Shown: in pieces, positions 1 through 64,000 of the stretch | Numbering within the stretch: the stretch's first letter is position 1 | Layout: every line of letters begins with the position of its first letter | The notes under the pieces: generated by a model | What the model was told of the DNA's origin: nothing | What the model saw: only the letters and a program-made list of their open reading frames with translations | The model's database searches: none | Translations under genes and position numbers: made by a program | Source of the DNA: an uncultured Methanobrevibacter sp. | GTDB lineage: Archaea; Methanobacteriota; Methanobacteria; Methanobacteriales; Methanobacteriaceae | DNA length: 64,000 bases | Reading direction: 5' to 3' | NCBI GenBank assembly: GCA_902789505.1 | Contig: CADAOO010000001.1 | Span: 1 to 64,000 of the forward strand

Positions 1-351
1 TTGAGTAATGTAAATGTTTTCGTTAGGTGAACGAGCACATGCGTAGAATCCAACTTTGTTTGGATCTTCGTCAGATACTTCTTTGAGTTTGTTAGCAACG
101 AGATCTAATGCTTCATCCCAGGATGCTTCTCTGAATTCACCATTTTCTTTTATTAAAGGAGTAGTTAATCTGTCTTCCCTATTAATAAACTGATATCCAA
201 AGTTACCTTTTGGACATACTTTACCCTCATTTACAGGGTGTCTTTTTAAAGGTTCTACACCAACAATTTTACCGTCTTTTACAACGAAGTTAAGTCCACA
301 ACCAGTACCACAGTATGGACAGATTGTTGGTACATATTTTATCTCAACCAT
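1..351 (-). CDS. fdhA: Formate dehydrogenase alpha subunit, N-terminal part (runs off the window)
   Basis: The 117 visible residues are the N-terminus of a molybdopterin (or tungstopterin) formate dehydrogenase, which oxidises formate to CO2 and passes electrons to F420 through FdhB. The [4Fe-4S] ligands are visible: CPYCGTGC near residues 11-18 and the later VCPKG. The catalytic residue and the pterin domains lie beyond the window edge. The ATG at 351 follows GGAG at a good distance. It lies downstream of fdhC on the same strand but has its own TATA-like stretch around 385-398, so fdhA may be transcribed separately or by read-through from fdhC. Confidence 0.93.
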
Positions 352-384
352 TTTATAATCTCCAAAATATATTATTTTTTTATT

Positions 385-426
385 ATTTATATATAAAATA
401 ATAAAGAAGCTTTTGGAAAGCTTCTT
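385..426 (-). terminator. Hairpin after fdhC plus TATA-like element before fdhA
   Basis: Positions 404-413 (AAGAAGCTTT) and 417-426 form a perfect 10-bp stem with a 3-nt loop just past the fdhC stop, read on the minus strand and followed by T-rich DNA. Directly beyond it, the minus strand reads TTTTATATATAAAT (about 385-398), a good archaeal TATA box for fdhA. This suggests partial termination followed by re-initiation between fdhC and fdhA. Confidence 0.6.
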
Positions 427-444
427 AAATTAAAGTTTACTAGC

Positions 445-1203
445 CTATTCTTTAAGGAAAGTGAACCAATAAATACAAGCAACGAATATTGCTCCTCCAA
501 CGATGTTACCGAGAGTTACTGGAATTAAGTTATTAATAATAATAGTACTCCAGTTTACACCTTCAGCACCTAAGAACATACCTAATGGTATGAAGAACAT
601 GTTTGCAACACTGTGCTCAAATCCGATGGTTACGAAAGCCATAATTGGGAACCCGGCTGCGTTAGCTAACCATACAGCTAAACATACCAACCAGTTACAA
701 CCGATAGCCTTAATGAATGCTACATCAAATGACATTCCAACTTTACCGGTTGCCACTTTGATTGCTCCTGCTTGGATAGCCGGATCGGAAGTGATAATTC
801 CACCCATAAATGCAAGAACGTATGCAACGAATAATGCACCTACGAAGTTGAATAACCAACTTATTACCCAATTTTTAGCGAGACCGCCAACAGATGCGGA
901 ACCATCTAATACACCGATGGTCATGAACATTACATTACCTGTAAATAATTCAGAACCAGCGATTACAACAATAATCAAACCTACAGGGAACACTGCACCA
1001 AATACGAATTTGGATAATCCGATTGGTAAACCTGCAGCGACCATACCTGCATTAGCTACTTCAGCTAATAAACCTCCAAATGCGATATATGCTCCTGCTA
1101 AAAAGGAGAGTAAAATCACATTGATAATTTTTGCAGAGTTTTTTGCTCCAGCAGTTGCAGAAATTGCTTTTGCAGTTTCTACAGGACTTTTGAATGAACT
1201 CAT
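445..1203 (-). CDS. fdhC: Formate/nitrite (FNT) family formate transporter
   Basis: The 252-residue protein has the size and motifs of the FNT family of pentameric anion channels, which import formate for the dehydrogenase encoded just downstream. Six hydrophobic segments are seen. Family motifs include [10 protein letters not shown] in the first helix, [11 protein letters not shown] around residues 83-93, and [11 protein letters not shown] around 167-177. The ATG at 1203 has an upstream GAGGTTGAT ribosome site. The gene leads the fdhCA(B) cluster on the minus strand, and its TATA box is probably at 1302-1313. Confidence 0.95.
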
Positions 1204-1558
1204 TTTATCAACCTCTTTATCCCTTTTTTTATAATTTTTTTATAATACTAATGAATATCGACAAAAAATGTTCAAAGTATTATGAGTAATATTATGTTGC
1301 TTAATATATAAAAAGGGTTTGTCATTACATTCAAGAAGAAATATTTAAATAATATAATGAAGTAATGTATTATTTATAATGATAAATCATTATAATTACC
1401 ATCATTTCTGAATTTCTTATTTTCAACTTCATGTTCAAATTATTACATCAATAACAAAAACAAGCATGTTATATGTATCAGATCATTGAATTAAATAACG
1501 CGCCAAATAATTAAAAAAAATATCGAAGACGAATACTTTAAATCTAATCTTGATAATT
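1204..1558. promoter_or_regulatory. fdhC: Intergenic region with the fdhC promoter
   Basis: This 355-bp non-coding stretch lies between fdhC and the end of the FmdE-like gene, both on the minus strand. On the minus strand, TTTTTATATATTAA at about 1302-1315 is the best TATA box. It predicts a transcript start near 1280 and a leader of about 75 nt for fdhC. No gene is evident in the rest. Confidence 0.5.
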
Positions 1559-2131
1559 TCAATCATCTTCAATTATTTCATAATAAGACCCCTCGGCACA
1601 AGAAATGCAAACGGGTTTGCCTCCCTTAAGCATATGTCGTCCATCAGACACCTTTTCACCACATATCGAACAAAATGCAGTAGTATACGGTTTTCCCGGC
1701 ATGTCTGATTTAGATAACTCTATTTTAACTTTTTCAACCTTAAATAATTCTTCGGGAGGGGTCACTCTAAAACGGTCAATCATTTCCTCTTTAGTTTCTT
1801 TGACCTTACATTTATTATTCGCATCCGCATCAGTTATCCTTAAAGCTTCACCAGTATCCTGATTATAGAATGTTGCTGCAAATTTACCGTAATACATCTG
1901 TTTTAATGTTCTTTTACCCATTGAACATCCGGTAACAGACTGAACTGCATCAGACATGCATCTGTCAATTTCCAAAAATACAATCAGATTTTTATGTTTC
2001 TTATTCAGATCCATTCCCAATAATTCAAGACCGTACATTGCCAGCTTAGTTCCGATTGCAATCCCACCACAGAGATGACCATGAAACTCACTGGCTCTTG
2101 CAAGTTGCTCATCATAATCCTGCTCATTCAT
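1559..2131 (-). CDS. FmdE-like protein (formylmethanofuran dehydrogenase subunit E family)
   Basis: The 190-residue protein has an N-terminal FmdE domain with the signature HGHLCGGIAIGTK at about residues 17-29 and a conserved Cys-Met pair (RCMSDAVQSVTGCSMGKRT). A C-terminal treble-clef zinc site follows (CSICG at about 154-158 and CISC at about 175-178). FmdE-type proteins accompany tungsten/molybdenum formylmethanofuran dehydrogenases, the first CO2-fixing enzyme of methanogenesis, but their exact role is unclear. The gene stands alone, between the fdh genes and fdhD, which fits a link with Mo/W-pterin enzymes. Whether it is the complex subunit FwdE or a stand-alone paralogue cannot be decided from the sequence. 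Confidence 0.82.
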   Translation of the reverse strand: MNEQDYDEQLARASEFHGHLCGGIAIGTKLAMYGLELLGMDLNKKHKNLIVFLEIDRCMSDAVQSVTGCSMGKRTLKQMYYGKFAATFYNQDTGEALRITDADANNKCKVKETKEEMIDRFRVTPPEELFKVEKVKIELSKSDMPGKPYTTAFCSICGEKVSDGRHMLKGGKPVCISCAEGSYYEIIEDD

Positions 2132-2224
2132 AGATAATCACTACCAAATATCATATTTGTTTTTAAAAGTTTAAATTAATATCCACCATGCAGATTTAAA
2201 AGAAAGATATAATATATTATTATA

Positions 2225-2986
2225 ATGGAGAAGATGAAAATGAAAATTGAAGAGATTGATGCAATAAACTACAAAAACGGAAAGGCAACCGAAGCAAAGG
2301 AAAAGGTTGTAAAAGATGAAACTATCACATTAACAATCAACGGAAGCATTAGCAGAAGCCTGTCTGCAATAGAAGATTCACTTGAAGAATTTGCCGTCGG
2401 ATACCTGTTCAATGAAAACATGGTGAATTCAATGGATGCTATTAAAGAGATTGAAGTTGATGGAACACAAATCCGTGCTGAAATCGATGATACCCTACTC
2501 AAGACAAACGAGACAGTACTGTGTTCCGATTCAGCCGGAGGATGGAGAAGCAAAATAAAAACCGTAAATCCAGTTCATTCAGATTTTCAAGTCAGAGCAG
2601 AAGAGCTGATTTCAAGAATTGAAGAGCTGAAAGACAATGCTGAAATCTGGCAGGCCACAGGAGGAACACACGTTGCGGGAATTGTCTATAATGATAATTT
2701 CATTGTAAAAGAAGATGTAAGCCGTCACGTTGCAGTCGATAAAGTAATCGGTTATGGCCTATTGCATGACTTTGACCTGTCCCATTCATATGTAATTTAC
2801 AGTGGAAGAATGCCTGCGGACATGGTGATAAAAATGACAAGGGCAGGCGTGCCGATACTTGCGTCAAATGCGGCTCCGGCCAATTCAGGTTACAACATTG
2901 CAAAAAAAGGAAATATTACATTAGTTGGCTTTTTAAGAGGCCAAAGATGTAACATTTATAATAATCAGAATAGAATAATTTTTTAA
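2225..2986 (+). CDS. fdhD: Formate dehydrogenase accessory sulfurtransferase FdhD
   Basis: FdhD delivers sulfur to the Mo/W-bis-pterin cofactor, making formate dehydrogenase active. Family motifs are clear: ATGGTHVAG, KEDVSRHVAVDKVIG, and SGRMPADMVIKMTRAGVPIL followed by SNAAP. The loop that carries the CxxC pair in E. coli FdhD is TVLCSDSAGG here, so only one cysteine remains. The first ATG (2225) overlaps a GGAG element that would serve the ATG at 2240 better, so the protein may start five residues later. It is near fdhA/fdhC but divergently transcribed, and it converges on hxlB without a gap. Confidence 0.9.
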   Translation: MEKMKMKIEEIDAINYKNGKATEAKEKVVKDETITLTINGSISRSLSAIEDSLEEFAVGYLFNENMVNSMDAIKEIEVDGTQIRAEIDDTLLKTNETVLCSDSAGGWRSKIKTVNPVHSDFQVRAEELISRIEELKDNAEIWQATGGTHVAGIVYNDNFIVKEDVSRHVAVDKVIGYGLLHDFDLSHSYVIYSGRMPADMVIKMTRAGVPILASNAAPANSGYNIAKKGNITLVGFLRGQRCNIYNNQNRIIF

Positions 2987-3577
2987 TTATTCCAGAACTG
3001 TGTGCCTTGCTTTTAAATCACTTTCAGTTTGTTCCATTTTCTCCATCAACTCAGATACAATAGCATCCAAAAATACCAGGGTAGTTAACTCAAATGCTGT
3101 TCCGAGCGGAGTCAGAGAAGTATAATTACCGTGAATTTGACGTTTCATATAATTTTCATCATCAACTTCTTTTTTAGTTCTTCCCTTAACGAAAAGATAA
3201 GCATCAGACAACTGACCTAAAGTAGATTCGGGATAAGAAGTGACCGCAAGTACTTTAGAACCTCTATTTTTAGCTATTTTAGCGGCGGAAACAATTGTAT
3301 TGGTTTCACCAGAACCGGAAATTGCTATTATACAATCATTCTCATTGATTGCCGGTGAAATAGTTTCACCCACTACAAATGAACTTAAACCTAAATGCAT
3401 CAGTCTCATCGCAAACGCTTTTGCCGCAAGTCCAGATCTTCCAGCACCTGTAACAAAAATGTTTTCGGAGCTTATGATAATGTCTTCAAACTCATCAACT
3501 GCTTTTTCATCCAAATACTTTTGTGCATCCTCAATATTGCCCAATATAGCTTTTATAGAAGTTTTCATTATTTCCAT
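2987..3577 (-). CDS. hxlB: 6-phospho-3-hexuloisomerase
   Basis: This is a SIS-domain isomerase of 196 residues. It interconverts hexulose 6-phosphate and fructose 6-phosphate, which in methanogens without a transketolase route feeds pentose phosphate synthesis by the reverse ribulose monophosphate pathway. Typical PHI features are FVTGAGRSGLAAKAFAMRLMHLG at about residues 41-63, IAISGSGET at about 84-92, and the C-terminal EQTESDLKARHTVLE that closes the family. It probably starts at ATG 3577; a second ATG lies three codons later. It is divergent from the regulator at 3645 across a 67-bp gap with a shared TATA-like TTTATATATAATTA. Confidence 0.93.
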   Translation of the reverse strand: MEIMKTSIKAILGNIEDAQKYLDEKAVDEFEDIIISSENIFVTGAGRSGLAAKAFAMRLMHLGLSSFVVGETISPAINENDCIIAISGSGETNTIVSAAKIAKNRGSKVLAVTSYPESTLGQLSDAYLFVKGRTKKEVDDENYMKRQIHGNYTSLTPLGTAFELTTLVFLDAIVSELMEKMEQTESDLKARHTVLE

Positions 3578-3644
3578 TTTATCTAATTCCCAAAAAATTT
3601 AAAACCAATATTATTAATTATGACTACAATTTTATATATAATTA

Positions 3645-4511
3645 ATGAAATTTGAAAGTGAGGGACTAATCAGCTTGAATATAAATGGGGAAATCTATGA
3701 TTATAAATTATATCAAAGTTTAGAATCGCTGGCCCGAACAAAATCCCAGAGAAAATCGGCTAAAGAATTGAATATCTCCCATACTGTTTTTAATAGAAGA
3801 ATACTCAAAGCTGAAAACAGGTTAGGTGTAAAATTAACTCAAAAAGTAGGAAATGGTACATCACTAACACCCGAAGGCAGGGATTTGCTTGATGAGTACA
3901 GAAAATATTCAATACAAATTGAAAAGACCTCAAACATCAACATTGCCGGCGGCCACATCAGTTCCGGACTTTTGGAAAGTATTCACCTGCCCTTTAATAT
4001 AAATGTTTACAGCAGCAATGACAAGGACGCATTGGAACTTGCAAAAAGAGGCGTGGTCGATATCCTGACCCTTGATGATCCTTTGATTGCTTATGAGCTG
4101 AACATTGACTTTACCCCAATTGCTTACGATTATCTTGTTTTAATCTCAAGTCCTAATTCCAAAGAGGTCAAAAGCATTAATGACCTGAAAGGTCTTGAAT
4201 TCGTTAACGTTGAAGGTTCAGCACAAAGGCTTGCATGGAACAGCCTGGAACATTATGATATTGATTACAGCTTAAAATATACTGTCAATTCCCAATTTGA
4301 TGCTTTTAAATTGGTTAAAAATTCAGAAAACCTGCATAGTTTTTTAAATGCCAGCTATTTTAAGGGAAATGAAATTTTAAAGTTTGATACAAGACATGTA
4401 ATCAGTATTATCAAAGTAAATGAAGATAAACCAGAAGTGGATGAATTCATTGAATATCTGCTTAATGATGGTCAGGAATTAATTGAAAAACAAGGTTTCA
4501 CATTAATATAA
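3645..4511 (+). CDS. ModE/LysR-like winged-helix regulator with periplasmic-binding-protein-like domain
   Basis: Residues about 25-90 form a LysR/ModE-type winged helix (QRKSAKELNISHTVFNRRILKAENRLGVKL...TPEG). The rest resembles a type 2 periplasmic-binding fold of the molybdate/tungstate-sensing kind (RGVVDILTLDDPL, YLVLISSPNSKEVKSINDLKGLEFVN, IEKQGFTLI). A DNA-binding regulator that senses an oxyanion or small molecule is the likely role. Mo/W sensing would suit the nearby FdhD and FmdE genes, but this is inference. The TATA-like element at 3631-3640 is only 5 nt before this ATG. A TTG at 3675 preceded by GAGGG may be the real start, so the N-terminus is uncertain. Confidence 0.75.
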   Translation: MKFESEGLISLNINGEIYDYKLYQSLESLARTKSQRKSAKELNISHTVFNRRILKAENRLGVKLTQKVGNGTSLTPEGRDLLDEYRKYSIQIEKTSNINIAGGHISSGLLESIHLPFNINVYSSNDKDALELAKRGVVDILTLDDPLIAYELNIDFTPIAYDYLVLISSPNSKEVKSINDLKGLEFVNVEGSAQRLAWNSLEHYDIDYSLKYTVNSQFDAFKLVKNSENLHSFLNASYFKGNEILKFDTRHVISIIKVNEDKPEVDEFIEYLLNDGQELIEKQGFTLI

Positions 4512-4512
4512 A

Positions 4513-4535
4513 ATTACTTTTCAGATGCTCTCGGA
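4513..4535. repeat. 23-nt conserved element, copy 1 (after the regulator stop codon)
   Basis: This stretch starts 2 nt after the TAA of the regulator and matches 15190-15212 at 22 of 23 positions; the shared core is TTTTCAGAYGCTCTCGGA. Read in frame with the upstream gene, both copies would encode YFSDALG. On the minus strand both would encode PRASEK followed by stop. The single difference is a silent third-base change in both readings. Its function is unknown. Confidence 0.6.
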
Positions 4536-4588
4536 AAAATAAATTATTATTAATAATATATACCATTACCTACACTCATATGCTAATG

Positions 4589-4623
4589 TGAAAAATCATA
4601 AACACGACCGATGTGATTTTTCA
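4589..4623. promoter_or_regulatory. 10-bp inverted repeat upstream of the PfkB kinase
   Basis: TGAAAAATCA at 4589-4598 is exactly complementary to TGATTTTTCA at 4614-4623, with a 15-nt loop rich in G and C for this genome. It lies 57 nt before the kinase start. It could be an operator or a leader hairpin; no T-run follows, so it is not a clear terminator. Confidence 0.4.
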
Positions 4624-4679
4624 AAACATTAAATAATGATAAAAACCAATATTAAATTAAAATATTAAAAGGCGATATT

Positions 4680-5594
4680 ATGGCGAAAAACAGAGATTTA
4701 CTAGCAATTGGTCACTCTGCTCATGATTATATAATAAGAGTACCCGAATTTCCAAAAGCGAACTTTTCAGCACCCATTACTAATATGAAAACATTCAATG
4801 GCGGGGCTGCTGCAAATGTGGCTTGTGTTGGGGCAAAATTAGGATTGAAAACCTCATTAGTTTCAGCCGTTGGTGGAGATTTTAAGAAAACAGAATACTT
4901 TGAACAAATGCAAAATCTAGACATCGATACAGACTCATTAATCATAGTTCCAGGTGAAGCAACACCGACCGCATTTGTTTTAACAGACGACAATGGAGAT
5001 CAAATCAGTTACTTCTATTGGGGAGCTGCCCGTGAATTTGCAGAAAGTAAAGTGCCAACAGCTGCAATTAAAAATGCCGAAGCTGTTCACCTGGCAACTG
5101 GTGACCCTGATTTCAATTGGAGATGTTCCGAAGAAGCAAAAAATGAAGACATTCTCGTTTCATTTGATCCTGGTCAGGACCTCGGAATGTATGACACTAA
5201 AAAATTAAGGGAAGTTATTGAAAATACTACTATCCTTTTTGCAAATCATCATGAAATCGAAAGGATATTGGATGCTCTTGAAGTCGACCTTATAGGCCTC
5301 AGAGAATTAGGTCCTAAAATAATCGTTAAAACCTGTGGAGCCAACGGTAGTGAGATTTACTCCAATGAAGAAAAAATTAAAATTGATGCAATAACAATAG
5401 ATGCAGTAGACCCTACCGGAGCAGGAGATTCCTATAGGGCAGGATTTTTATCAAGATTCCTGAATGGTGAATCATTAGAAGAATCTGCCAAATTTGCATC
5501 TACCGTTTCATCATTTATTGTAGAAAATCAAGGTTGCCAAACCAATATGCCTACCTTTGATGAAGCGTTTGAGAGAATGAATGGATTCTACTGA
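4680..5594 (+). CDS. PfkB/ribokinase-family carbohydrate or nucleoside kinase
   Basis: The 304-residue protein belongs to the ribokinase (PfkB) superfamily. It has the N-terminal substrate-binding signature (FNGGAAANVACVGAKLGLKTSLVSAVGGDF at about residues 38-67) and the C-terminal anion-hole/catalytic motif DPTGAGDSYRAGF at about 246-258, with the catalytic Asp in GAGD. Archaeal homologues such as MJ0406 are broad nucleoside kinases, while others phosphorylate sugars. The substrate cannot be read from sequence. It has a GGCGATATT ribosome site before the ATG and its own upstream region with an inverted repeat. It appears monocistronic. Confidence 0.85.
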   Translation: MAKNRDLLAIGHSAHDYIIRVPEFPKANFSAPITNMKTFNGGAAANVACVGAKLGLKTSLVSAVGGDFKKTEYFEQMQNLDIDTDSLIIVPGEATPTAFVLTDDNGDQISYFYWGAAREFAESKVPTAAIKNAEAVHLATGDPDFNWRCSEEAKNEDILVSFDPGQDLGMYDTKKLREVIENTTILFANHHEIERILDALEVDLIGLRELGPKIIVKTCGANGSEIYSNEEKIKIDAITIDAVDPTGAGDSYRAGFLSRFLNGESLEESAKFASTVSSFIVENQGCQTNMPTFDEAFERMNGFY

Positions 5595-5839
5595 ATCTAT
5601 TCTTATTTACTTTTTTTTAAAGCTAACTTTATTTTTATCAACAATGCTTTAATTTGATTATAAAAAATAAATAAAACTTGATTTTTAAAAATAACTTTAC
5701 ATATATCAAATTTAATAGAATTGAAAATTATCCTATTAATTTAAATAGTATTAAATAAAAATAACTGATTATCAAATAATATGAGAATATTTTAAAATAA
5801 ATTTGACTGTTATAAATCTTATTTGAGGGATGATATAAG

Positions 5840-7138
5840 ATGACACAAATTAGTGACGCAAAAAAAGGTATTTTAACCGATGAGATGAAACATGTAGCAG
5901 AAATCGAAAATGTTTCAGAAGATTTTATTTTAAGGTCCGTAGCCAACGGAACTATTGTAATACCAAGTAACGTAAATAGAGATATTGAAGCCGCAGGTAT
6001 TGGTGCAGGATTAAGAACCAAAGTAAATGCAACTGTGGGAACTTCAACTGATATTGTTAATTTTGATGAAGAAGTATTGAAAGCACAAATTGCTATTGAT
6101 AACGGTGCAGACTGTTTAATGGAATTAAGTATTGGTGGAGATTTGAATGTGATCAGAAACAGAGTTTTGGATATGTCTCCATTACCAGTAGGTTCAGTGC
6201 CAGTATATCAGGCAGCAATTGAAAGTATTAGAAGAGACGGTTCTGTAATTTACATGACTGAAGATGATTTATTTAACACCATCGAAAAACAGGCAAAAGA
6301 TGGTATTGATTTCATGGCAGTCCACAGTAGTATCAACATTGAAACATTAACCAGACTCAAAAGACAAGGCCGTGTGACCGGACTTGTTTCAAGAGGAGGT
6401 TCATTCATGTCAGGATGGATTGTCGAAAATGAAAAGGAAAATCCATTATATGAAAACTTCGATTATGTTTTAGAAATTGCAAAAGAACATGATGTTGTTC
6501 TTTCACTCGCTAACGGTATGAGAGCAGGATCTATCGCAGACTCAACCGATAGGGCCCAAATACAAGAATTGATCATTTTAGGGGAATTAATTGATAGGTC
6601 CCGTGAAGCCGGAGTGCAATGTATGATTGAAGGACCTGGACACATTCCAATTAACGAAATTCCAACAAATGTAATGATTCAAAAGAAAATGTGTTCAAAC
6701 GCTCCATTCTACATGTTAGGACCAATCGTATGTGATGTGGCACCTGGTTACGACCACATAGTATCTGCAATCGGTGCGGCATCTTCTGCAAAAGCCGGAG
6801 CAGACTTCATCTGTTACGTAACTCCTGCAGAACACTTAGCTCTCCCATCTCCTAACGATGTAAAAGAAGGAGTAATTGCAACCAAAATCGGAGCTTATGC
6901 TGGAGACTTAGCATCTGGCCAAATTGACGGTTCACAAGATTTAGCTATGGCTGAAGCTCGTAAAAAACTCGATTGGGAAGCACAATACGAATGCGCAATG
7001 TTCCCTGAAGCTGCACGTGCAAAAAGAGATGAAAGGCCTCCTGAAGAAGAGGACACCTGTACCATGTGCGGTAACTACTGTGCAGTTAAAATCGTTAACG
7101 AATGGTTGGATCAGTCCGATTCCGACTTAATCAAATAG
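5840..7138 (+). CDS. thiC: Phosphomethylpyrimidine synthase ThiC
   Basis: ThiC is a radical SAM enzyme that converts aminoimidazole ribotide into the hydroxymethylpyrimidine phosphate of thiamine. The 432-residue length fits archaeal ThiC, which lacks the bacterial N-terminal extension. The C-terminal cluster motif CTMCGNYC (CxxCxxxxC) lies near residues 412-419. Conserved blocks include [22 protein letters not shown] and [19 protein letters not shown] ribosome site precedes the ATG. No thiamine riboswitch fold was recognised upstream, and the gene ends in a strong hairpin. Confidence 0.96.
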
Positions 7139-7166
7139 ATAGATTTCTATCTATTTCATTTTATTT
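7133..7166 (+). terminator. thiC: Terminator hairpin of thiC
   Basis: A perfect 10-bp stem (7133-7142 with 7147-7156) has the 4-nt loop ATTT and is followed by a T-rich tail. The left arm contains the TAG stop codon. Hairpins of the same type, overlapping the stop codon, are seen after rpoF, nrdD and ppiA in this window. Confidence 0.7.
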
Positions 7167-7317
7167 TTTAAATGCTATTTTTAATTTAATTGACTGTTTT
7201 TTTATATTAACATTGGATTTTATAGAATTTTTAACCTATTTCAATGGTTGTATACCTCTGAAAATATGATAAATAAGAGATAATTTCACTACAAAAGTTG
7301 TGAAACATTAATGACCC

Positions 7318-7931
7318 TTATTTTTGAGTAATTACGACCAATATATGAGAATTATCCTTTTTAAAGGAATTTACACTTTTAAAACCTGCACCAAGCAGAT
7401 ATCTTCCCAATTCTTCTGCATCATAAACACTCATGCCTTCAACGGTTTCAGCCATTTTTCATCATCAGGATGATTTCCGTCAGTTCCCTGCGCAATCATG
7501 AATTGCCCATCTGCTTTTATTATACGATAAACTTCTTTAAATGTTTCAGCGATATCCGGCCAAAAATAAACCGTTTCAAAAGCACTAATCAAATCATAGC
7601 TTTCATCTTCAACTGGCATGTCGCTTACATCAGCCTGAATGACTCGGCATCTTCCGCCATCAACTGAAGATCTGTTCCTCCTAATACTTTCAGATACTGA
7701 AACTTCAGAGTAATCCAGCCCATCAACATCGGCATCGGTCAATTTTAAGAACCTTTCAATATTCACTCCACCGCCGCAGCCGATATCCAATATCTTGTCA
7801 TCCCTTCCCACATCGACACATTCAAATCCGAAATCATATATCTCCCTGTGGTTTTCATTCATATTCTGGATTGTTGTGATGCCTTCTTCACCGTGCGGCT
7901 TCATGCACTGGTCTAATTTTTTATCAACCAT
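7318..7931 (-). pseudogene. SAM-dependent methyltransferase with a frameshift near the C-terminus
   Basis: This is a class I methyltransferase: KILDIGCGGGVNIERFL is motif I, DADVDGLDYSEVSV motif II, and MPVEDESYDLISAFETVYFWPD the post-motif region. In the first frame it ends abruptly at 7431 after WLKPLKA. In the next frame, translation continues naturally as AETVEGMSVYDAEELGRY and so on to a TAA at 7318, giving a typical family C-terminus. The break maps to a run of five A on the coding strand (7455-7459). One more A would restore a protein of about 204 residues. ATG 7931 follows a GGAGG site. It may be a recent pseudogene or a sequencing error. Confidence 0.8.
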
Positions 7932-8116
7932 TTTAAAAACCTCCAAACTTAAAAAAGATAATATATTTAAATATTTATTGCATCCCTTAAATAAATTACA
8001 TCGCCATTAGACATTATTAAACTATAAAGACAGTAATTGTTAATATTTTTATAGTAATAAAAACATAACTTAATTTAGTATAAAACTTATTCTTATTATT
8101 TTAACGGTGAATATAG

Positions 8117-9700
8117 ATGACACATTGGATTGAAAATATAGCTAGCGAACTAGCTAAAAGAGATGTAGAAGAACATGTTATTGCAAGCGGAACCTCCATT
8201 TCAGGTTCCATTCATATTGGAAACTCATGCGACATATTTATAGCCAACGCAATTGGAAAGAAATTAAGAGAAATGGGAAAGCAAGCAAAAACCATCTGGA
8301 TTGCAGATGACCACGATCCATTAAGAAAAGTCCCATATCCCTTGCCTGAAGATTATGACAAATACCTTGGCATGCCATACTCCACAATTCCATGCCCTGA
8401 CGGCTGCTGTGCAAACTTTGTAGAGCACTTTGAAAAACCGTTATTGAACGTGATGGACGATTACGGAATTGAACTGGAAACCAAATCCGGTTTTGAAATG
8501 TATAAAAATGGAGACTATGACGAGTACATCAGAATCGCATTAGAAAATGTTGAGGAAATCAAAGAAATCTTCAATGAATACAGAAAGGAACCTCTGGCAG
8601 ATGACTGGTTGCCTTACAACCCTATCTGTGAGGAATGTGGAAGGGTAAACACAACCTACGCTTACGACTATGACGGAGACATCATAAAATACAGATGTGA
8701 ATGCGGCCATGACGGTGAAATGGACATAAAATCCGGAAACGGTAAGCTCACCTGGAGAGTTGAATGGGCGGCAAGATGGAAAATATGCCAAACCACCTGT
8801 GAACCATTCGGAAAAGACCATGCGGCCAGCGGAGGGTCATATGACGTGAGCAGTGTTATATCTGAAAAAATCTTCGGCTATCCTGCACCATATCCTGTGC
8901 CTTACGAATGGATTACCCTTGACGGCGAAGCAATGAGCAAATCCCACGGAGTATTCTTTGCACCTGATGAATGGCTGAAAATCGGACCTGCTGAAAGTCT
9001 TAACTACTACCTTTTCAGGTCAAAACCTATGAAGGCAAAAGATTTCTCACCAAAAATGCCTTATTTAGACTTCATTGACCAGTTTGATACAGTGGAAAAA
9101 GTATTCTACGGTGAAGAAGAAGCGCCATCAGAAAAAGAAGGAAAAAAATTCAAGGCAATCTATGAAATCTCCCAAATCCATGAAGGACAGCCTCTCCCGT
9201 TCAGGCCACCTTTCAGATTCCTGGTTAATGCTTATCAGATTGCAGGAGACGACCTGGAAAAAATCTTTGCAATCCTTAAGAAAAACTCACAATTAACCGA
9301 AAGCTTTAAGGACAAGGAATTTGGTGATTTAAATGATGCGGAACTGGCCCAATACCGTGAAAGAGTTGACAATGTAATTTACTGGCTGGACACCTATGCA
9401 CCTAAATTTGTAAAATTCCAAGTGCAAACAAAAAGTGTTCCTAAATTACCATTGACCGATGACCAAACTCAGTTCCTGAACAATTTGGCTGATTTAATTG
9501 AAACAACCGAATTCAATGATGCAACAGAACTGCATGATGCAATGTATGAAATCTTGGAAAGCCAAGGCTTAAAACCTCAGAAAGGTTTCCAAGCAATTTA
9601 TAAAATGATTCTTGGTCAAAAACAAGGTCCTAGAGCAGCATCATTCCTATTAAGTTTAGATACTGATTTTGTTGTAAAAAGATTAAGACAGGAAGCTTAA
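8117..9700 (+). CDS. lysS: Lysyl-tRNA synthetase, class I
   Basis: The enzyme charges tRNA-Lys. This is the class I form found in most archaea, not the class II form. Signature HIGN of the Rossmann fold is near residue 36 and the MSKSHG (KMSKS) loop near residue 274. A zinc-ribbon-like insert with CEECG and RCECG lies at about 174-198. The 527-residue length is normal. The ATG follows a GGTGAATAT site. The downstream gene is on the opposite strand, so it is a single-gene unit. Confidence 0.97.
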
Positions 9701-9719
9701 TCTTTCAAATTTTCTTTTT

Positions 9720-10097
9720 TTAATTAAAAATTTTAAATTCCTTTTCCATGCAGACATCATCGATGAAGAGATAATCTAATTTTTCAAATATTTCAACCAA
9801 AATATCCTCCCTGCTGTCAAAAGTAACCCTGATTTTTTTGAATTCATAATCTATGGCTATTTTCTCAAGCTGTCTTATCAGTTTATAAGCTATCTTTTCA
9901 CGATTATCATAGGAATTTAAAAATAAGGTTGTTATTTCACAGGAATCGGCATCATAAACCTTAAAACTAGAACACCCAACAATCTTGCCGAAATTGCTTA
10001 AAAGCAGCACTACCTGAGGATCTTCCACCAGACATCCGAAAGAATCACAGAATTTAATGAATCTTTCATCCCTTTCATCAGTTACAATAATTTCCAT
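9720..10097 (-). CDS. Probable GNAT-type N-acetyltransferase domain protein
   Basis: This small 125-residue protein has the order of strands and helices of a short GNAT domain: VVLLLSNFGKIVGCSSFKVYD (strands 2-3), CEITTLFLNSYDNREKIAYKLIRQLEKIAIDYEFKKIRVTF (strand 4, the acetyl-CoA-binding loop and helix 3), then a final FEKLDYLFIDDVCMEKEF. The usual R/QxxGxG/A acetyl-CoA loop is degenerate (NSYDNREK), so activity is uncertain. Its ATG overlaps the stop of the deaminase (TAATG), which indicates co-transcription and translational coupling. Confidence 0.55.
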   Translation of the reverse strand: MEIIVTDERDERFIKFCDSFGCLVEDPQVVLLLSNFGKIVGCSSFKVYDADSCEITTLFLNSYDNREKIAYKLIRQLEKIAIDYEFKKIRVTFDSREDILVEIFEKLDYLFIDDVCMEKEFKIFN

Positions 10098-10567
10098 TAT
10101 TTGACCTCTGTTGAGTTTCCAACTTTTGCAAGCTCATCTTCCCAAACTCCGGGATTATTGCATGCAAACTTTAAAAATAAATCTCTGCACCTGACATCAT
10201 TTAAAACAACCACTTCAATGCCGTTGCATACAAGTAAATTTTCGGCTCCCATCAATGTGGTGTTCTCTCCTATTACTACTCTGGGTATGTTATATAATAT
10301 CACCGCACCGGAACACATCGGACATGGGGACAGGGTTGTATATAATGTGCATTTTATATAATCATCATAATTTAAGCGTCCTGCATTTTCAATTGCATCC
10401 ATTTCTGCATGCAGGAGCACTGAATCGTTTTGGATTAGCCTATTGTGACCTCTTGATATTATTTCACCATCTTTGACTAAAACAGCACCGATTGGAATGC
10501 CGCCTTCCGTTAAAGACTTTTGAGCTTCCGCAATAGCTTCATCCATAAAATAAGCATCATCAATCAT
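10097..10567 (-). CDS. Nucleoside/base deaminase, CMP-dCMP zinc-binding family
   Basis: The zinc-dependent deaminase motifs are complete: HAEMDAIENA (His ligand and catalytic Glu) and PCPMCSGAV (two Cys ligands). The 156-residue protein is close to cytosine/guanine deaminases and TadA-like proteins. The start MIDDAYFMDEAIAEAQ at ATG 10567 matches family N-termini; the upstream in-frame ATG at 10603 would add an odd hydrophobic stretch. The likely role is purine or pyrimidine base salvage. tRNA wobble editing is less likely, because archaea generally do not use A34 deamination. Confidence 0.82.
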   Translation of the reverse strand: MIDDAYFMDEAIAEAQKSLTEGGIPIGAVLVKDGEIISRGHNRLIQNDSVLLHAEMDAIENAGRLNYDDYIKCTLYTTLSPCPMCSGAVILYNIPRVVIGENTTLMGAENLLVCNGIEVVVLNDVRCRDLFLKFACNNPGVWEDELAKVGNSTEVK

Positions 10568-10603
10568 ATTAAAAAAAAGAAATAAAAATAGATGAATAAC
10601 CAT

Positions 10604-11680
10604 CTATTTAAATCTGTTGAATAATCCTTTGCTGGATTTTTCTTCTAAACTTTCCTCTAACTTAGTTACCTTTTTCCTTAAATCAGAAATTGTTTTGTTT
10701 GATTCATTGGACAATTTGTCGTAACTACTTTCCTTAATTTTCAATTGTGCATTAAGAGAGGAAATCTCTTCATTAAGTTTAGCAATTGTGTGATTATTCT
10801 TCTTATCAACTTCGTCCTTATAATCACCAATTTCTATTAAGTCGTTCCTTAACTCAATGACTTCATCAGTGAGCTTCTTGTTTTCATCTTTAGATTTATT
10901 TAAATTATCATTTGCTTCCTTAAGTTCATCACGCAATTTTTGATTCATTTCATTTAGATGATCAACTTCAGAAAGGTCAAATGATTCGATTTCTTTATTC
11001 AAATCATCAATTTGGGCTTCATATTTATCTTTAATAGTGTCAAGTTCAGATTCCAATTTATCTGCCCTTACCTTATTAACAGCACTTTCAGCACCGATCT
11101 TTCCTATTTTATTACTTAAATCAGCACTAATATCTAATTGGTCGAAATATTTCCTAGTGCTTTTTTCTAAGGCATCAGTCAACTCAATTTTAAGACTTTT
11201 AAGTTCTGAGTTTTCCTTTTTGAGTTTTGGAATAACTTTATTGGTCAAGTAGTTGAGTTCACTGGATTGATTGGATAATTTTTCTGACTTTTCAGCAAGT
11301 TCCTTTTTCAAACTAGCAATCTCATCATCAGAGTTAGTAGCTTTTTTCTTAGGGGCGTCCTCTTCAACAGGAGCCTCTTTTACTTCTTCAACTTCCTCAA
11401 CAGCCTCTTCAACAGGAGTTTCTTCAACTTCCTCAACAGGTTCTTCGACTACTTCATCAACTTGTTCAGGAGTCTCTTCAACTTCTTCAGGAACAGCCTC
11501 TTCAACAGGAGTTTCTTCAACTTCTTTAATCTCCTCAACAATAGGTTCTTCGACTACTTTATTAACTTGTTCAGGAGTTTCTTTAACGTCTTCAGTTTCT
11601 TTGTGTGATTTCTTAAGTTTATCAAGATTTAAACTCATTTTAGTGCCATACATAGCATTAATTGGTTTTTTTTCAGACAT
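10604..11680 (-). CDS. Acidic-repeat coiled-coil protein, function unknown
   Basis: The protein has 358 residues. Residues about 35-105 are low-complexity acidic repeats of the type VEETPVEEAV / EEVEETPEQV. Residues about 118-345 are a long heptad-rich coiled coil (LKKELAEKSEKLSNQSSELN, ELKEANDNLNKSKDENKKL and so on), ending in GLFNRFK. There is no signal peptide or membrane helix. The design resembles cytoplasmic scaffold or chromosome-organising proteins, but no family is recognised. It is upstream of the deaminase with a 36-nt gap. The nucleotide repeats in the acidic region are likely to vary in number between strains. Confidence 0.8.
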   Translation of the reverse strand: MSEKKPINAMYGTKMSLNLDKLKKSHKETEDVKETPEQVNKVVEEPIVEEIKEVEETPVEEAVPEEVEETPEQVDEVVEEPVEEVEETPVEEAVEEVEEVKEAPVEEDAPKKKATNSDDEIASLKKELAEKSEKLSNQSSELNYLTNKVIPKLKKENSELKSLKIELTDALEKSTRKYFDQLDISADLSNKIGKIGAESAVNKVRADKLESELDTIKDKYEAQIDDLNKEIESFDLSEVDHLNEMNQKLRDELKEANDNLNKSKDENKKLTDEVIELRNDLIEIGDYKDEVDKKNNHTIAKLNEEISSLNAQLKIKESSYDKLSNESNKTISDLRKKVTKLEESLEEKSSKGLFNRFK

Positions 11681-11882
11681 TTTATCACCAAAATAGCAAT
11701 AATTAAAAAGTTCGACAACAATATACTAAAATTAAATTTTTCTTTAACTATCTATTTAAATATTATCAAAAGCCAAATTCAAGATTAATTTCAACCAATA
11801 TTTTCACACTTGCAAATAATATTAATATCATGAAAATCAATAGATAATTACTGAAATACTTTTTGTAATTTGTGGCGATAAT

Positions 11883-14800
11883 ATGGATTATTTTGACAGA
11901 TTAGAAGCTGAAACCCATCACCTATACGATATTGCTAATGAAGCGAGATCAAAAGGTTTGGATGTTGAAACAAAAACTGAAGTACCTCTTGCAAAGGATT
12001 TAGCAGAAAGAGTAGAAGGACTTGTTGGTCCTGAAGGTGTAGCTCAACGTATTAAAGAATTAGAAGCAGACATAACAAGAGAAGAAGTTGCATTTGAAAT
12101 TGCGGCTGAAATTGCAGACGGAACTTTCGAACTTACCGGTGAAAAGGCAAAATACAACGAAGAGGAAAGATGTGACCAGGGTTTAAGAACTGCACTTGCA
12201 ATCTTAACAGAAGGAGTGGTGGCAGCACCGCTTGAAGGAATTTCACAGGTGAAAATCAAAGAGAACTTTGACGGGTCAAAATATATCGGAGTTTATTTTG
12301 CAGGACCTATCAGAAGTGCCGGAGGTACAGCTGCAGCATTGGCCGTTCTTTTAGGAGACAAAATTAGAAGAGCAATCAAAATTGATGCATTCAAACCTAT
12401 CGACGATGAAATTGAAAGATATGTAGAGGAAGTGGAACTTTACGAATCAGAAGTTACAAATTTACAATACTCACCAACACCAGAAGAAGTGAGATTCGCT
12501 GCAAAAAATATTCCTGTTGAAGTTACAGGAGAGCAAACCGATAAGGTTGAAGTGTCCCACAGGGATTTGGAACGTGTTGAAACAAACAATATTCGTGGAG
12601 GAGCACTTCTTGCGATGGTTGAGGGAGTAATCCAAAAATCCAAAAAGATCCATAAAATTTCCAAGAAGTTAGGTCTTGATTGGGAATGGCTTACGGAATA
12701 TTCAAAACCTAAAACCGATGATTCTAAAAGTGATGACGGAGGGGACTCCGACATTGTAAGCGAACCGAAATATATCCAGGATATCATCGGCGGAAGACCT
12801 ATTTTAGGTTATCCTTCTGAAAAAGGAGGATTCAGATTAAGATACGGTAGAAGCAGAAATACCGGACTGGCTACAATGGGAGTTCATCCTGCTACAATGG
12901 CATTGCTTGAATTTTTGGCCGTTGGAACACAGCTTAAAATTGAATATCCCGGAAAGGGTAACTGTGTTGTTCCGGTCGACTCCATTGAAGGACCTACCGT
13001 CAAACTTAAAAACGGGGATGTTGTAGCAATCGACAGTATCCGCCAAGCACGTGAACTTAAAAAAGATGTTGTCGAAATTTTGTTTTTGGGAGATATGCTC
13101 GTTGCATTCGGAGAGTTCTTAAGAAATAACCAGCCACTATATCCATCAGGATGGTGTGAAGAATGGTGGATACAGCTATTGACCAGAAGCGAAAACTTTG
13201 ATGAAAACAACAACGATTTGGATTTATACAAGCTCGAATATGAATATCTAAGTTCCATTGAAGCATTTACATTATCAAAGAAATATGATATTCCGCTTCA
13301 TCCAAAATACACATACTGCTATAATGATGTAACCATTGCAGATTTAAATTCATTGATTGACCTGATGAACAAATGCAAATCAAGTTATAACCCTGATGAG
13401 GGAATCAAACTGGATTTATCCTATCCTAAAAGAACACTGGAGATAATTGGTGTTCCGCATATCGTTCGTGACGGAAAAATCATCATCAACAAGGACCATG
13501 CTTATGCCCTTCTTGTTACACTATCCAAAAAATTACCTGAAAAAAGCACAACTATAGAAGCGGTGAACGAAGTGTCTCCCGTTGAGATTAAAAATAAGGC
13601 TCCTGCATATATCGGTACCCGTGTAGGCAGACCTGAAAAATCCAAGGAAAGATTAATGAAACCTGCCCCTCATGGATTATTCCCTATTGGCAATTACGGC
13701 GGTTCCAGAAGACTTGTGGCTACTGCTGCCAAAAAGGGAAAAATAAAAGTTGAACTGTCAAGAAGAAGATGTACCAATCCGGAATGCGGAATAAGTTCAT
13801 TCAATTCCCTTTGTCCGAAATGCGGACATCCAACCGAAATCAGTTCCCCAAGTTCAAAAAACATTCCTCTTGCAACCATGCTTAAGAATGCCTCCGACAA
13901 TGTTAAAGTAAGAAGAGTCGATGAGGTAAAAGGAGTTGTCGGAATGATTTCAGAAGCCAAACTGCCAGAACCTCTTGAAAAAGGAATATTAAGAGCTAAA
14001 AATGAGGTATTTACTTTCAAAGACGGAACAATACGCCATGATTCAACCGACTTGCCTCTGACACATTTCATTCCAAAAGAAATTGGAGTGACTGTTGAAA
14101 AATTATTGGAAATGGGTTATGAAAAGGACTGCTATGGAAATCCGATTGAAAGTGAAGACCAGATTATTGAATTAAGAGTTCAGGATATTGTAATTTCCGA
14201 TAATTGTGGCGAATATCTGCTTAGAACAGCTCAATTCATAGACGATGAGCTTACCCGATACTATGGAATGGAGCCATTCTACAATGTCAAAGAAAAAAGT
14301 GATTTGATTGGACATTTGGTTGCAGGTCTTGCACCACACACATCCGCAGGCGTTTTAGGAAGAATTGTTGGATTTACAAAGGCTTTGGGTTGTTATGCAC
14401 ACCCCTATTTCCATTCTGCAAAACGTAGAAACTGTGACAGTGATGAAGATGCAATAATGTTGCTGCTGGATGCGTTAATCAACTTTTCAAAAACATACTT
14501 GCCAAATACCCGAGGAGGAAGTATGGATGCTCCTTTGGTTTTATCTTCAAGAATTGACCCTGAAGAGATCGATGACGAATCTCACAACCTGGACATATTT
14601 GAAAGGTTCCCTGTTGAATTTTATGAAGAAACCTACACTCCACACAAACCTGCAGACGTCCTGGATTATATCGATAATGTAGAAATGCATCTGGGAACAC
14701 CGCAGCAATATGAAGGGCTGATGTTTTCACACCACACTTCAAGCATTCACGCAGGCCCTACAGTATGTCTTTACAAGAGACTGCCTTCAATGAGGGAAAA

Positions 14801-15182
14801 GGTAGAAGCCCAAATCAGCCTCGCCGAAACCATCCGTGCCGTTGACCAGCGTGGAGTTGTGGAAAAAGTTCTATCTTCACACTTCCTGCCCGACATAATG
14901 GGCAATTCAAGAGCATTTTCCAAGCAAAAGGTAAGATGTACCAAATGCGGTGCAAAATATCGGAGAATGCCGCTTACCGGAAAATGCAGCTGTGGAGGTA
15001 ACCTTATCCTTTCCGTTTCAAAAGGTTCAGTTACAAAGTACCTTGAAATTTCAAGAGACTTGGTAAGCAGATACCCTGTTTCCCATTACCTAAAACAGCG
15101 TTTAGAAATTCAAGAGTTTGGAATAAACTCGCTTTTTGAAAGTGATAAATCCAAACAAAGTTCTTTAGACATTTTCTTCTAA
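11883..15182 (+). CDS. polC: DNA polymerase II (family D) large subunit DP2
   Basis: This is the catalytic subunit of the archaeal replicative D-family polymerase, 1099 residues and without an intein. The N-terminal region reads MDYFDRLEAETHHLYDIANEARSKGLD. IRSAGGTAAALAVLLGDKIR lies at about 145-165. A first zinc ribbon (CTNPECG...CPKCG) is at about 629-650. The active-site block NTRGGSMDAPLVLSSRIDPEEIDDE is at about 873-897, with catalytic Asp residues. A second zinc ribbon (CTKCGAKYRRMPLTGKCSCGG) is at about 1019-1039. The C-terminal KQSSLDIFF resembles a PCNA-interacting peptide. The gene for the small subunit DP1 is not in this window. Confidence 0.98.
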   Translation: MDYFDRLEAETHHLYDIANEARSKGLDVETKTEVPLAKDLAERVEGLVGPEGVAQRIKELEADITREEVAFEIAAEIADGTFELTGEKAKYNEEERCDQGLRTALAILTEGVVAAPLEGISQVKIKENFDGSKYIGVYFAGPIRSAGGTAAALAVLLGDKIRRAIKIDAFKPIDDEIERYVEEVELYESEVTNLQYSPTPEEVRFAAKNIPVEVTGEQTDKVEVSHRDLERVETNNIRGGALLAMVEGVIQKSKKIHKISKKLGLDWEWLTEYSKPKTDDSKSDDGGDSDIVSEPKYIQDIIGGRPILGYPSEKGGFRLRYGRSRNTGLATMGVHPATMALLEFLAVGTQLKIEYPGKGNCVVPVDSIEGPTVKLKNGDVVAIDSIRQARELKKDVVEILFLGDMLVAFGEFLRNNQPLYPSGWCEEWWIQLLTRSENFDENNNDLDLYKLEYEYLSSIEAFTLSKKYDIPLHPKYTYCYNDVTIADLNSLIDLMNKCKSSYNPDEGIKLDLSYPKRTLEIIGVPHIVRDGKIIINKDHAYALLVTLSKKLPEKSTTIEAVNEVSPVEIKNKAPAYIGTRVGRPEKSKERLMKPAPHGLFPIGNYGGSRRLVATAAKKGKIKVELSRRRCTNPECGISSFNSLCPKCGHPTEISSPSSKNIPLATMLKNASDNVKVRRVDEVKGVVGMISEAKLPEPLEKGILRAKNEVFTFKDGTIRHDSTDLPLTHFIPKEIGVTVEKLLEMGYEKDCYGNPIESEDQIIELRVQDIVISDNCGEYLLRTAQFIDDELTRYYGMEPFYNVKEKSDLIGHLVAGLAPHTSAGVLGRIVGFTKALGCYAHPYFHSAKRRNCDSDEDAIMLLLDALINFSKTYLPNTRGGSMDAPLVLSSRIDPEEIDDESHNLDIFERFPVEFYEETYTPHKPADVLDYIDNVEMHLGTPQQYEGLMFSHHTSSIHAGPTVCLYKRLPSMREKVEAQISLAETIRAVDQRGVVEKVLSSHFLPDIMGNSRAFSKQKVRCTKCGAKYRRMPLTGKCSCGGNLILSVSKGSVTKYLEISRDLVSRYPVSHYLKQRLEIQEFGINSLFESDKSKQSSLDIFF

Positions 15183-15189
15183 AGAACAT

Positions 15190-15212
15190 ATTACTTTTCA
15201 GACGCTCTCGGA
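15190..15212. repeat. 23-nt conserved element, copy 2 (after the polC stop codon)
   Basis: This is the second copy of the element at 4513-4535, starting 8 nt after the polC TAA. It is also in the same reading frame as the gene before it (TAA then RTYYFSDALGQ and stop). The one substitution (GAT to GAC, or GCA to GCG on the other strand) is synonymous in the two open readings. Confidence 0.6.
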
Positions 15213-15300
15213 CAATAGATTTCTACTATTTAAGACATATTAAATTTCAGAGTATATAAATACTGTTTGATGGAAGACGAACAATTTAAATACTAAAAAG

Positions 15301-15341
15301 TATAAAATACTTAACTAGAAAAAGTTCGTATTAATACGAAC
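15301..15341 (+). promoter_or_regulatory. nrdD: nrdD promoter with perfect MsvR-type palindrome
   Basis: TATAAAA at 15301-15307 is a good TATA box for nrdD. From 15324 to 15341 the sequence is the perfect palindrome GTTCGTATTAATACGAAC, that is TTCGTA-N4-TACGAA, placed over the expected transcription start. A nearly identical box is upstream of the msvR-like gene at 49783-49798. As I recall, the Methanothermobacter MsvR boxes are inverted repeats of this type; this was not checked. Repression by blocking the start site is inferred. Confidence 0.65.
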
Positions 15342-15400
15342 AATAATTATACAATTAAGTTCAATATTATAATTGAGTAAATTACATAAGGTGGATAATA

Positions 15401-17719
15401 ATGGAAAGAAGTTCAGAAATCGGACATAACTTAAATGAGTCCGTTAAAATAAACGTAGAGAAAAATAATGGAATAAAAGAAAGATTCAGCTATGAAAAGT
15501 TAGTTAAATCATTAGTAATGGTTGAAACTCCTTTTTTTGAATCTGATAAAATTGTAGCAACAGTCGTATCACAACTATATGATGGAATTACAACCAAAGA
15601 AATCAAAAAAATTGTATACGAATGTTTAGAAGATATCGATAGTGAAATTGCAAACAAATACTTAGCAAGCACTCAATTAAAAGTACGTACTTCAAGAGAC
15701 ACTATCGAAGCATTCGATTTATCTAAAATTGCTAACACATTAATTGAAGAAACCGGCGCCAGCCAGGAAACTGCTTTTGAAATTGCTACTGAAACCTGGA
15801 AAGAACTTAAAAAATTAAATGTTGAATACCTGACCGCACCTATGATCAGGGAAATGGTCAACACAAAATTGATTGAATACGGTTTGGAAGATTTAAGAAG
15901 CCGTTACACTCGTTTAGGTATACCTGTATACAACATTACCTCTTTAATTGAAAACGGTAACAGGGATAATGCAAATATGATTCACAACCCTGAAAGTATT
16001 CACAAACATGTAGCAGACGAAGCATTAAAACAATACGCATTATTAAAAATGCTCCCTGCACATTTGGCAGATGCACACATGGCAGGTGACATTCACATTC
16101 ACGATTTAGAATTCTTCGCAGGAAGACCTTTAAACTGTATGCAACATGATATAAGAACTTTCATCAAATACGGTCTTAAAGTAGACGGTACTGGTGACCA
16201 CACCTCCATTGCAGGCGCACCAAACCATATGGAAACCTTAATGAACCACACAGGTGAAATCATGCTTGCAGCTCAACAAAATATGTCCGGTGGACAAGGA
16301 ATGTCCTTATGGAACGTATTTGTAGCACCATTCGCAAGAGGCAGAAGCTATGAGGAAATCAAACAATCTGTCCAAATGCTTGTTTACAACCTTAACATGG
16401 CATATGCTGCAAGAGGATCCCAAGTTCCATTTACAAGTATGGCATTAGAATTTGGTGTTCCAGACTTCCTAAAAGATGAAACTGCATACGGACCAAAAGG
16501 TAAAGTGGTTGGAACCTACGCAGACTTCGAAGAAGAAACCAGATTAATCCAAAGAGCATTTACCGAAACATTGCTTGATGGAGACAACGAAGGTAAACCT
16601 CATTTATTCCCTAATACTATTTACACCTTACGTAAAGAAACCATGACCAGCGAATATGAAGAAGATATCCGCTTAGTTCATGAATTATCTGCAAAATACG
16701 GTTCATCATACTTCGTAAACATGTTCCCTAAATACAGAGGAAAAATGGCAAACTATATGGGTTGCAGAACTTGTTTACAAGATACCTGGACTGGTGACTG
16801 GGATCAAGACTGTTTAAGAACCGGTAACTTAGCTTACGTAACCTTAAACTTCCCAAGAATCGGATACCAATCCAAAGATGAATCCCAGGTATTTGAATAC
16901 TTGGATGAATACATGGATCTGGCTGTCGAAACCTTAATGCTTAGAAGAGAACAAGGATTAAAATGTTTAAATGATTTCCACATTTTACCATTCTTAAAAC
17001 AGCAAGTGGCTGAAGATTCATACTACAGAATCCAAAACTCAACCTTATCCTTTGGTTTCGTTGGGCTTAACGAAATGTTATTATCACTATTCGGTGAAGG
17101 TATTGAAAATCCAGATGCAAACAAATTTGGTGTAAAATGTCTTGAATATGTTAACCAAAGAGCTGACGAATTAAAAGATGAAACTGGACTCAGATGGAGT
17201 GTTTTACAAACTCCTGCAGAATCTACTGCATACAGATTTGCAACACTCGATAAAAAACAATTCGGCGATCAGGCTATTGTACAGGGTGAAGGAAATGCAA
17301 ATTACTACACAAACTCTTCACATGTGCCTGTAGATACTGGAGCTTCCTTAATTGAAAAAATTAAAATCGAAGAACAATACCACAGTTTAACTCCTGGCGG
17401 ACACATTTTCCATGCATTCATGGGAGAATCTTACTCTGATCCTGACTCATTAATGAGTCTAACCAATAAAATTGCTAAAAAATCCGATATCGGATTCTGG
17501 GCTTACAGCTCAGCTTTAAGTTTCTGCCTTAAATGTAAAACCTTAATGAAAGGTTTAAACAATACTTGTCCTACCTGCGGTGAAAGCGAAGATGTAGAAT
17601 GGTATGACAGAATTACCGGATACGTACAACAAGTTGGACGTGCAAAATCTGCATCCGGTGGCTGGAACCCTGGTAAACGTCAAGAATTAATTGACAGAAG
17701 AAGATTTGAAGATAACTAA
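15401..17719 (+). CDS. nrdD: Anaerobic (class III) ribonucleoside-triphosphate reductase
   Basis: NrdD makes deoxyribonucleotides with a glycyl radical and is destroyed by oxygen. An ATP-cone regulatory domain covers about residues 15-105. The barrel follows, with DIHIHDLEFFAGRPLNCMQHD near 228-249. The C-terminal zinc site CLKCKTLMKGLNNTCPTCG is at about 709-727, and the glycyl-radical region is RITGYVQQVG near 738-747. The 772-residue length is normal and there is no intein. A GGTGG ribosome site lies 7 nt before the ATG. The activase gene nrdG is not adjacent. The promoter carries an MsvR-type palindrome and the gene ends in a strong hairpin. Confidence 0.97.
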   Translation: MERSSEIGHNLNESVKINVEKNNGIKERFSYEKLVKSLVMVETPFFESDKIVATVVSQLYDGITTKEIKKIVYECLEDIDSEIANKYLASTQLKVRTSRDTIEAFDLSKIANTLIEETGASQETAFEIATETWKELKKLNVEYLTAPMIREMVNTKLIEYGLEDLRSRYTRLGIPVYNITSLIENGNRDNANMIHNPESIHKHVADEALKQYALLKMLPAHLADAHMAGDIHIHDLEFFAGRPLNCMQHDIRTFIKYGLKVDGTGDHTSIAGAPNHMETLMNHTGEIMLAAQQNMSGGQGMSLWNVFVAPFARGRSYEEIKQSVQMLVYNLNMAYAARGSQVPFTSMALEFGVPDFLKDETAYGPKGKVVGTYADFEEETRLIQRAFTETLLDGDNEGKPHLFPNTIYTLRKETMTSEYEEDIRLVHELSAKYGSSYFVNMFPKYRGKMANYMGCRTCLQDTWTGDWDQDCLRTGNLAYVTLNFPRIGYQSKDESQVFEYLDEYMDLAVETLMLRREQGLKCLNDFHILPFLKQQVAEDSYYRIQNSTLSFGFVGLNEMLLSLFGEGIENPDANKFGVKCLEYVNQRADELKDETGLRWSVLQTPAESTAYRFATLDKKQFGDQAIVQGEGNANYYTNSSHVPVDTGASLIEKIKIEEQYHSLTPGGHIFHAFMGESYSDPDSLMSLTNKIAKKSDIGFWAYSSALSFCLKCKTLMKGLNNTCPTCGESEDVEWYDRITGYVQQVGRAKSASGGWNPGKRQELIDRRRFEDN

Positions 17720-17734
17720 CTTTTTAGTTATCTT
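17709..17734 (+). terminator. nrdD: Terminator hairpin of nrdD
   Basis: AAGATAACTAA (17709-17719, which includes the TAA stop) pairs perfectly with 17724-17734 over 11 bp with a 4-nt loop. Confidence 0.65.
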
Positions 17735-18064
17735 TATCCACCTTATTTTTTTACACCAAAAAACCATATCCCAAAAAATAGATTCTTGTTTTATTAACCA
17801 TACATGGAAACATTTTATTTTCAGCAGCAATTCCTGCGAACAAATATAATCAAAAATAGCTGGCTCAAATAGGAATATGTGGAATAAATATCTCATTTAA
17901 TTGAATGATTATGCAATTAAAAAGAGGTTTGGAAAATATCAAAAATAGCTTATGCAAAAATCCAAAATCCTTCAGGCCATAATCCTAAAATTTAGATAAA
18001 CAAAAAAAGAATGGAATTAATAGTAACTCCATTTAACCACATCAATTTTACTAAAAAAACATGA
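17735..18064. other. Non-coding spacer between nrdD and the membrane-protein pair
   Basis: This 330-bp AT-rich spacer lies between genes that converge. I see no convincing coding frame, RNA gene or repeat. It probably holds only the 3' ends of both transcripts. Confidence 0.4.
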
Positions 18065-18865
18065 TTAATTCTTTTCTTTTTTCTCTTTAATCAAATCTTT
18101 AATATCGGCAAATTCACGATTAACATATCCCTTTACCATTGAAACAGATAAAGTGGCCGTACCGATACAGGATAAGAAAAAACCACCCCAAGCCAATACC
18201 AATGAATTAATTTTTCCAATCATGATCTTTCCGGAAGCATCAAAACTGTTACTTGTAAATGCATTGGAAACCATAGTCAGTGAATCCATAGGAGAAACAT
18301 CTTCAGCAAGCATGGTAAATAGAAAACTAACCAGAATTATTGCAAATAACAACAGGAGAGTAATTCCCAAACCATTATTCTCTGTATGTTCCACAAATTT
18401 ACGATAGTAAACTTTAATAAAATACAAATACCCAATAATATGGAACAAATCCAATAAAACAACGAGACTATCTCCAAATAACAATCCAGTTATGGAACCG
18501 AATGGAATTAACAGGAATAATATGAATTTATTTTTAAGGGTGTCACTACTCCAATTAATGGCCAGGGATGCCGAAACAAGGATATCCAAAACAAATATTA
18601 AATAGGAACCTCCTTTCCAATCAAACGTAAGATATAAAATAGTAATGATGAAAACCAGTATCATCACAAGATAAAAAAGCTGCTTTAAGGACATTATTCC
18701 TTCAGAAGGAAAATATTCGAGAGGGTTTGAAAACCTTGAAGCTTTAAAACGGGCCAATAACCTGCTTTTGGGGATGATATATTTACCGACATATACTAAA
18801 ACGACAAAAATTCCAATTGCAACCAATAATTGAAAAATAATGTCCAATATCAATTCATTTCCCAT
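18065..18865 (-). CDS. Polytopic membrane protein, paralogue of the next gene, pore-loop-like C-terminal half
   Basis: The 266-residue protein has about seven hydrophobic helices and a charged C-terminal tail (REFADIKDLIKEKKEKN). It aligns by eye along its length with the upstream neighbour: same helix order, ENNGLGITLLLLFAIILVSFLFT, then DSLTMVSNAFTSNSFDASGKIMIGKINSLVLAWGGFFLSCIGTATLS. The last segment has the layout of an ion-channel pore helix, filter and inner helix, but the filter is not a K+ TVGYG. It overlaps its upstream partner by one base (TAATG), so the two are translated together and may form a heteromer. No family was recognised. Confidence 0.7.
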   Translation of the reverse strand: MGNELILDIIFQLLVAIGIFVVLVYVGKYIIPKSRLLARFKASRFSNPLEYFPSEGIMSLKQLFYLVMILVFIITILYLTFDWKGGSYLIFVLDILVSASLAINWSSDTLKNKFILFLLIPFGSITGLLFGDSLVVLLDLFHIIGYLYFIKVYYRKFVEHTENNGLGITLLLLFAIILVSFLFTMLAEDVSPMDSLTMVSNAFTSNSFDASGKIMIGKINSLVLAWGGFFLSCIGTATLSVSMVKGYVNREFADIKDLIKEKKEKN

Positions 18866-19644
18866 TATTCCACATCCTCTTCATCAATTAATTGTCTTAA
18901 TTCGGCAAATTCCTTTTTGAAATGCCTTATTAAAATTGCTGCAGTCAAAGTCGCAGCGCCTGCTCCTGAAATGACATATCCACCCCAAACCAGCAGCAAA
19001 CTATTAAGTTTGCCCGGAATAGTATCGCCAAAAACAGCATACCCATTACCAGTGAATTCATTGGAAACAATTACAAGTGAATCCAAAGCATTTACACCTT
19101 CAGAATACTGAGTTACAAAAAAACTGGCGAAAACGATAACAAATAATAATATTATAGTTACTCCCAATCCATTTGAATTGGTGTATTCCATAAATTTATC
19201 AAAATTAAGTTTTGCACAGTATACAAATACAAGCATGTGAATTATATCCACTAAAATCACTAAACTAAGACCAAATAAGGAATAGGCTAAAGATCCATAT
19301 GGAACTAATAACAGCCATACAATCTTATTTTTCCAGGAATCCATATCCAATGTAATTGCAAAGTATAGTGAAAGTGCAATGTCAAATATCACAAAATAAT
19401 ATAAGTCTTTTTCAGCACCGGTAAGCGAATAGAAAATATTTACAACACACAATGCCATCATAATTAAATAAAAGACCTGCTTTAAAGTGTGAACTTCATC
19501 TTCAGGCAAGAATCTATTCATATCCATAGATTTACCAAATTTATTTTTTAAGAAACTATGTATAAACCGACCCAAAAGGGTTAAAACTAAAAAAATGATA
19601 ATTACTGCAAATAATTGAAACAGCGTATTGTTTAATATTTCCAC
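18865..19644 (-). CDS. Polytopic membrane protein, first of a paralogous pair
   Basis: There are about 259 residues and seven hydrophobic segments. The C-terminal half reads NSNGLGVTIILLFVIVFASFFVT, then LDSLVIVSNEFTGNGYAVFGD and KLNSLLLVWGGYVISGAGAATLTAAIL. FTGNGYAVFGD recalls a degenerate TxGYGD potassium-channel filter between a pore helix and a last transmembrane helix. This is an inference from pattern only. No ATG is available. The GTG at 19644 has GGTGAA at the right distance, and an in-frame GTG at 19653 is the alternative. Confidence 0.68.
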   Translation of the reverse strand: MEILNNTLFQLFAVIIIFLVLTLLGRFIHSFLKNKFGKSMDMNRFLPEDEVHTLKQVFYLIMMALCVVNIFYSLTGAEKDLYYFVIFDIALSLYFAITLDMDSWKNKIVWLLLVPYGSLAYSLFGLSLVILVDIIHMLVFVYCAKLNFDKFMEYTNSNGLGVTIILLFVIVFASFFVTQYSEGVNALDSLVIVSNEFTGNGYAVFGDTIPGKLNSLLLVWGGYVISGAGAATLTAAILIRHFKKEFAELRQLIDEEDVE

Positions 19645-19815
19645 AATGTTCACCGGTTAACTTTTTGTATCTAATCATTATTAACATTTTATGAAAATTA
19701 GAAAAATTAAATAAATAAATTATTAGGCTGAACTGCCCAACTTTAGATGCTGAAACCACCCAAACATTTGTACTGCAATAAATATACAGTCATTTTAGAA
19801 AAGAATATGCATGAT

Positions 19816-20619
19816 TTAATCGTTGAGAATTAAATGATCTTCCTCAGCCAACTGAAGCTTTCTTTCTTTTATTTGAGCATATACCGCGCCAATTCCTAAA
19901 AATTGAGTTGCATATATGAATAAATCCAGTAAAAGACCCCATATATAATTCAAATAAACATCTGTAAGAGTGATATACTGGAAATATGCAATTAAAACAA
20001 TAGCTAAAATAATTGCAGTATACTCCTTAACATAATTCTTCCAGCCAAGTATATCAATATCTTTTTTAATTTCAGGTAAATTAAAAGCAGCTACTATACT
20101 GCCCGTATCGGCAAGCCTGGCCAATGCAATTTCCATGAAAAATGTAGTGACATAAAATATAATGGCCCCCATAATAATGAAAGATGCCGCATCAACAGGA
20201 TTGTGTGAAATTAATGTATGAATCGTTTCGGGGAAATCCAATAACATTTCTTCCAGATCAAACTCGGGAAAATTCATTGGAGAAGATACAAAATCCAAAA
20301 CGAAACCCTGAACAGTTGCATAAACCGCAGAAACAATAGTTGACTTTATTCCCAAATTCAAAACATCCTTAACCAATATTTTTGGTAATCTGACACCGCC
20401 ACTTATTCTATCACGTGTAACTGTCATCCAATAACCTGATATAAATATATTAAAGAATACCAAATATACAATACCCATTTTATCTGGCTCATAATAGTCT
20501 TGCAGAAAATTCAATATTACGAACAGTATCAGGACAAGGATAAAAAATGGTTTATTATATGTACAATAGTTCCATACTTTTTTCAACTTTACCAACGGTT
20601 CAACCGAATTCAAATCCAT
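19816..20619 (-). CDS. DUF4013-like membrane protein
   Basis: This 267-residue integral membrane protein has about six hydrophobic stretches. The family-like core is SGYWMTVTRDRISGGVRLP and, near the C-terminus, an EIKKDIDILGWKNYVKEYTAIILAIVLIAYFQYI stretch. Proteins of this type (DUF4013) are common in Methanobrevibacter, and their role is unknown. It probably starts at ATG 20619. It is upstream of the paralogous membrane pair on the same strand, 170 bp away. Confidence 0.65.
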   Translation of the reverse strand: MDLNSVEPLVKLKKVWNYCTYNKPFFILVLILFVILNFLQDYYEPDKMGIVYLVFFNIFISGYWMTVTRDRISGGVRLPKILVKDVLNLGIKSTIVSAVYATVQGFVLDFVSSPMNFPEFDLEEMLLDFPETIHTLISHNPVDAASFIIMGAIIFYVTTFFMEIALARLADTGSIVAAFNLPEIKKDIDILGWKNYVKEYTAIILAIVLIAYFQYITLTDVYLNYIWGLLLDLFIYATQFLGIGAVYAQIKERKLQLAEEDHLILND

Positions 20620-20929
20620 ATATTATTTTTTAAAAAAGGAAATAAATAAATTTAACTAAACAAAATGTGAAAAAAATAATATTGATTTTAACAAATCCAA
20701 TACAAATATAATTTTTCATTAACCAGTTATACATTTCAGCATACCACCCAAAAACTAAAAGTATATTAATACCATTAAACTAAAATTATAATATTATCAT
20801 ATCACTGATGATAATTTATTATTTTCACATAATCTATGTTACTAGTATTTATGGGCTTTTAATACTAGGTAGCTGATAACATGGATTTAATTATATACCC
20901 AGTGCAGAACTGATTAAGAGGTTATTTAA
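20620..20929. promoter_or_regulatory. Divergent promoter region before the rpl21e operon with an 8-bp inverted repeat
   Basis: The 310-bp spacer lies between divergent genes. CTAGTATT at 20842-20849 and AATACTAG at 20861-20868 form a perfect inverted repeat around TATGGGCTTTT. A TATA-like AATTATATAC at about 20887-20897 follows, and a GAGGTTATTTAA ribosome site precedes the L21e ATG. The repeat may be an operator for this ribosomal-protein/RNA-polymerase operon. Confidence 0.45.
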
Positions 20930-21220
20930 ATGCAAAGATCAAGAGGATTAAAAAGTAGATCAAGAAAAAAAATGACTAAAGTACAAAGGCCAGGAAGAAC
21001 AAACCCTATTACCAACAGACTCCAAAAATTCGAAGAAGGAGATTTAGTTCACATTACCATCAACCCAAGTATCCAAAAAGGACAGCCAGCTCCTAGATTC
21101 CATGGTAAAACTGGTAAAGTCACTGGTCAAAAAGGAAAAGCTTATATCGTATCTTTAAAAGATGGAAACAAAGCAAAAGAATTAATCGTTAGACCAGACC
21201 ACTTAAAATTACAAAACTGA
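20930..21220 (+). CDS. rpl21e: 50S ribosomal protein L21e
   Basis: The 96-residue basic protein matches archaeal L21e from start to end: [17 protein letters not shown], the conserved [28 protein letters not shown], and RPDHLKLQN. It binds 23S rRNA in the large subunit. It leads an operon with rpoF 5 nt downstream, the usual archaeal order rpl21e-rpoF-DUF655-ksgA-hemK. Confidence 0.97.
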
Positions 21221-21225
21221 TTTTT

Positions 21226-21573
21226 ATGATCGGAAAAAAAATAATTGAAACTGAAGCAATTCCAAGTGCAAGAGTTAAAGAGATACTTGATGACTTTTCC
21301 CAAGACAATGAATTGAACTATGAACAGAACCTTACCTTAAACCATCTTGCAAGGTTTAAAAAATTCTCAGCCGAAGACAGCGAAGAGATTATGGAAAAAC
21401 TTCAAGAAGAACACCCTAACTTAAGAACTAGGGCTATTGTACATATAGTAGATTTAGTTCCTCAAGATTTAGCAGATTTAAGATTAATTTTTGCTAAAGA
21501 ACCTTATCAACCAGATAAAGGTGAAATGGAACAGATTTTAGAAATTTTAGAACAATACGATACTGTCGAATAG
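21226..21573 (+). CDS. rpoF: DNA-directed RNA polymerase subunit F (Rpb4 homologue)
   Basis: The 115-residue RpoF forms the stalk of archaeal RNA polymerase with RpoE. Typical segments are the N-terminal EAIPSARVKEIL, the central NLTLNHLARFKKFSAEDSEEIMEKL, and the terminal DLRLIFAKEPYQPDKGEMEQILEIL. It starts at ATG 21226, 5 nt after the L21e stop. A stop-overlapping hairpin follows, so the downstream DUF655 gene may have its own promoter in the 150-bp gap. Confidence 0.95.
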   Translation: MIGKKIIETEAIPSARVKEILDDFSQDNELNYEQNLTLNHLARFKKFSAEDSEEIMEKLQEEHPNLRTRAIVHIVDLVPQDLADLRLIFAKEPYQPDKGEMEQILEILEQYDTVE

Positions 21574-21598
21574 TTCTAAAACTATTCTCTTTTTTTTA
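21568..21598 (+). terminator. Terminator hairpin of rpl21e-rpoF
   Basis: GAATAGTT (21568-21575, overlapping the stop) pairs with AACTATTC (21580-21587) over a 4-nt loop, followed by TCTTTTTTTT. It is a good intrinsic-type terminator. Confidence 0.7.
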
Positions 21599-21729
21599 TT
21601 AATTCAAAAATATTTATTGAAAATATTAACTATTTTTAGATACGTTTATTACATTTAAAAATAAAAACTATTAATAAGTTTATCTTTAGTCAATTAGAGA
21701 CAAGAAAAAAACAATAGTGAAGTGATAAC

Positions 21730-22362
21730 ATGGATAATAAAAACAAAAAAGAAAAGGCACCAACAGTGAAAAAAGAAGAATATGCTGTTGTTCTTGACTA
21801 TTTAAGTCGTGGATATGTTAAATCTGACATGTCCAAGTTTGGGGGAAAAGCTATTGCTCAAGCTATTGGTACAGAACAATTCACTTTACTAGAATTAGCT
21901 CCTAAAAATGGAGTAGATTTAGAAATTCAAGATACTGTATATATTGGAAAAGGAAAAAGAGATAAAATATACAGAGTCCTCGGCAAATTAGATTATGAAA
22001 ACCTAACTGCCACTAGTAGAATTGAATTAGAATATGCTATTCGAGATATTGTTGAAGAAAATGAAGATAAATATGTTGAATTCTTTAATACTGCTGAAGC
22101 ATTAAGTACAAGGCTTCATAAATTGGAATTAATCCCTGGAATTGGTAAAAAATACATGTGGGAAATTATTGAAGCAAGGGAGGAAAAACCTTTTGAAAGC
22201 TTTGAAGATATTTCACAAAGACTTCCAACACTTACAGACCCTGCAGGAATGATTGTAAAAAGAGTACAGCAAGAATTAGATACTTCAACTCCAAAAAGAG
22301 GTAAAAACAAATACAACATTTTTACGCAGGCACCCCGTGCTCAAAGAAGAAACGCGAAATAA
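21730..22362 (+). CDS. DUF655 family RNA/DNA-binding protein
   Basis: The 210-residue protein has an N-terminal OB-like part (EEYAVVLDYLSRGY...LLELAPKNGVDLEIQDTVYIGKGKRDKI) and a helix-hairpin-helix at about 133-180 (KLELIPGIGKKYMWEIIEAREEKPFESFEDISQRLPTL). This is the DUF655 architecture, found in archaea between rpoF and ksgA. A role in RNA processing or translation is guessed from that conserved position. The GTGATAAC before the ATG is the usual local ribosome site. Confidence 0.9.
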   Translation: MDNKNKKEKAPTVKKEEYAVVLDYLSRGYVKSDMSKFGGKAIAQAIGTEQFTLLELAPKNGVDLEIQDTVYIGKGKRDKIYRVLGKLDYENLTATSRIELEYAIRDIVEENEDKYVEFFNTAEALSTRLHKLELIPGIGKKYMWEIIEAREEKPFESFEDISQRLPTLTDPAGMIVKRVQQELDTSTPKRGKNKYNIFTQAPRAQRRNAK

Positions 22363-22371
22363 AGTGATAAA

Positions 22372-23244
22372 TTGACTAGTGATACTTCCCAATCCTTATC
22401 TAAAATTACTAAAAGTATTTTAAATCAGCACGGGATAACCTTAAATAAAAATCTTGGTCAAAATTATCTGATTGATAAAAACAAGAGAGATCAAATTATC
22501 AACTTCGGAAACCTCAATAAGAACGATACCGTTTTAGAAATAGGAACTGGGATAGGTACACTAACAATTGAAATTGCGCGAAAAGCTAAAAAGGTAATAG
22601 CTATTGAGCAAGATGAAAACATCTATAAAATATTAACCAAACGACTTGAAGATGAACAAATCGATAATGTAGAGCCTATAAACGATGATGCATTAAGTGT
22701 TGATTTCCCAAAATTTAATAAAATCATTTCAAATCTACCTTATCAAATCTCATCACCAATTACTTTTAAATTTTTAGAATATGATTTTGACTTGGCCATT
22801 TTAATGTACCAGAAAGAATTTGCCGAACGCATGAACGGCAAAGTTGGAACTAAAGATTATTCCAGGCTATCCGCAATGTTATATTTCAGGTGCAATGTGG
22901 AAACGTTAACCGATGTCAGTTCCGAAAGCTTCATTCCAAAACCGAAAATTGACTCCACTGTTGTTAAACTAACACCAAAAGAAAACAAAATCGATGCCGC
23001 GGATTTTAAAACTTATTCAAAATTTACAAAGGCGCTTTTTCAGCACAGGAACAAAAAAATCAAAAATGCCCTTATTGACTCCAGACACATAATCAACAAT
23101 ATCGATAAAAAAATTCTTAAACAGAGGCTTAACAGTATTGAAGACGATGAACTTAATGAATATCTCTCAAAAAGGGTTGTCGCATTAACTCCCGAAGAGA
23201 TATTGAAACTATCAAAGGAATTGAATCCCATTTTTTATGAGTAG
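22372..23244 (+). CDS. ksgA: 16S rRNA (adenine-N6,N6) dimethyltransferase KsgA/Dim1
   Basis: It dimethylates the two adjacent adenines at the 3' end of 16S rRNA. Motifs are KNLGQNYLIDKNK, the SAM-binding EIGTGIGTLTIEIA (about 58-71), and the catalytic NLPYQIS near 122-128. The start is TTG 22372, 9 nt after the DUF655 stop and with GTGATAAA immediately before it. The 290-residue length is normal. It is 5 nt from the next gene, so one transcript is likely. Confidence 0.95.
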   Translation: MTSDTSQSLSKITKSILNQHGITLNKNLGQNYLIDKNKRDQIINFGNLNKNDTVLEIGTGIGTLTIEIARKAKKVIAIEQDENIYKILTKRLEDEQIDNVEPINDDALSVDFPKFNKIISNLPYQISSPITFKFLEYDFDLAILMYQKEFAERMNGKVGTKDYSRLSAMLYFRCNVETLTDVSSESFIPKPKIDSTVVKLTPKENKIDAADFKTYSKFTKALFQHRNKKIKNALIDSRHIINNIDKKILKQRLNSIEDDELNEYLSKRVVALTPEEILKLSKELNPIFYE

Positions 23245-23249
23245 ATAAC

Positions 23250-23834
23250 ATGGCTGAATTTATCATAAATACAGACAATAATGTTTATGTTCCTGCAGAA
23301 GACAGCTATCTGCTTGCAGATAACTTATTAATAAAGGAAGGGCAAAGTGTTTTGGAGATTGGAACCGGATCTGGAATCGTTGCAATGTATGCTTCAAAAC
23401 TTACTGATGAAATAACAGTGACTGATATAAACTTCGACGCATGCAGGCTGGCCGAAAAAAATTTCAGGGAAAACGGCATTGAAAACATTGAAATATTATT
23501 TGGAAACATGTTTGAACCAGTGAAAAATAGAAAGTTTGACGTGATTTTATTTAATACTCCATATCTACCTACCGAAGATGGTGAAGTTTTAGAAGACACT
23601 ATAAATTATGCATTTGACGGTGGATTAAATGGTAGAAAAGTTATTGATGTTTTCTTAAATGAAGTGGGAAATCATTTAAACGAAGGGGGGATAGTTCAGC
23701 TGATTCAGTCTTCACTTTCGGGAAATGAAGAAACCCTGGACATGCTTGACAAATCAGGCTTTATTGCAGAAATAGCGGCAAGTGAACACTTCTTTTTTGA
23801 AGACATAACATTAATTAATGCTTATAAAATATAA
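23250..23834 (+). CDS. HemK-like class I methyltransferase (archaeal release-factor glutamine methyltransferase type)
   Basis: The 194-residue protein has SAM motif I VLEIGTGSGIVAMYASK (about 35-51) and the substrate-gating NTPYLPTEDGE (NPPY-type) near 109-119. The first is that of HemK2/Mtq2-type enzymes, which modify the Gln of the GGQ loop of aRF1. The N-terminal VYVPAEDSYLLADNL is characteristic of that group. The gene sits next to ksgA, as in many euryarchaea. Confidence 0.88.
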   Translation: MAEFIINTDNNVYVPAEDSYLLADNLLIKEGQSVLEIGTGSGIVAMYASKLTDEITVTDINFDACRLAEKNFRENGIENIEILFGNMFEPVKNRKFDVILFNTPYLPTEDGEVLEDTINYAFDGGLNGRKVIDVFLNEVGNHLNEGGIVQLIQSSLSGNEETLDMLDKSGFIAEIAASEHFFFEDITLINAYKI

Positions 23835-23846
23835 TTAGGTGATAAT

Positions 23847-24005
23847 ATGGAAGAATGGCAAAAATTATTAGTTGTAGGAGTTATTCTAATAATATTGGCA
23901 GCACTGTTCGCCATGTTTAAAGGAATAACAGTCTGGACAGTATTGATAATACTGCTTGCGATTGCTGATATAGCACTCGGATTATACATAAAAAAAATTA
24001 GTTAG
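23847..24005 (+). CDS. Small two-helix membrane protein (52 aa)
   Basis: ATG 23847 follows the good ribosome site AGGTGATAAT, 12 nt after the HemK-like stop. The 52-residue product has two hydrophobic helices (LLVVGVILIILAALFAMF and TVWTVLIILLAIADIALGLY) separated by KGI and ends KKIS. It is the last gene of the operon and faces dapF 5 nt away. The function is unknown. Ribosome site, composition and position support real translation. Confidence 0.65.
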   Translation: MEEWQKLLVVGVILIILAALFAMFKGITVWTVLIILLAIADIALGLYIKKIS

Positions 24006-24010
24006 GAGAA

Positions 24011-24871
24011 TTAGAATTCTCCATCAAAAACAAGCACTGCAGGACCTTCCATGAAGGCTCCTAACTTATTTTCTTTTTCATAAACATTGAATTTTAAGTC
24101 TCCGCCAGGCAAGTGAAGTAAAACATCACTATCGAATAATCCCAGTTTAAAACCTGAAATTGCAGTTGAGGTAGCTCCGGTTCCGCATGCAAGTGTTACT
24201 CCAGCACCCCTTTCCCAGGTAATCATTTTACCTTCGTTTTTAGAAATTACTTCCACAAAGTGCACATTTATTTTTTCTGGAAATACTTCATGGGCTTCTA
24301 TGGCCGGACCGTATTTGTCAATGTCGACATCATCGACATCATCAACGAAGATGATTGCATGAGGATTTCCGACACTGATTGCTGTGACATTAAAAGTGGT
24401 ATCCAAAACTTCCAGTTCTCCGTCAAGGAACTCATCCTCATCGGAGGTCATCGGGATTTCGGGAGTCTTAAATGTTGAAAGTCCCATATCCACCTTGAAC
24501 AAAACAGGTTCATCATTTTCCAGGGTAATTTCAATGGTTTTAATTCCAGCCCTTGTTTCGACTGTCATTTTTTCCTGTTTCAAAATGCCTTTTCTGTATA
24601 CAAAATCACCAAAGCACCTTATACCGTTTCCACACATTTCAGCTTCGCTTCCATCAGGGTTAAACATCCTATATCCGATATCAGCTACATCAGACGGTTC
24701 CACGAATAATACTCCATCCCCGCCTACACCAAAATTTCTGTGGCATAATATCCTACATGCTTCCGGCTTATCCTTTTCAGGAATAACTTCCCCTTTGCTT
24801 TCATCTATGATTGGAAAGTCATTGCCTATTCCGTGCATTTTTGAAAATTTTAATCCTTTTAAATCAAGCAT
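24011..24871 (-). CDS. dapF: Diaminopimelate epimerase
   Basis: DapF converts LL- to meso-diaminopimelate in lysine biosynthesis. The two catalytic cysteines are in EMCGNGIRCFG (about residue 75) and LACGTGATSTA (about residue 228). N-terminal FSKMHGIGNDFPIID is typical. The ATG at 24871 has GTTGAT upstream and starts 10 nt after the lysA stop. A TTG at 24880 is less likely. Together with lysA it forms a lysA-dapF operon. Confidence 0.96.
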   Translation of the reverse strand: MLDLKGLKFSKMHGIGNDFPIIDESKGEVIPEKDKPEACRILCHRNFGVGGDGVLFVEPSDVADIGYRMFNPDGSEAEMCGNGIRCFGDFVYRKGILKQEKMTVETRAGIKTIEITLENDEPVLFKVDMGLSTFKTPEIPMTSDEDEFLDGELEVLDTTFNVTAISVGNPHAIIFVDDVDDVDIDKYGPAIEAHEVFPEKINVHFVEVISKNEGKMITWERGAGVTLACGTGATSTAISGFKLGLFDSDVLLHLPGGDLKFNVYEKENKLGAFMEGPAVLVFDGEF

Positions 24872-24881
24872 AATAATCAAC

Positions 24882-26165
24882 TTATTTCAAATGATCTGGA
24901 ATTGTCTGTTTTGCATACAGGTCTTCAAATGTTTCTCTTTCACGGACCACATTACATTTGCCGTCGGTTACCAATATTTCAGATGCCAATGGCCTTGAAT
25001 TATAGTGGGATGACATTGTAAATCCATATGCGCCGGCATTCATGATACCTAAGACATCACCCTCTTCAACATCAGGCATTGGTCTGTCACGTGCGAACAG
25101 GTCTCCTGATTCACATACGTTACCTGCAATATCGACTTCCTGAGTGTTAGGAGCATCCATTTTACTTGCATCAACTATGTGGTGGTATGAATCATACATT
25201 GCAGGTCTTAAGAGTGTATGGAATCCTGCATCTACGCCTATGAATTTTCTGTAACTCTGTTTGACGCTGTTTACAGTAACCAAAAGAACGCTGGCGTCTC
25301 CAACGAGGTATCTTCCAGGTTCAAGATACATTGTAGGATTGCCCATATCAAATTCTTCCAGTTTTTCTTTAAACAATCCTATATTGACTTCGGCAAATTT
25401 ATCCAAATCAACAATTTTTTCTTCCGGAGTGTATGGAATTCCTACACCTCCACCGAAATCAACAAATTCGAAGTCTATTCCTGTTTCCTGGTGAACTTTT
25501 CCCGCAATATCCATTGTGGATTCAACAGCTAATTTGAATGGTTCCGGATCCAAAATACCTGAACCGATGTGAGAATGCATACCAACAGGATTAAATCCTA
25601 ATTCTTTAGCTAATGCGTAAACTTCTACAGCTTCATTATCCATTATACCAAATTTACTCATTACTCCTCCGGTAATACAGTGGTCGTGGTGTCCTGCACC
25701 AACCATCGGGTTTACCCTAAATGAAATTTTGAGTCCTTCAGGGTCAACTACTTTGGATAATCTTTTCAAAGCTGATACTGAATCAATGTTTAAAACTGCA
25801 CCTTCATCGTGAACATATTTTAATTCATCATTGGTGATGTTATTACCGGTGAACAATATTCTGTCGCCTGAAAAACCAAGCATTTTAGATATGTGAACTT
25901 CACCAGGGGAAACTGCATCAATGCAACATCCTTCACTTTCTAAAATTTTCATCACTGCAATGTTTGTGTTAGCTTTACATGCATAAAATACTTTGAAATC
26001 TGGGTAATATTTTGAAAATGCAGAATAAAATCTATTATAATTATCTCTTATCCTATTTTCATCAATTACATAGGTTGGAGTTCCGAATTCTTCTGCAATT
26101 TCAATTGCATCTGCCCCACCGATATCAAGGTGGTTTTTATCGTTTACTTTAATATTTAAATCCAT
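24882..26165 (-). CDS. lysA: Diaminopimelate decarboxylase
   Basis: This is a PLP enzyme of the alanine-racemase-like fold, 427 residues, and the last step of lysine synthesis. The PLP lysine is in [10 protein letters not shown] near residue 63. [10 protein letters not shown], the glycine-rich [23 protein letters not shown] and CESGDLFA (active-site Cys) are all present. The AGGAG ribosome site precedes ATG 26165. The downstream dapF shares the transcript. Confidence 0.97.
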
Positions 26166-26289
26166 GATTAAAACTCCTAAAAAAGTTTCATTATGAATTT
26201 ACATATATAATCCAATCTATTTAAAATTAGTGAAGGAAAAAATTTTTCCGAATATTAATCGTATAATTAAAAAAAAATTAAAAAAAAAT

Positions 26290-26316
26290 AATTAAGAAAT
26301 AAGAAATTTCCTAATT
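26290..26316 (-). terminator. Terminator hairpin of the adhesin-like gene
   Basis: On the minus strand AATTAGGAAAT (26316-26306, overlapping the stop) pairs with ATTTCTTAATT (26300-26290), with one G-U pair and a 5-nt loop, followed by T-rich DNA. Confidence 0.5.
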
Positions 26317-29049
26317 AATAACTACTTTTGATGTTGTGCTTGTTGCCTTAAAGAATCTGCTGGTTTCAAAACTGGTGACTGCAGTATAAATACTTACCAT
26401 ATCCAAATTAATTGAAAATACGGCAATACCACTTTCATTGGTTGTTGCAACATAGGTCATTCCGTTAACCTTGAATGTGACCTTTGCACCATTAACAGGA
26501 ACATCGGATTTGGATTCCAATTTGGCTGTAATCTGTTTAGGATTATCAGTTGATTTGAAAGTATAATCGCTGACTGTTAATTTGGATGCCTCCTGAACAA
26601 TTTTAATGGTTCTGGTGGCTGTTGTTTCGCGGTAGTACCTGTCTCCGGCAAATTTAATTGTTACGCTTTGAGTTCCGGCATTTACCGCAGTCAATTTAAC
26701 GGTTGCCCAACCGTTTGCATCGGTATATGTGACCTGTTTTTGATTGCCGAATATGAAAAGAACTTTCCTGTTTGCCAAAGCGTTGCCGTTAACATCCTTA
26801 AGAATGGCGCTGTAGGAATAACCTCTAGACATCTGTTGAACGTAGACCACTCTGTCCGGAGCAACAAATGCAGTTTTTTCCTTGACCAGCTTGAGGGTTC
26901 CGCTCTGTGTGATTCCATTGTATTTGGTGTCGCCTACAAATGTTATGACTACATCGTAAGTGCCTTCGGCATTTGCATTTAGTGTTACGGTTCCCCAACC
27001 TGCATCATCAGTAATGACTGTCTGGTTTTTGCCGTTGAATGAAACGGATACAGCATAACCTGCCAGTGCAGTGCCGTTCATATCTTTAAGGATGAATTGG
27101 TATTTATAACCGTTGACACCTTCAGTTACTGAAATTACCCTGCTTGGAGTGATGAGTTTAGTATCTTCTTTTGTAACATTGAAAACAGCCATCTGTGAAG
27201 GGTCATTATAGTACTGGTCATAGCTGAAGGTCACATTATTGGCATATGATCCTTCATCCAGATAAGGAATTTCTATTACGCCAGTTCCATTTTCGACGTT
27301 TGCTGCGTATTCTTTGTTGTCAATAATGATGGATACATTACCCTCATTTACTGCATTGCCTTTCCATGTTACTTCAGTTGTTATTTTAACAGTGTCATCA
27401 ACAGTGATGTCTGTAATGCTTAAATCAGCTATCTTATATGGACCAACCCTTTTAGGGGTGACATTGGCAAGGGTGACTGTACCGATGGTCATATTTAAGG
27501 AAATCTGGTTGGTTCCGTCCTCAGCACTATTGTCTTCAAAAGCGGCATTTGCAACAGCCAAATTTCCATTTGTGAATATTGCACCGCCTTCCTTTGCACT
27601 GTTAGCTGTGAAATCAACATTATTGACACAACCTGTACCGTTGAAAAATATTGCACCGCCATAAGTGGCATGATTGCCTGTGAAAGAAGTGTTTTCAATT
27701 TGACCTGTTTTAACAAAAATTCCACCACCATAAACTGCAGAATTATTAATGAAGGATCCGTTAAAGACAACATTTTCAAATGTTTCAAAGAAATTGACTC
27801 CTCCGCCCCACATTGCGGAATTATTGATGAAATTACTGTTGAATGTTATGTTTATTGGAGTTTGTCTGAAGTTTACTCCACCACCAGTTTTAACTGCCAG
27901 ATTATTAACGAAATCAGAGATAAATATGGCGTTGGTTGCTACCTGTTTGAATGTGATTGCTCCACCGTTTCCATTTACAGGATCAAGTTTTCCCAAAGCC
28001 TCGTTGTCATTGTAATAACCGGTGAAATTATTGTTATTTGATTTAGCATAGAAAAACATTGCACCTCCACAGGATTCAGCCACATTAAAACTGAAATCAC
28101 TGTCAAACCTGTTATTATTAGCCACATTTAAGAAAAACATTCCTGCACCATAAGCTGCATGGTTGTCCTTGAAACGACTATTGAAGACATTGCCTTCAGC
28201 GGGACGGTAGAAAAATATTCCTCCACCGCTGGCTTTTTCTGCATTGTTTCCATAGAATATTGATGTGAAATTATTGTTGGATGCTTCGCCCAGTATATAA
28301 ACGGCTCCACCTCCCCTTTCAGCAGTATTGTTTTCAAAATAACTGTCTACCACATTATTGCGGAAATATTTACCTCCAAAAGCAATTGCTCCACCATTAT
28401 ATGCAGTATTGTTAATGAAAGTGGACCAGATTTCTGTGTCTGTGAAATTGTTTAAAACGAAAACCGCACCACCCAAATCAGCTGCATGGTTATTTACAAA
28501 TATGCAGTTAACCAGCTCCAAAGATTCCTGTGAAAATATTGCTCCCCCACGACTTGAGGAATTTCCATTAGTAAATGTTATTCCATATATGTCAAATGAG
28601 TCGGCATCAATATTGAAAATCTGATACTTGTTTTCACCATCAAAGACCACATCAGAGTCTGAAGCAAAAAGACTTAATGACTTATCGATGCTTAAATTTA
28701 CATTAAGCCCAGAACCGCGATATACTCCCGGTGCAATAAAGATTGTGTCACCATCCTTAGACTGGTCAATGGAACTTTTTAGGTTATTGAATGGATTATC
28801 AATAGACCCGTTACCGTCTTCACTCCTGCTGCCATCAACATACCATTCGTTTGATGGCTCGTTTTCACTTAAAATAGTATTCTCAAAATCATTTTGCAAA
28901 TTTTCCTGTAGACTATATTCTGCACTAACTGAATCAGCATCTACATCAATTCCAATTATAGAACTGTCATCATCGACAGCAGAAACGCTTGAAACAGATA
29001 AAAGCAATATAGCTATAGAAAATAATATTAAAAAATATTTATTTTTAAT
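26311..29049 (-). CDS. Adhesin-like surface protein with beta-helix repeats and Ig-like domains
   Basis: This is a large secreted protein. Residues about 75-480 are parabolic repeats rich in GGAI/GGGVNF/NNSA motifs, the right-handed beta-helix of polymorphic outer-membrane/pectate-lyase type. Then come three or four Ig-like bacterial repeats (KDVNGNALANRKVLFIF...GWATVKL...AGDRYY pattern). It lacks an obvious C-terminal anchor. The first normal start, TTG 29007, would cut the signal peptide short. The same frame continues upstream through IKNKYFLILFSIAILLL to ATT 29049, which sits 8 nt after GGGGG, so I extend to it. A non-standard ATT start or a mutated ATG is implied. It is typical of Methanobrevibacter host or partner attachment proteins. 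Confidence 0.85.
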   Translation of the reverse strand: MKNKYFLILFSIAILLLSVSSVSAVDDDSSIIGIDVDADSVSAEYSLQENLQNDFENTILSENEPSNEWYVDGSRSEDGNGSIDNPFNNLKSSIDQSKDGDTIFIAPGVYRGSGLNVNLSIDKSLSLFASDSDVVFDGENKYQIFNIDADSFDIYGITFTNGNSSSRGGAIFSQESLELVNCIFVNNHAADLGGAVFVLNNFTDTEIWSTFINNTAYNGGAIAFGGKYFRNNVVDSYFENNTAERGGGAVYILGEASNNNFTSIFYGNNAEKASGGGIFFYRPAEGNVFNSRFKDNHAAYGAGMFFLNVANNNRFDSDFSFNVAESCGGAMFFYAKSNNNNFTGYYNDNEALGKLDPVNGNGGAITFKQVATNAIFISDFVNNLAVKTGGGVNFRQTPINITFNSNFINNSAMWGGGVNFFETFENVVFNGSFINNSAVYGGGIFVKTGQIENTSFTGNHATYGGAIFFNGTGCVNNVDFTANSAKEGGAIFTNGNLAVANAAFEDNSAEDGTNQISLNMTIGTVTLANVTPKRVGPYKIADLSITDITVDDTVKITTEVTWKGNAVNEGNVSIIIDNKEYAANVENGTGVIEIPYLDEGSYANNVTFSYDQYYNDPSQMAVFNVTKEDTKLITPSRVISVTEGVNGYKYQFILKDMNGTALAGYAVSVSFNGKNQTVITDDAGWGTVTLNANAEGTYDVVITFVGDTKYNGITQSGTLKLVKEKTAFVAPDRVVYVQQMSRGYSYSAILKDVNGNALANRKVLFIFGNQKQVTYTDANGWATVKLTAVNAGTQSVTIKFAGDRYYRETTATRTIKIVQEASKLTVSDYTFKSTDNPKQITAKLESKSDVPVNGAKVTFKVNGMTYVATTNESGIAVFSINLDMVSIYTAVTSFETSRFFKATSTTSKVVIN

Positions 29050-29166
29050 AAAAAAAACCCCCTACAAAATATTTAACTAAATATCCATAAAGTTTATCGG
29101 CATATACTAATTTTAATTAAATATAATATAAACATTATTAATAGTGCAAATTGGAATATTGATATT

Positions 29167-29571
29167 ATGGAAAGAAACTACGGACTTACAATGCGGGGCA
29201 TTATCAAGAATGATAATGGTGAAATACTGATTTTAAAAAGACATCCGAAAAGTAAAACCGACCCTGAAATGTGGGAACTTCCCGGAGGAAAAGTAGAAAA
29301 CGGAGAAAATTTCACGGATGCTCTGATTCGCGAAATTAAAGAAGAAACAAATCTGGATGGCGAAGTGGGGGACTTTGGAGAAGCTGTTCAAAACGATTAC
29401 TCCCACAAAAGAACCGTCCAGCTAATAATGTATCTTGATGATGTCAAAGGCGAAGTTGAAATTAGTGAAGAGCACACCGACTGGATGTGGGCGAGTCTAG
29501 ACAAAATCAAAACATTGGAAATCTCAACATCTCTTAAAAAGATTCTGGAAAAAAGAAATTGGGAACTCTAA
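29167..29571 (+). CDS. NUDIX hydrolase
   Basis: The 134-residue protein carries a full Nudix box, GGKVENGENFTDALIREIKEETNL, at about residues 41-64. The general family hydrolyses nucleoside diphosphates linked to another group. The fold resembles MutT/8-oxo-dGTPase types (ILKRHPKSKTDPEMWELPGG), but the substrate cannot be assigned. It is a single gene with its stop overlapping the end of the next, minus-strand gene by 4 nt. Confidence 0.88.
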   Translation: MERNYGLTMRGIIKNDNGEILILKRHPKSKTDPEMWELPGGKVENGENFTDALIREIKEETNLDGEVGDFGEAVQNDYSHKRTVQLIMYLDDVKGEVEISEEHTDWMWASLDKIKTLEISTSLKKILEKRNWEL

Positions 29572-30269
29572 TCAAAGTCAATATGGTCTGAAATGTAGAG
29601 TTTATCCCTTCTGCAGTAAGGACAGGTCGAATTTTGATTTAGATAATAAACTTTTTCGCCGCATTCAGGACATATATCATAATCCCTGCGAAGGAATATT
29701 GTTAAATCATTAGTATGTTCCTCGAGAATGGCTTTGATTTCAGAATCATCAAAATTCGCATTGTTTTCAGTTATGACAAATTTATTGATTTGCTTTTTAC
29801 ACTGAGAGCAGAAATATCCATAATAAAGACCTGCGAATTTATGGCTGTCTCCTTCTGAAAAGCCCAAAAAATCCCTGTTTATATGAAACTCATCATCTGT
29901 ATCATATGAAAAGGAGTATTCCGCTCTGACAGGCAGTCCTGTACCGCATTTTAAACATCTTTGGAAGGCATCATCATATTGAACAATCTTTAAGCTGTCA
30001 TCATACCCGTCAATTAAATGAAACACATATTCATCTGAAATTTCACGGGCCTTTTTGCTGATGATGAATTTGCTGATGAATTCCTTGCAATCATAACAGT
30101 AGTACTTAACAAAAAAACCCTTAAGCGGAGAACTGTAACTCTCAGCAGATGTGGCTCTTGCCAATGGTTTTATGACAATTTTTCCATTTTCATCAAGCCA
30201 GAATATTTCATTTACTGAAGTATAACTGTATCCGCAGGTATTGCACACGTATGTTACTTTAGTTGCCAT
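29568..30269 (-). CDS. Multi-zinc-ribbon protein, function unknown
   Basis: The protein has about 233 residues with six CxxC knuckles: CNTC, CYDC, CLKC, CSQC, CPEC and CPYC. It appears built from repeated ribbon units, each followed by ISKFIISKK/INKFVITEN-like segments, suggesting internal duplication of a unit of about 100 residues. The final pair makes a standard rubredoxin-like zinc ribbon. No family is recognised; a role in nucleic-acid binding is only possible. ATG 30269 is preferred over the in-frame TTG 30281. It lies 25 nt downstream of argD on the same strand. Confidence 0.7.
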   Translation of the reverse strand: MATKVTYVCNTCGYSYTSVNEIFWLDENGKIVIKPLARATSAESYSSPLKGFFVKYYCYDCKEFISKFIISKKAREISDEYVFHLIDGYDDSLKIVQYDDAFQRCLKCGTGLPVRAEYSFSYDTDDEFHINRDFLGFSEGDSHKFAGLYYGYFCSQCKKQINKFVITENNANFDDSEIKAILEEHTNDLTIFLRRDYDICPECGEKVYYLNQNSTCPYCRRDKLYISDHIDFD

Positions 30270-30294
30270 GATAATGCCCAAAAACGTTTTTTAA

Positions 30295-31455
30295 TTATAA
30301 AATTTCATCTAAAGCGTTTACGAACTTGTCAATGTCCTCTTTGGTAATTATTAACGGTGGAACAAATCTCAAGACATTGCCGGCAGTGCAGTTAATTAAA
30401 AATCCTGCTTCTCTGAGCTTGTCAACATATTCAGCGCCAGGTTTGGTTAACTCTAAACCAACCATTAATCCTTTACCTCTTACATCGGCAATGATTTCCT
30501 TGTCCAATTTTTTAAGTTCACTGATGAAATATTCTCCAACCCCATTAACATTGTCCAGGATATTCTCTTCTTCAATAGCATCCAAAACTGCATTTGCGGC
30601 TGCACAGACCAAAGGTCCTCCTCCGAAAGTGGTTCCGTGATCTCCAGGTACAAATGCTGCGGCCACTTTTTCGGTTGCCAGAATTCCGCCCATTGGAACT
30701 CCTCCACCGATACCTTTAGCCATTGTCATGATATCCGGTTTTACATCAAAGAGCTCATGGGCAAACAGGCTTCCGCATCTTCCGAATCCTGTCTGTACCT
30801 CATCCACAATAAATACTATATCCTTTTCATGGCAGATTTCTTCAATCTGTTTCAAATAATCTTTATCAGGAATGTTTACTCCACCTTCCCCTTGAATAGG
30901 TTCAACGATAATGGCTGCAGTATTTTCAGTAATCGCATCCTTAATAGCTTCAATGTCATTGTATGGCACATTGATGAAACCTTTTGGAAGTATTGCTTTG
31001 AACGGTTCATGATAATGTTCATGGCCTGTTGCTGCAAGTGTCATTATTGTTCTTCCGTGGAATGATTCAACAGTAGATATCACTTCGCTTTTTCCAGTGT
31101 ATTTTACTGCGAGTTTAATAGCTCCCTCATTTGCCTCAGCACCGCTGTTTGCATAAAAGATTCTGTCAAAACTGGTTTTGTCAATCAATTTTTTGGCATA
31201 AACCAATGCAGGTTCATTATAATAAATACTTGAAACGTGAATGAGTTTTTCAGCTTGGTCCTGAATCGCCTTTACAAGTTTTGGGTGATTGTGACCCAAT
31301 GCATTTACAGCAATTCCTGCAAACATGTCCAGATACTCATTTCCATCAATGTCAGTTACTTTAACACCTTCACCATGGTCCAAAATAGCAGGTTGTCTTG
31401 TGAATGTGTTAATGAAATAATCATCTTCAATCTTAATCAATTCTTGAGTATTCAT
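30295..31455 (-). CDS. argD: Acetylornithine aminotransferase
   Basis: This class III PLP aminotransferase of 386 residues makes N-acetylornithine in arginine synthesis. Features are FANSGAEANEGAIKLA, ESFHGRT, IVEPIQGEGG, FIVDEVQTGFGRCG, and the PLP lysine in MTMAKGIGGGVPMGG. The GAGGTAATTT ribosome site is just upstream of ATG 31455. Lysine-pathway N-succinyl-DAP activity is possible as a side function, as in other ArgD proteins. Confidence 0.94.
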   Translation of the reverse strand: MNTQELIKIEDDYFINTFTRQPAILDHGEGVKVTDIDGNEYLDMFAGIAVNALGHNHPKLVKAIQDQAEKLIHVSSIYYNEPALVYAKKLIDKTSFDRIFYANSGAEANEGAIKLAVKYTGKSEVISTVESFHGRTIMTLAATGHEHYHEPFKAILPKGFINVPYNDIEAIKDAITENTAAIIVEPIQGEGGVNIPDKDYLKQIEEICHEKDIVFIVDEVQTGFGRCGSLFAHELFDVKPDIMTMAKGIGGGVPMGGILATEKVAAAFVPGDHGTTFGGGPLVCAAANAVLDAIEEENILDNVNGVGEYFISELKKLDKEIIADVRGKGLMVGLELTKPGAEYVDKLREAGFLINCTAGNVLRFVPPLIITKEDIDKFVNALDEIL

Positions 31456-31672
31456 AAATTACCTCCTCAACTATCTAATCATTAAATATTATGGATTTCC
31501 ATCAATATAAATACTTGCATCAGAGAGATTAAAGAAAGTAGTCAGATAATCAGAACTAAACAATTATTGCTTTATATGCAATATCGATTCCTCATTTTCA
31601 CCATGTTTAAAAGGTTTAAGCATTCGCATACATTTAATAACATATTGCATCATATTATAATTAGGTGATAAA

Positions 31673-32104
31673 ATGAAAGTCGCAATAATTGAAACCGATA
31701 AGGGAAACATTGAACTTGAATTGTTCCCGAATGAAGCACCCGGAACTGTAGCAAACTTTGAAAAATTAGCCAATGAAGGTTTTTACGACGGATTAACTTT
31801 CCACAGGGTAATTCCTAACTTCGTTATCCAAGGAGGATGTCCTATTGGAAACGGTACCGGCGGACCAGGTTACACCATCAAATGTGAAACCGAAGGAAAC
31901 CCTCACAAGCACGGTACCGGTGCATTATCAATGGCACACGCTGGTAAAGACACTGGCGGAAGTCAATTCTTTATTACACACAGCCCGCAACCACATTTAG
32001 ACGGAGTTCACACCGTATTCGGCCAAGTCATTAAAGGCCAAGATGTTGTTGATGCAATCCAACAGGGCGACAAAATGAACAAGGTGACCATTGAAGAAAG
32101 ATAA
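31673..32104 (+). CDS. Cyclophilin-type peptidyl-prolyl cis-trans isomerase
   Basis: This 143-residue single-domain cyclophilin catalyses proline isomerisation during protein folding in the cytoplasm (no signal peptide). Motifs are [15 protein letters not shown] (catalytic Arg), [19 protein letters not shown] and [11 protein letters not shown]. The AGGTGATAAA ribosome site precedes the ATG. It ends in an 8-bp hairpin at 32096-32116 followed by a T-run. Confidence 0.95.
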
Positions 32105-32129
32105 TTCATATCTTTCAATTTCTTTTTTT
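32096..32129 (+). terminator. Terminator hairpin after the cyclophilin gene
   Basis: GAAAGATA (32096-32103, overlapping the stop codon) pairs with TATCTTTC (32109-32116) over a 5-nt loop and is followed by a long T-rich tract. Confidence 0.65.
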
Positions 32130-32237
32130 ATTTACAAAATTGCTTTTATTATGTAAAATTGTTACAAAAAACAAGTTAAAGTTTAAATAACCTCCGATAT
32201 ATAGTATAAAATAGATTTAAAGTAAGGAGGTTTGTTA

Positions 32238-32654
32238 ATGAAAAACTTTTTATCCCAAAAACTAGAGATACAAATTCCAAATCAGAAAAATTATAGTGGA
32301 ATGACCACAATGCCAACATCTCATAAAAGTCTCATAGAATTTCTAAAAAATAATTTTAAATTTCCATCTGATAACCCGACCGATATTGCAAATTTCATAT
32401 GCTCTGATTACGAATTAGAAAAAATAATCTATGATTTGCCCAAAATAATCACTAATGAACTAGAATACAGTCATATTTCACTGGATTTCATGAAAGAAAC
32501 TTACCCAAAGGAAAAAATTCTTGAAATAGTCGTATATTCAAAACTGAACTATGAACTATTACTTAAAAAGGAAGATATAATCATTGATGGCATTATAGAT
32601 AACTATCCTCAGCCTATGAATGAGTATATTATTTTGGTGGAATCTCATGTCTGA
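32238..32654 (+). CDS. Unknown protein, partner of the HEPN-like gene
   Basis: The protein has 138 residues and no recognised family. The start ATG 32238 follows a strong AAGGAGG (32224-32230). The sequence looks like a compact alpha/beta domain (ILEIVVYSKLNYELLLKKEDIIIDGIIDNYPQPMNEYIILVESHV at the end). It has no GSxARG nucleotidyltransferase motif, so it is not an MNT-type antitoxin. Its last 8 nt overlap the start of the next gene, indicating tight co-translation, as in two-gene toxin-antitoxin or sensor-effector modules. A GATATATAGTATAAAAT promoter-like stretch lies upstream. Confidence 0.65.
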   Translation: MKNFLSQKLEIQIPNQKNYSGMTTMPTSHKSLIEFLKNNFKFPSDNPTDIANFICSDYELEKIIYDLPKIITNELEYSHISLDFMKETYPKEKILEIVVYSKLNYELLLKKEDIIIDGIIDNYPQPMNEYIILVESHV

Positions 32655-33060
32655 TGAAAAAAAATTTGATTGGTTTGAATATTATAAACTAGCAAAATCA
32701 TATAACAATGAAAAAAATGCTGCAAAACTAAGAACTGGAATTGGCAGATTTTATTATTCATCATTTTTAGAATCAAGAGATTACATTTTAAAAAACAACA
32801 TATTTTTGAATAAAATAAGTAAAAAGATAATGCAATCTACTTCAGGTAGAGTACATGAAGAAACTAGACTTACATTCAAGAGTCATCCTTCGCTAAATCT
32901 ATCAAATAAAGGTGAAAAAATAGCCCAAAGATTAAATATATTAAGAAAATATAGGAATATGGCAGATTATGATTCAGAAAATCCAAAAAATTTAAAATTT
33001 GCCTATACCAGATGTCAATTAAAAGCAAAAAGAATATTTGAGTTATTACAAGAATTATAA
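32647..33060 (+). CDS. HEPN-like protein, candidate RNase/toxin
   Basis: The 137-residue helical protein is strongly basic. FDWFEYYKLAKSYNNEKNAAKLRTGIGRFYYSSFLESRDYIL resembles the first helices of HEPN/UPF0332 proteins (YYA.F.A...L). The later RLNILRKYRNMADYDSE matches their second conserved motif (LR..R..ADYD), which in many HEPN proteins carries the catalytic R-x4-6-H/D element. ATG 32647 has a GGTGG site 8 nt upstream and overlaps the partner gene by 8 nt. HEPN proteins are common RNases in toxin-antitoxin and defence systems. This pairing with a non-MNT partner is unusual, and the function is inferred. Confidence 0.6.
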   Translation: MSDEKKFDWFEYYKLAKSYNNEKNAAKLRTGIGRFYYSSFLESRDYILKNNIFLNKISKKIMQSTSGRVHEETRLTFKSHPSLNLSNKGEKIAQRLNILRKYRNMADYDSENPKNLKFAYTRCQLKAKRIFELLQEL

Positions 33061-33069
33061 AGCAAATAA

Positions 33070-34440
33070 TTAACTTTCAGCGCCTTCTGACTTAATTCCC
33101 ACAAATGAAGCGAAAACAGATGCTACACACAACACCACACAAATAATGCAGGTTATCTGACAGCTGCTAATCAATAGAGGATATACTTCCTCACTGATAG
33201 GAACATTACCCATTACAAAAGCAAATACCAATGTCAATATTCCCATACTCATTGCCTGACCTACTGTCCGCATTGTTGCAACCGCCGCTGATGCAACGGA
33301 AGTGTCTTTTGGAGGAACTGATCCCATAATGACATTCGTATTCGGAGGGGAAAACAGTCCGAATCCAACACCATAAAGCACCATTGATGCAACCAGAAAT
33401 TCCAAAGATGTACCGCTATCCAAAAATGAAAACAGAACAAGTGAAACCGTTCCAAGCCCCATTCCAATGGCTGCCAGGATTTGTGGAACATACTTGTCGG
33501 ACAGTCTTCCAGCGATTGGAGCAACCACAACCTGACACAATGGAGCAACAAGCAGAATTATACCACTGAACTGTGAATCGAACCCTTTAATATACTGCAG
33601 GTGATAATTTAGAATTGTTGTAACGGCAAAAGTAGCCAAATAAGCACACAGAGATGCGAAATTAGCTGACATGAACTTGCGATTTTTGAAAAATCTTACA
33701 TCGAATACAGGATTGTCAACTTTAAGCTCAATCAGGCAGAACACTATCAGAATAATTATGCCCAAAACTGTCAATATTACTCCCAAGGCCTCGTTTAGAA
33801 TTGTAAAGCCATACATGAAGAGTACCATTCCCACACCATATAAAAGAGACCCCTTAAAATCCAATGGAATACCTTTAAATGTAATCCATTCGTCATCGAC
33901 TTTGGTTAAAAGCAATGCCAGTATTACAAACAGGAATGGAACGCCGAACAGCACTACAGATCTCCAGCCCAATTGATAGTTTAAAATCCCCCCTAAAACC
34001 GGAGATAATGACAAACCAACATAAACACCTGTAATATTTATACCTAACGCTTTTCCTCTCTCCTGCGGCTCAAAAGCAGATACAATCATTGCCATTGATG
34101 TAACATTGATAAATGAAAGTGAAATTCCCAAAATCACACGGCACAATAAAAATTCTTCAGAGGTGTCAACGAATACTGTGACTATGGAAATTATAATGAA
34201 TAGAATTACGCTTATGATTGTGACTTTTTTAAGGCCGTATTTTCCTGAAATCTGACCTGCAGGAACCGACAGGACAGCCACAACCAATAAAAAAATAATT
34301 ATAACCCAATTTTGAACAATATTGCTCATGTGAAATTCACTGGCTATTGAAGGAACAACAACCATGACTGCATTAACTGCAAAAACCGTGAAAAATGACA
34401 GTATTGAACAAATGATAAGGATTAGATTTTTTGTTTGCAT
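33070..34440 (-). CDS. MFS transporter of the DHA2 (EmrB/QacA-like) drug-exporter type
   Basis: The 456-residue protein has 13-14 predicted membrane helices. Motif A-like GQISGKYGLKKV follows helix 2, and motif C-like GVYVGLSLSPVLGGILNYQLGWRSVV is characteristic of proton-driven exporters, with a second-half SDKYVPQ loop. The substrate is unknown; drug or metabolite efflux is likely. ATG 34440 is the start, with TTG 34443 less likely. The gene is isolated between the HEPN module and the NSS symporter. Confidence 0.88.
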   Translation of the reverse strand: MQTKNLILIICSILSFFTVFAVNAVMVVVPSIASEFHMSNIVQNWVIIIFLLVVAVLSVPAGQISGKYGLKKVTIISVILFIIISIVTVFVDTSEEFLLCRVILGISLSFINVTSMAMIVSAFEPQERGKALGINITGVYVGLSLSPVLGGILNYQLGWRSVVLFGVPFLFVILALLLTKVDDEWITFKGIPLDFKGSLLYGVGMVLFMYGFTILNEALGVILTVLGIIILIVFCLIELKVDNPVFDVRFFKNRKFMSANFASLCAYLATFAVTTILNYHLQYIKGFDSQFSGIILLVAPLCQVVVAPIAGRLSDKYVPQILAAIGMGLGTVSLVLFSFLDSGTSLEFLVASMVLYGVGFGLFSPPNTNVIMGSVPPKDTSVASAAVATMRTVGQAMSMGILTLVFAFVMGNVPISEEVYPLLISSCQITCIICVVLCVASVFASFVGIKSEGAES

Positions 34441-34565
34441 CAAAATAATTTATAAAAATTATAATTAATAATTATTTTGTATTTAATTACACAACTTGAA
34501 AAGTTTTTAATGACCCCGGAAAAAAATGGAAAATGTAAATAAGTTCATTAAATAAATATTACTCC

Positions 34566-36020
34566 ATGAACGAATATGGCCAATGGGATTCAACACTGAC
34601 ATTTATCTTTGCAATGATTGGGGTTGCAATAGGTCTTGGAAACATTTGGAGATTCAGTTACGTTGTATACTCAAATGGAGGAGGATCATTTTTTATCCCA
34701 TATTTCTTTGCCATAGCCATCATGGGAATTCCATTTTTAATTTTAGAGTAGGGTATCGGATTTTCGTTTAAAAAATCGTTTTCCGAGATTTTAAAATCGA
34801 TTAATCCGAAATTTGAATATGTCGCATGGATACTCATTTTTTCCATTTCAATAGTTTTGGTCTATTACATGGTCATTATCAGCTGGGACCTGTTTTACCT
34901 TGTAAAAAGTTTTACATTCGGTTGGGGCAGCGATACAGCGGCTTATTTTGTCCAGAATGTTGGGGGCAGCGACAATCTATCCAATATAAACAATTTTTTT
35001 ATTCCTGTAGGAATAGGCGTTGTTGTTTCCTGGTTTATCTTATGGTTCATATCCCACAGAAACATTGAGAAGGGAATAGGGCTTGCTTCAAGGATATTGA
35101 TTCCTTCAGTATTCGTCATAATGGCAATCATCGTAGTTTATGCTTTGACCTTGCCTGGAGCAATTATCGGAATTAACGCGCTGATTAATCCCAATTGGAA
35201 TCTGCTTTTTGACATCAACATATGGATTGTTGCCTTTTCACAAATCATCTTTTCACTTGGAATTGGTGAAGCGTTAGCGCTGACATATGCAAGTTACCTG
35301 TCAGACAACAAAGGCCTCACCGACAATGTATTCTTTGTCGTTGCATCAAATTCCAGTTTTGAAATTTTTACAGCATTTGGAGTATTTTCCATCCGGGGTT
35401 ATATGTCCGCAACATCCGGAACGCCACTGGTGGATTTAGTTAGTGAGGGCACAGGATTAATATTTGTGGTATTTCCAAAAATTTTCAGTTTAATGGGAGT
35501 GATAGGAAACATTTTATGGCCGTTATTCTTTTTAGCAGTTCTTTTTGCTGGAATAAGTTCTGCCTTTGCATTTTTCGAACCGATAATAGGTTCGATTTCA
35601 TCAAAAACAGACATGAGCCGTAAAAAATTAGTAACCATATTAAGCATAATCGGTTGTCTTTGCTCATTAATCTTTACATGCGGAATAAGCAGTTATCTCG
35701 TTGGAATTGTTGACGGATTTGTAAATAAATTTGCAATATTGCTTTTAATTGCAGTGCAATGTGTAATATTCGGATGGTATTACGGCGCTGAAAAGGTCAT
35801 TCCGGTTTTAAATGAAAAATCAAGAATAAAAGTGGGTTTCCTCTGGAAAACCATTATAAAATATATCCTTCCAATATTTTTAGTTATAATATGGATAATT
35901 GGAATTATTGAACTGTTCATCGAATCCAATCAATTTGAAATAATGATTTCCGTCGGACTTATAATCATAGTTTTAGTATTATCCGCCATATTTTACAGAA
36001 TGAAATCAACTAAAATATAA
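34566..36020 (+). pseudogene. NSS/SNF-family sodium-dependent transporter interrupted by an in-frame TAG
   Basis: Translation from ATG 34566 gives the NSS N-terminus ([41 protein letters not shown]) but stops at TAG 34749-34751 after FLILE. The same frame goes straight on (GIGFSFKKSFSEILKSINPKF...) to 36020 with eleven or so further helices, giving 484 codons in all with one internal stop. In homologues an ordinary residue occupies this site just before the G.G motif. The family moves amino acids with Na+. Either this is a recent nonsense mutation, read-through occurs, or the base is a sequencing error. Nothing in this window suggests pyrrolysine use. Confidence 0.85.
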
Positions 36021-36024
36021 TTAA

Positions 36025-36043
36025 AATGGTGACGGACACCATT
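36025..36043. terminator. Bidirectional hairpin between convergent genes
   Basis: AATGGTG (36025-36031) pairs with CACCATT (36037-36043) over the loop ACGGA. T-rich DNA follows on the plus strand and A-rich DNA precedes it, so it can serve both the symporter gene and the converging chagasin-like gene. Confidence 0.55.
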
Positions 36044-36052
36044 CTATTTAAT

Positions 36053-36406
36053 TCAACTGTTTGAATCTGTTTCACTTACAATGCCACCATTAGGACTTAT
36101 TAAGACTAATTTAACATAGTAATCATCATTGTCAATTACATGAAAATTAAAGTATCCTGTCCCTGATGAACCTAATGTTCCAGGATAGTCTTCAACAAAA
36201 TTAATTGAAATTACTTCTACACCATGGGATTCCGGACTAATTTCCCAATGGTAACCTGTACCTGCATTATACGGCACGGCCATTGTGAAACTATAATATG
36301 CTTCTGTATCATTAATGTTTGCATTAACATCCTGTGCAGAAATAGAATTTATTCCCGCCATTAATGCCAGAACTAATAATGAAACAAATATTATATTAAT
36401 CTCCAT
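36053..36406 (-). CDS. Secreted chagasin-like (I42) cysteine-protease inhibitor domain
   Basis: The protein has 117 residues. Residues 1-24 are a signal peptide (MEINIIFVSLLVLALMAGINSISA). The rest resembles the I42 chagasin fold: VPYNAGTGYHWEISPESHGVEV corresponds to the NPTTGYxW loop, and LGSSGTGYFNFHVI to the GxGG loop. The third (RPW) loop is not evident and the domain is rather short, so inhibition is uncertain. An AGGAGGTTT ribosome site precedes the ATG. Possible roles are inhibition of host or bacterial C1 proteases or binding at the surface. Confidence 0.7.
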   Translation of the reverse strand: MEINIIFVSLLVLALMAGINSISAQDVNANINDTEAYYSFTMAVPYNAGTGYHWEISPESHGVEVISINFVEDYPGTLGSSGTGYFNFHVIDNDDYYVKLVLISPNGGIVSETDSNS

Positions 36407-36652
36407 ATTTAAACCTCCATAACATAATATTTACAAATTTCCTGTAATAATTAATAAATTAAAATATCTATAAATAGTTTTTCGCAAGTAATCACTTACA
36501 AACATCCTTTATTCGAAATTAACCGGATAAAATGTGTATTTTACCTTAAATGCAGAAATTTCAATGAAAAAAAATAAATTATAATGAACTATAAATGAAT
36601 TGGGTGATGACCATTTAGCCATTTGATTTTTGAGTACGGATTTTCCAAATAG

Positions 36653-37555
36653 CTACTTCAATTTTGCCATCAAACCGGATTTGCGTGCATAATGGAACAT
36701 GTACAACTGCACATATCCTGCATATTCACCAAATTCTTCCATTCCAAAATCACGAACTTTAGCCACACTTATATCTTTACCGTCGAAGTACAGATAGGAA
36801 ACTATTCTTTTTATCCACACATCAGATGGAAAAGCCTCTTTGAAGTTGAATCCATAAAGCAAAATGCAATCCGCCACTTTCGGACCGACACCAGGAACCT
36901 TTAATATTGTTTCAAACGCCTCATCATAGCCCATTGATGAAATTTCCGAAAGGTCCGTTTCATCTGTAAACAGCTCACTTGCCGATCTCATGTATGGTGC
37001 TCTATATCCTACACCGCAACTTTTAAGATTATTATTGCAATCGCAAATATCTTGAATATTCGATGAATTAAATTCCTCTTCTTCATCCAAGTATATTTTT
37101 GCCAGGTCTCTGCTTTGAGGAAATGTATAGTAATCATCGTACCTCATTCCCCAATTCTTTTTAATCTGGGAAATTGATTTGGTCCACCTTTTAATGGAAT
37201 TGTTTGCAGAACAGATTGATGAAATCACACACTCAAAAGAATCAGGTGCCAAAAACAGTCTCATGCCCTCGCAAAATTTGGACATATCTTTAAGCTCTTC
37301 ATGATTATTTAAGTACTTATAAAATTTATCCAGATTAAAATCCAAATCAAAAATGTATTTTAACTTAGAAACTGCTTTCTTATCATCCAAATTAAAATCC
37401 AGATAAATGTCGGACTGTCTGACTTTAAAAATAAAAGGTTCATTGTCAAGTAAAACAACATTTGAGAAAGTACCATCCGTTTCCATCCACGGAGGTTGTG
37501 AAGTCTGGCCCGAATTGATTGTCAAATCCAAATTGATTGGGGACTTTATTATCAT
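36653..37555 (-). CDS. ogg: 8-oxoguanine DNA glycosylase/AP lyase (OGG1-like HhH-GPD)
   Basis: The 300-residue protein removes oxidised guanine from DNA. An OGG_N-like N-terminal domain (about 1-110) precedes the helix-hairpin-helix [19 protein letters not shown] at about 222-240 and the catalytic Asp in [11 protein letters not shown] at about 247-257. The catalytic Lys lies in the HhH (GPKVAD). It overlaps the end of hisF by 4 nt (ATGA), so it is translated from the hisF transcript. Confidence 0.9.
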
Positions 37556-38376
37556 AAGCGAACAGCCACATTATTTTTTTGCAGGTACTCCTTGACTGTG
37601 CCAATGGAATACTGGTTAAAATGGAATATGCTCGCTGCAAGAGCTGCTGAAACATCGGTTTTTTCAAATACCTCTAAAATATGTTTTGGCTCACCCACTC
37701 CGCCGCTGGCGATAACCGGAATATCCACTGCATCATTGATTGTCTTATTTAGCTCAATATCATATCCGTTTTGAGTTCCATCACCATCCATACTGGTTAA
37801 AAGAATCTCGCCGGCACCCAAATCCTGGCATTTTACTGCCCACTGGATTGCATCAATTCCTGTAAATTCACGTCCGCCGTAAATACTTGTATCAAACCAG
37901 CAGTACCCCCTTTCGGTTTCTATGACAACCTTGTCTTTTGCATCGTCAGGATGGTCAACATATCTTCTTTTGGCATCAATTCCAATTACAACAGCCTGTG
38001 AGCCTACAACCTTTGAAGCGTCAGTCAAAAGCTGGGGGTTTTTAATGGCTGCCGTGTTAGTGGAACACTTGTCAGCACCTGCCTTAAGCATCTTAATATA
38101 ATCGTCAACTTTTCTTATTCCCCCGCCAACGCAGATGGGCATGAAAACATTTTCTGTCAATCTGTCTATTACATCCGCCATGGTCGCCCTTCTTTCATGG
38201 GAAGCGGTGATGTCAAGAACTACAACCTCATCGGCCCCCTCTTCATAGTAACGTGTTGCCAAATCCACAGGGTTTCCGGCGTATTTGATTTCCTTGAATT
38301 CTACGCCTTTAACAACTCTGCCTTCAGGAACCTGCAAATCACAATCTAGACACGGAATAATTCTTTTAGTTAACAT
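37552..38376 (-). CDS. hisF: Imidazole glycerol phosphate synthase subunit HisF
   Basis: HisF is the cyclase subunit in histidine biosynthesis, a (beta/alpha)8 barrel. The N-terminal [13 protein letters not shown] holds the catalytic Asp, and VIGIDAKRR the second one. [25 protein letters not shown] and AALAASIFH complete the phosphate sites. Start ATG 38376 is preferred to TTG 38385. An insert, [20 protein letters not shown], makes it slightly longer than bacterial HisF, as in other Methanobacteriales. Confidence 0.96.
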
Positions 38377-38401
38377 AGTATCCAAAATAAAAAAAAGTAG
38401 T

Positions 38402-38420
38402 ATTGTTTTTAAAAAACAAT
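38402..38420. terminator. A/T palindrome between sec61beta and hisF
   Basis: ATTGTTTTT (38402-38410) is complementary to AAAAACAAT (38412-38420). It lies just past the Sec61beta stop on the minus strand and may be a weak terminator before hisF. Confidence 0.35.
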
Positions 38421-38424
38421 AATT

Positions 38425-38586
38425 TTATACGGAATATCTTAAAACGAAACAAAATATTGCTAAAATGACAGTAGCAACTAAAACATGCTCAGGAGAAAGT
38501 TTTGGACCAACACTTTCTTCATCAAAATATCTTACTAATCCAGCACCTGTCTGAGGCATGGAAATTTTATTATCTTTTTTTGCCAT
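38425..38586 (-). CDS. secG: Preprotein translocase Sec61-beta subunit (53 aa)
   Basis: This short gene encodes MAKKDNKISMPQTGAGLVRY followed by FDEESVGPKLSPEHVLVATV and a C-terminal ILAIFCFVLRYSV helix. This is the archaeal Sec61beta pattern (basic tail, SGAGLVRYF(D/E)E..GPK..P, single membrane anchor). It joins SecY and SecE in the translocon. The ATG at 38586 follows the strong ribosome site GAGGAGATTATT. It lies in the ffh-pus10-moaC-hisF gene string, fitting with SRP54 in protein export. Confidence 0.92.
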   Translation of the reverse strand: MAKKDNKISMPQTGAGLVRYFDEESVGPKLSPEHVLVATVILAIFCFVLRYSV

Positions 38587-38653
38587 AATAATCTCCTCAA
38601 ATTAATTACAAAAAATAACTGTATATAAGTATTATACTCATAGTATATATAGT

Positions 38654-39121
38654 TTAAATTTTCTCCTTTTTAATGACTTGAATATCGCTTATTCTTGTAT
38701 CCGGGTATTGTCCATCATCATCTTTTTCAACAGCTTTGACCATATCCCATACTGTAAGCAATGCCACACTAACGCCTGTGATAGCTTCCATTTCAACTCC
38801 AGTTTTTCCTAAAGTATTGACAGCGCAAGTAGCGATAATTTCTGTATCTTTAACTTCAAAATCCAGTTCTATTCCAGTTAATGCCAAAGGATGGCAAAGT
38901 GGAATTATTGAAGAAGTGTTTTTAACGGCCTGAATTCCTGCTATCTGAGCAGTTGTTAAAACGTTTCCCTTTTTAATTTCTTCATTCTGAATTAATTTAA
39001 TGGTATTTTTATCCAGACATATCTTTCCACTGGCAATAGCCCTTCTTTTTTGATCTGGTTTTCCACCAACTTCCACCATGTGCACTCCACTGTCGGTTAA
39101 ATGTGTAAACTCATCTGCCAT
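38654..39121 (-). CDS. moaC: Cyclic pyranopterin monophosphate synthase MoaC
   Basis: MoaC makes cPMP in molybdopterin (Mo/W cofactor) biosynthesis, which formate dehydrogenase and formylmethanofuran dehydrogenase need. Motifs are VEVGGKPDQKRRAIASG, IIPLCHPLALTGI with the essential His, and KTGVEMEAITGVSVALLTVWDMVKA with the catalytic Lys/Asp region. The 155-residue length is standard. It begins 5 nt after pus10. Confidence 0.96.
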   Translation of the reverse strand: MADEFTHLTDSGVHMVEVGGKPDQKRRAIASGKICLDKNTIKLIQNEEIKKGNVLTTAQIAGIQAVKNTSSIIPLCHPLALTGIELDFEVKDTEIIATCAVNTLGKTGVEMEAITGVSVALLTVWDMVKAVEKDDDGQYPDTRISDIQVIKKEKI

Positions 39122-39126
39122 AATAT

Positions 39127-40335
39127 CTACTTCTCACTCACTTCTATTACATCCAATTGCTCACAAATAGCTTTTATACCTAAGATATCACTTATATTAG
39201 GTTGACTTCTCCCATCGTCCCCTGAAATTAATTCCTTAATATACAAACCGCCTTCAGTTTTGATGCGCATATTAAATGATGTATCATCGATTATTTCATA
39301 TGATAAATCAAGAACATGCTTAACGCGAACCTTATCGGCACGCCTTCTCAGGACTCTTAGGGGAGTTTGCTGATGGATTTCATCCAATTCAGTAATTTCA
39401 TCCAATTTATCTTTGTCAAATGCCCCATCACATTTGACCAAAGCGTTATAAACTTTATAAGTATCAGGAGAGGATTGTTTGATTTCCGCCTTTCTTTTTC
39501 TTTCACAAACATGCAAATCATGATATGAAGTTTTGCCTTCATTTATCCTATTGATTTCATCCTCCAAAGCAGGCAAGTCCAATTTTCTAATTTTTGGTTC
39601 TTTTATTTCTAAAACAAACGGCCTGCCAGAACCCAACATCAGCACGTCGATGTCTTCACGGCCGGCACCATGGAACTTGGCTTCCCTTCCCTTAGTTAAC
39701 TTTAAAAAATGCTCTGAAATTAACTCTTCAACAGATTCTGGGTATTGCTTTCCGGTATAATTGCATTCCTCACAGCCCCTTCCCTTACATTTGCTGCATG
39801 GCCATTTGGTCTGGGGGATTCCGCGTTTCCATTTATTGTATCTTCCTTCAACATATAAAGGATTGATTTGAATTCTGACTTTAGGCTCGCCAATCAAATC
39901 TACGTTAAAAACAATATCCTGGCTTTCAAATTCAGCTTCCTTATCATAAATCTCCCAAATTCCAAGGCCGATTAATCTGTTAACTTCCTTTTTTATGGTT
40001 TCAACACCTAAATTAAATTTTGAAGATAATTCCTCATCCCTTATTTGGATATCCTTGCTGATTTTTGAACCTACCAGAAATGTGTCAAATTCAACTTCAA
40101 GCTCATTAATCTTGTCATCTATCTTTTTATAAAGACCCTCATCAAGCTTGTCAAAGAGATTATCGCAGACTACACATTCACTGCCGGTTAAATCGATGCC
40201 TAACTCTTCAGATACCTTTTCTGCACGTTCAATATTATTTGAACCTTCAATTGATTTAGATAGCTTACGGCCGAGACAATTTTTACAGATTTTTCCGCCA
40301 CATTCATCCAAAATTTGTTTAGCTAATTCCAACAT
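39127..40335 (-). CDS. pus10: tRNA pseudouridine synthase Pus10
   Basis: Archaeal Pus10 forms pseudouridine 54/55 in tRNA. The N-terminal zinc knuckle (CGGKICKNCLGRKLS and CVVC) and THUMP-like part are followed by the catalytic domain with GAGREDIDVLMLGSGRPFVLEI (catalytic Asp in ReDxD), and a second knuckle CSKCKGRGCEECNYTGKQYPESVEELI. The 402-residue length fits. It starts 1 nt after the ffh stop. Confidence 0.95.
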   Translation of the reverse strand: MLELAKQILDECGGKICKNCLGRKLSKSIEGSNNIERAEKVSEELGIDLTGSECVVCDNLFDKLDEGLYKKIDDKINELEVEFDTFLVGSKISKDIQIRDEELSSKFNLGVETIKKEVNRLIGLGIWEIYDKEAEFESQDIVFNVDLIGEPKVRIQINPLYVEGRYNKWKRGIPQTKWPCSKCKGRGCEECNYTGKQYPESVEELISEHFLKLTKGREAKFHGAGREDIDVLMLGSGRPFVLEIKEPKIRKLDLPALEDEINRINEGKTSYHDLHVCERKRKAEIKQSSPDTYKVYNALVKCDGAFDKDKLDEITELDEIHQQTPLRVLRRRADKVRVKHVLDLSYEIIDDTSFNMRIKTEGGLYIKELISGDDGRSQPNISDILGIKAICEQLDVIEVSEK

Positions 40336-40336
40336 G

Positions 40337-41686
40337 TTATCTATTCATAAATTGTCCCATCATACGATTCATGGCTCCGCCACCTAAACGACCGCCACGT
40401 TTTCCAATTCCTTTCATGGTCTTTTTAGTGTTGTTATAATATTTTAAAAGATCTTTCACTTCAGTTTCATCAACACCAGATCCCCTTGCAATCCTTTGAA
40501 TACGTGACTGCTTGATGATTTTAGGATTCAGCATTTCCTCTTCAGTCATGGAGGACATCATGATTTTATAAGAGTCAATCTTATCTTCAGTCATTTTGGA
40601 TGCTTCCTTTGAAATCTTGTTTCCCATGCCGGGAATCATATTCAATACCTGCTGCATCGGTCCCATCTTATTCATCATTTCAAACTGGTTTTTCATATCC
40701 ATCAGTGTGAATTTACCTGTCAGCATGTTGTTCATGGTCTTTTCGGCAACGTCCTCATCGATGTTTTCCTCTGCCTTTTCTATAAGGGACTTGATGTCAC
40801 CCATACCTAACAGTCTTGAAATGAATCTTTCAGGGTCAAACAGCTCAAAGTCATCGACACGCTCACCGGTACCGATAAACTTGATTGGAGCTCCTGTTTC
40901 AGCAACAGCTGACAAAGCTCCCCCACCTTTGGCAGAACCGTCCAGCTTTGTAATAATGATTGAACCGATGTCAGTTGCCTGTGAGAACGCTCTTGCCTGT
41001 TCACCCGCCTGCTGACCAATTGTTCCGTCAATGACCAGAATGGCTTCAGTCGGTTCGATAATATTGTCCAATTCATCCATTTCAGCAATCAAATCCTCTT
41101 CGTTTTTATGCCTTCCTGCAGTATCGAAAATAATAACCTTTCTGTTTTTAAATTCCTGCAAACCTTTTTGGGCCAAATCAAGAGCATCCTTGTTGTTTGG
41201 ATCTCCATACAAAGGAACATCCATTTCTTCTGTAAGCTGCCTTAACTGTTCATATGCCGCAGGCCTCCATGTGTCTGTACAAACAACAGCAGGATTGAAA
41301 CCTTTTTTTTGCAGGTATCTGCATAGCTTACCTATGGTGGTTGTCTTACCACTACCCTGCAGACCTAAAAATAGGATTTTATACGGCTTTACGTTAATAT
41401 CCAATCCGGCGGCTTCACTTCCTAAAAGGTTTACCATCTCTTCATAGATGATTGTTATAACGTGTTCTCTTGGAGTGATACCCTTTGGAGGTTCCTCTTC
41501 AAGAGCCCTGCTTTCAATTTTCTTTGATAACTCTAGAACTAATTTAATATTAACGTCAGATTGAATTAAAGCACGTTGTATGTCTTTTACAACTTCTTTT
41601 ATTGTCTTTTTATCAATAACAGACATTCCTACTAATTTTTTCATTGTATTAGTAAGGTTTTCTCCTAAACTTCCGAGCATTGCCAT
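40337..41686 (-). CDS. ffh: Signal recognition particle protein SRP54
   Basis: This GTPase targets nascent membrane proteins to the translocon. The N-domain is followed by the G-domain motifs [14 protein letters not shown] (P-loop), [17 protein letters not shown] and [13 protein letters not shown], then the methionine-rich M-domain ([21 protein letters not shown]) that binds 7S RNA and signal peptides. ATG 41686 with GTGATTACA upstream is the best start; ATG 41680 and GTG 41695 are alternatives. It heads the ffh-pus10-moaC string. Confidence 0.97.
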
Positions 41687-41783
41687 TGTAATCACATCGA
41701 TATAAGTATGTAAGAAAAATTATTTAATTATTATATTATATAATTATATTCAATTAAATGTTTAATAATTTTTGTGTGAGACA

Positions 41784-42353
41784 ATGTTAGAAGAAGTAAA
41801 AAAATCATTAGAAGCATCCCCTATTGTAAAAAAGGGAGATTATAATTATTTTGTAAATCCAATCAGTGACGGCGTTCCTGCAATGGACCCTAAAATGCTA
41901 CGTGAACTCTCATTAATAGTTCATAAACATGCTGACTTGAATGTTGACAAAATCGTTGCCGTTGAAGCGATGGGAATACATCTGGCTACCGCATTATCCC
42001 TTGCAACTGACATTCCTTTTGTAGTAATCCGTAAAAGACAGTATGGACTTGAAGGAGAAAAGGAAGTCTATCAGAAAACCGGTTACGGATCATCCAACCT
42101 TTATGTTAATGATTTGCATCCCGGCGAAAAGATATTGCTCATTGATGATGTTGTAAGTACAGGCGGAACCATGATAGCTTTACTTAAAACCCTGAAGGAC
42201 ATGGGTTTGGAGATAAAATCTGCAGTGGCAATTATTGAAAAGGGCGAAGGAAAAGAAATTGTTGAAAAGGAAACCGGCTTTAAACTGTTGACAATTGTGA
42301 AATTGGATGTTGTTGACGGCAAAGTAGTAATTGAAAAAACAATCGAAGATTAA
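41784..42353 (+). CDS. hpt: Hypoxanthine/guanine-type phosphoribosyltransferase
   Basis: This is a type I phosphoribosyltransferase of 189 residues. The PRPP-binding motif [18 protein letters not shown] lies near residues 115-132. [27 protein letters not shown] is typical of the archaeal Hpt branch. It salvages purine bases. The start is ATG 41784, with GTGTGAGACA upstream. It is 1 nt from dph2, so co-transcribed, and divergent from ffh. Confidence 0.92.
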
Positions 42354-42354
42354 A

Positions 42355-43359
42355 ATGTCAATGTATAATATGGATTTGGATAAGGTAATCGGTAAAATCA
42401 ACTCCAAAAATGTAGAAACAGTAGGACTTCAATTTCCGGAAGGTTTAAAAATGCAGGCGGTTAAAATTGCCCGCTTGATTGAAAAAGAAACCGAAGCCAC
42501 TGTTATAATTTCCGGAGACCCATGTTTTGGAGCCTGTGATGTAAGCGATTATAAGATGAAAGGTTCAGTTGATTTAATCGTTCATTACGGACACACCCCT
42601 CTTCCTTTAAGATACGAGATCCCAACAATTTTTATTGAAGCGTTTGCAAATATAGACATCAAAAAAAATTTGGGCAAATGTCTCGAAGAGATAAAAGATT
42701 ATTCGAGAATAGGATTGGTGACCACCACACAGCACCTGCATCTTTTAAATGAAATTAAGGACTATCTGGAAGACAACGGGAAGGAAGTGATACTCGGCTC
42801 ATCAAAATCCACCCGGAAAGGACAGGTGCTCGGATGCAATTTCTCATCCATTAAGGACCTGGATGTGGAGATATTTTTATTTGTAGGCAGCGGAAATTTC
42901 CATCCTTTGGGAATTAACTTATTTTCAAACACCCCCGTTCTGGCATTGGACCCTTACAATAATGAACTTCGCAGAATGGACGAATATGCTGACAGAATTT
43001 TAAGAATAAGATTTGCAAGAATTACTAAAGCAAAAAGTGCAACAAAATGGGGAATTCTGGTATCTTCCAAAGAAGGGCAATACAGAATGAAGCTTGCAAA
43101 AGAAACCAAAAAAACCCTTGAAGAAAATGGAATGGAAGCATATATAATCCTGGTTGATAATGTTAATCCTGACGTGCTGCTGCCTTACTTGGAATTGGAA
43201 GCATTTGTTGTAAGTGCATGTCCAAGAATTGCAATCGATGATTCACAAATGTATAAAAAACCATTGCTGACACCACAAGAACTGGAAATTGTTTTAAACA
43301 AACGAGAATGGGAAAATTATCAATTAGACGAAATATTATTCCATGAACGATACCAATAG
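42355..43359 (+). CDS. dph2: 2-(3-amino-3-carboxypropyl)histidine synthase Dph2
   Basis: Dph2 performs the first step of diphthamide formation on elongation factor 2 with an unusual radical SAM [4Fe-4S] cluster. Its three ligand cysteines are spread over the sequence: GDPCFGACD (about 53-61), LGCNFSS (about 162-168) and [10 protein letters not shown] (about 287-296). All three regions are present. The start chosen is ATG 42355 right after the hpt stop; ATG 42361 and 42370 are possible. Confidence 0.95.
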
Positions 43360-43417
43360 TTTAAATAGTAATATCAATAAAATTATTATATTAAATCTTT
43401 ATTTTGGTGATTTTAAT

Positions 43418-43987
43418 ATGAATATAGAAAATGAACAAATAGTAATGCCTGGAGATAAACTAGGAATTGTAGAGCAATATCTTCCGGGAGAAGGTACTTA
43501 TGATGATAATGGAGATATTAAATCATCAGTACTGGGTAATGTTAAAATTAATCAAAAAAATAAGGTCATATCCGTTGAATCAGATGCAAAACCGGCTCTT
43601 TTAAAAGTTGGGGATGTTGTCTATGGACAGATAACTGATATAAAACCGCAAAGAGCTAACGTGAATATAGAATGTATAAAAGACAATGCAAGACCTTTAG
43701 CATTACCATATATGGGCGCTATCCACATATCACAAGCAAAAAAAGATTACTTAGAAAAATTATCCGATGCTTTTAGAATAGGAGACATTGTTCAGGCCAA
43801 AGTAGTTAAAATTACTGGCGACAATGTTGATTTGGGTACCGTAGACAGTGATTGTGGAGTCCTAAAAGCCATGTGTACACGTTGCAGAGATTACATGCAC
43901 ACAACCAAAAAGGAAAATGAACTTCAATGTAATACATGTAACAAGAAAGAAAGAAGAAAAGTTTCTAAAAACTATATTAACGATTAA
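43418..43987 (+). CDS. Exosome RNA-binding subunit Csl4
   Basis: The 189-residue cap subunit of the archaeal RNA exosome. The N-terminal domain (VMPGDKLGIVEQYLPGEGTYDD) and S1 domain (KVGDVVYGQITDIKPQRANVNIEC) are followed by a zinc ribbon CTRCRDYMHT...LQCNTCNKKERRK. The GGTGATTTTAAT ribosome site puts the start at 43418, not at upstream codons. It is followed 14 nt later by rpoL. Confidence 0.95.
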   Translation: MNIENEQIVMPGDKLGIVEQYLPGEGTYDDNGDIKSSVLGNVKINQKNKVISVESDAKPALLKVGDVVYGQITDIKPQRANVNIECIKDNARPLALPYMGAIHISQAKKDYLEKLSDAFRIGDIVQAKVVKITGDNVDLGTVDSDCGVLKAMCTRCRDYMHTTKKENELQCNTCNKKERRKVSKNYIND

Positions 43988-44001
43988 ATAAGGTTGATAC
44001 A

Positions 44002-44283
44002 ATGGATGAAAATTTTAAAATTATAGAAGAAAAAACATTAGAATTAACATTTCAAGTGGAAGATGAAAGTCACGGTGTTTTTAATGCACTCAGACACATT
44101 TTAATGCAAAATCCTGATGTTGAATACGCTGTTTACAATATCGATCACCCTCTTACTGGAAAACCAGAAATGACAATTAAAACTAAAAGAGGAAAAAGGC
44201 CAAGAATAGCCTTGAAACAAGCAGCTGAAGAGCTTCAAAAAGAAAGTTCTGAATTTAAAAAACTTGTTGATGAAGCTTTATAG
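44002..44283 (+). CDS. rpoL: DNA-directed RNA polymerase subunit L
   Basis: The 93-residue RpoL (Rpb11/AC19 type) pairs with RpoD in polymerase assembly. Signature LELTFQVEDESHGVFNALRHILMQNPDVEYAVYNIDHPLTGKPEMTI is complete. It has a GGTTGATACA ribosome site and is part of the csl4-rpoL-nudix cluster. Confidence 0.96.
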   Translation: MDENFKIIEEKTLELTFQVEDESHGVFNALRHILMQNPDVEYAVYNIDHPLTGKPEMTIKTKRGKRPRIALKQAAEELQKESSEFKKLVDEAL

Positions 44284-44310
44284 CTTCCCCATTATTTTTA
44301 TAGTGATTTG

Positions 44311-44733
44311 ATGGTCAAATATAAAATTCCTTCAATAACTACTGATATCTTTATTTTTGATGAAAATCTTAATTTTATTTTAATTAAAAGAAAAAACGAT
44401 CCTTATAAAGATTATTGGGCGTTGCCTGGAGGATTCGTAGAGTACGGTGAAAGTGTTGAAACAGCAGCCGTAAGAGAGGCAAAAGAGGAAACCAGCATAG
44501 ATGTTGAACTAAAAGACTTGGTTAATGTCTACTCTGAACCAGACAGAGACCCAAGAGGACACACCATTACAATAGCTTATACCGCTAAGGGCAATATGAA
44601 TAATATGAAAGCTGATAGCGATGCAAAAGAAATTGGAGTGTTTTCACAGGAAAAATTAAAAGAAATCAAAATTGCCTTTGACCATGAAAAAATAATAAAA
44701 GAATGTTTAAATAGAGCCAAAAGTAGTTTTTAA
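44311..44733 (+). CDS. NUDIX hydrolase, ADP-ribose pyrophosphatase-like
   Basis: The 140-residue protein has a complete Nudix box GGFVEYGESVETAAVREAKEETSI (about 38-61). The downstream VYSEPDRDPRGHTITIAY segment with a proline-containing loop resembles ADP-ribose pyrophosphatases. It probably recycles ADP-ribose or cleans up nucleotides. ATG 44311 follows GTGATTTG. Confidence 0.9.
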   Translation: MVKYKIPSITTDIFIFDENLNFILIKRKNDPYKDYWALPGGFVEYGESVETAAVREAKEETSIDVELKDLVNVYSEPDRDPRGHTITIAYTAKGNMNNMKADSDAKEIGVFSQEKLKEIKIAFDHEKIIKECLNRAKSSF

Positions 44734-44808
44734 GGTATATATTTAAATAATTTAAAAAAAATATTACTTCAATATAGGAGATTATTATCATTATTAAGGA
44801 GGAGTTAA

Positions 44809-45123
44809 ATGGAGTTTTGTCCAGAATGTGGAGCAATGATGCTTCCCAATAATGGAGAATTAAAATGCAATTCATGCGGTTATGTTAAAGGTTCATCAGA
44901 AGACAGTGAATCATACAAACTTTCCGGTACAATCGAAGAGCATGAAACTGTTACAAACCTTGGAGAGGTTGAAGATCTTCGTTCAACAATTAAAGAAACC
45001 TGTCCGGAATGTGGCCACGATGAAGCTTATTATGAATTAAAACAAACCCGTAGTGCTGATGAAGCACCTACCCGTATTTTTACATGTGCTAAATGTAAAC
45101 ATACCTGGAGAGCATATCACTGA
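44809..45123 (+). CDS. tfs: Transcription factor S (TFIIS/RPA12-like)
   Basis: TFS stimulates transcript cleavage by stalled RNA polymerase. The 104-residue protein has an N-terminal zinc ribbon (CPECG...CNSCG) and a C-terminal one (CPECG...CAKCKHTW). The QTRSADEAPTRIFTC hairpin contains the acidic DE pair that reaches into the active site. The strong ribosome site AAGGAGGAG precedes the ATG. Confidence 0.95.
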   Translation: MEFCPECGAMMLPNNGELKCNSCGYVKGSSEDSESYKLSGTIEEHETVTNLGEVEDLRSTIKETCPECGHDEAYYELKQTRSADEAPTRIFTCAKCKHTWRAYH

Positions 45124-45132
45124 GGTCTTTTT

Positions 45133-46119
45133 ATGAAAGATTCTAAAGAAAAAGAGCATAGAATTTCTAATCTCCAAGATATGATTAACAATGTCAAAGA
45201 AGAAGAAGATATTGAAGAAATTGAAGATATAGAAGAAGATATCGAATTGATTGATTATCTCAACGAAAATGATGAATCATATGAAGGATTAGAAATTGAT
45301 GATGAGTTTATCTATCATCCGGGAGATGATGATAATCCTGCTGTTAATTTAGAAGAAAATAATATTGATGAAAATTTCATTATCAAAACACCAAAAGAAT
45401 CTGAAAAAACAGAAGCCAGTGAAGAAATAGATTCCGAAGATTTAGGCGATGAAATCACTGGTGAAATTTCTGAAAACTTCGATAATATTATGCATGCTAA
45501 AATCGGCAGAACACCTATTATGGGAGTGGTAAGTACTATTTTAGGATTAGTATTCATTATCCTTGCGGCAATTACTTTCGAATCACGTAGCGAAAGAATT
45601 GTAGACAATGTTACTTCCGGCGAAACTACTTTCATATTTGTAATCTTATTAATTATTGGATTATTGTTACTCATTTACGGATTATACAAAGTAATAGGAT
45701 TGAAGAATCCACTGTTAAACATTAGTACCAGCATTGATTCCATTGAAAGTGAAGACAAAGAAAACACTGAAAAAATGGAACAGCCTGATGAAAATGTTAT
45801 TCCAAAAAGTAACATTCCTTTAGACAAAGAATCCTACAAAATAGGAGAATTTGATTTCGACGAAATAAAAAATAACCTTAAAAAACCAACTGCTTCTAAA
45901 CCTAAAACCGCACCAAAAATTGAAAAAATCGATGATATTCCGCCAGCTCTTGAAAAACCTAAAGAAAAACAAGAATTGACAACTGAAGAAATCGAAGAGA
46001 TAGAATATAAACAGGCTATTCTTGACAACGAATCCATCGATGACATTTTTGCTGAAGTTGAAGAAATCGAAGATATTCCTATAATTTCTGTTGATTCAAA
46101 AGAAAATAAAAAGGAATAA
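45133..46119 (+). CDS. Acidic membrane-anchored protein, function unknown
   Basis: The protein has 328 residues. The first about 120 are very acidic with EEDIEEIEDIEED-like repeats. Two membrane helices lie at about 129-150 and 168-191 (short hairpin), and a charged C-terminal tail follows with KPTASKPKTAPKIEK and EEIEEIEYKQAI. No family was recognised. It begins 9 nt after tfs, which suggests joint expression, but a functional link is not evident. Confidence 0.8.
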   Translation: MKDSKEKEHRISNLQDMINNVKEEEDIEEIEDIEEDIELIDYLNENDESYEGLEIDDEFIYHPGDDDNPAVNLEENNIDENFIIKTPKESEKTEASEEIDSEDLGDEITGEISENFDNIMHAKIGRTPIMGVVSTILGLVFIILAAITFESRSERIVDNVTSGETTFIFVILLIIGLLLLIYGLYKVIGLKNPLLNISTSIDSIESEDKENTEKMEQPDENVIPKSNIPLDKESYKIGEFDFDEIKNNLKKPTASKPKTAPKIEKIDDIPPALEKPKEKQELTTEEIEEIEYKQAILDNESIDDIFAEVEEIEDIPIISVDSKENKKE

Positions 46120-46145
46120 CCTTTTTATTATTTTATTTAAAATAA

Positions 46146-46219
46146 GGGCCTGTGGTCTAGTCTGGAATGACGCAGGACTTCGGATCCTGAGATCGGGGGT
46201 TCAAATCCCTCCAGGTCCG
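46146..46219 (+). tRNA. tRNA-Arg (anticodon TCG)
   Basis: Cloverleaf: acceptor GGGCCTG (46146-46152) with CAGGTCC (46212-46218) including one G-U; anticodon stem CAGGA/TCCTG around the loop CTTCGGA, giving anticodon TCG (arginine CGN); T arm GGGGG-TTCAAAT-CCCTC. The discriminator is G and no CCA is encoded. It ends 1 nt before the stop codon of the convergent helicase gene. Confidence 0.95.
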
Positions 46220-46220
46220 C

Positions 46221-48053
46221 TTATTTTTTTATTCTGATCACTGCTTCTTTGAAGAAATCAGGTATTAAAGACCTGTACATTGGGCTATTGAACAGCATAT
46301 TAATGTCGCTGTCAATAATGTATGTGTAACATGAGTCATCTTCAGCTCTCATTCCACGACCATATGCTTGCATAAGGGTCATTACTGTTTTATAGGCATA
46401 CCACTTTTTATCACGTTTCATTCTCATGTTTACCTGCTTGTCGCCAAGATACGGGAATGGAATCTTGTAAATTATCTGAAATCTGCACTTATCATACGGC
46501 AAATCAACGCCTTCGCTCATGGACGGTGAAACCAAAACCAGAGGATTTTCATCCTTTTCAAAGAAATTCAAAATTTGTTCCCTATTTTGTGAAGTATGGG
46601 AAACAAGTCTTGAGTTATTTAGATTTCTTGTAATGTACTGCTGGCATTTATAACTGTGAGTGTGAATCAATCCCTTATCGCCTTCATGCTTTTTCAAAAT
46701 CTCCTGCAGGATTGGAATTGTCTTAGGAGCTGTATTTTTAATCCTGTTTGCAGACATTTTTCCGGCCAAGTCAAGAATAATCGGCCTTTTTTCTTTTGTA
46801 AATGGACTGTCCACCTTGATATGGTAAACTTCAGCAGGGTTTAAACCCAGCCACTTTGAAAACATTTTATGGGAAAGAATTGTTGCACTCATAAATATTA
46901 CAACATCCCCGTATTTCAACAGGTTATCCTTTGCGTAATGATGAACCCTCAGCGGCTTGAATGTGACTCCGACATTTTCATCTGTGTCAATAACCCAGTT
47001 TCTAGGTTCCTTTTCAAGATTATCCCTGAGAGTTTTCAATCTATAGATTGTTGATCTGATTCTATCAGCCTTATTTTTAGGCACTTCCTTTAAATTAATG
47101 TCTTCATAACTATCACAAATAGCTTCAATTTCCATTTTCCAGTCTTCAAGTTCTCCATCCTTTAAAGTTTGCGGAGATATGGCCTTGCTGATATCTTTTT
47201 CCAGGGTCCTGTTGTATAATGTGACCTCCATTGTTGACATTAGCTTGTTTTCAATGTTATGAGCCTCATCCAAAATCAATAAAGAGCGGGTTCCGAAATG
47301 TTTTACGTAATTCAGCTCAACAATCGCATAATCATAATTCATTAAAGTAATCGGAGAGTTTATTGCATTTGCCTTCTGGTTCCAGTAATGGCAGTGCTCG
47401 TGTGACTGGTAAAAAACTGTCCCTCCGAATGAATCTTCAAAAGCCAGTTCCGCATCAAGTGTGGGATTTTTAGCAACACCATAAAGACAGGAGAAGTTGC
47501 TGTTGGTAGGTGTTGTTTTACAAGCACCCATATCACAGGTAGTTTCCAGATTATCATGCAAACAGGCAAAATTGCCTCTCCCCTTGACTAACGGAAAATC
47601 AAACTCATCAGAGTACTGGGATTGCAGCTGTTTTGTCATTGTCAAAATATATGCTGATTCATACATTTTGGCAAGAGTGGTGGCAATGGCGGATTTGCCA
47701 GTACCCGTACCAGCCTCCAATACGATATATTTAAATCCTTTCCTTATGGCATCGTTAATATCCTGAATAATATCCAATTGGCCCAATCTAGGTTTTTCAA
47801 AAGGGAAATTTTCAATAATATCCCCATCTATATGAGGGTACAGTTCCTTTAGATATGCTGAGGTTCCCTCATCCAGTTTATGATTGTCAACAGAATAAAC
47901 CTCTGGAATTTCATCATCCAAAACTGATGAAGTAATTTTCTTGGAAAAACTAAATAAATTAGTTGGACCTTCAGATTTCTTTTTAGCGCTTTTTTTACAG
48001 GTACAATTGCTTTTAAGCATACCACAATTTGGACAAAAAATAGAATTAGACAT
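46221..48053 (-). CDS. Rad3/DinG-type ATP-dependent DNA helicase
   Basis: The 610-residue superfamily 2 helicase of the XPD/DinG group has an N-terminal zinc knuckle (CPNCGMLKSNCTC). Walker A is LEAGTGTGKSAIATTLA at about 113-129. A Fe-S-domain-like cysteine cluster follows (FACLHDNLETTCDMGACK...CLYG, about 160-190), then LILDEAHNIE (DEAH box, about 258-267), SATILSHKMF, LVSPSMSEGVDLPYD and the motif VI-type QAYGRGMRAEDD. It acts in DNA repair or R-loop/G4 unwinding. It is a single gene, ending against tRNA-Arg. Confidence 0.93.
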   Translation of the reverse strand: MSNSIFCPNCGMLKSNCTCKKSAKKKSEGPTNLFSFSKKITSSVLDDEIPEVYSVDNHKLDEGTSAYLKELYPHIDGDIIENFPFEKPRLGQLDIIQDINDAIRKGFKYIVLEAGTGTGKSAIATTLAKMYESAYILTMTKQLQSQYSDEFDFPLVKGRGNFACLHDNLETTCDMGACKTTPTNSNFSCLYGVAKNPTLDAELAFEDSFGGTVFYQSHEHCHYWNQKANAINSPITLMNYDYAIVELNYVKHFGTRSLLILDEAHNIENKLMSTMEVTLYNRTLEKDISKAISPQTLKDGELEDWKMEIEAICDSYEDINLKEVPKNKADRIRSTIYRLKTLRDNLEKEPRNWVIDTDENVGVTFKPLRVHHYAKDNLLKYGDVVIFMSATILSHKMFSKWLGLNPAEVYHIKVDSPFTKEKRPIILDLAGKMSANRIKNTAPKTIPILQEILKKHEGDKGLIHTHSYKCQQYITRNLNNSRLVSHTSQNREQILNFFEKDENPLVLVSPSMSEGVDLPYDKCRFQIIYKIPFPYLGDKQVNMRMKRDKKWYAYKTVMTLMQAYGRGMRAEDDSCYTYIIDSDINMLFNSPMYRSLIPDFFKEAVIRIKK

Positions 48054-48148
48054 TAAGATTATATTAGTTGATATACTATAAATAAATTATAGGAAGAGCA
48101 TTTGAAAAATAAAAATCAAATTGAATAACTCTAAACAAAAGTGATTAT

Positions 48149-48853
48149 ATGAAAGAAAAAGGAAAATTGATTGGAATTGGTGTTGGACCCGGAGATACTG
48201 AATTACTTACTTTGAAAGCAGCTAGAATTTTAGAGACCGTTCCGGTAATATTTTCACCAAAATCATCAAAAGAAAAAGAAAGTATTGCATTATCCATTGT
48301 TAGGCCAATTCTTGAAAAAAGAAGCGATTACAAAAGACTAATGATTGTGGCACCGATATTTCCAATGATTGAAGATAAAGATGAACTTGAAAAAGTCTGG
48401 ACCAGTGCATCAGAGATGATTGCCCAATACTTAGACAGCGGAAGAGATGTGGCCTTCATAACCCTTGGAGACAGTTCAATATTCAGCACATACTCATATG
48501 TGCAAAAAAAATTAATCGGCAAATACGAAATTGAAACAGTTCCGGGCATCACATCATTTACTGCATGTGCCGCCGCTAAAAATGAAGCGCTTGTGGAGCA
48601 AAACGAAATTTTAACAATCGTGCCTAAAATTGATGACAGACTAAATAACGTATTGGATACCAGCGACTCAATCGTATTGATGAAAGCTTCCAGAAACACT
48701 ACCGAGCTAGAAGCAACAATTGAAGAGAAGAACAGACCTAAAGAAATCTATTCCGTTCAAAACTGCACCAGGGAAAATGAAAAAATAATTGAAGGATTTT
48801 CAAACGAAAAACCTTATTTGACAACTACAGTTATAAAATTCAAGGATGATTAA
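48149..48853 (+). CDS. cbiL: Cobalt-factor II C20-methyltransferase
   Basis: This SAM-dependent methyltransferase of corrin synthesis adds the C20 methyl group on the anaerobic cobalamin route. The tetrapyrrole-methylase pattern starts with GKLIGIGVGPGDTELLTLKAARIL. ITLGDSSIFSTYSYV lies at about 110-124, VPGITSFTACAAAKNEAL at about 136-153, and YSVQNCTRENEKI near the end. The 234-residue length is normal. The last 4 nt overlap the end of the converging regulator. Confidence 0.94.
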   Translation: MKEKGKLIGIGVGPGDTELLTLKAARILETVPVIFSPKSSKEKESIALSIVRPILEKRSDYKRLMIVAPIFPMIEDKDELEKVWTSASEMIAQYLDSGRDVAFITLGDSSIFSTYSYVQKKLIGKYEIETVPGITSFTACAAAKNEALVEQNEILTIVPKIDDRLNNVLDTSDSIVLMKASRNTTELEATIEEKNRPKEIYSVQNCTRENEKIIEGFSNEKPYLTTTVIKFKDD

Positions 48854-49620
48854 TAATTTTTGATCGGTAAGGGCTCTACCTCAAAAACACATTTTTCATC
48901 ACCCATAGTGTAACATTGAGTTTCAATTACACTGACCGGCAATTTGAAGTATTCAGTAAATAATGCTTCAAAAATTCCGGTATCCAAAAAACATGCAGGT
49001 TTTCCAGTCTTTGGGAGCAATTCACATTCAAAGCAATCGAAGGTTGTAATTTTAATGATTTGACCTAACTCGAATGTAATCCTGCCTAAACCTTTAGTTT
49101 CCCAAAACCTTGTGATATTTTGAATAAAAATATCCAAATCATCATCATAAAGTTTGCCGAAAATGGATTTGCCTATGCTGTTTCCGGTGGATTGTAAAAT
49201 TGGATCTATGTTTATTCCTTCCTGAATAAGCATGGATTTCAAGGTATGGAACAGCAATGTTGAAAATTCCGCATCATCATCAACAAGATTCTCAATAAGA
49301 TAGTCTGCCTGGGTTTCCTTAATCTCTTTTGGTTCTGTGCTGTTTACAGAACCCAGATATTTTGAATTTAAATAAAATATCTTTTTTCTGTTATCGACAG
49401 GGTGAACTCTATATGATATGATTCCACTTTCTCTTAAACTTTTTAAATGAACTGAAACTGTAGATTTTGATTTACCAGTATTACTGACAATTTCATCAAA
49501 TTCCATATCACTATCCCTGAGCATCTCCAAAATAGTGAGTTTCACCGGACTTTTGATTACATTGACGCCAATATTTTCATTAAAATTAGAAAAAATTTGG
49601 ATTGGTTTTCCTTCCTTCAT
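48850..49620 (-). CDS. msvR: MsvR-like redox regulator (HTH plus V4R domain)
   Basis: The protein has 256 residues. The N-terminal ArsR-like winged helix is at about 20-85 (SPVKLTILEMLRDSDMEFDEIVSNTGKSKSTVSVHLKSLRESGIISYRV). The C-terminal V4R domain has cysteines FDCFECELL, KPACFLDTG and ETQCYTMGDEKC. This domain order is that of MsvR, a methanogen-specific repressor whose cysteines sense oxidation and which controls oxygen-stress genes. The start is ATG 49620 with GGGGGATACC upstream. Two MsvR-type boxes lie upstream and one at nrdD, so autoregulation and nrdD control are inferred. Confidence 0.85.
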   Translation of the reverse strand: MKEGKPIQIFSNFNENIGVNVIKSPVKLTILEMLRDSDMEFDEIVSNTGKSKSTVSVHLKSLRESGIISYRVHPVDNRKKIFYLNSKYLGSVNSTEPKEIKETQADYLIENLVDDDAEFSTLLFHTLKSMLIQEGINIDPILQSTGNSIGKSIFGKLYDDDLDIFIQNITRFWETKGLGRITFELGQIIKITTFDCFECELLPKTGKPACFLDTGIFEALFTEYFKLPVSVIETQCYTMGDEKCVFEVEPLPIKNY

Positions 49621-49751
49621 GGTATCCCCCTTTTATAAAGTTATATTTAAAAACATTAGTTAATAAAGATATCTAAAATGTATAAATTAGAACAATATTT
49701 TAAAAAATTATAAAAATACTGAACAATGTAAATAAATAAAAAAATAAAAAC

Positions 49752-49798
49752 ACGAACTGTTCGTATATAACAAGTAAAATAGTTCGTATGCTTACGAT
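49752..49798 (-). promoter_or_regulatory. msvR: Two MsvR-type boxes upstream of the regulator gene
   Basis: 49783-49798 reads TTCGTA-TGCT-TACGAT, one mismatch from TTCGTA-N4-TACGAA. 49752-49764 is ACGAACTGTTCGT, a perfect palindrome around one base and a variant of the same half-sites. On the minus strand a TATA-like TTATATAC (49771-49764) touches the second box and TTATATTATG lies just beyond the first. The layout suits self-repression. Confidence 0.6.
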
Positions 49799-50104
49799 TT
49801 TAAACTGATAAAACATAATATAACTATTCATAAAAATAGAAAAATAATATCCTATCAGATAAAAATCAATAAGAAAATGAAAAGAGAAAATAATGCAGAT
49901 AATGATTTTTTTAATTTGAATAACTGTGTAACAAAAAAATGCCGAATGACCATGAATTTTTTAAAAAAAATAATAATGGTTAAAATATCTTTAATTAAAA
50001 ACAGAAAAAAAATAGCTATTAAAGATAAAGAGACTAACTTCAATAGCTATTGTAGACAGTGAAAGAAACCTATATTATACATATAAATTTCGTTTTTTTT
50101 GTTA

Positions 50105-50330
50105 ATTAATTCTATATCGATGGAGAAAATAATAACTACAAATCGTTGTGCTACCAATTCAATAGTTATCGGCTAATGATGATTTATCAACATAGAATAT
50201 AATTAATTTGAAAAATAATCAAATATTCTCTATTCAATTATCTTTCTAACATCAGTAACGTATCACTAATCTTAGAAAGATAATTTAGAAGGGAAGAATA
50301 GTTATTAAATAATAACTATTCAAACTTCAT
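50105..50330 (+). ncRNA. Candidate structured RNA, copy A
   Basis: Hairpin 1 is a perfect 14-bp stem (50236-50249 with 50272-50285; core CTTTCTAA/TTAGAAAG) with a 22-nt loop. Hairpin 2 is a perfect 11-bp stem (50296-50306 with 50311-50321). Upstream, ATAACTA and TAGTTAT around 50131-50168 can pair. A TATA-like ACATATAAAT lies at about 50078-50087. The same core and loop length occur in copy B at 54150-54187, followed at a similar distance by a second hairpin of different sequence. The strand is not certain: read on the minus strand, hairpin 2 could instead terminate the mvhD operon. Confidence 0.4.
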
Positions 50331-50353
50331 GGCTAGATATTTTTCATATATGA

Positions 50354-50755
50354 TTATAATTCTAACGGACCCAAATCAACTAAAGTCTTATGAAATTCCT
50401 CCATTGTTCTTTGGAATTTTTCACCTTCAGATGCTGAAATCCATTCATGACGGAACCTTTCTTTTTCAATTCCGAATTCCTCTAAAATGTCTTCAACGAT
50501 TTTTGATCTTCTGGACCATTTGTAGTTACCTGCATCATAATGACAATCGCCAATATGGCAACCGCCTACAAATACCCCGTCGGCACCTTCCTGGAATGCT
50601 TTGAAAATCATTGAAGGGTTGATTCTTCCAGAGCACATCACACGGATAATTCTGATGTTTGGTGAATATTGCATACGTGCAGTTCCTGCAGTATCAGCAC
50701 CACCATAACAACACCAGTTACATAATAAACCTACGATTTTTAAATCATCTGCCAT
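50354..50755 (-). CDS. mvhD: MvhD-family [2Fe-2S] electron-transfer subunit
   Basis: The 133-residue MvhD/VhuD family protein passes electrons from a hydrogenase or formate dehydrogenase to HdrA of heterodisulfide reductase. Five conserved cysteines appear: [18 protein letters not shown] and [13 protein letters not shown] 50755 follows GAGGTGGTTTG. It overlaps the FdhB-like gene before it, so the two are coupled. No hydrogenase genes are nearby. The partner is therefore likely the FdhB-like protein, which would connect F420 or another donor to Hdr. Confidence 0.92.
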
Positions 50756-50766
50756 CAAACCACCTC

Positions 50767-51906
50767 TCATAATTCTGTTTTTTCTGGACTGTATAATGGA
50801 GGTTTTATATCATCTGAAACTCCAGCTACATAACCAGTTCTATTGAAGTATTTTTTCTGTAATTTGTCAAAGATTAATGAAACAGGAATGTCCATTGGAC
50901 ATACGTCATCACATTGTCCGCAGTCCACACAGCTGAAACTCATGTGTGATAATCTTACTCCTTGGAATGCGATTGGAGTTGGCGGAACTGTTGTTTCATC
51001 TTTGAAGTATGGCTTGTTTAATTCACAGTTTTCAAAGCACCAACATATTGGACAGACATCACGGCATGCATAACAGCTAATGCAACGATTCCATTCATCC
51101 ATTTCGCTCACAGTAGGATAAGTTGCATCCTGAACCTTTTTGGCCATCTTAATCATAATGCCTTCGACTTTCTCTCTTCCGTCGATTGCTCCTTGAGCGG
51201 GATTTTTAGTTTCAAGAATTCCTGCTTTTCTAGCGCCATCTATTAATTCCTGACCTTTTTCATCGTTGATTTCGATGAATGTCCATCCATCTTCAGCTCC
51301 CCAGTTTCCACATGCTATGTTTGCTTTTCTTGGGATTTTCACATCACATCTTTGACAGTTGTTACGACGACCGTATCCTTCTTCTTCAAGGTCGTGGATT
51401 TTCACTGCTTCTTCGGAACCGTCTGCAAGTTCAATGATGAATTTACCTTTGTCAATTTCTTCACTTACAACATCATCAGGATCAGCTTCATAGAACAGGT
51501 CAATCATTTTCCTACCGCTTACAGGAGATACTGTTCCTCCGCAATTCAAACCAATCATGTAAATGTTGTCTTTATTGATTTTATGTCGGGTTATTAATTC
51601 TTCTACAGCTCTCATATCACATGGTTTGACTGTAATTGCTACTTTTTTATCAAATAAGTATTTCTGAACAAGGTCCCCAATCATTGTTGGGGCGCAATGG
51701 TAAGATCCGGCTGTCTTTATTAAATCCTCAGAATCTGTGATGAATGTTGGTGTTGCATCATATACATCATCTTGAGGGCTTAACACTAAAACTCCATCGA
51801 CTATCTCTTCATCAAGCAAATATTTTAGAATACTTGTAACAGCTCCCCCGCATTCGCCCGCACTGAGAATATCATCGTTTTGGGATTTTGCTAAAACATA
51901 ACTCAT
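50767..51906 (-). CDS. FdhB/FrhB-family F420-linked iron-sulfur protein
   Basis: The 379-residue protein has the F420-hydrogenase/dehydrogenase beta architecture: [26 protein letters not shown] at the start, the cofactor region [18 protein letters not shown], and [11 protein letters not shown]-terminally there are two ferredoxin-type clusters ([16 protein letters not shown] and [16 protein letters not shown]). The family exchanges electrons with F420 through FAD. The start at ATG 51906 has AGTGAT upstream; a GTG at 51915 overlaps the previous stop. It sits between the FdhA-like gene and mvhD, so it is the central electron carrier of this module. Confidence 0.9.
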
Positions 51907-51914
51907 ATAAATCA

Positions 51915-52949
51915 CTATCCGTTTAATTTTTCAATTATCTCAATTTCACTCAAAAGGTCTGATTCGACTGCAGTAGTGAAAGTTTGGGTTTCACCCATTG
52001 CATTCACAAATGATCCGTCTTTTTCAAGCCATGTTTTAGTTGGAACAACAATGTCTGAAATTTCAGTTGTTTTGTTTGAACATGGAGCGAAACTGATAAT
52101 TTTTGATATTTTTCCAAAATCAAAGTCTAATTCATCAGCAATATCATCATTAAATACCAATAAAACCTTGGTATTATCCAATAATTCTAACATTTCATCT
52201 AATGATTTGGCTTCCATGATGTCTAAAATACCTTTAGAGTTTGATTTGCTGAATACAGGCAAACATTTACAATTTAATGCATCGATTTTATCCAAGTCAT
52301 CTTGGGAATCAACATAATTAAACACAATAACTGAATCATCATCAATATTTCCCTTATTATCCTCTAAAAATTCTTGAACTGTGGAATTAGATGTTTCATC
52401 AGCAATATTAAATGTGACTGACTTTTCGGCTTTTCCCAGTGCATAAATTTTTGCGCCATTTTGTTTTGCATGGACTATTCTTCTTCCGATTAATGGATTT
52501 TCATACAACAAGTCTCCAATTACAAAAACTTTACTTGCGCCTGCAACTTCATCATATGAAGCAACATCACCAAAATCCTTCAAGTTATCTGCATAAAAAG
52601 CAATATTATAATTTTTAGATTCTCCAAATTCTTTTATTGCTTGAATTTCTTCAATATTATCATTACCAGAACAGATTATAGTTACAGTAGAATTATCAGC
52701 AGAGTTTAATTCTTTTGATACTTCTTCAACTGCTTTTTCAATGTCTACTTCTGATTTTGACACAATTGCCTTTTCAAATTTCTTTTGATAACATTCAATT
52801 GATTTCCTTCCATTTGAACAATTTTTTCCAGCATTTACTGGATGTTTTTTATATGGAAAGGTTCCCACAATTTCTCCATCGTTTATAATAACATTAAGTC
52901 CACATCCAACACTACATGAAGGACATAATGTGTGCTTAATCTCCAACAT
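51915..52949 (-). CDS. Truncated FdhA-like molybdopterin-oxidoreductase homologue
   Basis: The protein has 344 residues, about half the usual FdhA length. The N-terminus HTLCPSCSVGCGLNVIIND...HPVNAGKNCSNG is close to FdhA at the window start and keeps the four cluster cysteines. The middle retains part of the Mo-domain fold (GASKVFVIGDLLYENPLIGRRIVHA) and the ending ISDIVVPTKTWLEKDGSFVNAMGETQTF resembles the conserved EkxGTfxNxEGRxQ motif. The segment with the catalytic SeCys/Cys is missing, so formate oxidation is unlikely. The start at ATG 52949 has GGTGAT 7 nt upstream. It may be a structural or electron-relay subunit with FdhB-like and MvhD. Confidence 0.85.
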   Translation of the reverse strand: MLEIKHTLCPSCSVGCGLNVIINDGEIVGTFPYKKHPVNAGKNCSNGRKSIECYQKKFEKAIVSKSEVDIEKAVEEVSKELNSADNSTVTIICSGNDNIEEIQAIKEFGESKNYNIAFYADNLKDFGDVASYDEVAGASKVFVIGDLLYENPLIGRRIVHAKQNGAKIYALGKAEKSVTFNIADETSNSTVQEFLEDNKGNIDDDSVIVFNYVDSQDDLDKIDALNCKCLPVFSKSNSKGILDIMEAKSLDEMLELLDNTKVLLVFNDDIADELDFDFGKISKIISFAPCSNKTTEISDIVVPTKTWLEKDGSFVNAMGETQTFTTAVESDLLSEIEIIEKLNG

Positions 52950-52965
52950 ATATACATCACCACAA

Positions 52966-53328
52966 TTAGTTATAGAGAGTATTAGGGGTATTTTCACCGT
53001 TTAAGTTTGAATATTCTTTCTTTGATAAAATATGAACAGAATCACGTGTTATAGAAATCATATCCATTAGAACATTACATGCATGATGAAAGATTATCTG
53101 GGAAACATCTTCCTGAACGAATTCCTCAAATAAATCCAATAGTATAATCCCCTCAACTTTAAAATTTAGATCAAAATTTCCAGATGATTTCAGTACAATG
53201 TTGAAATTTATTTTGTCTTGATTTGTATTGGTATACTCAACAAACCAATCGATATCCAAATTTAAATTTGAATTTTTAGGATTTGAATCATCTCTAATCA
53301 ATCCAATTTTCTGCATATAAATTTCCAT
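52966..53328 (-). CDS. Conserved-looking protein of unknown function, first gene of the fdhA-like operon
   Basis: The protein has 120 residues and no recognised family. The pattern IDWFVEYTNTNQDKINFNIVLKSSGNFDLNFKVEGIILL and FVQEDVSQIIFHHACNVLMDMISITRDSVHI suggests a beta-rich sheet followed by helices, somewhat SecB-like in layout, though this is weak. ATG 53328 is preferred, preceded by GGGGAGTATT. It ends 16 nt before the FdhA-like start, so it is probably co-transcribed with that module. Confidence 0.6.
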   Translation of the reverse strand: MEIYMQKIGLIRDDSNPKNSNLNLDIDWFVEYTNTNQDKINFNIVLKSSGNFDLNFKVEGIILLDLFEEFVQEDVSQIIFHHACNVLMDMISITRDSVHILSKKEYSNLNGENTPNTLYN

Positions 53329-54921
53329 AATACTCCCCAACCAGTCAATAACAATTATATAATTAGGCACCGACAATAATCTGATTCTTCTTAGACTCTC
53401 AAAATATTAACAACATTATTAAACCAGTTGCCCAATTAAATAATTAATTATCCTTGGGAGTAATAATCATATAAATGTTTTTAAAGTATTAAGTTTGATA
53501 TTTAAGGTTAAATTTAAAAAATAAGCATTTATAAACGTTTAATTTTTAATAAATTAAGTGAAATTTTTGTAAATTAAATTTGCTAAATTAGTATTGAATT
53601 TTTTTAATTAAGTATTACTTTTTAAAAAATTGTAAAACTCCATAATTAGAGTTTAAATTAATAATAGATACATTTAGTTATCTTTAATTAGAAAAATCGA
53701 ATAATTATGTAATTATATGATAAAAATCTATCTCAAAAAAGAAATTTAACTTAATGTAAATTTTAACATTAAAATCTAATCGTAATACTTTTTTTAAAAT
53801 TATTACTACTTAAAAACATAAAAAATTATATAAAAGTATTACAATGCAAAAAATCTGTTTTAATTTTAAGGCGTATCAATTGTCAGATCCGTTAAAAAAT
53901 AACTTCAAATATTAATAATAGTTTATTATTATTTTATATAAACCTTGGTATCCTAATGAAAAAAAATGTTCATTAATACAACTCTTTAAATCTGCTGGAA
54001 AAGTAAAAAACTGCAATATAGTTATTAAAGTTTATGAACATACTTTAATAACCATAATACAACAAATAATCCAAAGGATAATGAATTATTTTAATAACTT
54101 TTTTAAGATACAAAATGACTTTAAGATAATTAAAAAGATTCTTAACTATCTTTCTAACATTATTATTATCACAATAATCTTAGAAAGGCAATAAAGATAG
54201 AGCAGTAAATAGCCCCCTACAGCTATTTACCGGAGTATATGACAAATTTCAAAATTGAGGTTTATCATATTAATTATCATGAGCATGATAATCTAATAAA
54301 TAATCACTAGTAATAACATATATAAAGCTTACTAAAGTAATACATCATAATTTACTTCAACCCGGACAATTTTTAGATAAATTTAAAAAATAATTAATTT
54401 TAATGAGATATATGAACAATAAAACTAAATACTCTTGATATGAATAAATTCAAATAATTAGTGTTGAATAATTATAATTTAAATCGAATATCACATGATT
54501 AAATAAATTCAAAAAATAAAAAATTAAATTAAATCAATTAGCAAAAAAACCCTCTAAAATTGAAACAAAATAATTTTAATGATTAAATTAATAAAATAAA
54601 TTATTACAATCAGATAATTTAAAAATAAAGTGATAAAATAACTATTTTAGATAAAAATAATAACAATATGTATAAATATTATATGCCAATAATACTTTAA
54701 AAAGTAAAATAAAATAAATCATTCATTCATTGAGATAAAACCATGAATAAAGCTTTATTCTATAAAAAATAAACCTAATGAATACCAATTAAATCAAATA
54801 GATAAAAAATTAGTTAAGTAATACTTTTTTTAAAAATAATACTATTAAAATTAATAAAAAATAAAAAATAATTATTACTAATATGTCAGGAAAATAAAAA
54901 GAAAAAATATCAAAAAATGCT
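53329..54921. other. 1.6-kb AT-rich gene desert
   Basis: No coding frame is credible here. It contains the copy-B hairpin element (about 53965-54235), the palindrome ATTATCATG-AG-CATGATAAT at 54273-54292, several AGTATTACTT-type motifs (about 53611, 53782, 53836) and TATA-like boxes at 53932-53942 and about 54318-54325. It separates the FdhA-like operon from hcgG, both on the minus strand. It is unusually long for this gene-dense window. Confidence 0.45.
53965..54235 (+). ncRNA. Candidate structured RNA, copy B
   Basis: A TATA-like TTTTATATAAA (about 53932-53942) precedes three hairpins. Hairpin 0 is GTTATTAAAGT (54021-54031) with ACTTTAATAAC (54042-54052). Hairpin 1 is CTTTCTAA (54150-54157) with TTAGAAAG (54180-54187) around a 22-nt loop. 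Hairpin 2 is GTAAATAGC (54205-54213) with GCTATTTAC (54222-54230). Hairpin 1 and its loop match copy A at 50242-50279 (all 16 stem bases and about 14 of 22 loop bases). Hairpin 2 keeps position but not sequence, as expected for a conserved RNA fold. An alternative pairing, CTATCTTT/AAAGATAG (54146/54193), is also possible. Confidence 0.42.
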
Positions 54922-56418
54922 TTAAACAATTGTTAAAGCATTTGGTACCTTTTTAAGAACATTTTCTTTAACTGGAATCATTGTTGAGGATGCGATTGAA
55001 AAGTCTGCATTTTTAGCTGCAGTCTTATCGTCTTTTTCCCCAATGACAGTAGCGTTTAACGCATCCTGCAAGTTATCAACAGTATTCTTTAATACCCATT
55101 CATCAACATCGGAAATTATGATTTCATCCGCAAATTTATCCAGTTCATTAGCTATTACCCAGGATATGAATCGTCCGCCGTGCAGTGCAACTGTATTTCC
55201 TTCAGCCAAATTAACAATATCCTCCAAGGTATGTTTTAATTGAATATTCTGATACATTCTAGAATTAACTAATGTTGCCCAATGTGCATCACCGACATGA
55301 TACGCACCAATCTTTCTTGGATATACATAGTCTGGCCCTGCAATTTTAACAGCGGTTGCCAAGGATAACAGGTCATGTTTCTGGACTGGAAGACCCCTGT
55401 TTGGGAATTCTTCATTAATTATTTGAATTATTCTTGGAAGTCCGAATTTGCCTCTTCTTGCGGTTCCAGGTTCATATCCGCACATATATCCATGATGGTT
55501 TTTTGGAAAACCGGTAATCACCATGTTTAAACCAGAACGTAATCCTGCACGGACCTCATGTTCGTAAGCCCCATTTGTTGCAACAACTTTTCCAGGAGAC
55601 AATATCCTTGCAGCGGCAATCGTTTTTGCAAAGCTTTCTGTTGTGTTTTCACATCTATTGAACGGACCTCCCTCAACAACAATAACATCGGCGCCGATTT
55701 CAATGGATTTTTCAAATCCGACGATTACTTCATCATAACCGTCGCCAACAAACATGATGGATTCCAAACCCCTGCCATATTTTTTGGCTAATTGTGCAAT
55801 ATCTTCAGCTTCCCTTAACGGTGCTGCATGACCGTCACCTGTTTGTTCACAAGTGACATTAACTGCAACGGATGAGGATAATTTAACCCATTTCTCCTTG
55901 TCATCCTTTTGTTCCAATTCCTTATCAATTAGACGTTCATGAATTCTTCCGCGCGGACATTCAGTGAATGCAGGACCCTTGTTATAACATTCACCGCCGC
56001 AGCCACTGATATTTTTTGGAAGTCTCATAGCTCCATTTTCTCCGAAATGATCCAAATCAAGGGGAACATCAACGACTTCATGGACTTTTTGCATTACCTC
56101 AAGTCCGGTCATCCCAAATTTTTCCCCAATATCTGAAAATGCATAAGCGCAAATATGGATTGGAGCACCAATCATATCTGATAAACGACAATTTCCCAAT
56201 AAATCCGTTAACTCCAAATCGGATGCACATGTTCCTGCAACAACTTCAGTCAGATCACAGCCTAAAGGAAATCTTTTAAATTGCATTCCAAGTTTCATTG
56301 TTTCTTCCAATGAAAGTTCAGAAATTGCATCAACAACAGATGTCACATCTTTGTCCATTTTTGAAATTTCAATCGCCGCCTCATCATCATGAACAGCATT
56401 TTTTATTAAATCATACAT
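54922..56418 (-). CDS. hcgG: FeGP-cofactor biosynthesis protein HcgG (HmdC)
   Basis: The 498-residue protein matches the HcgG/HmdC family that co-occurs with [Fe]-hydrogenase and is needed to make its iron-guanylylpyridinol cofactor. Blocks include NISGCGGECYNKGPAFTECPRGRIHERLIDKELEQ with conserved cysteines, NVTCEQTGDGHAAPLREAEDI, VVEGGPFNRCENTTESFAKTIAAARIL and VALHGGRFISWVIANELDKF. ATG 56418 follows GGAGAATTTTT. It is divergent from hmd across a 380-bp regulatory region. Confidence 0.9.
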   Translation of the reverse strand: MYDLIKNAVHDDEAAIEISKMDKDVTSVVDAISELSLEETMKLGMQFKRFPLGCDLTEVVAGTCASDLELTDLLGNCRLSDMIGAPIHICAYAFSDIGEKFGMTGLEVMQKVHEVVDVPLDLDHFGENGAMRLPKNISGCGGECYNKGPAFTECPRGRIHERLIDKELEQKDDKEKWVKLSSSVAVNVTCEQTGDGHAAPLREAEDIAQLAKKYGRGLESIMFVGDGYDEVIVGFEKSIEIGADVIVVEGGPFNRCENTTESFAKTIAAARILSPGKVVATNGAYEHEVRAGLRSGLNMVITGFPKNHHGYMCGYEPGTARRGKFGLPRIIQIINEEFPNRGLPVQKHDLLSLATAVKIAGPDYVYPRKIGAYHVGDAHWATLVNSRMYQNIQLKHTLEDIVNLAEGNTVALHGGRFISWVIANELDKFADEIIISDVDEWVLKNTVDNLQDALNATVIGEKDDKTAAKNADFSIASSTMIPVKENVLKKVPNALTIV

Positions 56419-56800
56419 GAAAAATTCTCCAAAATTTAAGTTCAACAATATATTTTTCAGTGAAATCTTGAATAAATATGTTTCGATTTAGGCATGCCTA
56501 AATTAAATTTAAACAAATAGTATTACTAAATAAAAAGTATTACTAATTTCTATAATACAAAAGAAATAGTATTAATAGTATTACTAAAAAAGAAAAATTT
56601 ATAGAAAAAATAATACTAAATAAAGCCCAATGTAAAGATTTAAATAATATTACAATTTAAATAAAATATATTACTACATGGCATAAACTACCATAATTAT
56701 TTAATAATAGCAATTTTAAATACTTCTGCCATGTAGTAAAACTTTTTTAAATTTATACCAAATTTAAAAAAAGTTCATTAAATAATATGGAGACAAAAAA
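56419..56800. promoter_or_regulatory. hcgG-hmd divergent control region with repeated AGTATTACT motifs and a 13-bp inverted repeat
   Basis: AGTATTACTA-type motifs recur at about 56519, 56538 and 56580, with AGTATTAATAGTATTACTA as a double copy. TTACTACATGGCA (56671-56683) is exactly complementary to TGCCATGTAGTAA (56727-56739), 43 nt apart, and ACTTTTTTAAATTT follows the right arm. This could be a leader hairpin or attenuator of hmd, or a pair of operator half-sites. Confidence 0.5.
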
Positions 56801-57842
56801 ATGGTTCTTTCTAAATTAAAAGAAAGATTCAAACAACATGATAGTAAAGGAGACAAAAAAATGAAAGTAGCAATTTTAGGTGCAGGATGTTACAGAACAC
56901 ACGCTGCAAGTGGAATTACCAACTTCTCAAGAGCTTGTGAAGTTTATTGAAATGGGTGCAGAATTATTAGAATTAGCTGGTGTAGACGAAGTAGTCGTAT
57001 CCGACCCAATTTTTGATGGCGACTTTGTAGTAGTAGATGACTTTGATTACGCAGAAGTAATTGCAGCACACAAAGCAGGAAACCCAGAAGAAGTAATGCC
57101 TGCTATCAGAGCAAAAGTTAATGAATTAGCAGAAACTGTACCAAAACCAGCTAAAGGTGCAATTCACTTTACACACCCAGAAGATTTAGGTATGAAATGT
57201 ATTAACGATGATTCCGAAGCAGTAGCAGACGCTGACTGGGTTATGACCTGGTTACCTGAAGGAGGTATGCAACCTGACATCATCAAAAACTTCGCTGATG
57301 ACATTAAAGACGGTGCAATCGTAACCCAAATCGTAACCCATGCATGTACCATCCCAACTCCTGGATTAAACAAAATCTTCGAAGACTTAGGTAAAAATGT
57401 AAACGTAGCTTCCTACCACCCAGGTGCTGTACCTGAAATGAAAGGACAAGTATACATTGCTGAAGGTTTCGCTGACCAAGCTGCAATTGACACCTTAGTT
57501 GATTTAGGTCAAAAAGCAAGAGGATCCGCATTTACATTACCCGCAAACATGGTTGGTCCAGTATGTGACATGTGTTCAGCAGTTACCGCTATTACCTACG
57601 CAGGTCTTTTAGCTTACAGAGACACAGTTACTCAAATTTTAGGCGCTCCTGCTGGATTTGCACAAATGATGGCTAACGAAGCTTTAACTAATGTAACCGC
57701 TTTAATGCAAAATGAAGGTATCGACAAAATGGACGATGCTTTAAACCCAGCTGCATTATTAGGTACTGCTGACTCAATGAACTTCGGTTCATTAGCAGAA
57801 ATCGTACCTACAATACTCGATTACTTAGGTAAAGACGAATAA
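56801..57842 (+). pseudogene. hmd: 5,10-methenyl-H4MPT hydrogenase ([Fe]-hydrogenase) with N-terminal frame break
   Basis: Hmd reduces methenyl-H4MPT with H2 using the FeGP cofactor. From ATG 56861 the frame gives MKVAILGAGCYRTHAASGIT and then NFSRACEVY, and stops at TGA 56948. The rest of Hmd, from EMGAELLELAGVDEVVV to the end at 57842, is in another frame. Known Hmd proteins have about 15-17 residues between RACEV and MGAELL that are missing here, so a short deletion out of frame is likely. The cofactor cysteine region GPVCDMCSAVTAITYAG is intact. An in-frame upstream ATG (56801) shares the same 15-nt context GGAGACAAAAAAATG. Confidence 0.85.
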
Positions 57843-57857
57843 ACACGATAAGTTATA

Positions 57858-57881
57858 ATTGTTGATTTTTATCAACAATTT
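57858..57881 (+). terminator. hmd: Terminator hairpin after hmd
   Basis: AATTGTTGAT (57858-57867) pairs with ATCAACAATT (57872-57881) over a TTTT loop, with flanking AAGTTA/TAACTT able to extend the structure. It separates hmd from the hcg operon. Confidence 0.6.
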
Positions 57882-57972
57882 CTTTAACTTATTTTTTAAT
57901 TGTTAGAGAATAGCCATTAAAAAATAAGTTAATTTTATATTGAGATAAAAAAAATTAAAGTCTGGTGTTAAA

Positions 57973-58971
57973 TTGATTGATGAAATTTTAAATAAAGCAA
58001 AACAAGGACAAGAATTAAGCGATGAGGAATTTTTAGAATTGTTGAATATCGAGAATGATGAAGATTTAGAAAAATTGTTCAAGATAGCTTGCGATATAAG
58101 GGATAATCAGTCAAAAGTAATAAAATTAACATCAACTGTCCATCTTACCAATAAATGCCAAATTCAACCTAGATGCGAATATTGCGGATTTGCAGAAGAA
58201 ACATCCGAAAAGGGATACTATAATGCCTTTTACAAATCTAATGAAGAAATATTGAATGCTGTAAAATCTATTCAAGAGGCGCATATTCCAAGGGTAAGCT
58301 GTTCCGGAGGATACGGCTACAAAGGAAAACAGGCAGTCAATGCATGCAGAATCGTAAAAGGCCAGTCCGATTTGGAAATTCTTGTAAATGTTGGTGGAGA
58401 TTTAACCGAAAAGTCAGTACAGGAATTAGCCGAACTTGGTGCAGATACAATCTGCTGTAATCTAGAAACAATAAACAAAGATGTGTTCTATCAAAGAAAA
58501 CCTGGAGATTCTCTAAATCAAAGAATTCTAACCTGTAAAAGAGTAAGCGATGCAGGTGTCGGATTATCTTCAGGACTGCTTTTAGGTCTTGGCGAAACCA
58601 AAGAAGATAGAATAAAACATCTGCGTTACTTATCCAACTTCAAAACTTTGGAAGAAATTCCAATAATGGGATTTAATCCTTATGAAGGCACACCAATGGA
58701 AAATCATCCGGCATTTCCTCTGAAAGAACAGTTAAAGATGGTTGCAATTACCAGAATAATGTATCCGGAAATAACAATCACAATGCCAACACCTACGGTT
58801 GGTCCGGAAAATGTGGAATTTTCACTCAGGGCAGGTGCAAACAACCTAGCTACCGTAATAGCTGACAACTACCCTCACGAAGTCAAGGGAGTGGGATCTC
58901 CGGAATACGGTAACTATACAGAAGTTGTTAATGTCATTGAAAAATTGGATTTAATACCTCAAACTATTTAA
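57973..58971 (+). CDS. hcgA: FeGP-cofactor radical SAM enzyme HcgA (HmdB)
   Basis: This radical SAM protein is related to BioB/HydE. The cluster motif is the unusual CxxxxxCxxC form (CQIQPRCEYC near residues 60-69), typical of HmdB/HcgA. SCSGGYGYKGKQ, VNVGGDLTEKSVQELAELGADTICCNLETIN and MGFNPYEGTPMENHP follow the barrel order. The start codon is TTG 57973 with GGTGTT upstream. It leads the hcgABCDEF operon and is thought to act early in pyridinol synthesis. Confidence 0.94.
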   Translation: MIDEILNKAKQGQELSDEEFLELLNIENDEDLEKLFKIACDIRDNQSKVIKLTSTVHLTNKCQIQPRCEYCGFAEETSEKGYYNAFYKSNEEILNAVKSIQEAHIPRVSCSGGYGYKGKQAVNACRIVKGQSDLEILVNVGGDLTEKSVQELAELGADTICCNLETINKDVFYQRKPGDSLNQRILTCKRVSDAGVGLSSGLLLGLGETKEDRIKHLRYLSNFKTLEEIPIMGFNPYEGTPMENHPAFPLKEQLKMVAITRIMYPEITITMPTPTVGPENVEFSLRAGANNLATVIADNYPHEVKGVGSPEYGNYTEVVNVIEKLDLIPQTI

Positions 58972-58995
58972 TCACTCTTTTTAAGATATGATACC

Positions 58996-59478
58996 ATGGC
59001 ATTTGAAAAGATGATAAAAAATGCATTTGAAGAATCTAGAAATAACTGTAGATTTGGGGATACGATTGAGGAAATCACAGAAATTCAAGATTATATAAAA
59101 AATGCTGAAAAGATATACATACCCAATAAAAATGGGATAAAAGTTGAAGTCTTAAATAGAGTTTTAAGCGAATACGGGCTTCCTAGTGCCGAAATCCTTC
59201 AAATTAACACTAATACCGCAGATACCAGTCGAATTCCTGCTTTAGCAAAGGCATATATGGCGCTGGATCAAAGTGATGCTGATTTAATAATAGCCCGAGG
59301 GCGTTTAGGAATTCCCGGATCAGGGTCATTGCTTATCTTCATTGACAACAAGGGAAGAATATTGACCGCAGGAACCTCCCCATCACATTTAATTCATAAA
59401 AAGACAATTGAAGAAGCAGTATATAAAGAAGCATCTGAAGCCCTTGAAAAAATTGGTTTCAAAAAAATTGAAGGTTAA
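58996..59478 (+). CDS. hcgB: FeGP-cofactor guanylyltransferase HcgB
   Basis: The 160-residue HcgB (DUF3236) attaches GMP to the pyridinol precursor of the FeGP cofactor. Family features are IARGRLGIPGSGSLLIFIDNKGRILTAGTSPSHLIHK in the C-terminal half. It lies 24 nt after hcgA and 3 nt before hcgC, in the order seen in other hydrogenotrophic methanogens. Confidence 0.93.
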   Translation: MAFEKMIKNAFEESRNNCRFGDTIEEITEIQDYIKNAEKIYIPNKNGIKVEVLNRVLSEYGLPSAEILQINTNTADTSRIPALAKAYMALDQSDADLIIARGRLGIPGSGSLLIFIDNKGRILTAGTSPSHLIHKKTIEEAVYKEASEALEKIGFKKIEG

Positions 59479-59481
59479 AAT

Positions 59482-60267
59482 ATGGATATCGATACCGGAA
59501 TCACGTCTGAAGTGCTTACAATTAAATCTGAAACTAAATTAATTGATATCTTCAATGAAATCATTTCAAAAAAGTCAGAAGCGGTTTTTAACTATATTGA
59601 AACGTTAAATATTTCACCAGATTCTAAAATAATTGTTATTGGGACATATTTTACAGGCGTAGGAATTGTTAAAAAATTAAGTGAAAAATATGAAAATGTT
59701 CTGCTGGTCGATATTTACCCACATTTGGAAGGTCTTTTATATACAGATGTGGGAGGAAAGCTAAAAAATAAAGTTGACTTCTCAAGTAATCTTAATCTAA
59801 TCTACACTGGAGATATTGTAATTGATACTACTGGTTTTGGCGGCATTGATGTTGAGCAATCATCCAAATTTGACATTGAGGGATTTATAATAGAAGACCC
59901 GATAGCTGAAGATAATGATTGCCTTTTAAAGGATAAAAATAACATTTATGAAAGATTAAATGCAGTCAAATCCCCAAATAAGGCAATTTTAAAAACAAAA
60001 GGCATCAATACGAAAACCTCCGGAACAATGACACTGACAATCAGCCTTTTAACAGCCGTTTTAAATAAATGTCTTGAAAAGGAAGGCACTCTCTACAGTG
60101 TCTGTGAAATGGGCTTTTTTGAAGAAGTCATCTTTAAAGAAAAAGATATAGACAAATTTATTGAACTTACTAATGTAAGTGCCCTGAAAGTATCCACAAT
60201 CAGTCCCTTCAATTGTGATGACATCATTAATGAAGAACTGAATAAAATTACATCAAAAATGATTTAA
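59482..60267 (+). CDS. hcgC: FeGP-cofactor pyridinol C3-methyltransferase HcgC
   Basis: The 261-residue HcgC (DUF1188) is a SAM-dependent methyltransferase of the pyridinol ring. The Rossmann-like core KIIVIGTYFTGVGIVKKLSEKYENVLLVDIYPHL and the later DIVIDTTGFGGID and INTKTSGTMTLTISLL blocks are those of the family. It is joined to hcgD without a gap. Confidence 0.92.
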   Translation: MDIDTGITSEVLTIKSETKLIDIFNEIISKKSEAVFNYIETLNISPDSKIIVIGTYFTGVGIVKKLSEKYENVLLVDIYPHLEGLLYTDVGGKLKNKVDFSSNLNLIYTGDIVIDTTGFGGIDVEQSSKFDIEGFIIEDPIAEDNDCLLKDKNNIYERLNAVKSPNKAILKTKGINTKTSGTMTLTISLLTAVLNKCLEKEGTLYSVCEMGFFEEVIFKEKDIDKFIELTNVSALKVSTISPFNCDDIINEELNKITSKMI

Positions 60268-60966
60268 ATGAAACTTAGTGAAATAATTGACTTTTTGGAA
60301 GAGAAAATACCCAAATCTTTGGCTTTGAAAGGAGATAAAATTGGATTTAAAAGAGATTATGATTTAGCGCAAAATATTGAGTTGATTAAAATTTACATGG
60401 ACTTATTGCCTGAAGATGATGATGACAGCAAAAATACTTTAATAATAACCCATCATCCACCATTATTCATTCCGAAAACACCAACTTATACAATACATTC
60501 AAATTGGGATATAATGGATGGTGGAGCAAATGAAGCATTGGCAAAAGCACTGGATTTAGAGGTTATGGGTTATTTTGATGAAAATACCAATATTGGAAGA
60601 GTATGCAAGGCAGATAAAAAATTCATTGAGCTGAAAAATAATATTTTAATGAATTTCAACAATGTGAGAATCGTAAATAACTTAAATGATGAGAAGATAA
60701 TAAAAAAAATTGGAATAATATCCGGTTTTGGTCTTAAAAATCCTGATTATATTCATTTGGCAAAAACAAAAGATTTGAACATATTAATTTCCGGAGATTT
60801 AACTCAGGAAACAGCAATTCTTGCTGAAAATTTAGGAATTACATTAATCGACTTGACTCATCACGAAAGCGAAGTTCCAGGATTGTATGCTCTTAGAGAC
60901 ATCATAAAAGAACTTGATGTTGATATTGAAGTTTTCGATAAAAAACCTATTGATGTGATAAAATGA
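60268..60966 (+). CDS. hcgD: FeGP-cofactor protein HcgD (NIF3-like)
   Basis: HcgD belongs to the NIF3 family with a dinuclear metal site and probably delivers iron. Metal-binding residues are in LIITHHPPLFIP, NALD-like GANEALAKALDLEVMGYFDE and TLIDLTHHESEVPG. ATG 60268 follows directly on the hcgC stop, and its last codons overlap hcgE (ATGA). It has 232 residues, shorter than bacterial NIF3. Confidence 0.92.
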   Translation: MKLSEIIDFLEEKIPKSLALKGDKIGFKRDYDLAQNIELIKIYMDLLPEDDDDSKNTLIITHHPPLFIPKTPTYTIHSNWDIMDGGANEALAKALDLEVMGYFDENTNIGRVCKADKKFIELKNNILMNFNNVRIVNNLNDEKIIKKIGIISGFGLKNPDYIHLAKTKDLNILISGDLTQETAILAENLGITLIDLTHHESEVPGLYALRDIIKELDVDIEVFDKKPIDVIK

Positions 60967-61613
60967 CAAATGATGAAATTAAAAAAATGGAAGACAGACA
61001 AGTTCCTCACGGAAGAATTGATTTAATCGGATGCGGAAGATTAGGTTTGAGAATTGGAATAAACCTGATGCAAGTTCACAGAGGAGGGCCAAAAACAATA
61101 GGCGCTTTTGACGGTCAAAAAGTTGATGGCGGTGATGTGATTTTCACACTCCTTGGAGCTGAAATAGGTCAAAACAAACCTGATTTCATAAAACAGCTAT
61201 GTACCCACAAAAAAGAATTCAGAGAAGTTTTAAGCTATCCCGAATATATTACGGATGAAAATCTTGATTCAATCAAAGGAGACGTTGTAATCATTGTCAT
61301 TGCCGGGGGCAATACCATACCTACTGCAGCCAAAATAATAAAGCATGCTCATGAAAGGGGCGCAAAAACCATTGGAACTGCAGGAATATTCGGATATGGA
61401 AATGAGAATATCGAAATCAAAGACATTTCAGAATATGATGATACCAATCCCGCTGTTGAAGAATTAAGAAAAGAAGGAATAAGTGAAAATCATTTAATTT
61501 TAACAACAAACAAGTTAATCAGAGACAATGAACCTGTAACACCTTATACATTGGATGAAGTTGCAAAAATCATTACACTGAATGCATTAAAGTTATTGGA
61601 TGATAAAATATGA
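60963..61613 (+). CDS. hcgE: FeGP-cofactor adenylating enzyme HcgE (E1-like)
   Basis: HcgE is a ThiF/E1-like protein that activates the pyridinol carboxylate with ATP, for HcgF. The nucleotide loop is HGRIDLIGCGRLGLRIGINLMQ near residues 16-37, and GAFDGQKVDGGDVIFTLLGAEIGQNK follows. The 216-residue length matches family members. It overlaps both neighbours by 4 nt. Confidence 0.92.
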   Translation: MTNDEIKKMEDRQVPHGRIDLIGCGRLGLRIGINLMQVHRGGPKTIGAFDGQKVDGGDVIFTLLGAEIGQNKPDFIKQLCTHKKEFREVLSYPEYITDENLDSIKGDVVIIVIAGGNTIPTAAKIIKHAHERGAKTIGTAGIFGYGNENIEIKDISEYDDTNPAVEELRKEGISENHLILTTNKLIRDNEPVTPYTLDEVAKIITLNALKLLDDKI

Positions 61614-62173
61614 TCAAGATAGCAACAGCAGAATGCTTCACGCAAGGCAAAATCGGAAGGGAATTGCACGCATTGGCTCAAAATTATGAAGGGAATTTTG
61701 GAAATGAACATATTGAAAACCTCAAAGAATATGGCGATTATGATTATAATGAACTTAGCGTAACCTGCAGCTTATTCATTCCAACAATTGAAGCTATGGA
61801 AAAGGTATTGAACGTTAAAAACCCTCCGAAGCCCAATAAGCTAATTAAAGGCATCAAGGTTTATGATGAAAATGGGGATAAAACCGTAAGTAAAATTATG
61901 GCAGAAGCTGTAAAAAAATTAAGTGATTGCGATATAGCAATTGGAACAACAGCAGGCATCGGGCGTGGCGGAATATGCATAATAACAGATGATTATGAAA
62001 TTACAACAACAACCGATGTTTATGCTGACTTATGTGAAAATAACAGTGAAAAATTATTTCAACGTTGCAAAAACGGAATTGAAAAAACATTAGAAATAAT
62101 GTTGCTTCTTCTTAATAATGATTTAGACCAAATAAAATCCTTTGAAAATGTAGAAATTATCCGCAATCTGTAA
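61610..62173 (+). CDS. hcgF: FeGP-cofactor protein HcgF (UPF0254)
   Basis: HcgF binds the pyridinol as a thioester on a conserved cysteine near its N-terminus (AECFTQGKIGRELHALAQNYEGNFG). IGTTAGIGRGGICIITDDYEITTTTDVYADL is the second family block. The 187-residue protein ends the hcgA-F operon. All seven hcg genes, with hcgG, are present and look complete. Confidence 0.92.
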   Translation: MIKIATAECFTQGKIGRELHALAQNYEGNFGNEHIENLKEYGDYDYNELSVTCSLFIPTIEAMEKVLNVKNPPKPNKLIKGIKVYDENGDKTVSKIMAEAVKKLSDCDIAIGTTAGIGRGGICIITDDYEITTTTDVYADLCENNSEKLFQRCKNGIEKTLEIMLLLLNNDLDQIKSFENVEIIRNL

Positions 62174-62377
62174 AATAATTTTTACGCCATCTCTCTTCGC
62201 CTGAAAACTATAATTACTGTTCTTATTTAAAAATAGTTTTATAATTAAATGCACATATCAATCTTTTTTTAATTTATTCACTTATTTTAATCTAAATTTT
62301 GAATAAAATTACAAAAATATTTATTTAACTCAAAACATATTTTAACAAAATATCATTTACTACTGAGAGATGATAAT

Positions 62378-62578
62378 ATGATTGATAAAGATACAAATTA
62401 TAATAAATACTTTTTAAGATTAGTTAAAGATTTTGACGAATCCACAATACTTAATCCTAATTTAAATGGGGTTAATAAACCTGAATTAAATAAAAATGAA
62501 TTCAAAATAAAAAAAGACAGCATTGAAGAATTTTGCAAAGAGAATTCAATTGACGAAAATGTACTCTGGCAAAGTTGA
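62378..62578 (+). CDS. Small hypothetical protein (66 aa), next to an insertion sequence
   Basis: ATG 62378 is preceded by GAGAGATGATAAT, a fair ribosome site. The product is highly charged (FKIKKDSIEEFCKENSIDENVLWQS) with no recognised family. Its stop is 6 nt from the end of the decayed transposase gene. The gene could therefore be intact or cut short by the insertion. Confidence 0.5.
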   Translation: MIDKDTNYNKYFLRLVKDFDESTILNPNLNGVNKPELNKNEFKIKKDSIEEFCKENSIDENVLWQS

Positions 62579-62583
62579 AAATT

Positions 62584-63958
62584 TTATGGGTTGAGGTATT
62601 TTGTGAGTAGGTTCTGCCAGAGATTGTTTGTTTGGATTTCTATTTCCTGTTGGAATATAACTTCTTCGTACCATTTTATTTCATTTAAGTCTAAAAACAT
62701 GTCAATGCCTTGTGAGGTTATGAATCTTCCTTTATAGTATTCTTCCATTGTGTATTTGTAAAATCCTTCTATCAAATTGTTTGTTTTTGGGATTTTAGTA
62801 TTTTCCATGTAATTAAATAGTTTGTCTTTGTCTTTTTCGAAATTTTCTAAGTAATTGCTAATATCTTTGGGTAAATATTGTCTTCTGTTGTATAATGTGT
62901 TGAATTTTCTATTTTACTGTGATATTGAGTCTGTTTGGAATATTTCTGAGATTTTTGTGCTGCATTCTTCATATAACTTATGTTGTTGTTTTAGTTTTTT
63001 GATGTCTTTTCTGTATTTTTTGTTTTTGTTGTTGGATTCTTTTATTTTGTTTAAGGACGTGTTTCTTTTTTTATCCTTTTTTGAAGGCCTTCCGATTTGT
63101 CCTTTTCCTTTTAATTTTTCTTTGTTTTATTCTTTCGGTATTTTTTGTTTTTAAATATTCTAAAGTGCCTTGTTTTCTTTTGATTTTGCGTTGTTGTTTC
63201 CAGGTGAATGTTCTTTGGTTCATTATTTTGTGGAAAACGCATAAGTGTTGTTCGACTCCTAATTCTTTTAATATGTTGGGATATGCATTGTCTCCGTCTG
63301 TTACGATTACTTCTTTTTTTAAATCAGGTAATAATAATGGATGTCTGGGATTGGGTGTTGTGGGGTCGCTGTAGACTGATAGATCTTTTAGTGAATATTT
63401 GATGAATATTTTTATAAAATCAGAAGTGAATTCTTCATTTGGTATTTTTAAGTCATTGATTATAACACGAGTATTTGCATCCATTAAAGATAATCGTGTG
63501 TATTTTTGATTTTTATTTCCTATGAACTCTTCAACGTAGCAGTACACTCCAGAACATTCTAGTTTTGTTTTATTTAATAGATTTAGAATGCCTTTCCATT
63601 TTGCTTGTGAATATTGTGAATATTTATTCTTTTTGTGTAAATAAACAGTTGATCTGTGTATTTTTAATTTCCATTGTTTTTGTAAGAGTTTGGCTTTATT
63701 TTTATATGATGTGTGTTCTATTGAATCAATATTGAGTATTAAATCCATTATGTAGGTAGTGTAGTTGCAATGTCTCTCAACAATGCCATTTAAAGGTGTT
63801 GTTAGTGTTTTTCCACATTCACAGCATTTGTATCTTTGTTTATAAATTGGAAAGATCTTATTCATCTTCCAGAGCTTAATTTCATGTTTATGAAGCTTTC
63901 CACCACAAGGACAAGTCCTATCAGCCATATCATAGATAATTTTAACTTCTCGGGGCAT
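62584..63958 (-). mobile_element. Decayed transposase gene of an insertion sequence
   Basis: Translation from 63958 gives an N-terminal zinc-binding domain (TCPCGGKLH...YKCCECGKT), HRSTVYLHKK, and a DDE-like core (YCYVEEFIGNKNQKYTRLSLMDANTRV, VIVTDGDNAYPNILKELGVEQHLCVFH). The frame shifts in an A-run on the coding strand (63115-63119), after which KLKGKGQIGRPSKKDKKRN follows. A TAA then interrupts after FQTDSISQ, and the same frame goes on to NNLWQNLLTKYLNP at 62584. With at least one indel and one stop it is non-functional. The family is uncertain (ISM1/ISLre2-like at best). The right end is beyond the window. Confidence 0.8.
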
Positions 63959-64000
63959 AATAAATAATAAAAATAGTGCAATGATTGAAGGAACTTCTTG

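Follow-up and report, generated by a model that had tools for sequence, protein, structure and literature searches.

The window analysed here is the whole 64,000-nucleotide stretch of Methanobrevibacter DNA introduced above. In the gap between polC/DP2 and nrdD it carries an 18-bp perfect palindrome (GTTCGTATTAATACGAAC) at 15324-15341, present just as the original prediction described; a weakened second copy, absent from that prediction, lies 59 bp further upstream, and a gene for a redox regulator of the MsvR family is found in the same window. The features on which the argument turns are the following:

11883-15182: polC/DP2.
15265-15282, no strand: predicted distal operator box GTTTGATGGAAGACGAAC, degenerate in the window (1 mismatch) and intact in most relatives.
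15285-15293, plus strand: TATA-like element TTTAAATAC, directly downstream of the distal box (TTTATATAC in relatives).
15324-15341, no strand: predicted proximal operator box, a perfect palindrome of GTTCGTATT and AATACGAAC, from the sequence, the genome scan and the relatives' alignment.
15347-15352, plus strand: TATA-like element aaTTATAC, directly downstream of the proximal box, its position conserved in relatives.
15401-17719, plus strand: nrdD, class III (anaerobic, glycyl-radical) ribonucleoside-triphosphate reductase, 772 aa (Pfam NRDD and ATP-cone; NCBIfam TIGR02487 above cut-off).
48850-49620, minus strand: msvR, regulator with an ArsR-type winged helix and a V4R domain, 256 aa (Pfam, NCBIfam, alignments).
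49752-49764, no strand: candidate everted msvR operator ACGAACTGTTCGT, of the form ACGAAC-N-GTTCGT and conserved among 30 relatives.
49782-49788, no strand: conserved msvR half-site GTTCGTA (TACGAAC on the msvR strand), the left arm of a palindrome copy at 49783-49798.

The MsvR motif has been given as TTCGTAN4TACGAA, or TTCGN7-9CGAA in relaxed form (PMC3729527), in line with the prediction that MsvR recognises inverted repeats of this kind. A perfect match to TTCGTAN4TACGAA is found at 15325-15340, and this nrdD copy is the sole one in the window, as had been claimed, and also in the entire assembly (1,894,704 bases, 84% complete). A genome scan had been proposed as the check, with many random copies inside coding genes as the outcome that would speak against an operator. 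The scan returned six places with one mismatch, the msvR copy included; of the other five, three fall between genes and two within coding sequence or on its border, and the adverse outcome was thus not seen. We rejected these others as operators, since they are coding or isolated, bar one upstream of a radical-SAM gene. That copy (TTCGTATCAATACAAA; G000:C40:8056-8071, or L006:1501-1516) has a TATA box just upstream and the radical-SAM gene, possibly NifB-like, downstream.

The box is conserved throughout the genus. The pattern GTTCGN8CGAAC occurs perfectly in 62 of 67 genus genomes, with 1-4 copies in each (the reversed control pattern gave 0-2). Of the 63 genomes whose assembly includes nrdD, 62 have a perfect copy, and the remaining one, G062, has a degenerate box at nrdD; the four whose assembly lacks nrdD (G068, G082, G092, and G096) have no perfect copy. 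Among the 38 genomes with matches listed, every one carries the pattern no more than 260 bp upstream of nrdD, and such copies account for 57 of the 75 sites. We also compared 42 nrdD loci with the window, anchored on the box; the loci, drawn from named genomes and from whole genomes of the family, were picked after the first scan, and the closest named ones come from gut MAGs (e.g., goat jejunum RGIG2541) with 97-99% protein identity. In each arm the outer five bases hardly vary, in contrast to the drifting spacer and flanks. Although shuffled windows contain on average 0.675 perfect palindromes of at least 18 bp, GTTCGN8CGAAC is expected only about 0.01 times per window (Markov shuffle), and the site is kept across ~60 species, which refutes a chance palindrome and makes that explanation negligible. 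Because of these comparative data across the genus, we regard the nrdD palindrome as a real, conserved operator, as judged from sequence comparison; taken as a whole, the original sighting is partly confirmed.

Most species have two boxes, and one clade has a single box. Bacterial ribonucleotide reductase genes are likewise controlled through paired palindromic promoter boxes, by NrdR, and dATP-sensing repression by an NrdR-like protein would fit this likeness; but the boxes here are usually 55-60 bp apart, also 78-79 bp, without helical phasing in the box-anchored comparison, and their sequence is unlike the NrdR box. A search with TIGR00244, which detected NrdR in 9 control bacteria, gave nothing above its threshold in any of the 25 genus genomes covered (G000 had no match at all, and G076 a single sub-threshold one), and NrdR was rejected as the regulator for this reason; we consider such control extremely improbable.

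The arrangement of the boxes relative to the promoter is also conserved. A TATA element lies 2-5 bp downstream of each box across the relatives (+11 to +19 from the box centre), so that in two-box promoters each box has a TATA of its own; in the single-box clade the TATA after the box reads TATATATAC. With a conserved TATA directly downstream, the box covers the BRE or the upstream edge of the TATA, a placement from which a bound protein could block the TATA/BRE or the start site. The original prediction had the box over the transcription start, 17 nt past a TATA box, and this could not be confirmed: the upstream TATAAAATA (15301-15309) is not conserved in relatives and each box abuts a downstream TATA, so we rejected the start-site geometry as the general case. 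In the source species TATAAAATA could still be a working TATA, which would put the proximal box on the start site, a placement already known for M. thermautotrophicus fpaA (PMC3729527). The flanks of the nrdD box are AT-rich (aaaaa...aataattatacaatt), and AT-rich flanks were reported necessary for DNA binding by MaMsvR, the M. acetivorans protein (PMC3729527).

The same alignments bear on whether the palindrome acts as RNA, in the form of a leader element or a terminator. It is intergenic and, being perfect, can fold, but the arms are invariant without compensatory changes while the inner pairs break freely (pair 7 is complementary in 2 of 30 distal boxes), the box is upstream of the conserved TATA, and an everted form of the same half-site recurs at other promoters. 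This failure to keep the inner pairing speaks against an RNA hairpin, which we hold to be very improbable.

The protein encoded at 48850-49620, called msvR-like in the original prediction, passes the NCBIfam MsvR equivalog model NF053755 (308.7 bits; cut-off 220), and its Pfam domains HTH_5 (PF01022) and V4R (PF02830) are both above cut-off. It has the three V4R cysteines of the MsvR family (C210, C236, and C244), and in alignments the V4R-region cysteines C196, C199, C210, C236, and C244 are invariant with Methanothermobacter MsvR. As is typical of the family, its own promoter carries a TTCGTA/TACGAA box, though arranged otherwise than the published inward repeat. At its 3′-end msvR faces a convergent gene of the tetrapyrrole-methylase kind both in the window (by Pfam) and in Methanothermobacter (by the neighbour's sequence similarity), and several genus members share with M. 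thermautotrophicus the divergent arrangement of msvR and fpaA. We found MsvR in all 67 genus genomes, and no relatives of it in the PDB. Many genus genomes, though not all, also have a second MsvR-like winged-helix/V4R paralogue of ~46-50% identity (for example, at G045:C10:51608, G078:C12:38575, and G097:C7:43855, with ~20 others).

The two promoters in the window share a half-site rather than a whole palindrome. The copy at 49783-49798, proposed as the counterpart of the nrdD box, does lie upstream of the V4R gene with one mismatch, but its inward-facing second arm is kept in only ~3 of 30 relatives; it does not hold as a conserved msvR element, and with its outer arm unconserved we rejected it as an operator common to msvR and nrdD. 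What is conserved is ACGAACAGTTCGT, found at msvR promoters in nearly all of the 30 relatives, and in most of them a TACGAAC half-site; everted ACGAACAGTTCGT is nearly exclusive to msvR genus-wide. In the genus, an everted ACGAAC-aa-TTCGTATAAAAC is conserved upstream of unlinked fpaA. In a Methanothermobacter genome of 1,751,377 bases, which we take to be M. thermautotrophicus Delta H, the msvR/fpaA promoter has a box of the same form (GTTCGTATATCATCGAA) and a TACGAAC half-site; the intergenic region AGTTCGTATATCATCGAATGTACTATACTATACGAACTTCTATATAA consists of the TTCG-N8-CGAA box and this half-site set against the TATA. The full nrdD-type palindrome (GTTCGCTTCTCCTCGAAC) occurs at msvR/fpaA in a further genus of the family, ATACGAACAGT is found in outward form upstream of nrdD in 6 of 8 Methanothermobacter genomes, and several Methanosphaera-type species have two direct ACGAAC repeats before the nrdD TATA. 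The TACGAAC half-site is thus common to nrdD, msvR, and fpaA across the order, in differing arrangements. In the genus it faces inward at nrdD and is everted at msvR/fpaA, so that one protein must accept both, a point against MsvR as the binder at nrdD.

Two MsvR systems have been studied. In M. thermautotrophicus, MsvR controls msvR and fpaA-rlp-rub (Karr 2010, cited in PMC3729527), the reduced protein keeping TBP/TFB off the promoter and so repressing msvR and fpaA (PMC3729527). The nrdD promoter resembles this system in its orthologous regulator, its TTCG-N8-CGAA box, and the TACGAAC half-site next to the TATA; it differs in having two copies of the box, each with its own TATA, and in the target, which is an oxygen-detoxifying operon there and a gene of DNA-precursor synthesis here, with MsvR as the candidate binder. 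Autoregulation by MaMsvR is similar in that the boxes (TTCGN7-9CGAA) lie just upstream of the TATA and a BRE block was proposed, and differs in that its own promoter is the sole target shown; oxidised M. acetivorans MsvR releases DNA, and the protein left some of the TTCGN8CGAA sequences offered to it unbound (PMC3729527), which likewise counts against MsvR at nrdD.

That an MsvR-type operator controls nrdD is well supported in silico, with MsvR as the candidate binder, by the conservation of the box, the common half-site, the M. thermautotrophicus box, and the equivalog match. We put at roughly 70% the probability that the palindrome is an MsvR operator on the nrdD promoter, repressing by blocking TBP/TFB and released on oxidation; binding, repression, and the oxidation response are what we infer at nrdD, and the direction of control is likewise presumed. 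An MsvR dimer would read two TACGAAC half-sites (GTTCG-N8-CGAAC) and, as the box abuts the TATA/BRE element, should exclude TBP/TFB, restricting nrdD under reducing conditions. Once its V4R cysteines are oxidised, MsvR would be released or reshaped, and nrdD transcription would rise. Oxygen cleaves NrdD at its glycyl radical, and the raised transcription would replace the enzyme destroyed in this way. Against this reading, M. thermautotrophicus MsvR binds DNA in both redox states, which makes the direction of the response less certain, and one would hardly expect an essential gene to be under a repressor that is active while the cell grows normally without oxygen. MsvR or a relative might instead activate nrdD by recruiting TFB/TBP from a BRE-adjacent site: activator sites can adjoin the BRE, and nrdD is needed in reduced growing cells, the state in which M. 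acetivorans MsvR binds DNA. The gap of 2-5 bp between box and TATA speaks against activation, as does repression through the blocking of general factors by both studied MsvR proteins (PMC3729527), and we consider it unlikely, if worth keeping in mind.

The set of genes behind such promoters seems to be small. Searching 37 genus genomes for the box followed by a TATA gave essentially two genes, nrdD and a gene for a 154-aa HEAT-repeat protein, with one exception among the matches (genes were assigned by reading the coordinates). The HEAT-repeat gene was first met through a separate GTTCGN8CGAAA match in the genome; its promoter conserves GTTCGTATRYTATCGAAATAYTTTTATAT, the module is very strongly conserved across the genus, and only two central positions set its core apart from the M. 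thermautotrophicus box GTTCGTATATCATCGAA. It lies at G000:C72:2578-2605 (L122, L315; homologues L316-L344), divergent from an isopropylmalate/isocitrate-dehydrogenase-like gene.

This short list of targets speaks for the main rival, namely a regulator dedicated to nrdD, such as a paralogue of MsvR or some unknown winged-helix protein, with the MsvR half-site shared by chance: the box and TATA modules mark essentially nrdD and the HEAT-repeat gene rather than the everted msvR/fpaA promoters, and MsvR paralogues are indeed encoded in many genus genomes. However, the paralogues are missing from many box-bearing genomes, with MsvR itself ubiquitous, and 15 of 17 bases agree between the HEAT box GTTCGTATACTATCGAA and the msvR/fpaA box of M. 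thermautotrophicus; we regard a dedicated regulator as rather unlikely. On the preferred reading, control by MsvR, a wider proposal can be made, to which we give somewhat better than even odds: throughout the Methanobacteriales, MsvR would tie the supply of deoxynucleotides to the sensing of oxygen, with nrdD (and the HEAT-repeat gene) as an old branch of its regulon built from tandem operator and TATA modules.

The distribution of boxes in other genera is uneven. Where a genus has nrdD boxes, msvR boxes are mostly present as well; in the filiformis-, arboriphilus-, curvatus-, and Methanorudis-type genera the nrdD box is absent and the msvR boxes are mostly missing too, and the cuticularis-, Methanosphaera-, and Methanovirga-type genera and the g6 genus show a mixed pattern. 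Of the four box-less genera, three have the recognition helix SKSTVSVHL without change, and the curvatus type differs slightly; since the helix is essentially the same, we rejected altered MsvR specificity as the cause of box loss. That four genera have MsvR with a largely unchanged recognition helix and no nrdD box counts against the MsvR reading, and so does G006 (99% complete, fragmented), which has a near-box at nrdD and no MsvR match.

As a proposal from sequence, nrdD would be a new target of a known regulator. No literature linking MsvR to nrdD or ribonucleotide reductase was found, the target list of Karr 2010 lying outside that search, and nrd genes go unmentioned in the main text of the MaMsvR paper (PMC3729527); within this scope the target is undescribed, as originally suggested. 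If true, this would give an archaeal class III ribonucleotide reductase its first known redox regulator. This bears on the open question of how DNA synthesis is protected in strict anaerobes of the gut and rumen despite an enzyme destroyed by oxygen, and hardly any MsvR targets are known apart from msvR and fpaA; with a small conserved set of targets in the genus that dominates methane production in animals, both questions become testable with one protein and two DNA fragments.

Several further observations concern the box, the window, and nrdD. In one sub-clade of the genus, GTTCGN8CGAAC lies upstream of a Cdc48-family AAA ATPase gene, between it and a prephenate-dehydrogenase-like gene (L159, L161, L162, L171, L172, L173, and L175). 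In L165, L166, L168, L169, and L174 it is inside a repeated element (ttggcataacgcacttTAAATTATCTACTACTTTTAGTgaaattt...) whose neighbours differ per genome and which looks like a small mobile element or a terminator repeat. A second 18-bp perfect palindrome in the window, ATTTAGGCATGCCTAAAT at 56486-56503, is just upstream of a minus-strand ORF (54922-56448). The nrdD 5′ leader contains a conserved hairpin, GATTAGTA..GATAG-loop-CTATC..TACTAATC (GAGAG-loop-CTCTC in another clade), in L029, L030, L032-L034, L037, L041, and L072 (~95 nt before the ATG) and further in L019, L026, L038, L042, and L066; the leader had no match in Rfam, and that of the window is shorter and without the hairpin. Some Methanosphaera-type genomes encode a second, divergent NrdD of ~45% identity (G108:C99, G109:C1:1615360, G107:C43, and G110:C14).
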